Positions 1 to 38,030 of a stretch of 38,030 nucleotides of DNA are shown here, in pieces. The DNA is taken from contig JBAXGN010000060.1 of the NCBI GenBank assembly GCA_037139415.1, positions 1-38,030 of the forward strand. Direction: 5' to 3'. The notes under the pieces are model-generated. The model did no database searches, had not been told where the DNA came from, and worked only from the letters and a program-made list of their open reading frames with translations. The position numbers and the translations under genes are program-made. Every line of letters starts with the position of its first letter. The first letter of the stretch is position 1. The stretch is from Verrucomicrobiota bacterium (lineage in GTDB: Bacteria; Verrucomicrobiota; Verrucomicrobiia; Limisphaerales; Fontisphaeraceae).

Positions 1-180
1 GCGGGAGCGCTTTCCGCTGGGGCGGGAGCGCTTTCCGCTGGGGCGGGAGCGCTTTTGGATGAGGCTTTTTGCTCATCTGGAGCAGCTTTTACTTTTTACG
101 CTTAAACTGCCTGTTTGGCAATGGCTTAGGCGGTGTTTTAAGGGGTGACTGGCGGGCCTTACGGAGCCCATTTTGTAAGT
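1..180. repeat. 21-bp-periodic repeat array upstream of an FN3 gene
   Basis: Two identical 21-bp units beginning gcgggagcgctttcc start at 1 and 22. A third starts at 43 and diverges after about 15 bases. The unit sequence then decays, but short T runs stay on the same 21-bp grid: about 12, 33, 54, 95, 116 and 137, and weakly 159. A second set of T runs lies at 66-70 and 87-90. No reading frame crosses it convincingly. It probably continues to the left of the window. It is the GC-rich counterpart of the array at 37500-37880, and both precede an FN3-domain gene. Confidence 0.75.
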
Positions 181-288
181 GGCCTCAATTTTTTTTGCTT
201 TTTTGCTTGGCAGGCCGCGCATTTTATGAAAAAGATAGCTCTCAGAGATCCCGACGATGTGCCGGGATGTAACAGAGCAACAAAATAT

Positions 289-369
289 ATGGAGCAGCCG
301 CGTTATGGGCAGGTAACCTATGGAAATTTTCGATGGGCTTCCCTAAATCTGGCTGTGTCAGGAGCTTCT
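289..369 (+). other. In-frame 27-codon leader of the FN3 gene with RYG motif
   Basis: From ATG 289 an open stretch of exactly 27 codons runs in frame into the FN3 gene at 370. It encodes RYGQVTYGNFRW at residues 5-16. The second FN3 locus also has an in-frame ATG exactly 27 codons upstream of its presumed start, with RYGHGRWGHFCY near its beginning. The shared pattern is R-Y-G-x3-[YW]-G-x-F-x-[WY]. It may be the true N-terminus of the protein or a conserved leader peptide. No ribosome-binding site is visible before 289, whereas one precedes 370. Confidence 0.5.
360..364 (+). promoter_or_regulatory. Shine-Dalgarno AGGAG
   Basis: AGGAG lies 5 nt before ATG 370. It supports 370 as a translation start in a window where most genes lack a clear ribosome-binding site. 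Confidence 0.6.
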
Positions 370-1005
370 ATGGTAAAATTGATACTGGACTATTCCGACA
401 CAAGCGATCCGATCTTGCTGACGAAAACGTTCGCAATGGTCCACGGGTTGACGGGCAATTTGCATTTTCCGTTGCCGTGGCCGACGGAGTTTCCCACTCT
501 GGCGGCGTTGACTGCCAAACAAACGGCCTTTGCCGAGGCGATGGCGGCAGCCGCCGACCGCGACAAGGGTAAAATCTCCGCCAAGAACGCGCTGCGCAAG
601 GAATTGCTGGCCCTCGTCCGTCAAATTGGCGTTTACTTGCAGGTCAAGTCCGGCGGCGACCGGACCATTCTGGAAAGCACCGGTTATGACCTGGTCAAAG
701 ACCGCGTGCCGAATCCCAACCCACCTGCCGCGCCGCAGAGTTTCAAGGTTGTCGCCGGTGCGTTGCCCGGCTCAGTGGTGGCCAGCGCGAAAAGCCCGCG
801 CGGGGCGCGCTCGTTCGAGGTGCAATATTGCCTGGGGGATACGTCCGTGCCAGCCAATTGGAAGCTCGGCGCGCAGCACGGTTCCTGCCACAGAATTAAG
901 ATTGCCGGCCTGGATCGCGGCAAGGATTACTCGTTCCGCATTCACGCCATTGGCCAAGACGGCCCCGGCCCCTGGTCGGAGGTGGTCGTTTTCATGCCGT
1001 CTTGA
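370..1005 (+). CDS. Small protein with helical N-terminus and C-terminal fibronectin type III domain
   Basis: The 211-residue product has no signal peptide. Residues 1-115 look alpha-helical and Ala/Leu-rich, with TGNLHFPLPWP at about 29-39. That resembles a motif I recall from FN3-domain proteins that occur in many copies in Verrucomicrobiota and neighbouring phyla; this is memory, not a search. After a Pro-rich linker (NPNPPAAP), residues about 120-211 form an FN3 domain ending in GPGPWSEVVVF, typical of the last FN3 strand. Start 370 is chosen for its AGGAG site, but the frame is open back to ATG 289 and a conserved motif lies there. A strong terminator follows, so the gene is a single unit. 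The function is unknown; surface display or a scaffold role would be guesses. Confidence 0.75.
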   Translation: MVKLILDYSDTSDPILLTKTFAMVHGLTGNLHFPLPWPTEFPTLAALTAKQTAFAEAMAAAADRDKGKISAKNALRKELLALVRQIGVYLQVKSGGDRTILESTGYDLVKDRVPNPNPPAAPQSFKVVAGALPGSVVASAKSPRGARSFEVQYCLGDTSVPANWKLGAQHGSCHRIKIAGLDRGKDYSFRIHAIGQDGPGPWSEVVVFMPS

Positions 1006-1026
1006 GTCGGTTCGGTTTGAGCCGCC

Positions 1027-1059
1027 GCCGCCCTGGAAACTCCAGGGCGGCTTTTTTTT
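1027..1059 (+). terminator. Rho-independent terminator of the FN3 gene
   Basis: A perfect 10-bp stem (GCCGCCCTGG at 1027-1036, CCAGGGCGGC at 1042-1051) with a 5-nt loop is followed by eight T residues. It lies 22 nt after the FN3 stop codon. The rest of 1060-1306 shows no gene or clear signal. Confidence 0.92.
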
Positions 1060-1306
1060 GCGTCTGGTGCAGCGCATAAATTCCCCGCCACCGTCCAAAA
1101 CCCGGCGCTGGATTGTGCCCGCTCAATTCGAAGGATTGGCAGAAATTATCATCGGCTGCCAGTTTGTTATTATGGCACCAACCATCCCATCCCTGTAACG
1201 CCCCCGGCGGTCAATTGCAAAACGGCCGGGCGTGGGGACGCAGTTCGCGCAAGCCTGATTGAGATTCAGGCTTCACAATGCGGGATTCGGGGGGTATGCT
1301 GCCGGC

Positions 1307-3472
1307 ATGAAGTTGCTTGTGATTGCTGTCGTATTTATGGGATGGGCGTCCGCCCTGCCCGCGCAAACTCCGCCGGGTACTGCCACCCGCCCCAATTTCA
1401 TCGTCATTCTTTCAGATGATATGGGGTATTCCGACCTTGGTTGTTATGGCAGCGAAATCCAGACCCCCAATCTGGATCAACTGGCAGCCGGGGGCGTGCG
1501 GTTCACCCAGTTTTATAATACCGCCCGGTGTTGCCCCACGCGCGCTTCCCTATTGACCGGATTATATCCGCATCAGGCGGGGGTGGGGCACATGATCGAG
1601 GATAAGGGGCTCGAAGGGTATCAGGGACAGTTAAATCAAAAGTGCCGCACGATCGCCGAAGTCTTGCGCCCCGCTCATTATCGCACCTACGCGGTCGGCA
1701 AATGGCATGTGTCGCTGAATCTGAAGGGGGATGGCCCCAAGTATAATTGGCCGTTGCAACGGGGCTTCGACCGTTATTATGGCACCATTACCGGGGCCGG
1801 CAGTTATTTTGACCCGGGCACGCTGGTCCGCGATAATACGCCCGTATCCGCGCTGAGCGACCCGGACTATCGGCCCGCGCTCTTTTATTACACGGATGCC
1901 ATCACCGATCACGCCGTGCGGTTCATCACGGAGCATCAGCGGGACCATGCGAGCGAGCCGTTCTTTCTGTATGTGGCGTACACCGCCGCCCATTGGCCGC
2001 TGCACGCCAAGAACTCCGATATTGCCAAGTACAAGGGCCGGTATGATGGTGGTTATACCCCCATACGGCAGGCCCGGTTCGAGCGCGCCAAGCAACTGGG
2101 GTTAATCCAACCCACGTGGGACTTAAGCCCGCAGGCCGGTGATTGGGAAGCGGCCACCAACCAAGCGTGGGAGGCGCGTTGCATGGAGGTATATGCGGCC
2201 ATGATTGACAGCATGGATCAGGGCATTGGCCGGATCGTCGCCACGCTGCGAAAGCAAGGGCAGCTAGAAAATACCCTGGTCGTGTTTCTCCAGGATAACG
2301 GTGGTTGCGCCGAAACCATTGGCCGCAATGCCGGCCCGAAGCGCCCGGATAAACCCACCTTGCCGGTGATTCCACCGGAGGCGATTCGGCTGGATGTTCG
2401 GCCTACCCAGACGCGCGCGGGCATGCCCATGCTGCGTGGGCCGGAGAATATGCCCGGCCCCGAGGATACCTTTATCGCCTACGGCAAAGCCTGGGCCAAT
2501 GTGAGCAATACGCCGTTTCGTGAATATAAACATTGGGTGCATGAGGGGGGAATTTCCACACCATTGATCGCGCATTGGCCGCGAGGAATTGCCACCGCGT
2601 TGACCAATAAGCTGGTCCATACTCCCGCTCATTTGGTGGACATCATGGCAACGTGCGTGGATTTGGCCCAAGCCGATTATCCGGCGGAAGTCGCGGGCCA
2701 AAAGGTTCGGCCCATGGAGGGCGTGAGCCTGCGGCCGCTACTGGAGGATAAACCGCTGGTGCGTCCCAACCCGCTTTATTGGGAGCACGAAGGCAATCGC
2801 GCCATCCGCATCGGTGCGTGGAAACTGGTGGCGAAAGGACCCGCCGGGAAATGGGAACTGTATGATATGAACGCCGATCGCACTGAGATGCATGATCTGG
2901 CGGCGGAACAGCCCGAGCGGGTGCGGGAACTGATGGCGCAATGGGAAGCGTGGGCCAAGCGGGCACAAGTGCTGCCGTGGATTTGGAAGCCGCCGTATGG
3001 GCAGACAAATGCCGGTAGCTCGATGATGGATCTCAAGGCGGGGGACAGCTTTGACCAAGAATCCTCTCCGGAAGTAGCCAAGCGCCCCCTCACCATCACC
3101 GCTGAGGTGACGGAACCCGGCAATGGGGTGATTCTGGCCCAGGGCGGCCGCAATCTCGGTTATGCTTTGCTGGTCGTGGAAGGACGCTTAAGTTTCATTC
3201 TGCGCGAGAAAGGCAACCTCTCCACGGTTACTGCGGCAACGGCGCTGCCTTCGGGACCGTGCAAAGTCGGTGTGACCTTGGCCAACAGTGGCACGGTAAC
3301 CTTGCGCGTGAATGGAAAAGAGGTGGCGATTGGCAATGTTGGCGGGTTCTTGAGCAAAACCCCGACGGATGGGCTGACGGTTGGCTTCGATGGCGGCCAT
3401 GAAGTCGGTGACTACAAAGGTCCGAATAACTTTCAGGGCAAGCTGGGGAAAATCAGCTTGAGCCTGGAGTAA
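1307..3472 (+). CDS. Secreted arylsulfatase-type sulfatase with C-terminal concanavalin-like domain
   Basis: Predicted to hydrolyse sulfate esters, probably on polysaccharides outside the cytoplasm. The 721-residue product starts with a signal peptide (MKLLVIAVVFMGWASALPAQ). The metal-binding region DDMGYSDLGCYG (37-48) and the maturation motif CCPTR (75-79) are present; Cys75 would be converted to formylglycine. Further sulfatase landmarks are GKWHVS and the LQDNGGCAE region. Residues from about 590 form a beta-rich lectin/LamG-like module, which suggests carbohydrate targeting. ATG 1307 is preferred to the TTG at 1259 because it places the signal peptide at the N-terminus. The SUMF1-like gene at 12058-12988 is broken, so an anaerobic or distant maturase would be needed. 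The desulfated substrate cannot be told from sequence. Confidence 0.93.
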   Translation: MKLLVIAVVFMGWASALPAQTPPGTATRPNFIVILSDDMGYSDLGCYGSEIQTPNLDQLAAGGVRFTQFYNTARCCPTRASLLTGLYPHQAGVGHMIEDKGLEGYQGQLNQKCRTIAEVLRPAHYRTYAVGKWHVSLNLKGDGPKYNWPLQRGFDRYYGTITGAGSYFDPGTLVRDNTPVSALSDPDYRPALFYYTDAITDHAVRFITEHQRDHASEPFFLYVAYTAAHWPLHAKNSDIAKYKGRYDGGYTPIRQARFERAKQLGLIQPTWDLSPQAGDWEAATNQAWEARCMEVYAAMIDSMDQGIGRIVATLRKQGQLENTLVVFLQDNGGCAETIGRNAGPKRPDKPTLPVIPPEAIRLDVRPTQTRAGMPMLRGPENMPGPEDTFIAYGKAWANVSNTPFREYKHWVHEGGISTPLIAHWPRGIATALTNKLVHTPAHLVDIMATCVDLAQADYPAEVAGQKVRPMEGVSLRPLLEDKPLVRPNPLYWEHEGNRAIRIGAWKLVAKGPAGKWELYDMNADRTEMHDLAAEQPERVRELMAQWEAWAKRAQVLPWIWKPPYGQTNAGSSMMDLKAGDSFDQESSPEVAKRPLTITAEVTEPGNGVILAQGGRNLGYALLVVEGRLSFILREKGNLSTVTAATALPSGPCKVGVTLANSGTVTLRVNGKEVAIGNVGGFLSKTPTDGLTVGFDGGHEVGDYKGPNNFQGKLGKISLSLE

Positions 3473-3585
3473 TCAATTCGATCTGCTGACTTCCAACTCC
3501 TGGCTACTGGCCATCCTTTTGCACCTGCCAGTTTTGTGCTTCGGATTTCGGATTTTCACAGATGTTTGTGCGTCCCCTCTCGTCT

Positions 3586-5679
3586 TTACGGCGCTGGTTT
3601 CAGCCCTTCCCATTTCACCACCCAGCTCCCGTCATCCGGGAAACCAGGTGCTGATTGTTTCTCCGGAGCGCCATCCCAACCGGCTGCCATCATTGCCACC
3701 GCATAGAGTAGCCCGCCATTGCTGGGAAAGTACGGGAATGGACCGCCCAAGCTTAGGCCGGCCGCGTTGAATTGGTTCCTCGCCGCCGGGTGCAATAGCG
3801 CGTCCACCGCCATCTGCCGTTCGCCATTGCGTGCCGCCCCCATCGCCAGCAGCGGAAAGTCCCAACCCCAGGTCTTGCGATCCCATTGCCAGGTCTGCCA
3901 GGTTTTGCGCACGGTGTTTTTGGTGGTGACGGGATTGGCCCCATCGCCGGGTAAAAATCCCAGCATTCCCACCAGCGACGGGTGTTCCCAATTCCATTTG
4001 GTATAGGTGTTGGTCATGCCTTCCTGCTGTAAATAGCAGCCGTCCTGTTCCGGTAATGGCGCAAGGCGGCGCAGCACCTCATCCCACTCCGGAGTGCGTG
4101 TCAGGCCCAAGCGTTCACGCCAAGTTTGCGCCTCGCGCAACCCGAACCGCCAATAGGATAATTCAAAGGCTGGGTTGTATGCCCCCAACGGATCGGTATT
4201 TTCCGGCACTGTCTTCAAGGGCGGACCGAGTACGTATTTTCCCGTGGCGTGATCCAGCACCGCGTATGCCGCCATGAAATCGGCCGTGGCAAACACGACT
4301 TCCTGCCACTTTTCCAGGGTGGCCCGGGTGGGATGCAACCGGTAGTCCAGCAGCGCGTAGAAGATCGGGTGCGGCTGTTGCCAGATCAGCAACGGGCCCA
4401 CACCGGAAGGGGAGTCGCGTCCCTCCGGCCCCACCATCTTTGGCCAGCGTGCGCCACGGTAACCTTGTTGTTCGGCAAGCTCGCGTGCAGCGGGCAACGT
4501 TTTCTGGTACCAGCCCAGACTGCGCTCAAACAGTGGCCAGCGGTCCCACAGCGCGTAATGTGCTCCGTGCCACCAGTGCATCTCCAGGTGGAATTTCCCA
4601 TACCAACCACTGTTGTTATACAAGCCGCTTTCCTGAGGAGGCAGGGAACCAGCCTCGTTCGCCGCCAGCAAGTATTGCGACTGCACAATGCGCCGTTCCA
4701 GTTCGTGCCAGCGCCCATCTTTGCTGCCGGATAAATCGATGGCGCCACCGGTCTGCCAGAAGCGCGCCCAATGGGCCGCAGCCGCGGCTTTTACCGTGGC
4801 AAAATCCGGCAATGCCCCTGACGGTTTCTCAGCAGCGAAAGCGACAACGAATTCCAAGGTGGTTTCTGTTCCCTCGGCAGCGAGTGAAAAGACATGTGCG
4901 GTTTCCTCCCTTAAGACGGCGGCTCCAGTCCATGCCAGGGCCGTGGTGTAGTGCGTGTCATCCAGCGTGCGATCCAATTGGGCCTGGCGATCTTTTCGGG
5001 TGACGCGTGTTGTGTGCGCCTCCGGTGCGTTCCAATTCGCGCCGGTGACGAGATGATTGCCATAGGGAAAAGCCAGTTCCACCGCCAGCCTTCCCTTGGC
5101 TAGCAACGGCGACTCAATGCGTATGGCGATGGCATTGAGTTCGGGATGCGCGCAGGTCTCCACCCGCACCGGCTGCCCTTCCAACTCATATTGGCTGGTG
5201 ATGATTCCCCGCCATAAATCCAATTCCTGGTGGGCCTGCCTGATTTGATCTGCTTTCAACCCGCTGTTGGTCGCCGACTGAAGGCGCAAGGCAATCCGGC
5301 CCAAGTTGAAACGGTGCGGGTTTTCGCGCAGCCACGTGTAAACCGCCTCCTGTCCTTTGCTGCTGGTTGCGTAACCTACCTTTCGCCCATGCACCTCGTA
5401 TTCGGTGAGTTTGAAATCGGTCAGCCGCACGCCTGCCGGGAGCGGGTAACTGTGCCAGCCCCATTGCGATAAGGTATTCCCATAAAAGGTTTGCAAGCCG
5501 GTGATGTCCACGCCAAAGGCGAATTCGCCATTGCCGACTTGCAAAATCGTTTGTGGATCGGCTTTGGCAAGCACCACCTTGTGCCGTTCCACCACCGACT
5601 GCCGGCCAATCGGGGTTCCGGCACCCACTGCCCACGTGCCGACCACGATGCACCACCAGAATAATAACGATCTTCTCAT
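3586..5679 (-). CDS. Secreted GH65-like six-hairpin glycoside hydrolase
   Basis: The 697-residue product has a signal peptide (MRRSLLFWWCIVVGTWAVGAG). An N-terminal beta-sandwich domain (about 25-300) precedes an (alpha/alpha)6 barrel with FHLEMHWWHGAHYALW, a signature of the GH65/GH95-like clan that includes maltose and kojibiose phosphorylases and acid trehalase. An exported position favours a hydrolase over a phosphorylase. The start codon lies 2 nt after the stop codon of the upstream delta-60 gene, so the two are probably translated together. It converges with the sulfatase; 3473-3585 between them holds only a short cggatttcggattt repeat. Substrate not determined. Family assignment is by motif recognition. 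Confidence 0.85.
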   Translation of the reverse strand: MRRSLLFWWCIVVGTWAVGAGTPIGRQSVVERHKVVLAKADPQTILQVGNGEFAFGVDITGLQTFYGNTLSQWGWHSYPLPAGVRLTDFKLTEYEVHGRKVGYATSSKGQEAVYTWLRENPHRFNLGRIALRLQSATNSGLKADQIRQAHQELDLWRGIITSQYELEGQPVRVETCAHPELNAIAIRIESPLLAKGRLAVELAFPYGNHLVTGANWNAPEAHTTRVTRKDRQAQLDRTLDDTHYTTALAWTGAAVLREETAHVFSLAAEGTETTLEFVVAFAAEKPSGALPDFATVKAAAAAHWARFWQTGGAIDLSGSKDGRWHELERRIVQSQYLLAANEAGSLPPQESGLYNNSGWYGKFHLEMHWWHGAHYALWDRWPLFERSLGWYQKTLPAARELAEQQGYRGARWPKMVGPEGRDSPSGVGPLLIWQQPHPIFYALLDYRLHPTRATLEKWQEVVFATADFMAAYAVLDHATGKYVLGPPLKTVPENTDPLGAYNPAFELSYWRFGLREAQTWRERLGLTRTPEWDEVLRRLAPLPEQDGCYLQQEGMTNTYTKWNWEHPSLVGMLGFLPGDGANPVTTKNTVRKTWQTWQWDRKTWGWDFPLLAMGAARNGERQMAVDALLHPAARNQFNAAGLSLGGPFPYFPSNGGLLYAVAMMAAGWDGAPEKQSAPGFPDDGSWVVKWEGLKPAP

Positions 5680-5681
5680 GG

Positions 5682-8234
5682 CTATTCGGCGTTTATAATA
5701 ACGCTTCCCGCCAGGTTTGTTCCCAGGAACCAGCCGTAGCCGGCATTTTGGTTTTGGAGCAGTGCGCCGTTGATGGTTCTGGTGGTCTTCGTTCCCGGAA
5801 TTCCAACACTGCCGGTGAATAATCCGGCTTTAATACCGGTCGTGGTCAGCGTGAGTTTCAGTCCGTTGGTGCCGGTCACTTTGTTTCCTGCGCCAATCGC
5901 GATCCCGTTGGTGACACTTTCGGCAAGATTCCCGCCTTCAAGAATTATCGTGCCATTCGTCCAGTTCAGGATCTGCGGCAAATTGGTGAAGGATGAGCCG
6001 ACCGCGTTGCAGACCTCGCAAGGCCAGCCAGTGGTGTACATTTTCGCCTTGGGTTGTGCCGGCTTGCTCCAGCTCACCACCCCTCCCAAATCTGTGTTGT
6101 TCGTAAAATTCAGCCAGCCGATCACCATTCCGGTTTTCCCGTACAGCGCGCTGTAAAGCGGCCATTGTCCGGTTTTGGACACAACGGTGCTGGCCGTCAC
6201 GGGCTCGCCGTCGCCCATTGCCCCGTTCACCGTCACGCCCCCCGTCGGACTCACGCTCACCGCCAGCGCACCATAACCTCCGGGAAGATTCGTCGAACCG
6301 CCGTTGCTGGTAATGACGAGCGTGTATTGGCCGGCTTGTGGTGCGGGGTTGAGCTTGGAATAGGCTGCCCGCAGGACATAGATTTCCGCCGTCCAGGTGC
6401 CGTTGCCAATGCGTCCGGTGATGGCACTGCCACTGTGGAGATCAATTTGCAGCGTTGCGTTCCACCCTGCTGCACCTTTGATCGAAGCGGTCTGCCAAGT
6501 GCCGTCTAGCGCAAACTGGCCTGACAGCGGATAACTCTTTGCACCCTGCTGCACTTGAGCGGTAAAGGTCCCGGCTGGGGTCACACTGATGGTGAAGGAG
6601 CCCGCATTGCTGACGGCTACGCCGTTGGTATCAGAGAACAATCCGCTATAGTTCCCGGCAATCGGAATGAATGGGTTGGGTACAAAATTGGCCACCAGTG
6701 TCAAATTGCTTTCCATGGTGAACTTCAAGGCTGGGCCATTGGTCAGGACGGCTCCGGCTCCATTGACCCAGTTGGAGAACAGGTAGCCTGTTCCCGGTAC
6801 CGCCGTCATCGTGTAGCTTTGCCCGAGTTCCAGCAGCTTGCCGTTGTAGCTGCCTTTGATTGTCCCGTTGCCGTTGGTCCAAACTGTCAATGTGTCGCTC
6901 GCAATATACAGAAAACTGACGCTGCTGGTTGCGGAATAGTTGCCGACTGCGTCCGTGGCGTAGGCTTTGACTGTGTTGGAACGCATGGTTAACGGAAGTG
7001 TGGCTTCCCAGGTTGTCGTGCCCGTGGCTGGCTGCCAAGTTCCATTGTTCAATTGAAACTGCACGCCGGTTATTGCCGCACTGCCGCTCGCTGTTCCCTT
7101 CACGGTGAAAAGGCTGTTGCTCACTCTTTGGCCGATTTTAGGTTCCGCAATCGCCAAGGTTGGCTTGGCGATCTTGATCGAGCTGTTAAGCCGTCCAAGG
7201 TTGGCGCGTGCCTGCCCGCCCAGGGTGGCAAAGTTTCCCCCCACCAATATTTTCCCATCCGGTTGCAGCGCCAACGACGACACCCAGGAGGCTTGTGCAC
7301 CCTGGTAACTTCCACCGTCTATCCCCACCTTGAACGTGGTGTCCAAAGTGCCATTGGCATTGAGCCGGATGACGCCTAATGCTGGCTGATAGCGTATGCC
7401 GTTCAGCTTGGTAAACGTTCCCCCCAACAAAACCTTCCCGTCCGGTTGCACCACCATGGCTGAGGCGAAGCTATTGACGCTCAAGCTGAAAGTGGAGTCC
7501 ACGCTGCCATCCGCATTGAATCGCGCAAAATACTTGATCCCCTTGCCATCCGGCGTGGGGAAAGCTCCACTGGCAAGGATTTTCCCGGTGGGTAACACCG
7601 CCAGGGAAAACACGGAAGGACCGTTTATGGACCAGTTAGTGCTGGGATGAAAAGTGCCATCCAGACTGCCATCCGCATTAAATCTACCAATGCACAGGCG
7701 CGGTTGTCCCGCCAGCGTCGTGAATTCCCCGCCCACGAGGATTTTTCCATCGGGTTGTGCCGCCATGGTGAGTACACTATATGTGTCGGTGCCCGCCCAC
7801 TGGCTGTTAAAGGCGGCATCCGTACTGCCATCCGCATTGAGCCGTTTAATCTGGCCATTCACCAGTTGGAGAATTTTACCCTCGGGCTGCATCACAAGGT
7901 GTGCTGGACTTGCCCCTGGGAAAAAGAATGGATCGCGGCTCCCATCCACATTGAGTTTGCCAAAACCCCAGGTGACGGATTGGCCGCCTAGCGTCGTAAA
8001 GCTTCCCGACACCAGTATTTTACCGCCACTCAAAACCGCAATATTTTCCACGAGGTCATTCGCTCCCGGATTAAAGGAATCCAAGGTTTGGGAACGGCCT
8101 GGCATGGGTGCGGCCAATAGAAAGCCCAGCAGAGAACTGATCGCAAGTTGTTTTTTGGCACACTGAATGTATTCCCTTGTCGTATGGCGGTAAGGGAGCA
8201 CTCCTTTTGATTCGCTATTCATAAGCTCATTCAT
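5682..8234 (-). CDS. Large secreted protein with delta-60 repeats, Ig-like and InlB-B-like modules
   Basis: The 850-residue product has a long N-region then a signal peptide ending near PMPGRSQ (about 48). Residues about 50-355 hold roughly six delta-60 (TIGR02608-type) repeats of the form QPDGKILVGGxFT...GRLNADGSLDTTF, expected to fold as a beta-propeller. An Ig-like segment (about 360-445) and a bacterial-repeat module (about 448-515, GxGTIKGSYNGKLLELG) follow. The C-terminal third is beta-rich, with two related blocks beginning GNYSGLF and GQYTLVI. Met5 (8222) is an equally good start. It is probably the first gene of a two-gene unit with the GH65-like enzyme. The modules suggest an extracellular or surface protein of binding function; no catalytic residues were recognised. 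Confidence 0.85.
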   Translation of the reverse strand: MNELMNSESKGVLPYRHTTREYIQCAKKQLAISSLLGFLLAAPMPGRSQTLDSFNPGANDLVENIAVLSGGKILVSGSFTTLGGQSVTWGFGKLNVDGSRDPFFFPGASPAHLVMQPEGKILQLVNGQIKRLNADGSTDAAFNSQWAGTDTYSVLTMAAQPDGKILVGGEFTTLAGQPRLCIGRFNADGSLDGTFHPSTNWSINGPSVFSLAVLPTGKILASGAFPTPDGKGIKYFARFNADGSVDSTFSLSVNSFASAMVVQPDGKVLLGGTFTKLNGIRYQPALGVIRLNANGTLDTTFKVGIDGGSYQGAQASWVSSLALQPDGKILVGGNFATLGGQARANLGRLNSSIKIAKPTLAIAEPKIGQRVSNSLFTVKGTASGSAAITGVQFQLNNGTWQPATGTTTWEATLPLTMRSNTVKAYATDAVGNYSATSSVSFLYIASDTLTVWTNGNGTIKGSYNGKLLELGQSYTMTAVPGTGYLFSNWVNGAGAVLTNGPALKFTMESNLTLVANFVPNPFIPIAGNYSGLFSDTNGVAVSNAGSFTISVTPAGTFTAQVQQGAKSYPLSGQFALDGTWQTASIKGAAGWNATLQIDLHSGSAITGRIGNGTWTAEIYVLRAAYSKLNPAPQAGQYTLVITSNGGSTNLPGGYGALAVSVSPTGGVTVNGAMGDGEPVTASTVVSKTGQWPLYSALYGKTGMVIGWLNFTNNTDLGGVVSWSKPAQPKAKMYTTGWPCEVCNAVGSSFTNLPQILNWTNGTIILEGGNLAESVTNGIAIGAGNKVTGTNGLKLTLTTTGIKAGLFTGSVGIPGTKTTRTINGALLQNQNAGYGWFLGTNLAGSVIINAE

Positions 8235-8470
8235 GGGGGCGAAACCTATGCTTGCCGCAGTCCGGATTCAAGCGTGAATTTTGCCAGAGGGTTATTTTCT
8301 TCCATACTGGACTGCGATAATTTAAATTCGCAACTCGGCATGGTCACAATTTGGCATTGACGTTGGGGATTATCGGTGACCGTGAATTGAAAATACGGCC
8401 ATGGACGCAGCGTCCTAAAACGCCTCGGCTGGGTTGTCGTGAGATGTGTGGATGGCGTCCTGGCGAAAGA
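8235..8470. other. Divergent intergenic region with a 13-bp palindrome
   Basis: This spacer lies between two divergently read genes and must carry both promoters. A perfect palindrome GGACGCAGCGTCC sits at 8403-8415, 56 nt before the SGNH gene. No certain -10/-35 pair was seen. Confidence 0.4.
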
Positions 8471-9178
8471 ATGATTGCCATGAATAGACGACTCTTTATC
8501 ACGCTGGCGGGGTTATTACTGGCTTCAATGGCCGGATTGCGGGCCGCTGATCCTCAGCAGTCCAAGGCTGCGCCGGCTCCCGCCTTTGCGCCGGTCGCGG
8601 ACGTCGCCGGATTGCCGTGCGTGCTGCTCATCGGTGATTCGATTTCCATGGGCTACACGCCGCCCACGCGCGCGCTGCTCAAAGACAAGGCCAACGTGCA
8701 TCGCCCGCCGAACAATTGCAGTTCGACCGGCTATGGGCTGACCATGCTCAATGCCTGGTTGGGGACGAATACATGGGATGTCATCCACTTTAACTTCGGC
8801 CTTCACGATGCCAAGTTGCCGCCCGAGGGTGTTCGCCACTCGCCCCCGGAAGTCTATGAGAAAAATCTGCGCGAGCTGGTGAAGCGGCTGAAGGCCACCG
8901 GGGCGAAACTGATCTGGGCCACCACCACCCCGGTACCGAACAGCGGCATTCTCGCCCCCAACCGTCGTTTTGGCAGTGTGGATCAGTACAATACCATCGC
9001 CAAAAAAGTCATGGACGAAAACGACGTGGCCATTGACGACCTGAATGCCGCCATTGCCCCGCACGTCGGCAAACTTCAAAATCCTGGCGATGTGCATTTT
9101 AACGGCGCAGGTTCGGAGTTGCTCGCGCAGCAGGTGGCGGCCAGCATCTTGGCGGCTCTGAAGGCCGGGGCGCCATGA
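8471..9178 (+). CDS. Exported SGNH/GDSL hydrolase
   Basis: Predicted esterase of the SGNH fold, 235 residues. A signal peptide (MNRRLFITLAGLLLASMAGLRAA, from Met4) precedes block I IGDSISMGY with nucleophile Ser57, a block III-like FNFGLHD with Asn108, and block V PGDVHFN with Asp207 and His209. The catalytic set is therefore complete. Such exported enzymes in Verrucomicrobiota usually deacetylate or de-esterify plant or algal glycans, which would suit the neighbouring sulfatase and GH65-like enzyme; that link is inference. The start may be 8471 or 8480. The stop codon overlaps the start of the SprT-like gene by 4 nt (ATGA). Confidence 0.88.
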   Translation: MIAMNRRLFITLAGLLLASMAGLRAADPQQSKAAPAPAFAPVADVAGLPCVLLIGDSISMGYTPPTRALLKDKANVHRPPNNCSSTGYGLTMLNAWLGTNTWDVIHFNFGLHDAKLPPEGVRHSPPEVYEKNLRELVKRLKATGAKLIWATTTPVPNSGILAPNRRFGSVDQYNTIAKKVMDENDVAIDDLNAAIAPHVGKLQNPGDVHFNGAGSELLAQQVAASILAALKAGAP

Positions 9179-9768
9179 CTGCGGCACTCCCCAACGGCCA
9201 GCCCGCCATGGCGGGCGTATCAGATGTGTTGAACCCGAATTCCGAGGCTGCAGCGAGACCTCCGAGTGCGCCTTTGGATTTCGGGTTGATGGCACATCTG
9301 GAGCAATGGTGCCACCTCTGGCAGGTGCCTGACTTGCCGGCGCAGATCCATATCCTGTTCAGTCCGCGTTTGCATTGCGCCTTGGGCCGCTGTCGGCCAC
9401 GGCAAGGCCGGATTACCCTTAGTGATATTCTGTTGCTGGAACCGAATCACAAACTTCTGGTGGAAACCCTTTGTCACGAAGCCGCGCATCTGGCCGCCTA
9501 CCAAAAATTCGGCGCCCGGATCAAGCCGCATGGTCCGGAGTGGCGCCACCTGATGCAGGTCGCCGGTTACGCGCCGAATGTCACGGCCCGGCGTGAACAT
9601 GTCTTTGGCCTGGAACAGCGTTTGGCGAAGATTCGGCGACGGTACGAATATCACTGTCCGCAGTGCAACATCACCCATTTGCGGCGATCCCAAAATCCTC
9701 GCCTGCGCTGTCGCGCCTGCTTTACCGCAGGTCGCAGCGGCCTGCTCCTTATCCGCCATCTTTTTTAA
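9175..9768 (+). CDS. SprT-like zinc metallopeptidase
   Basis: The 197-residue product carries a SprT-like domain: HEAAH at 101-105 with the third ligand His119 in KPHGPEW. This is the zinc-metalloprotease site shared with bacterial SprT and eukaryotic Spartan. A C-terminal zinc ribbon has CPQC (161-164) and CRAC (179-182). Family members act in the cytoplasm; Spartan cleaves DNA-protein crosslinks, while bacterial SprT is little characterised. It is translationally coupled to an exported SGNH hydrolase by an ATGA overlap, an odd pairing with no obvious functional logic. Residues 1-34 are low-complexity and variable, so a later start (for example Met39) is possible. Confidence 0.88.
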   Translation: MTAALPNGQPAMAGVSDVLNPNSEAAARPPSAPLDFGLMAHLEQWCHLWQVPDLPAQIHILFSPRLHCALGRCRPRQGRITLSDILLLEPNHKLLVETLCHEAAHLAAYQKFGARIKPHGPEWRHLMQVAGYAPNVTARREHVFGLEQRLAKIRRRYEYHCPQCNITHLRRSQNPRLRCRACFTAGRSGLLLIRHLF

Positions 9769-9802
9769 CGATCAAAATCAAAGTATGAAACGACTGTTGG
9801 AC

Positions 9803-9819
9803 TGCGTTCCTGGAACGCA
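9803..9819. promoter_or_regulatory. 17-bp palindrome in spacer
   Basis: TGCGTTCC-T-GGAACGCA is a perfect inverted repeat with a 1-nt centre, too tight for a hairpin loop but well formed as a dimer-protein operator. It lies about 90 nt upstream of the pRiA4b-like gene. A 36-codon frame across it (from 9785) shows no protein-like features. Confidence 0.35.
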
Positions 9820-9910
9820 TCAGCGTTTTCCTTATAGTGCGGTGCGGAAAGTCGTTATGCGAAAAGTTGTTATTGCCAACCAGATTCCTTTTTGAAAGCC
9901 TAGCGCGCAT

Positions 9911-10594
9911 ATGAAACGACCTGCCTCAACCGGACAATGTGGTTCATGCGGTGGCACCTTCAACAAGGGCAGCATGACGCGGCACCTCACCGCTTGTTTC
10001 GCCAAAGCGGCTGCCGCACAGGCTGGCTCCAGCATCGAACCTCTCAAAGCCTTCCATATCATTGTGGAAGGCAGTTACCTTCCAGATTACTGGTTACATT
10101 TGGAAGTGCCCGCCGCCGCCAAACTGCAATCCCTCGATCAGTTTCTGCGCGCGATTTGGTTGGAATGTTGCGGCCATCTGAGCGCCTTTACCATTGACGG
10201 GGTCACCTATTCGTCATCTCCCAGTCCAGATTCCTTCTTTGGCGGCGCGAGAGATCAAAGCATGGCCAAGAAACTCTATGCGGTGTTGGCACCGGGCATG
10301 ACCTTTGAGCATGAGTACGATTTTGGCAGCTCAACCAATCTCAAACTGAAGGTGGTAGGGGAATTGAAGCAAACTCACAATAGCAAGGACATTTCCATTC
10401 TGGCCCGCAATAATCCGCCTCAGATAAAATGTGAGACGTGCGGCAAGCCAGCCACCCTGGTTTGTTCGCAGTGCATTTATAACGCGGAGGCATGGTTTTG
10501 TGATGCCTGTGCTCCAAAGCATGAGTGCGGTGAGGAAATGATGCTTCCTGTAACCAACTCCCCGCGGGTCGGGGTCTGCGGTTATGCGGGGTGA
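9911..10594 (+). CDS. pRiA4b ORF-3-like (MM3350-type) protein flanked by zinc-binding motifs
   Basis: The 227-residue product has three parts. Residues 10-29 form a small C2HC-type zinc motif (CGSCGGTF...RHLTAC). Residues about 45-160 match the plasmid pRiA4b ORF-3/MM3350 fold, with the typical LQSLDQFLRAIWLEC...LSAF and FEHEYDFGSSTNLKLKVVG. The last 55 residues contain several Cys/His pairs (CETCGKPATLVCSQC, CDACAPKHEC), a second zinc cluster. The molecular function of the family is not established; it is common on plasmids and beside mobile DNA. It lies next to an IS remnant and an orphan antitoxin. Confidence 0.8.
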   Translation: MKRPASTGQCGSCGGTFNKGSMTRHLTACFAKAAAAQAGSSIEPLKAFHIIVEGSYLPDYWLHLEVPAAAKLQSLDQFLRAIWLECCGHLSAFTIDGVTYSSSPSPDSFFGGARDQSMAKKLYAVLAPGMTFEHEYDFGSSTNLKLKVVGELKQTHNSKDISILARNNPPQIKCETCGKPATLVCSQCIYNAEAWFCDACAPKHECGEEMMLPVTNSPRVGVCGYAG

Positions 10595-10611
10595 CATCGG
10601 ACTTTTCATGG

Positions 10612-10812
10612 TTACTTGCCCTTGCGGGTAGCCAGGTAGTCCGCCAACGAGCGAAATTGAAGCGGCTTGCGGCGAGCCTGTTTGAGCCAAGCCACGTCAT
10701 CCGCATCTTCCGCTCGTTCCAACAGCTCTTCGTAGTCCTTGATCGGCACGATAACAGACACAGGTCGGCCTTTGCGTGTCACGATTTCTGGTTCAGCCAA
10801 TGTTGTTCTCAT
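10612..10812 (-). CDS. Short Phd/YefM-type antitoxin, orphan
   Basis: The 66-residue product has the strand-turn segment VTRKGRPVSVIVPIKDYEELLE typical of Phd/YefM antitoxins, followed by a helical tail expected to bind a toxin. It lacks about 15 residues of the usual N-terminal DNA-binding helix, and a TGA stop stands four codons before the ATG, so the protein cannot extend upstream. The IS-like end at 10866 lies 53 bp upstream, so insertion may have removed the original 5' end. No toxin gene is adjacent: the gene on the downstream side is the pRiA4b-like protein on the other strand. Probably a decayed or solitary antitoxin. Confidence 0.7.
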   Translation of the reverse strand: MRTTLAEPEIVTRKGRPVSVIVPIKDYEELLERAEDADDVAWLKQARRKPLQFRSLADYLATRKGK

Positions 10813-11047
10813 GCGGAAAAAATATCAGGCGATTGCTTTCAGGTAAAGTGACGTAAATGTTTGCATCAGGGCAAACGCATCTAAAGGTTTCGCCCCCGCA
10901 CAGGAGCGTGCAGATGGCGATCACCAACAGATCCATGAGCGGGTGGTCCTTGGTGCGGTTGCCGCGCGGATCGGGCAACGTCTGGAAATGGGTGAGCAAG
11001 CTGTTCAGGCCGGCCGGTTGGACAGGAATAACATTGGTGTTTGACAT
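10793..11047 (-). pseudogene. ISAs1-family transposase, N-terminal fragment
   Basis: The first ~52 residues match the N-terminus of ISAs1/H-repeat transposases: HFQTLPDPRGNRTKDHPL followed by MDLLVIAICTLLCGGETF. The DDE catalytic core is absent. The frame then runs straight through the terminal inverted repeat and out of the element, ending after about 30 unrelated residues and overlapping the antitoxin start at 10812. This is the mark of an internal deletion from codon ~53 to just before the terminal repeat. It starts 29 nt from the divergent DUF6788 gene, across a very AT-rich spacer (11048-11075). Confidence 0.85.
10866..10885 (+). repeat. Left terminal inverted repeat of the ISAs1-like element
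   Basis: TCAGGGCAAACGCATCTAAA, matching the reverse complement of 11463-11482 at all 20 positions. Confidence 0.85.
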
Positions 11048-11075
11048 AATATATAGTTAGATATATATCTTGGGC

Positions 11076-11417
11076 ATGACCATACCGTCAACACCGAAAT
11101 TGATTTTAAAACAACTGGCGCGCATCCAACGCATGGCGCGCGGAAAACTTTGCCTGATCCGCACCGGCCCCAGCGGTCCGTATTACAACCACCAGACTTG
11201 GGAACAGGGACGCAATGTGGTGCGGTATGTCCCGCGTGCCCAAGTGCCCGCGCTCCAGACCGCCATCGCGGGTTATCAAGACTACCTCAAACTCACCCAA
11301 GCCTATGCCGACCGGATCATTGCGCAGACCCGGGCCGCCCAGCCATCCCGCACCCCGCGCTCCCCAGACCGGCGGAAACCGCAACCGAAACGGCCGCGAA
11401 TATCCAAGGCCAAGTAA
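11076..11417 (+). CDS. DUF6788-type protein carried in the IS-like element
   Basis: The 113-residue product has the pattern RMARGKLCLIRTGPSGPYYN...GRNVVRYVPRAQVPALQ, which I recognise from DUF6788-type small proteins found beside transposases in Verrucomicrobiota. The C-terminus is a basic Arg/Lys/Pro tail (RRKPQPKRP), suggesting nucleic-acid contact. ATG 11076 is chosen over the upstream TTG at 11070. It lies inside the 20-bp inverted ends, divergent from the transposase fragment, so it is a passenger or accessory gene. Function unknown. Confidence 0.75.
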   Translation: MTIPSTPKLILKQLARIQRMARGKLCLIRTGPSGPYYNHQTWEQGRNVVRYVPRAQVPALQTAIAGYQDYLKLTQAYADRIIAQTRAAQPSRTPRSPDRRKPQPKRPRISKAK

Positions 11418-11462
11418 CGCCCAAGGCGTAAAATAATGGGAAAATCCCACTTATCGGGCAAA

Positions 11463-11482
11463 TTTAGATGCGTTTGCCCTGA
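11463..11482 (-). repeat. Right terminal inverted repeat of the ISAs1-like element
   Basis: Exact reverse complement of 10866-10885. A small hairpin TGGGA-AAA-TCCCA lies just inside at 11437-11449. Confidence 0.85.
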
Positions 11483-11592
11483 CTTTTTCGCCTTGATCGA
11501 GGCACCTTTTTGGAGATTATCAGCACCCTGATAATAAACTGGCGACCGGAAACAATGAACGGGAAGGGCGGTTAAGAAGACTATTAGCAGCC

Positions 11593-12048
11593 ATGCGTAC
11601 GTTCCTTCCAATTCTTACGCTTTCGCTTCTGGTGTTCGGATGCCAGAAGCCAAGTCGAGCACCTTACGTTATTGAGTACCCTACACCCATCGTTAGAGCG
11701 GGACGCACGACGGAGGCTTTTGGCATTGAGACGCTCGGTGGAGTTTTCACACCTCTCATCAAAGTAGGCACGGCAGTTCCTTACTCACTTTCCGAGGTTT
11801 TCAGTACTGCCGCCGATGGGCAGTCACAGGTCATGGTCACGGCTTTTCGTGGCACGAATCAGATGGCTAGGAGCAATCTCGCTCTCGGACGGTTTCAGAT
11901 TGTCGGTATTCCCGCAACGCCGCGTGGCACGCCGAAGGTCGAGTTTACATTCACTATCACAGAGCGGCAGATTTTGATTTCAGCGCGTGACTTGACAAGC
12001 AAGGATGACTTGGAAATTCGGACAGTGAGTGGAGAGACCAAACCGTGA
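11593..12048 (+). CDS. Lipoprotein consisting of a lone Hsp70 (DnaK) substrate-binding domain
   Basis: Residues 1-17 form a lipoprotein signal peptide with lipobox VFGC (Cys17). The rest of the 151-residue product aligns with the beta-sandwich substrate-binding domain of DnaK: FGIETLGGVFTPLIKVGTAVP, then EVFSTAADGQSQVMVTAFRG, GRFQIVGIPATPRGTPKVE and FTFTITERQILISARDLTS match the canonical DnaK order. The ATPase domain and helical lid are missing. The protein would therefore sit on the outside of a membrane and could bind extended peptides without ATP-driven release. It lies between an IS-like element and a broken SUMF1 gene. The alignment is by eye, but the match runs the whole length. Confidence 0.85.
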   Translation: MRTFLPILTLSLLVFGCQKPSRAPYVIEYPTPIVRAGRTTEAFGIETLGGVFTPLIKVGTAVPYSLSEVFSTAADGQSQVMVTAFRGTNQMARSNLALGRFQIVGIPATPRGTPKVEFTFTITERQILISARDLTSKDDLEIRTVSGETKP

Positions 12049-12057
12049 CGGCTAAGT

Positions 12058-12988
12058 TCAACTATGCGCTGCACTGAATGACAGACCCGCAGTGCCGATT
12101 GACAAGAAAGCTATTCCCTCAACCTCTCTGGCACCCGCGAGGTTGAAACGGTACGAGGATAGCAGGCGACCGGGAAAACTGATACCCCACGACGCCCCGC
12201 GCAACATCCGGAAGCTGCTTTTGCCGTCATAGAAATCCTCGCACCACTGCCACACATTCCCGCCCATATCATAAAGCCCAAACTGATTCGCCTTAAACCT
12301 CCCTACCGGAGAAGTGTTCTCGTATTCATCCACGTTCAACGATGGACTGTAGTTCCCCACCCCTTTCGGCGGTGGCCATTGATTGCCCCTGGGATAGATA
12401 CCTTTTCAGTTTACCATCCTTTTCCTTGGGCGTGCCATTCCATTTTTTATCCCCAATCCCCACCGCATAGCTCCACTCCGCGTCCGTCGGCAGCCGATAC
12501 TCCTGCCCGGCGGCCAATTTCCCCTCTCCTTGTTCCTTCGTGGTCAGCCACGCACAGAACGCCTTGGCGTCGTCCCAACTCACATTCACCGCCGAATGCG
12601 TCGGTCCCTGTGAAAAAGACGGAACCGGCCATTCGCGCTTAATATTTCGCTGAGTATCTTTTCCGAACCAGTGGTGTTCTGTTTCAATGGTTGCAGTCGC
12701 GTCAATAAACGCTTGATAATCCTGCACCCGCACGTCCCAGGTGCCAAACCACACGGTCGTGCCCGCCACCGGCGCAAACGCCATCCCCAAGCTGTTTGCC
12801 CAATGCTCGGCATTGGCCTTTTCCTGTGCGGCTTGCTCCGCTGCGCGTTTTTCCTCCGCTAAGGCCGCCGCTTCCGCCTCTGCCTCTGCCTTGCGTCGCG
12901 CTTCTTCCTGCACCTTGGCTTCCTGCTGCGATTTAAGAAAGGCCTCCTTCAGCCTGTTCCGTTTCTCCGCCGCTTGCTGAGCTTCCAA
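12058..12988 (-). pseudogene. Frameshifted SUMF1/formylglycine-generating-enzyme-like gene
   Basis: The N-terminal part (12988-12326) has a charged Ala/Glu-rich coiled coil (about 1-60), then the SUMF1 fold ([43 protein letters not shown]). The C-terminal part continues in another frame ([45 protein letters not shown]). Removing one A from the AAAA run (TTTT at 12403-12406 on the plus strand) restores the frame as [20 protein letters not shown]. The last 25 residues depart from the usual GFRC end, and the N-terminus has no proper ATG, so a true pseudogene is more likely than one sequencing error. In this lineage such domains often belong to regulatory fusions, not sulfatase maturases. Confidence 0.8.
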
Positions 12989-13095
12989 AGCCTCTCCGGC
13001 GCCCCCCCAGCGGGTCGGAGAACCGCGCTCTCTGGATATTTCGGTCGTGGTTTTTGATTGTCAATCGGCGCCCGATTATTAACAGTGTGGAAAAT

Positions 13096-14016
13096 ATGAA
13101 AGCAACCCGCCGTGAATTCATCCGCCGCTCGGCTCTGGCCGTTGCTGGTTACGGTTTGGCGCAGCCATGGGCGGCTCGCGCTGCAGCATCCGGAATTAGT
13201 CTCGGATTCAGCCTGTACGGCATGAAGTCGCTGCCGCTGGATGAGGCTTTGCGCGCTTGTGCCGCGATTGGCTATCGCAACGTGGAACTGACGTTGACGC
13301 CGGGCTTTCCTTCCGAACCCAAGCAGTTATCCGCCACCGCGCGCCAGGCGCTTCGCCAACAACTGCAATCCCTGTCGCTGGAGTTGTCCGGCCTCATGTT
13401 TAATTTGAAGCTGGTGGTGGACGATGCCGCGCACGCGAAAAACCTGGAGGAAATCAAGGTGGCCGCCGAACTGGCTCATGACCTTGCGCCGGACCGGGCC
13501 ACCGTGGTGGAGACGGTGCTGGGCGGCAAACCCTCCGAATGGGACGCGGTGAAAGAGCGCATGGTTGAGCGGTTGCAATCGTGGGCGGAAGTGGCGAAGC
13601 GCGGGAAGATCATCCTGGGCGTCAAAGCCCATGTGGGCAGTGCGGTACACCTGCCGGAACGGTTGCTCTGGCTGCTGGATCGGGTGCCGGGAGACGCGGT
13701 GGCCGCCGTCTTTGATTACAGCCACTTCGAACTGCAAGGCGTGGGCCTGCCGGAGTCACTGAAATTGCTGTTGCCGCGAACAAAGTTTATTCATGTCAAA
13801 GATGCCACCGGGGATGCGAAAAAGTTCCAGTTCCTGCTGCCCGGCGATGGCAAAACTGATTATGTGGCCTACTTCAAATTGCTGCAACAGCACGGGTACC
13901 AGGGCCCGGTGGTGGCGGAGGTGAGCGGGCAGATATTCAGCCGGCCAGGGTACGATCCCCTCGCCGCCGCCCGGCAGTGTCATGCCAAACTTGCGGCGGC
14001 CTTGAATGGAGTTTGA
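13096..14016 (+). CDS. Tat-exported sugar phosphate isomerase/epimerase-like TIM barrel
   Basis: The 306-residue product starts with a twin-arginine signal (TRREFIRRSALAVAGYGLAQP, cleavage near ARAAA). The remainder is a xylose-isomerase-like TIM barrel (AP_endonuc_2, PF01261): EALRACAAIGYRNVEL early, AVFDYSHFELQG and FIHVKDATG with metal-binding Asp/His positions, and a closing GYQGPVVAEVSG. Such exported barrels are common in Verrucomicrobiota and Planctomycetota and travel with Gfo/Idh/MocA oxidoreductases, as here, where one follows 31 nt downstream. The substrate is probably a sugar or cyclitol; the exact reaction is unknown. ATG 13096 places the Tat motif at the N-terminus. Confidence 0.87.
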   Translation: MKATRREFIRRSALAVAGYGLAQPWAARAAASGISLGFSLYGMKSLPLDEALRACAAIGYRNVELTLTPGFPSEPKQLSATARQALRQQLQSLSLELSGLMFNLKLVVDDAAHAKNLEEIKVAAELAHDLAPDRATVVETVLGGKPSEWDAVKERMVERLQSWAEVAKRGKIILGVKAHVGSAVHLPERLLWLLDRVPGDAVAAVFDYSHFELQGVGLPESLKLLLPRTKFIHVKDATGDAKKFQFLLPGDGKTDYVAYFKLLQQHGYQGPVVAEVSGQIFSRPGYDPLAAARQCHAKLAAALNGV

Positions 14017-14047
14017 CCGGATAACCATGTTGGAGCACAAAACGATT

Positions 14048-15628
14048 ATGAAAACGAACGAATTATCACCCGTGAATGCCAGTGGGACGAAGAGTCAGCC
14101 TGAAACTGCGAGTCTTTCCCGTCGCCGGTTCATGCTGGCCAGCGGAACGGTGGCCACCGCCTTTACCATCGTGCCCCGGCATGTCCTGGGCGGCCCGGGC
14201 CACGTCGCTCCCAGCGAAAAGATTGCCCTGGCCTACATCGGCTGCGGCACCCAGGGTTTGCGCGAAATGCCGAAGATGCTCGCCGCGCCCGAGGTGCAGA
14301 TCGTGGCCGTGTGCGATCCCGTCAAGGATGGTCATGATTATGTGGACTGGTCCAAAGATAGCCATCGCAAGATGCTGGCCAACACCATGGGCAAACCGGA
14401 TTGGCGGCAGGACGCGCCGGGCATCCCCGGCGGCCGCGAAATCGCCAAAGAGTTCATCGAGACCGTTTACGCCAAACAGCGGGCAGCAGATAAGTTCAAA
14501 GGGGTGACCGCCTATGCGGATTTCCGCGAACTGCTGGACAAGGAATCGGACGTCAACGCCGTTAAAATCATGACGCCGGACCACCTGCACGCAACGGTGT
14601 CCATCGCCGCGATGAACAAGGGCAAGCACGTCGTCATGCACAAGCCGCTGGCCAACCGGCTGCTGGAGGCCCGCTTGGTGATCGAGACGGCGCGCAAGAC
14701 CAAAGTGGTCACCCACTTCCTGCCCTCCAGCAACGGTGCCAACGTCCGCACCATCAAAGCCTGGATTGATGCGGGTGCCATTGGTACGCTGCGCGAAATT
14801 CACAACTGGTCCAATCGCCCGGTGTGGCCCCAGTATCCGACTCTCCCGACGGATCAGCCGCCGATCCCGCCCGATTTTGATTGGAACCTGTGGCTCGGCC
14901 CTTCGCTGGACCGTCCCTATCATCCCAACTATACCCACGCGGTATTTCGCGGGTGGTACGAATTCGGCGGCGGCGCGGTGGCCGATATGGGACATTACAG
15001 CCTGTGGCCGGTGTTCCAGCAGTTCAACCTCGACGCCCCGGTGCTGGTGGAATCCCGCCCCAGCCACCTCTGCACGCTCAACGGCCAGGTGGCCACCAAA
15101 ATCAGGAACGACTACTCTTTCCCGGCGGCGTGCATGATCCGGTTCAAGTTTGCCGCCCGCAACGAACGCCCGGCCCTGGATCTCTTCTGGCACGACGGCT
15201 CCATGAAGCCGCCCACGCCCGAGGAATTGGAGGCGGACAACCTGGAACTCGCTCCGGAAGGCATGCTATTTATCGGCGATCGGGGAAAAATCCTGGCCGA
15301 CTTTCGCGGGGAAAACCCGCGCATCATCCCCGCGCAGAAAATGCGCGAATTCCAGGGAGCCAAATCCCTGCCCGAGGCAGTGGCCACCCCGGGCGGCCGC
15401 AGCGATGGTGAGGCGGCTTGGCTGGCGGCGATCAAGGGTGGCCCCTCCACGTTTGGCGATTTCTCCCTGGCCGGTCCGATCGCGGACGCCTTCAACCTGG
15501 GCGCGATCTCCCTGCGCATGGGCGGCCGCCGCCTGCGCTTTGATGCGGCGACCGCAAAAATTACCAATGTACCCGAAGCCAACAAATACCTGACCCGCGA
15601 ATATCGCAAAGGCTGGGAGCTGGCCTGA
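14048..15628 (+). CDS. Tat-exported Gfo/Idh/MocA family oxidoreductase
   Basis: The 526-residue product has a Tat signal (SRRRFMLASGTVATAFTIVP, about 25-44) and a Rossmann fold with AYIGCGTQGLREM (NAD(P) binding). The usual EKP catalytic motif reads VVMHKPLAN here, with Lys kept and Glu replaced by His. The C-terminal substrate domain includes WNLWLGP and EFGGGAVADMGHY, typical of the exported verrucomicrobial and planctomycete subgroup. It probably oxidises or isomerises a sugar or inositol derivative using a co-exported cofactor. ATG 14048 is preferred; 14027 and 14006 are alternative in-frame starts. Likely co-transcribed with the TIM-barrel gene before it. Confidence 0.9.
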   Translation: MKTNELSPVNASGTKSQPETASLSRRRFMLASGTVATAFTIVPRHVLGGPGHVAPSEKIALAYIGCGTQGLREMPKMLAAPEVQIVAVCDPVKDGHDYVDWSKDSHRKMLANTMGKPDWRQDAPGIPGGREIAKEFIETVYAKQRAADKFKGVTAYADFRELLDKESDVNAVKIMTPDHLHATVSIAAMNKGKHVVMHKPLANRLLEARLVIETARKTKVVTHFLPSSNGANVRTIKAWIDAGAIGTLREIHNWSNRPVWPQYPTLPTDQPPIPPDFDWNLWLGPSLDRPYHPNYTHAVFRGWYEFGGGAVADMGHYSLWPVFQQFNLDAPVLVESRPSHLCTLNGQVATKIRNDYSFPAACMIRFKFAARNERPALDLFWHDGSMKPPTPEELEADNLELAPEGMLFIGDRGKILADFRGENPRIIPAQKMREFQGAKSLPEAVATPGGRSDGEAAWLAAIKGGPSTFGDFSLAGPIADAFNLGAISLRMGGRRLRFDAATAKITNVPEANKYLTREYRKGWELA

Positions 15629-15680
15629 TTTTCAGAAAAACATTTTGTCGGTCAACGTTTTGTGACAGGGTGCCACCATC

Positions 15681-16913
15681 ATGAGCGTACAACGGATCGT
15701 AATCGTCGGTGGGGGCGCAGCCGGAATTTTTGCGGCGGTCACTTGCGCCGAGGCTGTACCCGGACGGGAAGTGGTGGTGCTTGAAAAGGGACCGCAATTC
15801 CTGTCCAAGGTGCTCATTTCGGGAGGGGGCCGGTGCAATGTGACACATGCGTGTTTTGACCCGCGCGAGCTAGCCGCGTTTTATCCGCGCGGCGAACGGG
15901 CGCTGCTGGGGGCGTTTCGCACCTTTCAGCCTACCGACACCGTGCAGTGGTTTGAATCCCGAGGAGTGAAGCTGAAGACCCAGGACGACGGCTGTATGTT
16001 TCCGCTCAGCGATTCCTCGCAAACCATTATTGATTGCATGTTGGGGGCGGCACGCGCGGCCGGGGTGACGTTGCGGAACAATTGCGGGGTGGAACGGGTT
16101 GCCCGTCGAGTCGGTGGCGGGTTTGAAGTCTATTTATCGAATCATGAAACCTTGACCTGTGATCGCCTGCTGCTGACCACCGGTGGCTGCCGCACGGCGG
16201 CGGCGGGACAACTGGCGGTTTCCCTGGAGCACACGCTGGTGCCGCCGGTGCCATCGCTGTTCACCTTTCAAATTGGCGTCCCCTGGCTGTACACCTTGGC
16301 GGGCATCGTCGTGGAGGACGTAAAAATCTCCGCACCAGAGGTGAACCTGAGCGAACGCGGCATCCTGCTCATCACCCACGAAGGGTTGAGCGGTCCGGCG
16401 GTGCTGCGCTTGTCCGCCTGGGGAGCACGCACCATGCACGCGCTGAACTACCAGTTGCGAGTACACATCAACTGGCTGCCGACGCTCAGTCCCGAGGCGA
16501 TCACGGCGGAATTGCTCGCCCGCCGGCAAACCCAAGGCGCACGGCTGGTGGTGAATGCGCCGCTTGCGCCACTGCAAGCGCGGTTATGGGAACAGCTCGT
16601 CCTGGCCGCCGGGGTGGCGCGGAACACTCCCTGTGCCGGCCTGACGCGTACCGCGCAACATCAATTGATCCAGCAATTAATCCGCACGGAACTGCCGGTC
16701 ACGGGAAAAAGCCTGAACAAAGAGGAGTTTGTCACCTGCGGCGGAGTTCCGCTGAACGAGGTGAACTTCAAGACCATGGAAAGCCGTCGGTGTCCGGGAC
16801 TGTTTTTCGGCGGCGAGTTGCTGGATTTGGATGGCCTCACCGGAGGGTACAACCTGCAAGCCGCCTGGACTACAGGTTGGATTGCCGGAAAAGCGATGGG
16901 GGCTGAGGAGTAA
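15681..16913 (+). CDS. BaiN/YhiN-type (HI0933-like) FAD-dependent oxidoreductase
   Basis: The 410-residue cytoplasmic flavoprotein has the N-terminal dinucleotide motif IVGGGAAGIFAA (8-19) and the family signature SGGGRCNVTH (about 48-57). GLSGPAVLRLS and the closing GGELLDLDGLTGGYNLQAAW are also characteristic. Members bind FAD; BaiN was linked to bile-acid dehydroxylation, but most have unknown substrates. It lies 52 nt after the Gfo/Idh/MocA gene on the same strand and may share its transcript. The spacer after it (16914-17037) contains a dispersed repeat phrase (cgcaaatggacgccaataaa). Confidence 0.92.
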   Translation: MSVQRIVIVGGGAAGIFAAVTCAEAVPGREVVVLEKGPQFLSKVLISGGGRCNVTHACFDPRELAAFYPRGERALLGAFRTFQPTDTVQWFESRGVKLKTQDDGCMFPLSDSSQTIIDCMLGAARAAGVTLRNNCGVERVARRVGGGFEVYLSNHETLTCDRLLLTTGGCRTAAAGQLAVSLEHTLVPPVPSLFTFQIGVPWLYTLAGIVVEDVKISAPEVNLSERGILLITHEGLSGPAVLRLSAWGARTMHALNYQLRVHINWLPTLSPEAITAELLARRQTQGARLVVNAPLAPLQARLWEQLVLAAGVARNTPCAGLTRTAQHQLIQQLIRTELPVTGKSLNKEEFVTCGGVPLNEVNFKTMESRRCPGLFFGGELLDLDGLTGGYNLQAAWTTGWIAGKAMGAEE

Positions 16914-17037
16914 ATCCGAACTCCGAAAATCGAAAGAAAGCGTCGCCCGCAAATGGACGCCAATAAACGCAAATAGAAAACTGCAGCAGAAAAATTGATC
17001 AGTATAAATACAGTACGAAGGAGATAGGAGTCTGGAG

Positions 17038-18618
17038 TTACTGCCCTAACGCCTTCAACTCAGTTTGGGAAAACTGATATTCGCTGAAGCTCTTGACCTC
17101 CGTGGCCAGGCATTTCCGGAAACTCTCCGCGGCCTTTGGCTTATCGCCGGCAAACAGGCGCTTGATGCCAAGGTAAAACCAGGCTTCGCAGGTGCGTTCG
17201 GTTTGCATCTGACGGTTGGGCGCGGAGGTGGCGGCCAGGAATTCAGTATCGCTGAGCTTGCCAAGCAGAAACGCGGTGATTTTCTCGGGCCATGGATTGC
17301 TTTCATTTTTTGGGCGCAGCTCCATATAAGCCTGCAATTCCCGGTCGGCAGCCGGCTGCTGGTTCAAGCGCGTGCGAATGATCCAGATGAAGAAATGCTC
17401 GTAGTCCTGGTCGGCGGGATTGAGTTCGCAAAACCGGTTCAAGTCGTTGAGCGCATTGGTCCAGGCTTGCTGCATATAGTAGGCGCTGGCCCGCCCGAAG
17501 TAGGCAGGCGTACACTGTTTGTCGAGCGTCAGCGCGTAATTATAATCCGCGATCGCGCCGTCCAAGTCCCCCTTGCCACGCCTGGCGTTTCCGCGATTGC
17601 GCAGCGCCAGGACATATTTTGGGTTAAGCTCCAGCGCCCGGTTAAAGTCGGCAATCGCCCCGTCGAAATCACCCCGGCTTTCCCGGACCACCCCGCTGTT
17701 ATTGTGGGGAAACCCATAATTCGGGTCCAAGGCAATGGCCCGCGCGTAATCCGCCAACGCCCCCTCGCCATCGCCTTTCTCCTTCTTCGCAATGCCGCGA
17801 TTATTATACACAAAGGTGTATTTCGGATTCAACTCCAACGCAAAATTGTAATCCACCAGCGCCCCGTCCCAATCCTGTTTGGCGGCTTTGGCGAGGCCGG
17901 AATCGTTAAAGTTCTGCGCCAACATCGGTTCAAGTTCATGTGCCTGCGCATAATCGGCCTGCGCTCCGTTCGTGTCCCCCTTGGCTTGCTTCACGCGTCC
18001 GCGCAGAAAGCAGGCGTTGGCATTATCAGGCTCAAGCTCCAATGCACGTGTATAATCCGCCAGGGCTCCCTCCCAATCCTTTTGCGCTTGCCGGGCATAA
18101 CCGCGCAGCAGGTAGGCCTGGCCGTCCTTGTTGGTGAGTTCGATGGCGCGGGAATAATCGGTGATTGCCCCGGACAGATCCTCCTTGGCAAACCGGGCGA
18201 TGCCACGGGCAATGCTGGCACTGGCATCCTTCGGATCCAGCTCCAGTGCGCGAGTGAGATCAGTAATAGCACCCGCCAGATTACCCGTGCGCAGCCTGGA
18301 GATGCCACGATTATAAAACGCCAGAATACATTTGGGATCAAGCTCGATGGCCCGGGTAAAGTCCGCCAAGGCACCCGCGGCTTCCTTTTGGGTTAATTGG
18401 ATGATGCCCCGGTTGTTGTAGGCTTCGGTAAAGTTCGGCTTGCGTTCAATCGCCCGGTTGTACTCGGTGCGGGCTCGATCCAGGTTCCCATTCTCCTGGA
18501 GAGCGCGGGCACGGGTAAAATGCGTGAAGGCATCGGCTTGGCCAAAGACCATTGCTGGCAGGGCCACCACACCCAGAATACTCAGGATAATGCCGAGGCT
18601 GCGTCGGTTCATATTCAA
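17038..18618 (-). CDS. Exported tetratricopeptide-repeat protein
   Basis: The 526-residue product has a signal peptide (MNMNRRSLGIILSILGVVALPAMVFG) followed by about eleven near-perfect 34-residue TPRs spanning roughly 30-400, with repeated cores such as GALADYTRALELDPK and AYNNRGI. The regularity makes the DNA itself internally repetitive and produces a long spurious open frame on the other strand. The last ~120 residues are non-canonical TPR-like helices. It is a protein-interaction scaffold in the periplasm or cell envelope; the partner is unknown. The PQQ-like propeller gene lies 54 nt upstream on the same strand. Confidence 0.92.
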   Translation of the reverse strand: MNMNRRSLGIILSILGVVALPAMVFGQADAFTHFTRARALQENGNLDRARTEYNRAIERKPNFTEAYNNRGIIQLTQKEAAGALADFTRAIELDPKCILAFYNRGISRLRTGNLAGAITDLTRALELDPKDASASIARGIARFAKEDLSGAITDYSRAIELTNKDGQAYLLRGYARQAQKDWEGALADYTRALELEPDNANACFLRGRVKQAKGDTNGAQADYAQAHELEPMLAQNFNDSGLAKAAKQDWDGALVDYNFALELNPKYTFVYNNRGIAKKEKGDGEGALADYARAIALDPNYGFPHNNSGVVRESRGDFDGAIADFNRALELNPKYVLALRNRGNARRGKGDLDGAIADYNYALTLDKQCTPAYFGRASAYYMQQAWTNALNDLNRFCELNPADQDYEHFFIWIIRTRLNQQPAADRELQAYMELRPKNESNPWPEKITAFLLGKLSDTEFLAATSAPNRQMQTERTCEAWFYLGIKRLFAGDKPKAAESFRKCLATEVKSFSEYQFSQTELKALGQ

Positions 18619-18671
18619 TTGACCATAACACTAGACGTGATCGTGCCTGGCGGCAAACCCGAACTCCCCAA

Positions 18672-20018
18672 TCACTGCTTGGGCAACTCCAGGCACTTCA
18701 GCTCATGCAAATTACGGAGCAACAACTTCCCATCGGAAAGGGCCATGGGCGCCCACGGGCTGCCGCCATCAAACAGATTCACCCTGGCCAGCAACTTGAA
18801 ACCGGCGGGGTTGACCTCAAACAGGTGAAGTTCCCCGGTTTTGCCCTGCATCACCAACGCCAGGTCATCCACCAACAGCAGCGCGCCGTTGTCAAAACGC
18901 AGGTCAGGCCCGGTCTGCCACTGGACTTGCCCTTGCAGGTTCAGGCAAACCAAGCCGGTATTCGTAGCCCCGTGCTCCTTGAAGCTCAGCACATAGACAT
19001 GATCGCGGTATAAAATCGGCGAATGAATATGGCCGGCGACCTCTTTATTATGGAGCACCACCTTCGTCGCCCATTGCTCGCGCTCGTGACTGACTTGCAA
19101 CAGGGCACAACCAAGCCGGTACCCGCCGGTGATGAACAGGCGGTCCTCGCCCAAACGCAACGGTTGGGCCATCGGGATTTTGTGCGGTCCAGGCGTCTTG
19201 GTCTGCCAGAGAATACGGCCGGTACTGGGCTCCACGGCAGACACAATCGCCGGCGGATATTTCTCCGGATCACTCGGTTGGGCCAGCATGATGATCTGCT
19301 CCACCCCGCAGAGTCGCGTCAAATACGGACTCACATGACTGTACCAATTGCGACCAATATAGGCGGATCGCCAGCGCTCTTTACCGGTGACCTTGTCATA
19401 CGCCACCAACCCCACCTTGGCAGTCTGCGGCGCCACAATCACCACGTCCTGATAGATTAGCGGCGCTTGCGTCATGCCCCACATGGGCAACTGCGTGCGT
19501 GCCAGCGCATCCAACCGATTGGTGGCCGCCGCCGCCCGGTCCACCTGCGGGTCTTTGAACTCGGCTAACAAATGATGCTGCCACTCCAACTGATGCGTAC
19601 TGCGGTTCACGCAATATACCTGGCCAAAGGGGCCGACAGCATACACCCGCTCGGCATCCACCGTGGGCACATTGCGTGAGCCATGGAACGGTAATTTGCC
19701 GGGGGCGTCCAATGCCAACTGCCAGTGCTCCCGACCGGTGGCCAGGTCCAGGCAGCGCAATACATCCTGCGCTTCACCCGCACGATCCAACACATACACC
19801 AACGCATCCCGCACCGCCGCGCCGGCATAGCCATCACCGAGCGGAATACTCCAGGCTACCTTCGGTCCATTCGTGGGCCAGGCGCGGGCAAAGCCGCGCT
19901 CCGGGGAGACGCCCGCGCCATTCGGCCCGCCAAGCTGAGGCCAATCCGCCGTCTGGGCCAAGGCGGTTGCCCCCAGCCAGGCGGCCAGTATCATTCCCTG
20001 CGCAAGACGACGGTTCAT
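18672..20018 (-). CDS. Exported PQQ-like beta-propeller protein
   Basis: The 448-residue product has a signal peptide (MNRRLAQGMILAAWLGATALAQ) and then WPQLGGPNGAGVSPE, the usual opening of exported PQQ-like (pyrrolo-quinoline-quinone-type) propeller proteins of Planctomycetota and Verrucomicrobiota. Repeated blades include VLRCLDLATGREHWQ, LVAYDKVTGKERWR and VSAVEPSTGRILWQTK. Quinone ligands cannot be confirmed, so it may be a binding protein or scaffold, not an enzyme. ATG 20018 is used because the upstream Met at 20054 would bury the signal peptide. It is probably the first gene of a unit with the TPR gene 54 nt downstream. Confidence 0.9.
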   Translation of the reverse strand: MNRRLAQGMILAAWLGATALAQTADWPQLGGPNGAGVSPERGFARAWPTNGPKVAWSIPLGDGYAGAAVRDALVYVLDRAGEAQDVLRCLDLATGREHWQLALDAPGKLPFHGSRNVPTVDAERVYAVGPFGQVYCVNRSTHQLEWQHHLLAEFKDPQVDRAAAATNRLDALARTQLPMWGMTQAPLIYQDVVIVAPQTAKVGLVAYDKVTGKERWRSAYIGRNWYSHVSPYLTRLCGVEQIIMLAQPSDPEKYPPAIVSAVEPSTGRILWQTKTPGPHKIPMAQPLRLGEDRLFITGGYRLGCALLQVSHEREQWATKVVLHNKEVAGHIHSPILYRDHVYVLSFKEHGATNTGLVCLNLQGQVQWQTGPDLRFDNGALLLVDDLALVMQGKTGELHLFEVNPAGFKLLARVNLFDGGSPWAPMALSDGKLLLRNLHELKCLELPKQ

Positions 20019-20282
20019 GCGCAAATCCTTTGCACGCCCCGGTCCCGGTGTCAATGGGCATCACTGGCGTTTGGTTAAAATTTCTAGTTGCTGTGGGTTG
20101 GGCTCAGCCGTAACCTGTGTTATGCGTTTACTAAGCATGTGGCCATACCGATTCGCTCTGCCAAATTGCGGAGTGAGTTTTTTGCACGGCAGGGATGCAA
20201 TACGATCCAATCGCCAAGTGTTTGAGTTTTTTCTGGCAAAAGCCCAGCCCCTTTAATCTCCGCCTGTTTCGAAGTATAGGTT
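20019..20282. other. Divergent spacer between propeller gene and lipid operon
   Basis: This 264-nt region should hold the promoters of the minus-strand PQQ-like gene and of the five-gene plus-strand operon. I see no coding region, clear palindrome or certain promoter boxes in it. Confidence 0.35.
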
Positions 20283-21098
20283 ATGGAAACAGTACGTTGT
20301 GCAACACCCAGCAGCGCTGTTCTTGCTGGGAAGAGGACCTCTTCTCTCCTGCTGCGAGAGTATATATTATTCGGATTTCGGGTTCCTTTCGGTCTTCGGC
20401 ATTCGGTTTTCGGCATTCTCTTTTTCCTCACTCTCCTGCTCTGCGGCTGCGCCTCAACCCGCAGTCATCCTGCCCATTGGACGATCAGCGCAACCGATAC
20501 GGATGCGCCCGCCATCGCTCGTGCCCAACAAACGGTGGCGACGCTGTTCCCTGCGGATTATCGCAGCGTGCACCGGGCCATCCTCACCATGGGCCGACGG
20601 CAATTCACGTGTGACGGGGTGCTGACGGTTTCCGCCCGCGCCAAGTATCACCTGGCCTTGATCAGCCCGCTGGGGTTGGTCACCGATCTGGAGGCGGACA
20701 CGGACGGCGCGGTCAACGTGCGCAAGGTCACCGCGATCTTCCGCGAGGACTGGAGCCGCAACCACGTGGCGCGCGACCTGCGCTGTATCTTCATGCCGCC
20801 CGGCAAACTGGAAACCAACGGGCGACTTGCTGATGGACGCTTGGTGCTGCGCGGCGCGCTGGATCGTGACGGGTTAACGCCGCAGTACTTGTTTTCCCCG
20901 GATGGCGCGCAGTTGCAGGAGATGGAATGGCTGCGCGCCGGGCGTTGTGTCTATCACGTGAACATCCGGCGGCATCGCACGGTGACAGGCCACCCCAACC
21001 CTATTCCCTCGGAGTTGGAAGTGGATGCCGGCCAGTACCACTTGAATCTGCGCATTGCGGAATTGACGGTCTCACCAGACGGAAAGGTTAAACCGTGA
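20283..21098 (+). CDS. Lipoprotein, LolA/DUF3261-like, first gene of lipid-modifying operon
   Basis: The 271-residue product has a lipobox LLLCGC (Cys56) and a beta-rich mature part that starts near STRSHPAHW. Its pattern (GRRQFTCDGVLTVSARAKYHLALISPLGLVTDLEAD) resembles the outer-membrane-directed LolA/LolB/DUF3261 lipoproteins found in aryl-polyene-type clusters; this is recognition by eye. The start is uncertain: the stretch before the signal peptide is unusually long (50 residues) and partly made of a dispersed ttcggatttcggg-type repeat, so translation may begin at a non-ATG codon nearer the hydrophobic core. The stop overlaps the next gene's GTG start. Confidence 0.7.
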   Translation: METVRCATPSSAVLAGKRTSSLLLREYILFGFRVPFGLRHSVFGILFFLTLLLCGCASTRSHPAHWTISATDTDAPAIARAQQTVATLFPADYRSVHRAILTMGRRQFTCDGVLTVSARAKYHLALISPLGLVTDLEADTDGAVNVRKVTAIFREDWSRNHVARDLRCIFMPPGKLETNGRLADGRLVLRGALDRDGLTPQYLFSPDGAQLQEMEWLRAGRCVYHVNIRRHRTVTGHPNPIPSELEVDAGQYHLNLRIAELTVSPDGKVKP

Positions 21099-22792
21099 GC
21101 CGCTGGCGCACATGGTTGCGGCGACTTGCCTGGTTGACGGGCGGTTTTGCTTTATTACTCCTATTGTTGTGGGGCGTCATGTCCGGCCTCATGTATCACT
21201 GGGCCGCCGTGCCGCCCGCGCTTCCGGCAGATACCGCAATCACCAATCAAGTGGCGCAAACCCGTGGCGAACGCGTGTACGTGGGCAAGAGCTGGCTGGG
21301 ACGCCGCGAAGGATTGAACGTGCTTTACCTGACCGGCACGCCGTTCGAGATGGGCTATGCCAATGGCGTGCTTACCCAGAAGCTGATGGATCGGCAGGAA
21401 CAAGCGCTGCTTGATTTACTCAACCGGGTTGCGCCGTACGAGTGGACCCAATTCCTGTTGAAATTCATGGTCGTGTATAAGAACCGGCATCTGCCGCAAC
21501 ACGTCCTGCCTGAGTACCAGACGGAAATCCTGGGCATAACGCTCGGCTGCCCCGATCCGCACCCGGAAGTCGGCCCGTACTATTATCGCGTGCTGAATTA
21601 TCACGCCGCCCAGGACATCTCATACATGATGATGAACAGCCCGCTGCTCCGGCGCGGCTGCACCGTCTTCGGCGCTTGGGGCAACCACACCCGCGACGGG
21701 CATCTGCTGGCAGGACGAAATTTCGATTGGGAGGCGCATCCGGTGTTCGATGAAGACCGGTTGCTCATTCTCTGCGAGCCGAAAGACGGCATTCCCTTTG
21801 TATCGCTGGCCTGGTCGGGCATGGCGGGCGCGGTGTCCGGCATGAATCGTGAAGGTCTGGCCATCACGGTGAACGGCGCACCTTCGGATTTGCCCGGCGA
21901 CTCCGCCACCCCGACCTGCCTGGTGGCGCGCGAGGTGCTGCAACGCGCCCGCAATCTGGCGGAAGCCGTGGACATCATTCGACGGCGGCAAGTGTTTGTC
22001 TCAGCCATGTTCCTGGTCGGCAGCCGACAGGATGGGCACTTCGTGATCGTGGAGAAAACCCCCACTCAAACCGTCATCCAAGAACCGGGCGCGACGCCCT
22101 GGATCATCTGCGCGAATCTTTACCAAACGCCGGAATTGAAAAACCTGCCCATCAACCTGGAATACCAACGCATGGACACCTCGATGCCCCGATACCAGCG
22201 CATGCAGGAATTACTGCAAGCAGCCAAGGGTCTGGACATACCGCAAAGTGTGAACCTGTTGCGCGACCGGCGGCTCCCCGGCAACGTCGCGGCGGGCAAC
22301 GGACATCGCAGCACTCTGAACCCATTGATCGCCACGCATGCTGTGCTCATGGATTTGACGGAAGGCCTGTTTTGGGCCGGCACGTCACCTCATCAGTTGG
22401 GGAAATTTGTGGCAGTGGATGTGCGGCGATTAGAAACCGAGCTGCCGGAGAAAACCCTGCCCGCCGATACCATGCTGGCCAGCGGGGAATACCAGCGTTA
22501 CCTCGCGGCCAAAGGAAATTTGGAAGTCGGACGAAGCGCATTAAAACAAAAACAATTTGCCGTGGCGGCGCAGTACGCTCGCCAGGCGGAGACCAATAAC
22601 CCCGGCTATTATCAGAACGCCTGGCTGTTGGCGGAAAGTTTGTTTCGCAGTGGCCACACCGTGGAAGCGGCACAGGCCTGCGCTTCCGCCGTGGCAGGCC
22701 AACCTGCCTTGGGCGGCGAACGGCGACAGCTTGACCAACTCGCCCGCGATATTGCCCAGGCCAGTGGCAGCAAGGGAGGCGCGACTAAGTGA
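21095..22792 (+). CDS. Membrane-anchored C45 family autoproteolytic acyltransferase/hydrolase
   Basis: The 565-residue product begins with a membrane anchor (about 12-35) and belongs to peptidase family C45, the fold of acyl-CoA:6-aminopenicillanic acid acyltransferase and related Ntn hydrolases. Self-cleavage is expected before Cys189 in LLRRGCTVFGAWGNH, which becomes the N-terminal nucleophile; GRNFDWE, SGMAGAVSGMNREGLAIT and VEKTPTQT are further family landmarks. Residues about 470-560 form TPR-like helices (a family extension). It would transfer or remove an acyl group on an amine outside the cytoplasm. The GTG start overlaps the upstream stop (GTGA), and the stop overlaps the PlsC gene's GTG. 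Confidence 0.87.
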   Translation: MSRWRTWLRRLAWLTGGFALLLLLLWGVMSGLMYHWAAVPPALPADTAITNQVAQTRGERVYVGKSWLGRREGLNVLYLTGTPFEMGYANGVLTQKLMDRQEQALLDLLNRVAPYEWTQFLLKFMVVYKNRHLPQHVLPEYQTEILGITLGCPDPHPEVGPYYYRVLNYHAAQDISYMMMNSPLLRRGCTVFGAWGNHTRDGHLLAGRNFDWEAHPVFDEDRLLILCEPKDGIPFVSLAWSGMAGAVSGMNREGLAITVNGAPSDLPGDSATPTCLVAREVLQRARNLAEAVDIIRRRQVFVSAMFLVGSRQDGHFVIVEKTPTQTVIQEPGATPWIICANLYQTPELKNLPINLEYQRMDTSMPRYQRMQELLQAAKGLDIPQSVNLLRDRRLPGNVAAGNGHRSTLNPLIATHAVLMDLTEGLFWAGTSPHQLGKFVAVDVRRLETELPEKTLPADTMLASGEYQRYLAAKGNLEVGRSALKQKQFAVAAQYARQAETNNPGYYQNAWLLAESLFRSGHTVEAAQACASAVAGQPALGGERRQLDQLARDIAQASGSKGGATK

Positions 22793-23604
22793 AAACGTCC
22801 GGTGAACGTTTCTTTCCGCTGACCGTGCTGATCTTTTCACTCGGTTACCTGAGTTATTTCTTCACCAAAACCGTCTGTGTGCTGTTCGGCGCGCCGCTCA
22901 TGCTGTTGTTGACGCCCTTTCCCCGCGCGAAATACCAGGTGCTCCAAACCATCACGCACGGTGTGCTGGGCTTCTTCACCCGCACGTGGCTGCCGTTGTT
23001 GGGCGTGTACCGCATTGCAGAAATATCCGGCCTGGAATCGGCGCTCGCCACGCGCCCGGCCATCCTGGTGGCCAATCATCGCGGTTTCATGGATAGCATC
23101 CTGCTCCTCGGCCTCGTGCCCCGCATGGGAGTGCTGATCAAATCGCGTGACACCAAGCAACCGATGTACGCATTGTTATCCAAACACTTTGACCTGGTCA
23201 GCGTGGACCGCGATTCCCTCGCCCATATCTCCAGTTCACTGGATCGCTGCCGGCAGGTGCTGGCGGACGGGAAATTCCTCCTGATCTTTCCCGAAGGCAC
23301 GCGCGCCCGCACCGGGCGTCTGCAATCATTTAACCGCATTGCCTTCCAATTGGCCATAGATACCGGGCTGCCCATTCGCTCGGTGCTCATTCATTCCACC
23401 CAACCGTTCATGGGAAAAGTTCCGGGCAGCCTCTTTCCGCGCCGCCGCAACGAATTTCGCATCCGCTTTCTTGACCTGGAAACGCCGCAGCCCGATGATG
23501 ACGTCGACCGCCTGAGCGAACGGGTGCATCGGCGCATGGCCCGCGAATTGAAAACATTGGATGCCGGAACCGTCTGGGAAACAGGCCGTCAAAACGAATC
23601 ATGA
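22789..23604 (+). CDS. PlsC-type 1-acylglycerol-3-phosphate O-acyltransferase family protein
   Basis: The 271-residue integral membrane acyltransferase has hydrophobic segments at about 10-45 and the two defining motifs: NHRGFMDS (His97-x4-Asp102) and FPEGTR (167-172). It transfers an acyl chain from acyl-ACP or acyl-CoA to a glycerol- or amino-acid-linked acceptor. The acceptor cannot be read from sequence. GTG start overlapping the previous gene and ATGA overlap with the FabZ-like gene imply tight co-translation. It could be a general phospholipid enzyme, but the operon suggests a specialised lipid. Confidence 0.9.
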   Translation: MKTSGERFFPLTVLIFSLGYLSYFFTKTVCVLFGAPLMLLLTPFPRAKYQVLQTITHGVLGFFTRTWLPLLGVYRIAEISGLESALATRPAILVANHRGFMDSILLLGLVPRMGVLIKSRDTKQPMYALLSKHFDLVSVDRDSLAHISSSLDRCRQVLADGKFLLIFPEGTRARTGRLQSFNRIAFQLAIDTGLPIRSVLIHSTQPFMGKVPGSLFPRRRNEFRIRFLDLETPQPDDDVDRLSERVHRRMARELKTLDAGTVWETGRQNES

Positions 23605-24068
23605 GTGATAAAGCATTATTTGAACTGCCGGACATTTTGCCCGTGCTGCCGCACCGGCCGCCGTTTCTATTTGTGGATCGCATCCTCGCCCTGGACCCGC
23701 ACAAAAGCATCCTGGCTGAGCGCACCCTCCGTGCCGATGAACCCCAATTCACCGGCCATTTTCCAGGCCAACCCATCATGCCGGGAGTTTTGGTGGGGGA
23801 AGCTCTGGCCCAGACCAGCGGTCTGCTGCTAGGATTCAGTGACAAACTGACCGCCACCCAAGCGCCCGAGCGCCCCCGAATGTTCTTCCTGGCCACGACG
23901 AATCTCAAGTTCACCCATCCCGCAGTGCCCGGCGACGTGCTAAAATTGCGCTCCGTTTTCGATAAGAACTTTGGCGGGCTCTATCGCTTCAGCGTCGAAG
24001 CCACCGCCGGGCGCAACGTGATCGCCAGCGGCATTTTGACCCTGGCGCTGGTCGGAGGAACCGCATGA
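23601..24068 (+). CDS. FabZ-like 3-hydroxyacyl-ACP dehydratase
   Basis: The 155-residue hotdog-fold protein has the FabZ arrangement: ILPVLPHRPPFLFVDR near the N-terminus, catalytic His53 in GHFPGQPIMPG and Glu67 in GEALAQ. Length and motifs are those of a full FabZ-type dehydratase. It removes water from 3-hydroxyacyl-ACP in fatty-acid or polyene chain elongation. No ketosynthase, ketoreductase or acyl carrier protein lies beside it, so it must act with partners encoded elsewhere or serve as a second FabZ for the operon's product. Joined by ATGA overlaps on both sides. Confidence 0.92.
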   Translation: MSDKALFELPDILPVLPHRPPFLFVDRILALDPHKSILAERTLRADEPQFTGHFPGQPIMPGVLVGEALAQTSGLLLGFSDKLTATQAPERPRMFFLATTNLKFTHPAVPGDVLKLRSVFDKNFGGLYRFSVEATAGRNVIASGILTLALVGGTA

Positions 24069-25159
24069 AGCAAAAGGTCCTGCTGCTGCGAGCCAACCCG
24101 CGCAAAACCGGTTTCACCCAGCGTTTGGGCGATTGGTTTCTGGCGGGGCTCCGCGAGGCGGGTGCCAAAGTGCGCGACGTGGATGTCCCCGCGCTAGGGC
24201 TGAATCCCTGTCTGGGCTGTTTCCATTGCTGGCTGGTTGAGCCGGGGCAATGCGTGCATGGCGACGCCATGAGCGCGCAACTGGAATACATCCGGGAGGC
24301 GACCGTGGTGGTTTGTGCCACACCGATTTATTACTACTCGATGAGCGCTTACCTGAAGACCTATTTTGAGCGCACGTTTCCCCTGGCCAAGCCGGGCATT
24401 CAGGTTTCCGGCAAAGGGCTGACCCGAAATAGCATTCGCCACCTCGCAGATTGGAAAGACAAGAAATTCATCAGCATTATCACGGGTGCATTGCGCGACC
24501 CCGAGGCGTACCGACCCGCAACTGAGACCTTTCAACTCATCGCCGACAGCCTGGACATGGAATTGGGAGGTCAATTGACCCGACCCGAGTGTTATCTGCT
24601 CGATTACCCGCTCTCCAAACCCAAAACCTTGAAGCGGGTTGAGGCCGCGTTTATTCAGGCCGGACGCGAGGCGGGCACCACCGGGCGGCTCTCCACCGAA
24701 ACGATGCAAGCCGCCGCGCTCCCGCTGGCAGCAGACCTCAACCACTATCGCACCTATTCCAATTACTATTGGACATGGGCCAATGACATGGGCGAAGAAG
24801 CCCTTGAACCCTCTAACGTGCAGCGGCGCGTGGCCACCGATGCGCGTATTCTAATGCGCGAGATGGTTCGCAGTCACGATGCCAAGGCCACTGCCCGCGT
24901 CAAAGCCGTGCTGCAATTTGAATTCCCGGATCGGCAACTGGTCTATTCCGTGCGCCTCAACGCCGACCATTGCGAACTGGCGGAAACCGGCGTGGCCAAT
25001 CCGGATTTGCGGGTCACGTGCAACTCCACGGTATGGTCGGCGGTGTTCATGCGCCAATTGGACCTGCGCGAGGCGTTGCGCAACGGTTCATTGCGTCTGG
25101 CGGGCGATAAATCCCTCTTCACGCGTCTGGATCGCTTCTTCCCGCCGCCCTCGGAATGA
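24065..25159 (+). CDS. Flavodoxin-fold FMN reductase fused to an SCP2-like sterol/lipid-binding domain
   Basis: Residues 1-~190 form a flavodoxin-like NADPH-dependent FMN reductase domain: VLLLRANPRKTGFTQRL binds the FMN phosphate, LGCFHCW and GQCVHGDAM give the CxxC-type motif of the family, and TPIYYYSMSAYLK contacts the flavin. After a linker, residues about 260-364 look like an SCP2/sterol-carrier lipid-binding domain (FEFPDRQLVYSVRL...LRVTCNSTVWSAVFM...LRLAGDKSLFTRL). The fusion suggests reduction of a lipid-bound substrate or a quinone-like acyl compound. Last gene of the operon, with an ATGA overlap at its start. Confidence 0.82.
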   Translation: MKQKVLLLRANPRKTGFTQRLGDWFLAGLREAGAKVRDVDVPALGLNPCLGCFHCWLVEPGQCVHGDAMSAQLEYIREATVVVCATPIYYYSMSAYLKTYFERTFPLAKPGIQVSGKGLTRNSIRHLADWKDKKFISIITGALRDPEAYRPATETFQLIADSLDMELGGQLTRPECYLLDYPLSKPKTLKRVEAAFIQAGREAGTTGRLSTETMQAAALPLAADLNHYRTYSNYYWTWANDMGEEALEPSNVQRRVATDARILMREMVRSHDAKATARVKAVLQFEFPDRQLVYSVRLNADHCELAETGVANPDLRVTCNSTVWSAVFMRQLDLREALRNGSLRLAGDKSLFTRLDRFFPPPSE

Positions 25160-25302
25160 TTCATTTATGCACTGGCAGGCGGCAGGAATGGTGGTGGAAT
25201 AGAAAGTCGAAATCCAGATTTGACAAATAGCCAAACTTGACGAACGTTACCACCAGTGCATCACTGGGCATGGGCCCGTGGGCCGAACGAAATGGGAAAT
25301 AT

Positions 25303-25626
25303 ATGATCTCTAACGAAAGACCATCGCCGTACGGAAACCGGCAGCCACAGGGTAACTCCTGGTCGCCGAGGCCACCCTCCAATGAGGAGACCATTAAAAC
25401 CGATAAAGTGGCGATCGAACGCAAAATGTTCGTTTTCACCCTTCGCGAAAACCCGCGCGGACGGTTTTTACGAATTACCGAAGATGTGAATGGACGCCGG
25501 GATACTATCATCATCCCTGCCCCAGGTTTAGCGGATTTCAAAAAGATCATGGACGAAATGATTGCGGCATCCGACGCCACCCCCCAAAAGACACCGTCTT
25601 CGCCGCCGCCAGCACCTGCCGAATAG
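25303..25626 (+). CDS. Bacterial PUR-alpha-like (DUF3276-type) nucleic-acid-binding protein
   Basis: The 107-residue cytoplasmic protein has the compact PUR-alpha repeat: KTDKVAIERKMFVFTLRENP, GRFLRITEDV and RRDTIIIPAPGLADFKKIMDEM. Bacterial members bind single-stranded DNA or RNA. The N-terminal 30 residues are polar and disordered, and the C-terminus is Pro/Ala-rich. ATG 25303, with GGGAAA upstream, is preferred to the TTG at 25237 and the ATG at 25270. A good terminator follows, so it is an independent unit. The spacer before it (25160-25302) holds nothing recognisable. Confidence 0.82.
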   Translation: MISNERPSPYGNRQPQGNSWSPRPPSNEETIKTDKVAIERKMFVFTLRENPRGRFLRITEDVNGRRDTIIIPAPGLADFKKIMDEMIAASDATPQKTPSSPPPAPAE

Positions 25627-25666
25627 GCCCGTAACCAGTGTGAGCGTGGTGATTTGATGGCGTTGC

Positions 25667-25705
25667 CAGCAACCATCCCTTAGAATTTGGGATGGAGGCT
25701 TTTTT
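25667..25705 (+). terminator. Intrinsic terminator after the PUR-alpha gene
   Basis: The stem CCATCCC (25673-25679)/GGGATGG (25689-25695) has a 9-nt loop and can lengthen through AGC/GCT across an internal mismatch. A run of six T residues follows at 25700-25705. It reads from left to right and its T run overlaps the stop codon of the converging CinA-like gene. Confidence 0.85.
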
Positions 25706-27026
25706 ATCGCAATTGCTGCCAGAGGAAGGCGAGGAGTTGGGTGACTAATTGTGCCTGAGCAGATTCCGCTGAACCTCGCAGCGTAAAGGTTTCTGAATTC
25801 CAATGGTGCCCGGGCGCCTTCAGCATGGCTTGAACAGTGGTCCCTCCGGCTTCATCCCGCTTGCCAGGCCCAATCACCAAGACGTAATCCCCGCCGCTTA
25901 CTCGGGCAATGCGTCCGACGAGATATTTTAGGGCCGCCAACCCGCCGGCATCCGCCTGCTCTTCTTTAGGAGTTTCCAGAACGCGATATAACTCGGCTTC
26001 ACCGGCAGCCACCCATGATCCGCAAAACGAAGGACCGGTGTCGGGAACCTTCGCCAAAGCCGCTGCCAAGGCGCCGCCGCTGCCGATTTCCCCCAAAGCC
26101 AGGGTGACTTTATGTTGCTGCAATCCGCGTACCACCATTTCCTCCAAGCTGGCGCCATCATCAGAGTAGAGGTTGGTGCTCAGGCATTCGCGAATCTTCC
26201 CTTTGAATTCATCCAGAGACTGTCGGGCGCCCGGGGAATCTTCGGGCAGTGAAAAGATGAAATCCACCCGCCCGGCGTCAAACAGCGAGGCGGTAATCAA
26301 ATTGGCGGGCGGAACGACATGCTGCTTGATGGTATGATCAATCTGGGATTGTCCCAAGCCGACAAATCGCAAGGTGACGGAAGCGGCGTTGGGGCGAATG
26401 CCGTAATGTTGCACCAGCATGGGAACCAATTCTTTTTGCACCATTGGCTGCAATTCGCGCGGCGGTCCCGGCAGGGCAATCACGTGAACCGTGCCGCAGT
26501 CAAACATCAGTCCAGCCGCAGTGCCAAACGGATTCTTCAGGTAACCGCCACGGATTGGCACTTGGGTTTGCCGACGCATGTTGGCGCGCAGTTTCTCGAC
26601 GGGCGTGCGGTGACGCTGGCTCATGGCCAGCAGCAGGTCCGGATTCTCCTGAAGCGGAATGCCGGTAAATTTTGACAAGGTTTGCCGGGTGATGTCGTTA
26701 TCCGTCGGCCCCAATCCTCCCGTCACAAAGACCAGCGAGGCGCGGTTGGTGGCAAAGCGCAAGGCAGCGCATATTTCCTCCTCCACGTCATCCACCAGGA
26801 TTGAGCCAACGCAGTTCAGACCCAACGGATGTAGCGTGCGGGTGATAAACTGGGTATGCGCATCTTGGATGGTCCCTTCCAATAATTCTGTGCCCGTGAC
26901 CACGAGAAAATAATTGACGGCTTTGACATCATTAGTGGAAGCACCCAGCGTTGCGCCATGAGCGGCCACGACCAGCAGCGCCAGGCAAAGCAGGCCAGAC
27001 AATCGTTGTTTGCCAAATATATGCAT
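25704..27026 (-). CDS. Exported CinA-like protein, probably without amidase activity
   Basis: The 440-residue product has the two-domain CinA build: an N-terminal MoaB/MogA-like domain (about 38-205: VTGTELLEGTIQDAHTQFI, FVTGGLGPTDNDITRQTLSK, GTAAGLMFDCGTVHVIALPGPP) and a C-terminal PncC-like domain (about 280-440). Two features are odd. First, it begins with a clear signal peptide (GLLCLALLVVAAHGATLGAS), although CinA normally acts in the cytoplasm on NMN and ADP-ribose. Second, the amidase motif ESCTGG is replaced by EIGSGG, so the usual nucleophilic Ser is Ile. An exported, amidase-dead paralogue is likely; its substrate is unknown. Confidence 0.85.
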   Translation of the reverse strand: MHIFGKQRLSGLLCLALLVVAAHGATLGASTNDVKAVNYFLVVTGTELLEGTIQDAHTQFITRTLHPLGLNCVGSILVDDVEEEICAALRFATNRASLVFVTGGLGPTDNDITRQTLSKFTGIPLQENPDLLLAMSQRHRTPVEKLRANMRRQTQVPIRGGYLKNPFGTAAGLMFDCGTVHVIALPGPPRELQPMVQKELVPMLVQHYGIRPNAASVTLRFVGLGQSQIDHTIKQHVVPPANLITASLFDAGRVDFIFSLPEDSPGARQSLDEFKGKIRECLSTNLYSDDGASLEEMVVRGLQQHKVTLALGEIGSGGALAAALAKVPDTGPSFCGSWVAAGEAELYRVLETPKEEQADAGGLAALKYLVGRIARVSGGDYVLVIGPGKRDEAGGTTVQAMLKAPGHHWNSETFTLRGSAESAQAQLVTQLLAFLWQQLR

Positions 27027-27169
27027 CCGGATTCAGTTGTAAAATTTCAGTTCTTCACCCCAACACCTGCGCATCGCGAGGCTGACGAGGTAAGGCAACG
27101 GATCAAACCAGCACATATAAAATCCGTCTCCTTACCTCGACGGCTACCCAAGTCGGCGACCAATGCGAT

Positions 27170-27436
27170 TTAATTATTTTCCGGCTGAACACGCTTCAAG
27201 CCGACCGCTTGCGCAATATCATCAAACTCTTCTTTGCTGACCTCTTCGAGCTGTTTCCCTTTGGCGGCAAGTTTTTCGTTAATCTTGACGGCTTTTTCGG
27301 TCATGTCCTCATGCGTTTCCTTGGTACCGCCAACCAAGGCAAAATTAGGGCCTTGGGTGATTCGTTTGTGACCGTCCGAATCCAAACCCACGCCCAACAT
27401 CATTGCTTTCTTTTTACGTATCGGCTGCTTAGCCAT
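27170..27436 (-). CDS. Small conserved protein of Verrucomicrobiota/Planctomycetota type
   Basis: The 88-residue basic protein starts MAKQPIRKKKAMMLGVGLD and contains ALVGGTKETHEDMTEKAVKINEKL and LEEVSKEEFDDIAQAVG. I recognise the GG-[ST]-x-ETHExM pattern from small conserved hypothetical proteins of this group; no function is known to me. Met10 of the longer frame is used as start because the residues before it look random. It is read in the same direction as its neighbours but has its own spacers (55 nt to the next gene, 143 nt to the CinA-like gene). Confidence 0.7.
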   Translation of the reverse strand: MAKQPIRKKKAMMLGVGLDSDGHKRITQGPNFALVGGTKETHEDMTEKAVKINEKLAAKGKQLEEVSKEEFDDIAQAVGLKRVQPENN

Positions 27437-27491
27437 GGCGAAAAAGTAATGGGCGTTGGCCAAAGAGCAACGCTAAAGTTTGATTCTGAAG

Positions 27492-28352
27492 TTATTTGCC
27501 ACCCGCTTCAGCAGCCAGGCTTGCGGAATATTCCTTCCAGGCCCGGATGGATTGCTTGAGGTTTTCCACCTTGTCACCCTTGACGTTGTAACATTGCAGT
27601 CCGATGGGACCGCGATATCCCACCGTCTTCAATTCCCGGAGGAAACCCAGGACATCGTACGACCCCTTGCCCAACGGCTGAATGAGTTGTTCCCAACCAT
27701 AGCCGGGCATCAGCGGCTCCGCTCCATTGACGGAAACCAGCATCAGGTAAGGCAGCGCCTCACGAATGGTTTTGGAGAGTTCAGGCCCCTGGCCACCGCG
27801 TAATTCATGGCACAGGTTGATGGATATCCCCACGTTTTTCCGGTCAATGCGTTTTATAAAACGCAGCGCATCCGCAGCGACGGACGTATAATCACCCGCA
27901 TGAGGATATATCGCCACCCGCAACCCACCCACGGCCACCTGGTCGGCAAACTCGCGAATAACCGCCACCGCTTTGTCATCATCCTGCCCGCGTTTTTTAC
28001 CCGCCACCGTGAGCCAGAAAATCATGTCGGTTCCCTTGAGTTCCTGAACCGCGTCCTTGAGGGCGGGATCAATGGATGGTGTTTTATCGAGATCACACCG
28101 CACATAGGTGGCAAAGATTTTCAGACCGGCGGCCTCGTACGTTTTAATTTGCGGCAGCAACTTGTAGCCACGGGAACCCAGTCCGTCATAGCCCAGTTCT
28201 TTCAACACTTTCTCCGGTTCCGGGATGCCACCGATGCCGTTATCAAAGGCAAAAAACGGATTGGCCAAACCGCGTTCGGCCGCGTGAACTCCCAAGCCTA
28301 GCAACACGGTTAGGAAAATAGCCCAAGGATGTAAAGTGAGTCGGTAAGACAT
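27492..28352 (-). CDS. Exported sugar phosphate isomerase/epimerase-like TIM barrel
   Basis: The 286-residue product has a signal peptide (about 1-24, LHPWAIFLTVLLGLGVHA) and a xylose-isomerase-like barrel: VLKELGYDGLGSRG, FATYVRCDLD, RVAIYPHAGDY, GISINLCHELRG and GYRGPIGLQCYN. Metal-ligand positions typical of the family (His, Glu, Asp) are largely present. It is the last gene of a minus-strand series (Gfo/Idh/MocA, HEAT, ThuA, this gene), a combination repeatedly seen in Verrucomicrobiota and thought to serve sugar or cyclitol breakdown. The 63-nt gap to the ThuA gene is compatible with one transcript. Confidence 0.87.
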   Translation of the reverse strand: MSYRLTLHPWAIFLTVLLGLGVHAAERGLANPFFAFDNGIGGIPEPEKVLKELGYDGLGSRGYKLLPQIKTYEAAGLKIFATYVRCDLDKTPSIDPALKDAVQELKGTDMIFWLTVAGKKRGQDDDKAVAVIREFADQVAVGGLRVAIYPHAGDYTSVAADALRFIKRIDRKNVGISINLCHELRGGQGPELSKTIREALPYLMLVSVNGAEPLMPGYGWEQLIQPLGKGSYDVLGFLRELKTVGYRGPIGLQCYNVKGDKVENLKQSIRAWKEYSASLAAEAGGK

Positions 28353-28415
28353 AATATTACGAAAATTTTGTGCTTTGAAAAATCATCAGTCTGGCCGCTT
28401 TTGAAGTCCGGCTCC

Positions 28416-29414
28416 CTATTTCTTCAGCTCATGATCCGCTGGTTTTAAACCCTTCTTGTACGCGCTGAAGCCGTAAAAGCTGGGCTGGTAGTCACCCACA
28501 ATGGCGACATCAGCCCGAGCCGGAACGTTCAGGTCGAGTGTCCAATACACACCATTGACAATCAGGCGTCGCAAATCCTCACACGCCAGGTCCATGGCCG
28601 AACCCATGGTGGTGGTCAAAATTTTATTCACTTTACCCGCCTCGTTGGTATGGGAACGCGTCCAGACAATCGGCATCATGGGATTGTTTTTGGGACCATC
28701 CAGCGGCGGATCCGTTGGCTGCATACCGGCAAGAACTTGGCCGCGCATCAGGACTTTCACATCGGCAGGCGGGTTGGCGACATAAACATCCGTGTTGCCA
28801 AAGACATCCGCCACGCCGCGCAAAATCGGGTCGTTCTTGGCCGCTGGTTCCGCCAAACCACGGGTAGCTTCAAACTTGTGCTTTCCGTGATGGTTAACCC
28901 ACGTTTCGCCGAGCACCTGCCGACCAAAGCCCCCCTTCCATTCCTGACTGTTGAAACTGTATTTCTTGTACGGACTGGTGGAATTTTTACCATACCGAAA
29001 GGCATGGGTGCTGGTGCGCAAGGCAATGATCGGCTTGCCAGCCAGATAGGCATCCACGAAATGCTTCATCTGCTCATCCGGCCACTCGCGGAACCGCAGG
29101 CCGAGAATGATGCAATCCGCCGTATCCAAAGCTTCAGCCCCTCCCAGACTTGCACAATTTGTCGGGTTAATGGTGCCGTCCTTGTCCACCGCAAATAGGA
29201 CGGAACATTTAAACCCATGCCGTTCCGCCAGGATTTTTCCAAGCATGGGCATGAATTCTTCCGAGCGGTATTCCTCGTCGCCGGAGAGCAGCACCACATG
29301 TTTCCCCTTGCCCGGGCCAGCCTTGCCTTCAAAGGTTGCGAAGTCCGCCCCCAAAGTCGCCAAGATGGAACCTGACAACACCGCAATCATGGATAATTGG
29401 CTCATCAATTTCAT
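28416..29414 (-). CDS. Exported ThuA-like domain protein
   Basis: The 332-residue product has a signal peptide (MKLMSQLSMIAVLSGSILATLGA) and a ThuA-like (PF06283) class I glutamine-amidotransferase-like fold: KHVVLLSGDEEYRSEEFMPML, LDTADCIILGLRFREWPDEQMKH, KPIIALRTSTHAF and the late VWTRSHTNEAGKVNKI..TTMGSAMDL. ThuA proteins are linked to trehalose and other disaccharide use, probably together with Gfo/Idh/MocA enzymes such as the one upstream. ATG 29414 is preferred over 29435 for the signal peptide. The HEAT gene ends 41 nt upstream of this start. Confidence 0.9.
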   Translation of the reverse strand: MKLMSQLSMIAVLSGSILATLGADFATFEGKAGPGKGKHVVLLSGDEEYRSEEFMPMLGKILAERHGFKCSVLFAVDKDGTINPTNCASLGGAEALDTADCIILGLRFREWPDEQMKHFVDAYLAGKPIIALRTSTHAFRYGKNSTSPYKKYSFNSQEWKGGFGRQVLGETWVNHHGKHKFEATRGLAEPAAKNDPILRGVADVFGNTDVYVANPPADVKVLMRGQVLAGMQPTDPPLDGPKNNPMMPIVWTRSHTNEAGKVNKILTTTMGSAMDLACEDLRRLIVNGVYWTLDLNVPARADVAIVGDYQPSFYGFSAYKKGLKPADHELKK

Positions 29415-29455
29415 ATACGAATCAGGATGTGACAATTTGCTTCAAAATTCAACCT

Positions 29456-31399
29456 TCAGTTTTTGGTGGTTTGGTCCAGCAATGATTGAATGCGGCGTTT
29501 CAGCCGCCGATCTTCCGTGGCTTTCTGGACCTTTTTCATGGCACCTGACACTTGTGCCGGTTGTTTCCCCACGAGTTGCTCACCAATGCTCACCGCTGCC
29601 AGGCAGGCTTCGGCTTTGGTCGCATTGACCTCGAGATAGCTTAAAGCCATATTCAGGGCGTCCAGCGACGCCACCGTGCCCAAAGCTCCCAAGAGGAGCT
29701 TTTTCTCCTCGTTGCGTTGTGCGAGCGACGCGGCATCTTTGCACATCGCCAGTTTTTTATCCGCCGCGACGTCGGTGCTGCCAGCCAGCCGGATGAAACC
29801 GCGCAAAGCGAGAATCTTCCGGCTGGCTTGAGGCGCATTACGCGCCAGTTCCAGCAGGTCGGGCGCTGCTTCCAAGTCCGGCCAGTCACACAAGGACCGG
29901 AAACCAACCATTTGAATTTCCGCATTGGCATCCTGCGAGGCCAACTTCACGGCCTTTAGAGCGTCGGAGCCGCCCGCGGAAGCGAGCAAGCGCAGCAAGG
30001 AATTTTTGTGGAGCAGATCGGCAGTCGCCAGCGGCGTTAGAAATTGGCGAGCCAGCGGTGCTTTGTCAGAAATACGGGTGGCGATGTTCTGAATGCACAC
30101 TTCCACCGCTTCCATGAGGCTTTTATCGCCTGTCTTAAGCAGACAGGCAAGCAACCCGGGCACTTCGTTGGCACTGCCCGTTTCATTCAACGCCTTGAGT
30201 GCGGCTTTGGTTAACACGGCATTCTCCCCAGCCACAATCGTGACCATCGCCGCATTCGCCAGCGTAACCCGGCGCTGCGCCACTGCCTCAATCGCCGCCT
30301 GGCGCGAGCGTTCCCCGCCTTTGGACACCATCTCGGCAATGGCGGTATCCGCCTCTTTGCCCGGCAACACCGCCAGAGTCTCACTGGCTGCTTTGCTCAC
30401 CACGCTATCGGCATCGGTGGCGGCATCGAATAGCACCGGCACCACCGAGGCATCGCCCATCTGCCCCAGTACTTTCAGCGCCGCCACGCGAGCGGCGGAT
30501 TCCCCACGCTTGGCAAGATCGCGCACGACGGGCAAGGCGACTGGATCGCGGCGATCCCCCAGCACCGCCAGCACCAACGCCTGCTGCGCTCCTGGCAATT
30601 TATCCAGTTCGCTCATCAGCGCCTTCGTGATCTTTGCGCCCGGCACTTCGCGCGCGGCCAACAACGCGGCATTTAACATTTCCTGCTCGTTGCTGCGCAC
30701 CATCTCCCCAAGCAACGCCGCGCCGTCCTGACCTTGCAGCAACACGAGATTGCGCGCAGCGGCAGCAGCGATGTACTTCGGCACGTTGGCCTGCCGCACA
30801 AACCCATAGAGGCTGATGGCCGCCTCTTTCTTTCCGTGGGCCGCCAGATTCTTGGCGCACCAAAAACTGCCTTCAGCCAACGCGGAAACCCGCTTCTCCG
30901 GCGCTTTGGCCAACGCATCCTGTAACGCCTGACTGGCGGTGGCACCACTGATTTTGCCAAGTGCAAACGCGGCAGCAGCAGCCACTTCATCGTCGGCATT
31001 GCCCAATAATGCGACGATTTGCGAAACGGCTTTTGCATCCTGGCGGTTGCCCACAGAACCAAGCACTCCAACTAACAAACGCCCTTGGGTTTTACCCAGC
31101 GCTGCCCGCAATGCGTCATCCGCTGAAGCATCGGGAATCTTTTCCAAAGCCACGCGGGCCAGATGCGACAGGCGTTCGTGCGTCAACAACGTCGCCAACG
31201 CCGGAACGGATTCTTTCGTGCCGATGACCGCCAACCGGCGGCAAGCCACATCTTTATCAAACAGCGGCCCGTCCGCTTTGAGAATGGAGATCTGCTGCTG
31301 TTCCTCCTCCGCCTTGGAGGCAGCCAGGAGCGAGGTCGCACACAGAACCGCGCCAAGCGCGATGACCAACGTGAGGTGAGACAAATGGATGTTTTTCAT
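29456..31399 (-). CDS. Exported HEAT-repeat protein
   Basis: The 647-residue product has a signal peptide (MKNIHLSHLTLVIALGAVLCATSLLA) and then about 17 HEAT-like helix pairs to the C-terminus, with recurring elements such as VALLGNADDEVAAAAAFALGKI and ALKVLGQMGDASVVPVLFDAA. There is no catalytic motif. Such exported HEAT proteins in Planctomycetota and Verrucomicrobiota are often joined with ThuA, Gfo/Idh/MocA or cytochrome domains, and are presumed scaffolds. Start 31399 (Met5 of the longer frame) is preferred. It lies between the oxidoreductase (56 nt upstream) and ThuA genes on the same strand. Confidence 0.9.
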   Translation of the reverse strand: MKNIHLSHLTLVIALGAVLCATSLLAASKAEEEQQQISILKADGPLFDKDVACRRLAVIGTKESVPALATLLTHERLSHLARVALEKIPDASADDALRAALGKTQGRLLVGVLGSVGNRQDAKAVSQIVALLGNADDEVAAAAAFALGKISGATASQALQDALAKAPEKRVSALAEGSFWCAKNLAAHGKKEAAISLYGFVRQANVPKYIAAAAARNLVLLQGQDGAALLGEMVRSNEQEMLNAALLAAREVPGAKITKALMSELDKLPGAQQALVLAVLGDRRDPVALPVVRDLAKRGESAARVAALKVLGQMGDASVVPVLFDAATDADSVVSKAASETLAVLPGKEADTAIAEMVSKGGERSRQAAIEAVAQRRVTLANAAMVTIVAGENAVLTKAALKALNETGSANEVPGLLACLLKTGDKSLMEAVEVCIQNIATRISDKAPLARQFLTPLATADLLHKNSLLRLLASAGGSDALKAVKLASQDANAEIQMVGFRSLCDWPDLEAAPDLLELARNAPQASRKILALRGFIRLAGSTDVAADKKLAMCKDAASLAQRNEEKKLLLGALGTVASLDALNMALSYLEVNATKAEACLAAVSIGEQLVGKQPAQVSGAMKKVQKATEDRRLKRRIQSLLDQTTKN

Positions 31400-31455
31400 G
31401 ACGAGATTCAAGTTATGGTTGGGAAATCAGTTCCTGGAGATTTGTCCTTATTGGA

Positions 31456-32745
31456 TTAAATCCGCCACGGTTCGCGCGGCGACTGAGACCGCATCCGGTT
31501 GGCTTCTTCATCGCCGAGGAATTCTTCCTTGGCCGGATCCCATTTTACATTGCGCTGGAGTTTCATGCAGATGCCGCCCACGTGGCAAATGGTGTGCGCG
31601 TAATGCGCCACCTCAGCGTTCGCGATGGCGGGCCGCCGGTTTTTCACGCAATCCAGAAAATCCCGGTAATGGTTCAGCGAGCGCTGGGATTGCGCGACGT
31701 ATTGCTGGATAATCTGCTTGCGCAGGCCGAGCAGAGATTTTGGGTGTACGTCCGGCGCATTGCCGTCGGAACACTCGGCCTTGCCTTCACTGCCTTCAAA
31801 CCGGACGCCACAAGTGCCGGGGAAACCAAACTTGGTATTCAACATTTTGACCCCGTTGGCATAATGGGCGATGAGCCCCTCGCTCGTGTCGTTGTTCGGG
31901 AACACATACTCGATAGGCGAGGTATAGACGGTATCATTGGCCCACTGACAGAGATCATACGTGTGCGCTCCCCATTCGCCGAGACCGCCCGTCCAGGTAT
32001 CCGCGTGCTTGCCGCGCTCCTTCAAGTATGCGGCATTGTAGGGATGCCACGGCACCGGCCCCAACCACATATCCCAATCCACCTCGTCCTTGGAGGGTTC
32101 CGGTTCTTCCGGATGCCACTTATGCGGCGCGAACCCATGGACAATGTGGGCCGTGAGGGTATGCAATTTGCCCAAGTACCCCTGCCGGGCGAGTTGAATG
32201 ATGAATACAAAGTTTTCCTCGGAACGTCGCTGGGTGCCGGCCTGAAAGACGCGTCCGTACTGCTTCATGGTTTCCATCAACCCGCGACTTTGGCCGATGT
32301 CCATGGAACACGGCTTTTCGCAATACACATCTTTGCCGGCTTTCATCGCATAACTGCCCAGCATGGCGTGCCAGCGGTCGCTGGTGGCAATGAGCACCGC
32401 GTCAATGTCCTTGCGCGCCAGGAGTTCGCGGAAATCGCGGTAGCTGACGCAATCCTTACTGCCGTAATGCTGGTCTATCACGGTCTTGACGGAATTGCGG
32501 CGATCCGCGCGCACATCGCAGTTGGCGATAAACTGGGTGTCCGGTTCCCGCATCAGGCATTGCAGGTCAAACCCGCCGCGTCCACCGATGCCGATGCCCG
32601 CCATGATAATCCGTTCGCTGGGCGGCGTTTTACCGTCCGCGCCAATGACCGAGGCGGGCACCACCATCGGGGCGGCGGCCAGCACAGCGGCGGTTTTTAG
32701 AAACGAACGACGTGAAACAGGATTGGAGTCTGATTGAGTCTTCAT
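31456..32745 (-). CDS. Tat-exported Gfo/Idh/MocA family oxidoreductase
   Basis: The 429-residue product has a Tat signal (SRRSFLKTAAVLAAAPMVVPAS), the Rossmann motif IMAGIGIGGRGGF and an intact catalytic EKP (DVYCEKPCSMDI). The C-terminal domain includes WDMWLGPVPWHPYN and WGAHTYDLCQW, typical of exported members in this phylum. It probably acts on a sugar or inositol derivative in the periplasm. First gene of the minus-strand cluster that also encodes HEAT, ThuA and TIM-barrel proteins. It differs from the homologue at 14048-15628, which has HKP in place of EKP. Confidence 0.92.
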   Translation of the reverse strand: MKTQSDSNPVSRRSFLKTAAVLAAAPMVVPASVIGADGKTPPSERIIMAGIGIGGRGGFDLQCLMREPDTQFIANCDVRADRRNSVKTVIDQHYGSKDCVSYRDFRELLARKDIDAVLIATSDRWHAMLGSYAMKAGKDVYCEKPCSMDIGQSRGLMETMKQYGRVFQAGTQRRSEENFVFIIQLARQGYLGKLHTLTAHIVHGFAPHKWHPEEPEPSKDEVDWDMWLGPVPWHPYNAAYLKERGKHADTWTGGLGEWGAHTYDLCQWANDTVYTSPIEYVFPNNDTSEGLIAHYANGVKMLNTKFGFPGTCGVRFEGSEGKAECSDGNAPDVHPKSLLGLRKQIIQQYVAQSQRSLNHYRDFLDCVKNRRPAIANAEVAHYAHTICHVGGICMKLQRNVKWDPAKEEFLGDEEANRMRSQSPREPWRI

Positions 32746-33029
32746 GCGTAATGTCCTTTAAAGCAAACGAGTCCCCGCCGGCAATTCAACAATTGCCCGC
32801 CGGCGACTCGCACTGGCTGTCGTTGGGTAAGCGTTCCCATGGATGTACCAGGATTTGCCCAATTGGACGTTGATCGAGGGAAGATAATTCATTCCGCATT
32901 AGGCTGGCCTTCATCCGTGCCATCCGCGTAATCCGTGGTAAAAAACCGGGGAATTATCCACCGATAAACACCGATGGACACAGACAACTGCCGCCGCCAA
33001 CTGCTTGGGCGGCCCTTTTGATATGCGAG
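32746..33029. other. Intergenic region with dispersed repeat phrases and a hairpin
   Basis: This 284-nt spacer contains two short phrases of a kind scattered through such genomes: ccatccgcgtaatccgtggt at about 32919-32938 and ccaccgataaacaccgatgg at about 32958-32977. A hairpin GCCGCCAA-CTGC-TTGGGCGGC lies at about 32993-33013, just past the end of the toxin gene, and is followed by CCTTTT on the plus strand. The promoter of the oxidoreductase gene should lie near 32750-32850, but no certain boxes were seen. Confidence 0.45.
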
Positions 33030-33362
33030 TCACCGCACAATTTCGATGAACATTTCGCCGGCTTCCATCCGTCGGCGAATCTCAGGCCAAAGCGGCGCGA
33101 ACCATTGCAGCAAAGCCTTGTTGGTACAATTACCTATTCGCACCCAAACGACGGGAACCGCTTTGGCGGCCTTCAGCCACAGGTTTACGAAATCCTCATC
33201 CTTCGTGATAATCGTGGCACCCGTCTGTGCCGCGTGCTGCCAGACCACGACATCGGTGGAACTCTGAAGCTGGACCTCCCGCACATGTGCCGCCGCACAC
33301 CCTTGCTCCCGAAGCCAGTGAGCCAAGCCGGGCGGCAACTGTTCATCCACGAGGATCTTCAC
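33030..33362 (-). CDS. DUF5615 PIN-like toxin of a toxin-antitoxin pair
   Basis: The 110-residue protein has the DUF5615 opening MKILVDEQLPPGLAHWL, with acidic Asp6, and the second acidic cluster IITKDEDFVNLW, matching the PIN-like nuclease fold (Mut7-C related). GNCTNKALLQWF and EIRRRMEAGEMFIEI complete the usual pattern and length. The predicted role is an RNase toxin. Its ATG overlaps the stop codon of the upstream DUF433 gene by 4 nt, the usual order for this pair (antitoxin first). Confidence 0.9.
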   Translation of the reverse strand: MKILVDEQLPPGLAHWLREQGCAAAHVREVQLQSSTDVVVWQHAAQTGATIITKDEDFVNLWLKAAKAVPVVWVRIGNCTNKALLQWFAPLWPEIRRRMEAGEMFIEIVR

Positions 33363-33574
33363 GCAGCCTTGACGACGAGATGGTCGCTTCCACTCGCGGC
33401 GTAAAGCAACGCCGCCTTGATATCCTCCGCCTCAAGATCGGGAAAATCCTGGAGAATTTCCGCCGGCGTGGCGCTATCGGCCAGCATTTCAAGGATATCC
33501 TTCACGCGGATGCGCAACCCCCGAATGCACGGACGCTCGCCACATTTCCCCGGTTCCACAGTTATGCGGTCCAT
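33359..33574 (-). CDS. DUF433 antitoxin
   Basis: The 71-residue DUF433 protein starts MDRITVEPGKCGERPCIRGLRIRVKD, the family's standard opening, and ends with a short helical region. DUF433 proteins have a winged-helix-like DNA-binding fold and pair with DUF5615 toxins, as here. The start at 33574 fits the family; the frame stays open upstream for 65 more codons, but those codons are built from degenerate ccgcattccgaaat repeats and are not protein-like. An ATG three codons earlier (33583) is also possible. Confidence 0.88.
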   Translation of the reverse strand: MDRITVEPGKCGERPCIRGLRIRVKDILEMLADSATPAEILQDFPDLEAEDIKAALLYAASGSDHLVVKAA

Positions 33575-33644
33575 TAGACTCATGGCGATAGAAAACCCCG
33601 CTTCACGGAGAAAGTCAAGCCAGCGAATCATCGCGCAGCAAGAC

Positions 33645-33750
33645 AGCTCAAATTCCACACTCCGCAATCCGCATTCCGAAATCCGCATTCGAGAGTTTCC
33701 GCATTCCGCAATCCGCATTCCGAATTCGAGGGTTCCGCAATCCGAAATTA
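33645..33750. repeat. Degenerate short tandem repeat (tccgcattccgaaat type)
   Basis: About eight imperfect copies of a 7-8 bp core (tccgcaa/ tccgcat/ tccgaaa) run through this stretch upstream of the DUF433 gene. The same kind of phrase recurs as cggatttcggatttt near 3541-3556 and ttcggatttcgggttcc near 20370, and more weakly near 16916. It appears to be a dispersed low-complexity repeat of this genome. Confidence 0.7.
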
Positions 33751-33753
33751 TGG

Positions 33754-33776
33754 GCCGCACGCACTCCAAAATCGGT
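33754..33776 (+). repeat. 23-bp direct repeat, copy 1
   Basis: A perfect 23-bp direct repeat beginning gccgcacgcactccaa, with its second copy at 34469-34491. Both copies are followed after 23-31 nt by a second shared block, gtcgaac[c/t]ccgt..tctgctca. In copy 1 this block ends just before the ATG of the permease fragment at 33823, so the duplicated sequence looks like a 5' regulatory region. Confidence 0.75.
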
Positions 33777-33822
33777 GACGGCGCGAATTACATGTTATAG
33801 TCGAACCCCGTTTCTGCTCAAA

Positions 33823-34170
33823 ATGAACTGGGACAAAACCGCCTACTTCGCCGCCATCGTCGCCATCATGACCTTCACCCTGAACGGCCTGGCCGTGGGC
33901 CTGGGCACGCTCTATCCCAACCTGAAAGAAGATCATCCCGGAAAAATCGTGAGCGGCTTCGGCGGCACCTTCTGCCTGGTGCTGAGCTTCGTGTACATCG
34001 CCGCCTCCGTGGCGGTCTTGGCGGTGGGTTCGCCGTGGGCCTCCCGCTGGCCCGCCGCGCCGCTGTGGATACAAGCCCTCTGCACGCTGGGATTCCTGGG
34101 CCTATCCCTCGCACTCGGCTGGCTGCCCATGCGCCTCGCCAAACAACGCCTGGCCACCTTCGAACCGTAG
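33823..34170 (+). CDS. Small membrane protein resembling the C-terminal part of an ABC-2-type permease
   Basis: The 115-residue product has three hydrophobic segments (about 8-28, 48-70, 85-103). The block LNGLAVGLGTLYPNLKEDHPGKIVSGFGGTF looks to me like the late region of ABC-2-type exporter permeases, where a full protein would have 400 or more residues. The residues upstream of ATG 33823 are not similar, so this may be a 3' gene fragment that acquired a new start. It sits between the two 23-bp direct repeats. Calling it a functional small protein or a remnant is equally possible. Family recognition is from memory. Confidence 0.55.
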   Translation: MNWDKTAYFAAIVAIMTFTLNGLAVGLGTLYPNLKEDHPGKIVSGFGGTFCLVLSFVYIAASVAVLAVGSPWASRWPAAPLWIQALCTLGFLGLSLALGWLPMRLAKQRLATFEP

Positions 34171-34574
34171 GCCGCGCACCCGCCCATATGTGTCGGGAGA
34201 ATCCCAAGGGGATTCCGGCCTCCAGCCCAGGATTGGACCGTTGGGGGAAAAGGGGAACGGGCCTATCCTGGGTCCCCACCGCCAACGTGGATAAACCCTG
34301 TAAGGGTTTCGGCCTCTGGTCCCGTCGCCGTTCATGGCCTCCCCCCCCCGATGGGATGAAGACCTCAGGAAAACCGCCCAATTGGGCGTCTCCTTATGGA
34401 CACCCGCACCCACTCAAATTTGAACGGAGCAAATCCAAAGCGGCGTCGCAGCCCCTTCACCCTTCCTTGCCGCACGCACTCCAAAATCGGTAACCGTACG
34501 TACTGCAAACTGTGTTGAAATGGTCGAACTCCGTCTGCTCACACGAAGGCACAAAGGCACGAAGAAACGTCAGT
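34171..34574. other. Palindrome-rich spacer without a convincing gene
   Basis: This 404-nt stretch contains several inverted repeats: AATCCC/GGGATT at about 34200-34214, CCCAGGAT/ATCCTGGG at 34226-34233 and 34265-34272, AAACCCT-GTA-AGGGTTT at 34293-34309, and the perfect palindrome CGCCCAATTGGGCG at 34375-34388. Copy 2 of the 23-bp direct repeat is at 34469-34491, and a cacgaaggcacaaaggcacg phrase at about 34543-34562. A structured RNA or a decayed mobile element is possible. Confidence 0.5.
34469..34491 (+). repeat. 23-bp direct repeat, copy 2
   Basis: Exact match to 33754-33776, 715 bp away, with no gene directly downstream on the plus strand. Confidence 0.75.
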
Positions 34575-35504
34575 TCATTCCAGGTATTTTTCGACAAATT
34601 TCAGCTTCTCCTTGGGAACGCACAAGGCGTCCTGCTTATATTGCGCATAATTCTGGCACCTCGCAAAGCGCCATGCGTTTGAATGTGGATTAACCCTGAT
34701 AAAGATTTCGTAATCCAACGCACGAAAAAACTTGTCAACATCAACGATGGACTGACTGTGCCATTTTAAACAATGCTCCATAAACTCCCCAAAGACAACT
34801 GGCCTTTGTTGGCGGAGGAGCTCCCGCGCCCCCATCATGGCAAAGAGGTCATAGCCATCCGTATCAATTTTAATCAAGGTGACATTGCCTGGTAATGTTC
34901 CGGCAAGTACCAAAGAGTCAATGGTTCGAACCTTGAGTTTATTGGTGACGCATTTCCAATTACCGCCTGCCGGAACAATGTTTGCAGTGCCAGTACCTTG
35001 ACCAAGCACTAGATCGTGTTCCACCTGGATTTCCACATCTTTTTCCACTTCTCCGACAGCGAAATTAATGCATTTCATTTCGGCCTCCAAACCACTCAAC
35101 TTGATATTGGCAGCCAGTGCAAGCTGGTTATCTTTGACAGCTTCGATGCAATAAACGAACGGGGGGGGGCAACCCGCTGCTTTATTATAAGTGGCAAAAG
35201 GTATAGAAATTAGGCCAATATTTGCGCCAATGTCGAGAAAACAACCCTTCGGATCGTGTATGGAGGAGAGGAACTCAAGGGTGGACTCTTCAAATACATC
35301 CATAAAATACGCCATGCGTTCATGGTGACAAAATAGATCCAATCTCACTTGATATGGGCAAGGCTTATGTAGGGTGGTTTGAACAAAAATGTGCTTTGCA
35401 TTAAAGCCTAATTTTTTGTGTAGCAACAACATTGCACGCACTTTCCCGCGAAAGTTGGGCAACCTGCGAACGATGGCACAAAAAGCAAGCCAGATTTTTA
35501 ACAT
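34575..35504 (-). CDS. FkbM family methyltransferase
   Basis: The 309-residue product has the FkbM-type SAM-binding motif CFLDIGANIGLISIPFA (about 87-103), a following acidic motif YCIEAV, and the late FGEFMEH region. FkbM proteins O-methylate sugars and other small molecules, often in surface polysaccharide or natural-product clusters; here no such cluster is adjacent. The gene is clearly AT-richer than its neighbours and lies between a palindrome-rich spacer and the second FN3 locus, so it may have been acquired. A nine-G run (35162-35170) stays in frame, coding for the Pro-rich stretch GCPPPFV. Confidence 0.87.
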   Translation of the reverse strand: MLKIWLAFCAIVRRLPNFRGKVRAMLLLHKKLGFNAKHIFVQTTLHKPCPYQVRLDLFCHHERMAYFMDVFEESTLEFLSSIHDPKGCFLDIGANIGLISIPFATYNKAAGCPPPFVYCIEAVKDNQLALAANIKLSGLEAEMKCINFAVGEVEKDVEIQVEHDLVLGQGTGTANIVPAGGNWKCVTNKLKVRTIDSLVLAGTLPGNVTLIKIDTDGYDLFAMMGARELLRQQRPVVFGEFMEHCLKWHSQSIVDVDKFFRALDYEIFIRVNPHSNAWRFARCQNYAQYKQDALCVPKEKLKFVEKYLE

Positions 35505-35583
35505 AATGTTTTGAGTAACTGTATTAATCTAATAATAGAAAATGAACCGATCATTGGAATTCAAAATTTTCAATCGAAATTTG

Positions 35584-35889
35584 TCATATTCGTCGCATCG
35601 CCTGGAGCGTGGCGTTCATGGTGTTCAGGATGGTGCCCACTTCCCATTGCGTGGGCGGTTCGCTGACGGTGAAGTCCATCGTGGCGACGCTGTTGGTGTT
35701 GCCGCTGCTGTTGGCGGTGACGCCATTAACGGCGTCATTGAGCTGTTGTTGGGTGACGTAGCCGGTGGGCAGCGCGTCAATGCGGGCGTTCACGGCGTCA
35801 ATCATGGCCTTTAGGGCGTTGAGTTGTTCACGGAGTTCTGCCGCGGACGCCACGGATTCGTCGGCGGGCTTTGAGGGATCGAAAGGCAT
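35584..35889 (-). CDS. 101-residue protein of the second FN3 locus
   Basis: The protein starts MPFDPSKPADESVASAAELREQLNALKAMID and ends FTVSEPPTQWEVGTILNTMNATLQAMRRI, with short helices joined by NGVTANSSGNTNSVATM. I recall proteins with this opening (DPxKPA...SAELRxQLNxLK) and this ending (TVSxPPTQ.EV..I..K.) in Verrucomicrobiota, often with collagen-like middles; this is memory, not a search. No signal peptide, no catalytic motif. It is read in the same direction as the FN3 gene, with the four-helix-bundle cassette between them. A trimeric or fibre-like structural role is a guess. Confidence 0.7.
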   Translation of the reverse strand: MPFDPSKPADESVASAAELREQLNALKAMIDAVNARIDALPTGYVTQQQLNDAVNGVTANSSGNTNSVATMDFTVSEPPTQWEVGTILNTMNATLQAMRRI

Positions 35890-35897
35890 AATGAAAA

Positions 35898-35925
35898 AGT
35901 ATTAAGGATTAAGTATTAAGGATTA
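35898..35925 (+). repeat. Left repeat flanking the four-helix-bundle gene (2 x 14 bp)
   Basis: AGTATTAAGGATTA occurs twice in perfect tandem at 35898-35911 and 35912-35925. Its reverse complement, with a short insertion, flanks the other side of the four-helix-bundle gene at 36374-36400. A third related stretch (aaggattaaggataaaagag) at about 35969-35988 leads to the gene's stop codon. Confidence 0.75.
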
Positions 35926-35990
35926 AACGGTGGGTGGTTCTGGTTTTGAATGGATTTTGCATTGATACAAGGATTAAGGATAAAAGAGGG

Positions 35991-36353
35991 TTAAGGGTTA
36001 CGGACTTTTTTGTGGATGCTGGTAAGGATGGCGTTTAGCTGGCGGGTTTCTTCCCGGAGTGGATCGAGGCTTGGGGCGGGAATCGTGCCGCTGCGCAGCA
36101 ATAGTTCCAGCCAATACTCCGTTTCCTCGATCTCTTTCAGGCAATCGCCCACTTTGGCGGCAAACTCCGCCGGGGAACGCGCGCGGGACGCCTCGCGGTA
36201 ATTGGCCCCCACTGAGGTACCCGCGCGCAACGCCTGTTTGCCCAACACCTGGGCGACGGTTCCCTTGGGCAGACCCGCATAGGCACGAATGATGGCCAGG
36301 GCAAACGCCATGGTGCGTTCTTTCAAATCCCGGTTGCGATCATTGTCCATCAT
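35991..36353 (-). CDS. Four-helix-bundle protein (S23/IVS-encoded type)
   Basis: The 120-residue product has the family's four helices and hallmark sequence: DLKERTMAFALAIIRAYAGLPKG, LGKQALRAGTSVGANYREASRA, EFAAKVGDCLKEIEETEYWLELL and a final LRQLNAILTSIHKKV-like helix (ETRQLNAILTSI). Members were first found in 23S rRNA intervening sequences and resemble the Avd accessory protein of diversity-generating retroelements, but no reverse transcriptase or template repeat is nearby. They are widespread and mostly of unknown function. The start may be ATG 36353 or 36350; an AAGG lies about 10 nt upstream. The gene is bracketed by inverted repeats, unlike its neighbours. Confidence 0.88.
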   Translation of the reverse strand: MMDNDRNRDLKERTMAFALAIIRAYAGLPKGTVAQVLGKQALRAGTSVGANYREASRARSPAEFAAKVGDCLKEIEETEYWLELLLRSGTIPAPSLDPLREETRQLNAILTSIHKKVRNP

Positions 36354-36373
36354 AGGCTGCCTTGCGCTTTTTA

Positions 36374-36400
36374 TACTTAATCCTTTATCCTTAATACTTT
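36374..36400 (-). repeat. Right repeat flanking the four-helix-bundle gene (inverted)
   Basis: On the minus strand it reads AAAGTATTAAGGAT followed by AAAGGATTAAGTA. This matches the tandem at 35898-35925 in inverted orientation. It lies between the FN3 stop codon and the four-helix-bundle start. Confidence 0.7.
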
Positions 36401-36402
36401 CC

Positions 36403-37323
36403 TCACAGCACCACAATTTCTTTGTCTTCGCTCGGCTGGCTTTCGCCGGTGTCGTTGGCGGCGGTGACGCGGAATTTGACGGTCTTGCCGGTGGGCAGGC
36501 CGGTGAGGCGCACGTCGCTGTTGTCGCGGTTGATGACGTGGCGGAAGTCTTCATCCACGTCCACGACCTGAATAAAGATGCGGTAGTAGTTGGCGCGGCG
36601 GGAATCGGGCCAATCGGCCAGGAGCACGCCGGGGCCATCGGTGGTGACGATGAGGTTTTCCGGGATTTCGGGCAGATCGGGCGCGCCGGGTTGGTCCAGG
36701 CCAAAGGCGTCCCAGCGCGGGTCCAGCGGGTCCATCAGGGGGGTGAGTTCCTGGATGAGGGCGCGCATGCGCACGCGCAGGGTTTCCATGGCGGCATCGC
36801 GGGCGACGCGTTTTTGGGAGGCGGCGACGACGCCGTCATTCCAGGCCTCGTGGGCGTCGTGCATGGCGTCAAAGAGGAGGCCGGCCTTGGCGGCGGTGAC
36901 TTCCAGCGGCGCGTTTTCCATGGTGGGATTCTTGGTGAGGTAGGTCTTGAGGTCGGTGCAGAGTTGGCTGCGCTTGGCCTGGTTGCCGGGGACGGCGGTG
37001 GAACCACCCGGCCAGTTGGTGCCCTGCCAGTTCTGGTTCCAGTGTTCGCCGAATTTCTGGGCAAAGATGGCGCGGGTGGCCTTGATGAAGGCCCGCATGT
37101 TGGAGTCGGCAATGCGGATGTTCGCGCCCAGGGTTTTTTTGGCCTTTTTGGCGTCGCTGAAGTTCATGGTGGCGGTATCCGTGGCGGCGATGTCCACGAG
37201 GAATTTGGCCTCGGTGTTTTGTTTGACGCCGATCACGGTTTCATACCGGTGGAGACCGTCCACCATGTCTCTGGCCAAGCTCATGACCTGGCCGTATTGG
37301 TTGGGGATGGGGTTGCTTGCCAT
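36403..37323 (-). CDS. Helical protein with C-terminal fibronectin type III domain, second locus
   Basis: The 306-residue product lacks a signal peptide. Residues about 1-205 are largely helical (ARDMVDGLHRYETVIGVKQ, DAKKAKKTLGANIRIADSN, AKAGLLFDAMHDAHEAWND, METLRVRMRALIQEL). After a Pro-rich linker (PGAPDLPEIPENL), an FN3 domain spans about 220-306, with YRIFIQVVDVD, RLTGLPTGKTVKFRVTAAN and ESQPSEDKEIVVL. It shares with the gene at 370-1005 the layout helical region plus FN3, an in-frame 27-codon leader with an RYG motif, and an upstream 21-bp-period array. The N-terminal sequences of the two are not obviously homologous. ATG 37323 has no clear ribosome-binding site. Function unknown. Confidence 0.8.
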   Translation of the reverse strand: MASNPIPNQYGQVMSLARDMVDGLHRYETVIGVKQNTEAKFLVDIAATDTATMNFSDAKKAKKTLGANIRIADSNMRAFIKATRAIFAQKFGEHWNQNWQGTNWPGGSTAVPGNQAKRSQLCTDLKTYLTKNPTMENAPLEVTAAKAGLLFDAMHDAHEAWNDGVVAASQKRVARDAAMETLRVRMRALIQELTPLMDPLDPRWDAFGLDQPGAPDLPEIPENLIVTTDGPGVLLADWPDSRRANYYRIFIQVVDVDEDFRHVINRDNSDVRLTGLPTGKTVKFRVTAANDTGESQPSEDKEIVVL

Positions 37324-37404
37324 ATATTTAACTTTGGTTTTTGGGGTTAGGGTTTCGTGTTCGTCGTAACAAAAGTGGCCCCAGCGGCCGTGACCGTAGC
37401 GCAT
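37324..37404 (-). other. In-frame 27-codon leader of the second FN3 gene with RYG motif
   Basis: ATG 37404 lies exactly 27 codons before ATG 37323 and in frame with it. The residues begin MRYGHGRWGHFCYDEHE. Compared with the first locus, R-Y-G, G and F are identical and two aromatic positions are conserved, with spacing kept. It may be the authentic N-terminus or a leader peptide. Confidence 0.5.
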
Positions 37405-37499
37405 GTGATTGGTGAGTTGAGGGTTGCGGTTGTAGGAGCCGGGGGCTGACCGCCCAGGCGTCCAACCGGGCGGAACGCCGACGGGATGCCCCAAAAAGG

Positions 37500-37880
37500 C
37501 GATTTTGGGAGCTCCAGAGTGGATTTATGCCCGGAACAAGGGTTGGGCGGCAGTCCAAGCCGTGGGAACGCAGGCGCGAAGCGTTTTTTGGACCGCCAGC
37601 GGGTTTTTGCGCACCAAAAAAGGTTTTTTTCGTCCTCCAGAAATTATTTATGCACGGGAAAAGGCTTTTTGTGACCATAAAAAAACTTTTATGATGGGAA
37701 AAAGGCTTTTTTGGCTCACAAAAGTTTTTTTGCGATGGGAAAAAGGGTTTTTGCGTCCATAAAAAATCTTTTACGACCGAGAAAAGGGTTTTTTGGTGCG
37801 TAAAAACGTTTTTGCGGGTGAAAAAAGGGTTTTTTGGTGCACAAATTTCCGTAGTCGGGTGGGAAAACGGTTCTTGAGTG
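37500..37880. repeat. 21-bp-phased A-tract/T-tract array
   Basis: T runs recur at 37503, 37524, 37543, 37563, 37584, 37604, 37624, 37645, 37666, 37687, 37707, 37725, 37748, 37769, 37789, 37809, 37830 and 37871, that is every 20-21 bp over about 370 bp. From about 37613 each T run is preceded by an A run, giving units of the type gggAAAAAGGcTTTTTtgg. Two unit types alternate (gggaaaaaggcttttt and cataaaaaaacttttatg), so the full period is about 42 bp. Early units (37500-37600) are GC-rich relatives. Each unit is close to self-complementary, so the array looks alike on both strands. Stops interrupt all frames; it is not coding. Confidence 0.85.
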
Positions 37881-37998
37881 GATTGAATGGCAGTTACTTG
37901 CGCAAAAATGGCGCGTCGGGAGGGAAAAGGCTGGGGATAGGTTAGAGCCTCATGACTTCGGCTGCTACCGTGGATGGATGGCGCGGTCAGGCGCTCAG

Positions 37999-38030
37999 TT
38001 GGGCGTTGGTTGGCTTGGGCGTTGGTTGGC
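37999..38030. repeat. Two perfect tandem copies of a 16-bp unit at the window edge
   Basis: TTGGGCGTTGGTTGGC occurs at 37999-38014 and 38015-38030. The repeat may continue beyond the window. The stretch 37881-37998 between this and the A/T array shows no gene. Confidence 0.8.

Follow-up and report, generated by a model that had tools for sequence, protein, structure and literature searches.

Phased dyad arrays: a recurrent class of intergenic tandem arrays with helical spacing and two-fold symmetry, exemplified in a Verrucomicrobiota genome

The array at the end of contig C60

The window is the whole of contig C60 of the source genome (G000), 38030 bases in length. Read on the minus strand, its last kilobase comprises a REP-like palindrome, the array, a conserved 27-codon stretch and a gene for a 306-residue protein, in that order. 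The features are as follows.

36403–37323, minus strand: neighbour gene, 306 aa, downstream of the array; weak fibronectin type III match, below the Pfam cut-off
37324–37404, minus strand: conserved 27-codon stretch MRYGHGRWGHFCYDE... between array and gene (sequence comparison)
37490–37580, no strand assigned: left part of the array, weaker and decayed, register retained (weak axes)
37580–37850, no strand assigned: array core, A-tract/T-tract units with a 41-bp dimer (autocorrelation with shuffles, symmetry scan, reverse-strand self-match)
37941–37968, minus strand: imperfect REP-like palindrome that begins with GTAG when read 5' to 3' on that strand (sequence comparison)
37999–38030, no strand assigned: 16-bp tandem TTGGGCGTTGGTTGGC, two copies, at the contig end (repeat scan); it also terminates contig C151 (end of locus L029)

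The A/T-indicator autocorrelation over 37580–37880 reaches 0.44 at lag 41, with values of 0.27, 0.24 and 0.28 at lags 20, 21 and 62, whereas the maximum in 1000 dinucleotide shuffles is 0.21 at lags 19–22 and 0.23 at any lag from 10 to 70; at lag 10 the autocorrelation is absent (0.005). The peaks at lags 41, 20 and 62 therefore give a period of 20.5 bp, with a 41-bp dimer, and the array is genuine and far above chance. It lies where a first-pass annotation of the sequence had placed it, and the excess of phase over shuffled sequence for which that annotation had proposed looking is present. The strict 21-bp period (42-bp dimer) that it described gives way to 20.5 and 41 bp, however, and its approximately 18 T runs at 20–21 bp spacing to 13 runs of at least four between 37500 and 37880, whose starts are 18–23 bp apart where the series is unbroken. 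The annotated extent was 37500–37880; the orderly part is ∼37580–37850, and 37490–37580 shows only weaker axes.

Axes of two-fold symmetry fall every 20.5 bp at the left of the array and every 10–10.5 bp over most of it. An inverted-symmetry scan with 60-bp arms gives z up to 8.1, compared with 2.8 in shuffles, and aligning the array with its reverse complement gives a 205-bp match at 71%. It is most simply described as a 20.5-bp segment whose orientation alternates. Matches to this unit elsewhere in the genome are confined to three array loci and are otherwise weak.

Two further arrays of the same genome, on C151 and C147, lie between the same two flanks. The anchor-to-anchor distance is 541 bp in both C60 and C151, and the distances of the axes from the right anchor agree (17.0 modulo 20.5 in both); weak axes in the left part of the C60 array lie ∼427 and ∼366 bp upstream of the anchor, and the first of these is also present in C151. 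The two arrays are nevertheless only 57% identical at offset zero (17–43% at offsets of one to five), compared with 90–95% over the final 61 bp of flank before the anchor. We conclude from the equal axis positions at this identity that the letters change while the register is kept. Recent slippage of a single unit, from which the first-pass annotation had set the array apart, is disfavoured on the same grounds, since length and register are both retained. C147 lacks a stretch of 41 columns in the alignment and has some smaller gaps away from the array core. A test for compensatory changes in the C60–C151 pair gives no significant result, 6 of 14 both-changed pairs being still complementary (p = 0.31).

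Each of the three copies of the 306-residue neighbour gene in G000 (C60, C151 and C89) has an array upstream, and the C147 array lies upstream of a TIR gene. An initial scan of genome contigs with the neighbour protein found no relative. The 27-codon stretch is in frame with the gene in C60 and C151, whereas in C147 it is closed by a stop after 18 codons. A short coding stretch of the form MR[YH]...WG[HR]F..D thus precedes three genes of two families (window 37324–37404 on the minus strand; L007 from 5277; L029 near 7640–7720), in frame with two of them and as a separate 18-codon frame at the third; it could be a leader peptide or an old fusion. The gene immediately downstream of the C147 array (L007:5345–6775) has a TIR domain and an ORF6C match. 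At the other end, the assembly breaks of C60 and C151 are probably due to the 16-bp tandem.

The GTAG palindrome, which is conserved beside the arrays of C60, C151 and C147, is a border element outside the array proper. It is found also on C97, where there is no array, beside a gene for a Y1 transposase (C97:27497–27841, with GTAG-tagged palindromes at 27965–27988 and 28448–28472). On C147 a second Y1 gene (13823–14167) lies less than 1 kb from the palindrome match at 14750–14823 and the array at ∼14869–15179. These Y1 (HUH) genes and their tagged palindromes are a probable REP/RAYT system. G000 has eight matches to PF01797 (Y1 transposase), although G002, in which no symmetric array was seen, has two, and G077 has none and yet carries two phased matches. 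None of the palindrome's 13 matches in the genome is on a contig of the other arrays (C2, C10, C20, C31, C40, C89 and C306), so that the palindrome looks like local company and not part of the nature of the class.

Recurrence of the spacing with unrelated units

The window array belongs to a class of intergenic tandem arrays, here termed phased dyad arrays, whose recurrence became clear from a search for further copies in this and related genomes. A 792-kb sample of G000, not fully random in that C31 and C89 were included owing to earlier weak hits, contains arrays with lag 21 or 42 on C2, C10, C31, C20, C40 and C89, each with a unit of its own; the C306 array was found by similarity search. 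Among the remaining hits at these lags, one looks coding (L163, on C4) and two are not array-like (L170 and L179). On C10 (L154:1389–2055) two arrays with different 21-bp units lie end to end in a single intergenic stretch, and the start of C40 (L174:1–180) looks like another 21-bp array.

Two relatives show different aspects of the class. In G064, ten of 18 repeat arrays in 183 kb have lag 41, three of them on contigs (C30, C48 and C72) picked after earlier matches. Their units are homogeneous within arrays and unrelated between them, 33 of the 36 pairs among nine arrays having fewer than five 12-mers in common, and their flanks share almost no 13-mers. G007 has a single array family at 18 places, several of them partial, with ends in common. 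The 11 strictly anchored copies that retain both ends (C119 is without its left end) measure 82, 167, 209, 293, 334, 335 (four copies) and 377 bp (two copies), so that length steps are 42 bp to within 1 bp; gaps in pairwise alignments are whole units or sums of them, barring single-base offsets in pairs with C54 or C217. No target-site duplications were seen by eye in these copies.

Among 20 arrays of the class, a series of axes is clear in 12, at 20.5/21 bp (or 10–10.5 bp); L202 is borderline and seven are weak or irregular. No such series is present in 15 other repeats of G000 (lags 12–60, multiples of three). Many of the class arrays have no A/T hairpin core, and many have GC-rich axes. Neighbouring frames, scanned for 30 of 35, are ordinary and diverse, and include CinA, DNA polymerase III alpha subunit, PfkB, glutamine amidotransferase, a PLP enzyme, sigma-70-type factors and a TIR protein; a single common neighbour gene family is accordingly disfavoured. 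On a simple longest-frame map, every orientation of arrays relative to neighbour genes occurs. Given this diversity of neighbours and of orientation, a leader, a terminator or a single regulon does not fit. The many similar arrays that the first-pass annotation had named as possible support thus exist, but their association with the same gene families holds only locally, at C60, C151 and C89.

The A/T form of the array provides a clean control because it is searchable as a pattern. Pairs of AAAANSNTTTT cores were counted in 293 genomes of the order, with the reversed pattern as control. At a spacing of 40–42 bp there are 81 forward matches in 13 genomes (reversed control, 6 in 4 genomes), whereas at 35–37 bp there are none (7 in 7) and at 30–32 bp only 4 in 3 genomes (3 in 3). 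G000, G007 and G064 together account for 65 of the 81, overlapping registers of one place being counted separately; those in G076, G077, G153, G165, G276 and G287 are known from the matched strings alone. These counts, together with the axis series, strongly support the first-pass proposal that the tracts face one side of the helix. In G169, two similar places (C221:1491–1532 and C327:13059–13100) have A/T cores exactly 31 bp apart, or three helical turns.

A sequence-agnostic scan at lags 10–100 was applied to sampled parts of G000, G064 and G002, to a stretch of E. coli and, outside their target regions, to 80 further loci whose genomes had been chosen for carrying such arrays. It gave 17 arrays with two-fold symmetry at z ≥ 5, of which 14 have a best lag of 21, 41, 42, 63 or 82; the other three have best lags of 96, 36 and 14. 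No symmetric array was seen in 400 kb of G002, which belongs to the same family, or in the 50-kb E. coli stretch, and the element is dispensable, judging from G002.

Beyond the order, a search with one genome per species for core triplets spaced 40–42 bp apart found at least 117 stretches. Eighty loci from it represent Bacteroidetes, Verrucomicrobia, Cyanobacteria (Nostoc), Acidobacteria, Aminicenantes, Hydrogenedentota, Bacilli, Spirochaetes and others, with best lags of 20 (4 loci), 21 (13), 40 (3), 41 (26) and 42 (34), and two-fold symmetry at z ≥ 5 in 63. Since they were selected for a core spacing of 40–42 bp, these loci show breadth and array length, not preference. The score of one (L255) is inflated by a masked N run, its visible units being 21 bp apart, and at least one other (L243, from Shouchella) has the look of a coding coiled coil. 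Among 387 genomes of the phylum, almost all of them from outside the order, the triple pattern occurs only in G000 and in one apparently coding case. Viral contigs show no peak for three cores at 40–42 bp (2 stretches, compared with 2 at 35–37, 5 at 45–47 and 9 at 30–32 bp), and a viral origin is disfavoured. The class is thus recurrent, with unrelated units and periods of 20–21 or 40–42 bp, in G000, its relatives and other phyla.

Relation to described repeats

The nearest described element is the BrickBuilt minisatellite-MITE of Porphyromonas gingivalis. According to its description (PMC4596501), this is an intergenic tandem array of variable copy number with few inter-unit indels, bounded by a common leader and tail, present at 19 places in one genome and predicted to form long stem-loops; its 23-nt units make up one sequence family, for which the paper reports no BLASTn match outside the species, and promoter activity in both directions is a trait of the type. 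On that account BrickBuilt is very like the G007 family, which is likewise intergenic and tandem, with common ends at many places. Common flanks are found also for the C60, C151 and C147 arrays, and little is shared by the others; terminal inverted repeats were judged by eye. The 23-nt unit does not, however, correspond to two helical turns, whereas the arrays described here have periods of 20–21 or 40–42 bp (the dominant lag of the window array being 41) and units that are mostly unrelated.

REP/BIME elements with RAYT transposases, as outlined in PMC3733652, are intergenic palindromes in alternating orientation with one tagged sequence per family. The GTAG-tagged palindrome that borders three arrays and the Y1 transposases of G000 are features in common with that outline. 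The array units, in contrast, have no common tag or sequence and no spacer, and most of the arrays found have no adjacent REP. The array itself does not show the alternation of a tagged palindrome (GTAG/CGTC) shared across the genome, the tag being confined to the border element, which is absent beside the other arrays found. A chromosome-wide periodicity of 10–11 bp is also described (PMC7537859). The window array resembles phased A-tract curved DNA in the helical phase of its A/T tracts; the class differs from it in the two-turn phase with two-fold symmetry, the discrete arrays, the mild bend and the GC-rich axes of some members.

CRISPR arrays have regular spacing and partly palindromic units, and in this respect the window array is similar. 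It has no invariant repeat with unique spacers of equal length, however; its period is 20.5 bp and its variation falls on both half-units, so that a CRISPR array fits poorly in sequence, symmetry and period, in line with the first-pass annotation. The centromere repeats of the ParR/TubR type and plasmid iterons also place ∼20-bp sites on one helix face, with one shared sequence that is read by a cognate protein encoded alongside. In the phased dyad arrays, by contrast, the sequence is private to each array, there are many arrays per chromosome and there is no common neighbour gene. A literature search, incomplete for subscription journals, gave no recognised account of a class set by period and symmetry with private sequences. 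Intergenic tandem palindromic repeats are, as a kind, already known; that these arrays are more than that is a real possibility.

Possible origins of the spacing

A repeated peptide is not encodable with a 41-bp period; of the six frames of the window array one is open over at least 90% of its length, and eight of 20 arrays have no such frame. A coding repeat is therefore rejected. Intrinsic terminators, with a GC-rich stem and a T tail, are rejected as well, no terminator-like site being present within the array (the region has one, at 37197–37213, compared with 2.6 in shuffles). The window and four other loci (66416 bases) have no Rfam match at the gathering score, which rejects a described structured RNA family in all five sources.

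Several readings of the array can be set against these observations. At the RNA level, a transcribed array could fold to a long hairpin that affects transcript stability or binds a protein, and each strand does give a better fold than its set of 100 shuffles (z −5.3 and −5.7), with BrickBuilt as a parallel (PMC4596501). The best fold on either strand is mainly one long rod, and many arrays have no A/T core, in disagreement with the ladder of small AAAA-GGC-UUUU hairpins envisaged by the first-pass annotation. Mismatches in the arms are G-T in 195 cases and A-C in 206, with one of 19 arrays at p < 0.05; there is thus no consistent asymmetry, and no consistent G-U preference of the kind either RNA reading would lead one to expect. 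Arrays also occur in every orientation to genes, and an RNA hairpin needs no two-turn phase in DNA. We regard an RNA-level element as improbable. Intrinsic curvature from phased A-tracts as the whole function appears more improbable still. A wedge model predicts stronger curvature than in dinucleotide shuffles for 12 of 19 arrays (z < −2) and weaker curvature for none (z > 2), but only eight rank in the top 5% for curvature among tandems with scrambled units and equal period, and the predicted bend is mild: the end-to-end ratio is 0.77–0.96, against 0.28–0.48 for phased A-tract reference strings (0.847 for the window array, z −2.6 versus shuffles). The window array has no lag-10 autocorrelation, and many others have GC-rich axes. 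The curved DNA of the first-pass annotation has no more than moderate support. A REP/RAYT or MITE-like mobile unit, running from the 27-codon stretch to the palindrome with the array as cargo, could account for the shared flanks of C60, C151 and C147 (the last beside a different gene), for the closeness of palindrome and Y1 gene on C147 and C97, and for the dispersal of the G007 family with common ends. It is made unlikely by the absence of palindrome matches (0 of 13) from the contigs of other arrays, the nearly unrelated flanks in G064, the phased matches of G077 in a genome with no Y1 match, and the lack of visible target-site duplications in G007.

The reading that we tentatively prefer is a helix-phased architectural element at the level of DNA. 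RNA hairpins, terminators, CRISPR and REP/BIME fit worse than either this or its main rival, and what remains once the RNA and curvature readings are set aside is the phase and symmetry of double-stranded DNA; that arrays lie in any orientation to genes, with no consistent asymmetry of G-T against A-C, likewise argues for DNA rather than RNA. In the simplest description of the class, a segment of ∼20.5 bp alternates in orientation (U, U', U, U'...), which brings axes every 20.5–21 bp, or every 10–10.5 bp where the unit is itself symmetric, and at this spacing all axes lie on the same helix face. The constraint would act on double-stranded DNA, and a candidate partner would be a symmetric (dimeric) DNA-binding or nucleoid protein of low specificity, or a topoisomerase-like enzyme, that docks once per two turns along one face; alternatively, in-phase axes may yield a planar bend. 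The array would then act as a local architectural site between genes. The main rival, an appreciable possibility, is a neutral or selfish minisatellite with a built-in ruler, in which amplification (for instance with the template switched at a hairpin or dumbbell intermediate) yields two-turn copies that alternate in orientation, and the period is set by the enzyme and not by selection on what it makes. Units private to each array and homogeneous inside it (G064), length changes almost only in whole units, and one family dispersed to 18 contigs (both in G007) are all consistent with this, and hairpin-primed copying would be expected to leave alternating orientation. The retention of length and register by C60 and C151 at 57% identity, with no sign of turnover, argues against it; no enzyme with such a ruler was found in this analysis, and we know of none that measures two turns. 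The architectural reading has its own difficulties in the non-significant compensatory test between C60 and C151, the mild and non-universal curvature, the poor axes of eight of 20 arrays, the origin of 65 of 81 pattern matches in three genomes and the dispensability suggested by G002. The helical fit is also inexact, as periods of 41 and 42 bp both occur in G000, and to postulate a protein that responds to symmetry and phase and to nothing else is to assume a great deal, given that no shared sequence motif and no binding protein was identified. A broader version, in which an element defined only by geometry recurs in several phyla, with two-fold axes every two turns (or every one) on one face and a sequence free to drift, we think rather unlikely; it would imply that some protein or enzyme recognises symmetry and phase instead of bases.

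Tandem repeats are usually defined by their sequence, and here unrelated repeats share a spacing and a symmetry, which suggests that it is the spacing, and not the letters, on which something depends. If the spacing is kept by selection, the arrays would point to a kind of architectural or topological site that has gone unrecognised in bacterial chromosomes; if it is the work of an enzyme, they would point to an amplification reaction with a two-turn ruler.

The window contains some other tandem repeats. Its first 55 bases, at the contig start, are a perfect 21-bp tandem repeat of 2.6 copies, which may be what is left of a further array truncated there. The short tandem repeats at 33652–33748, 35897–35926, 36370–36400 and 20388–20424, whose units are 7 or 14 bp long, are a different kind of repeat from the array.
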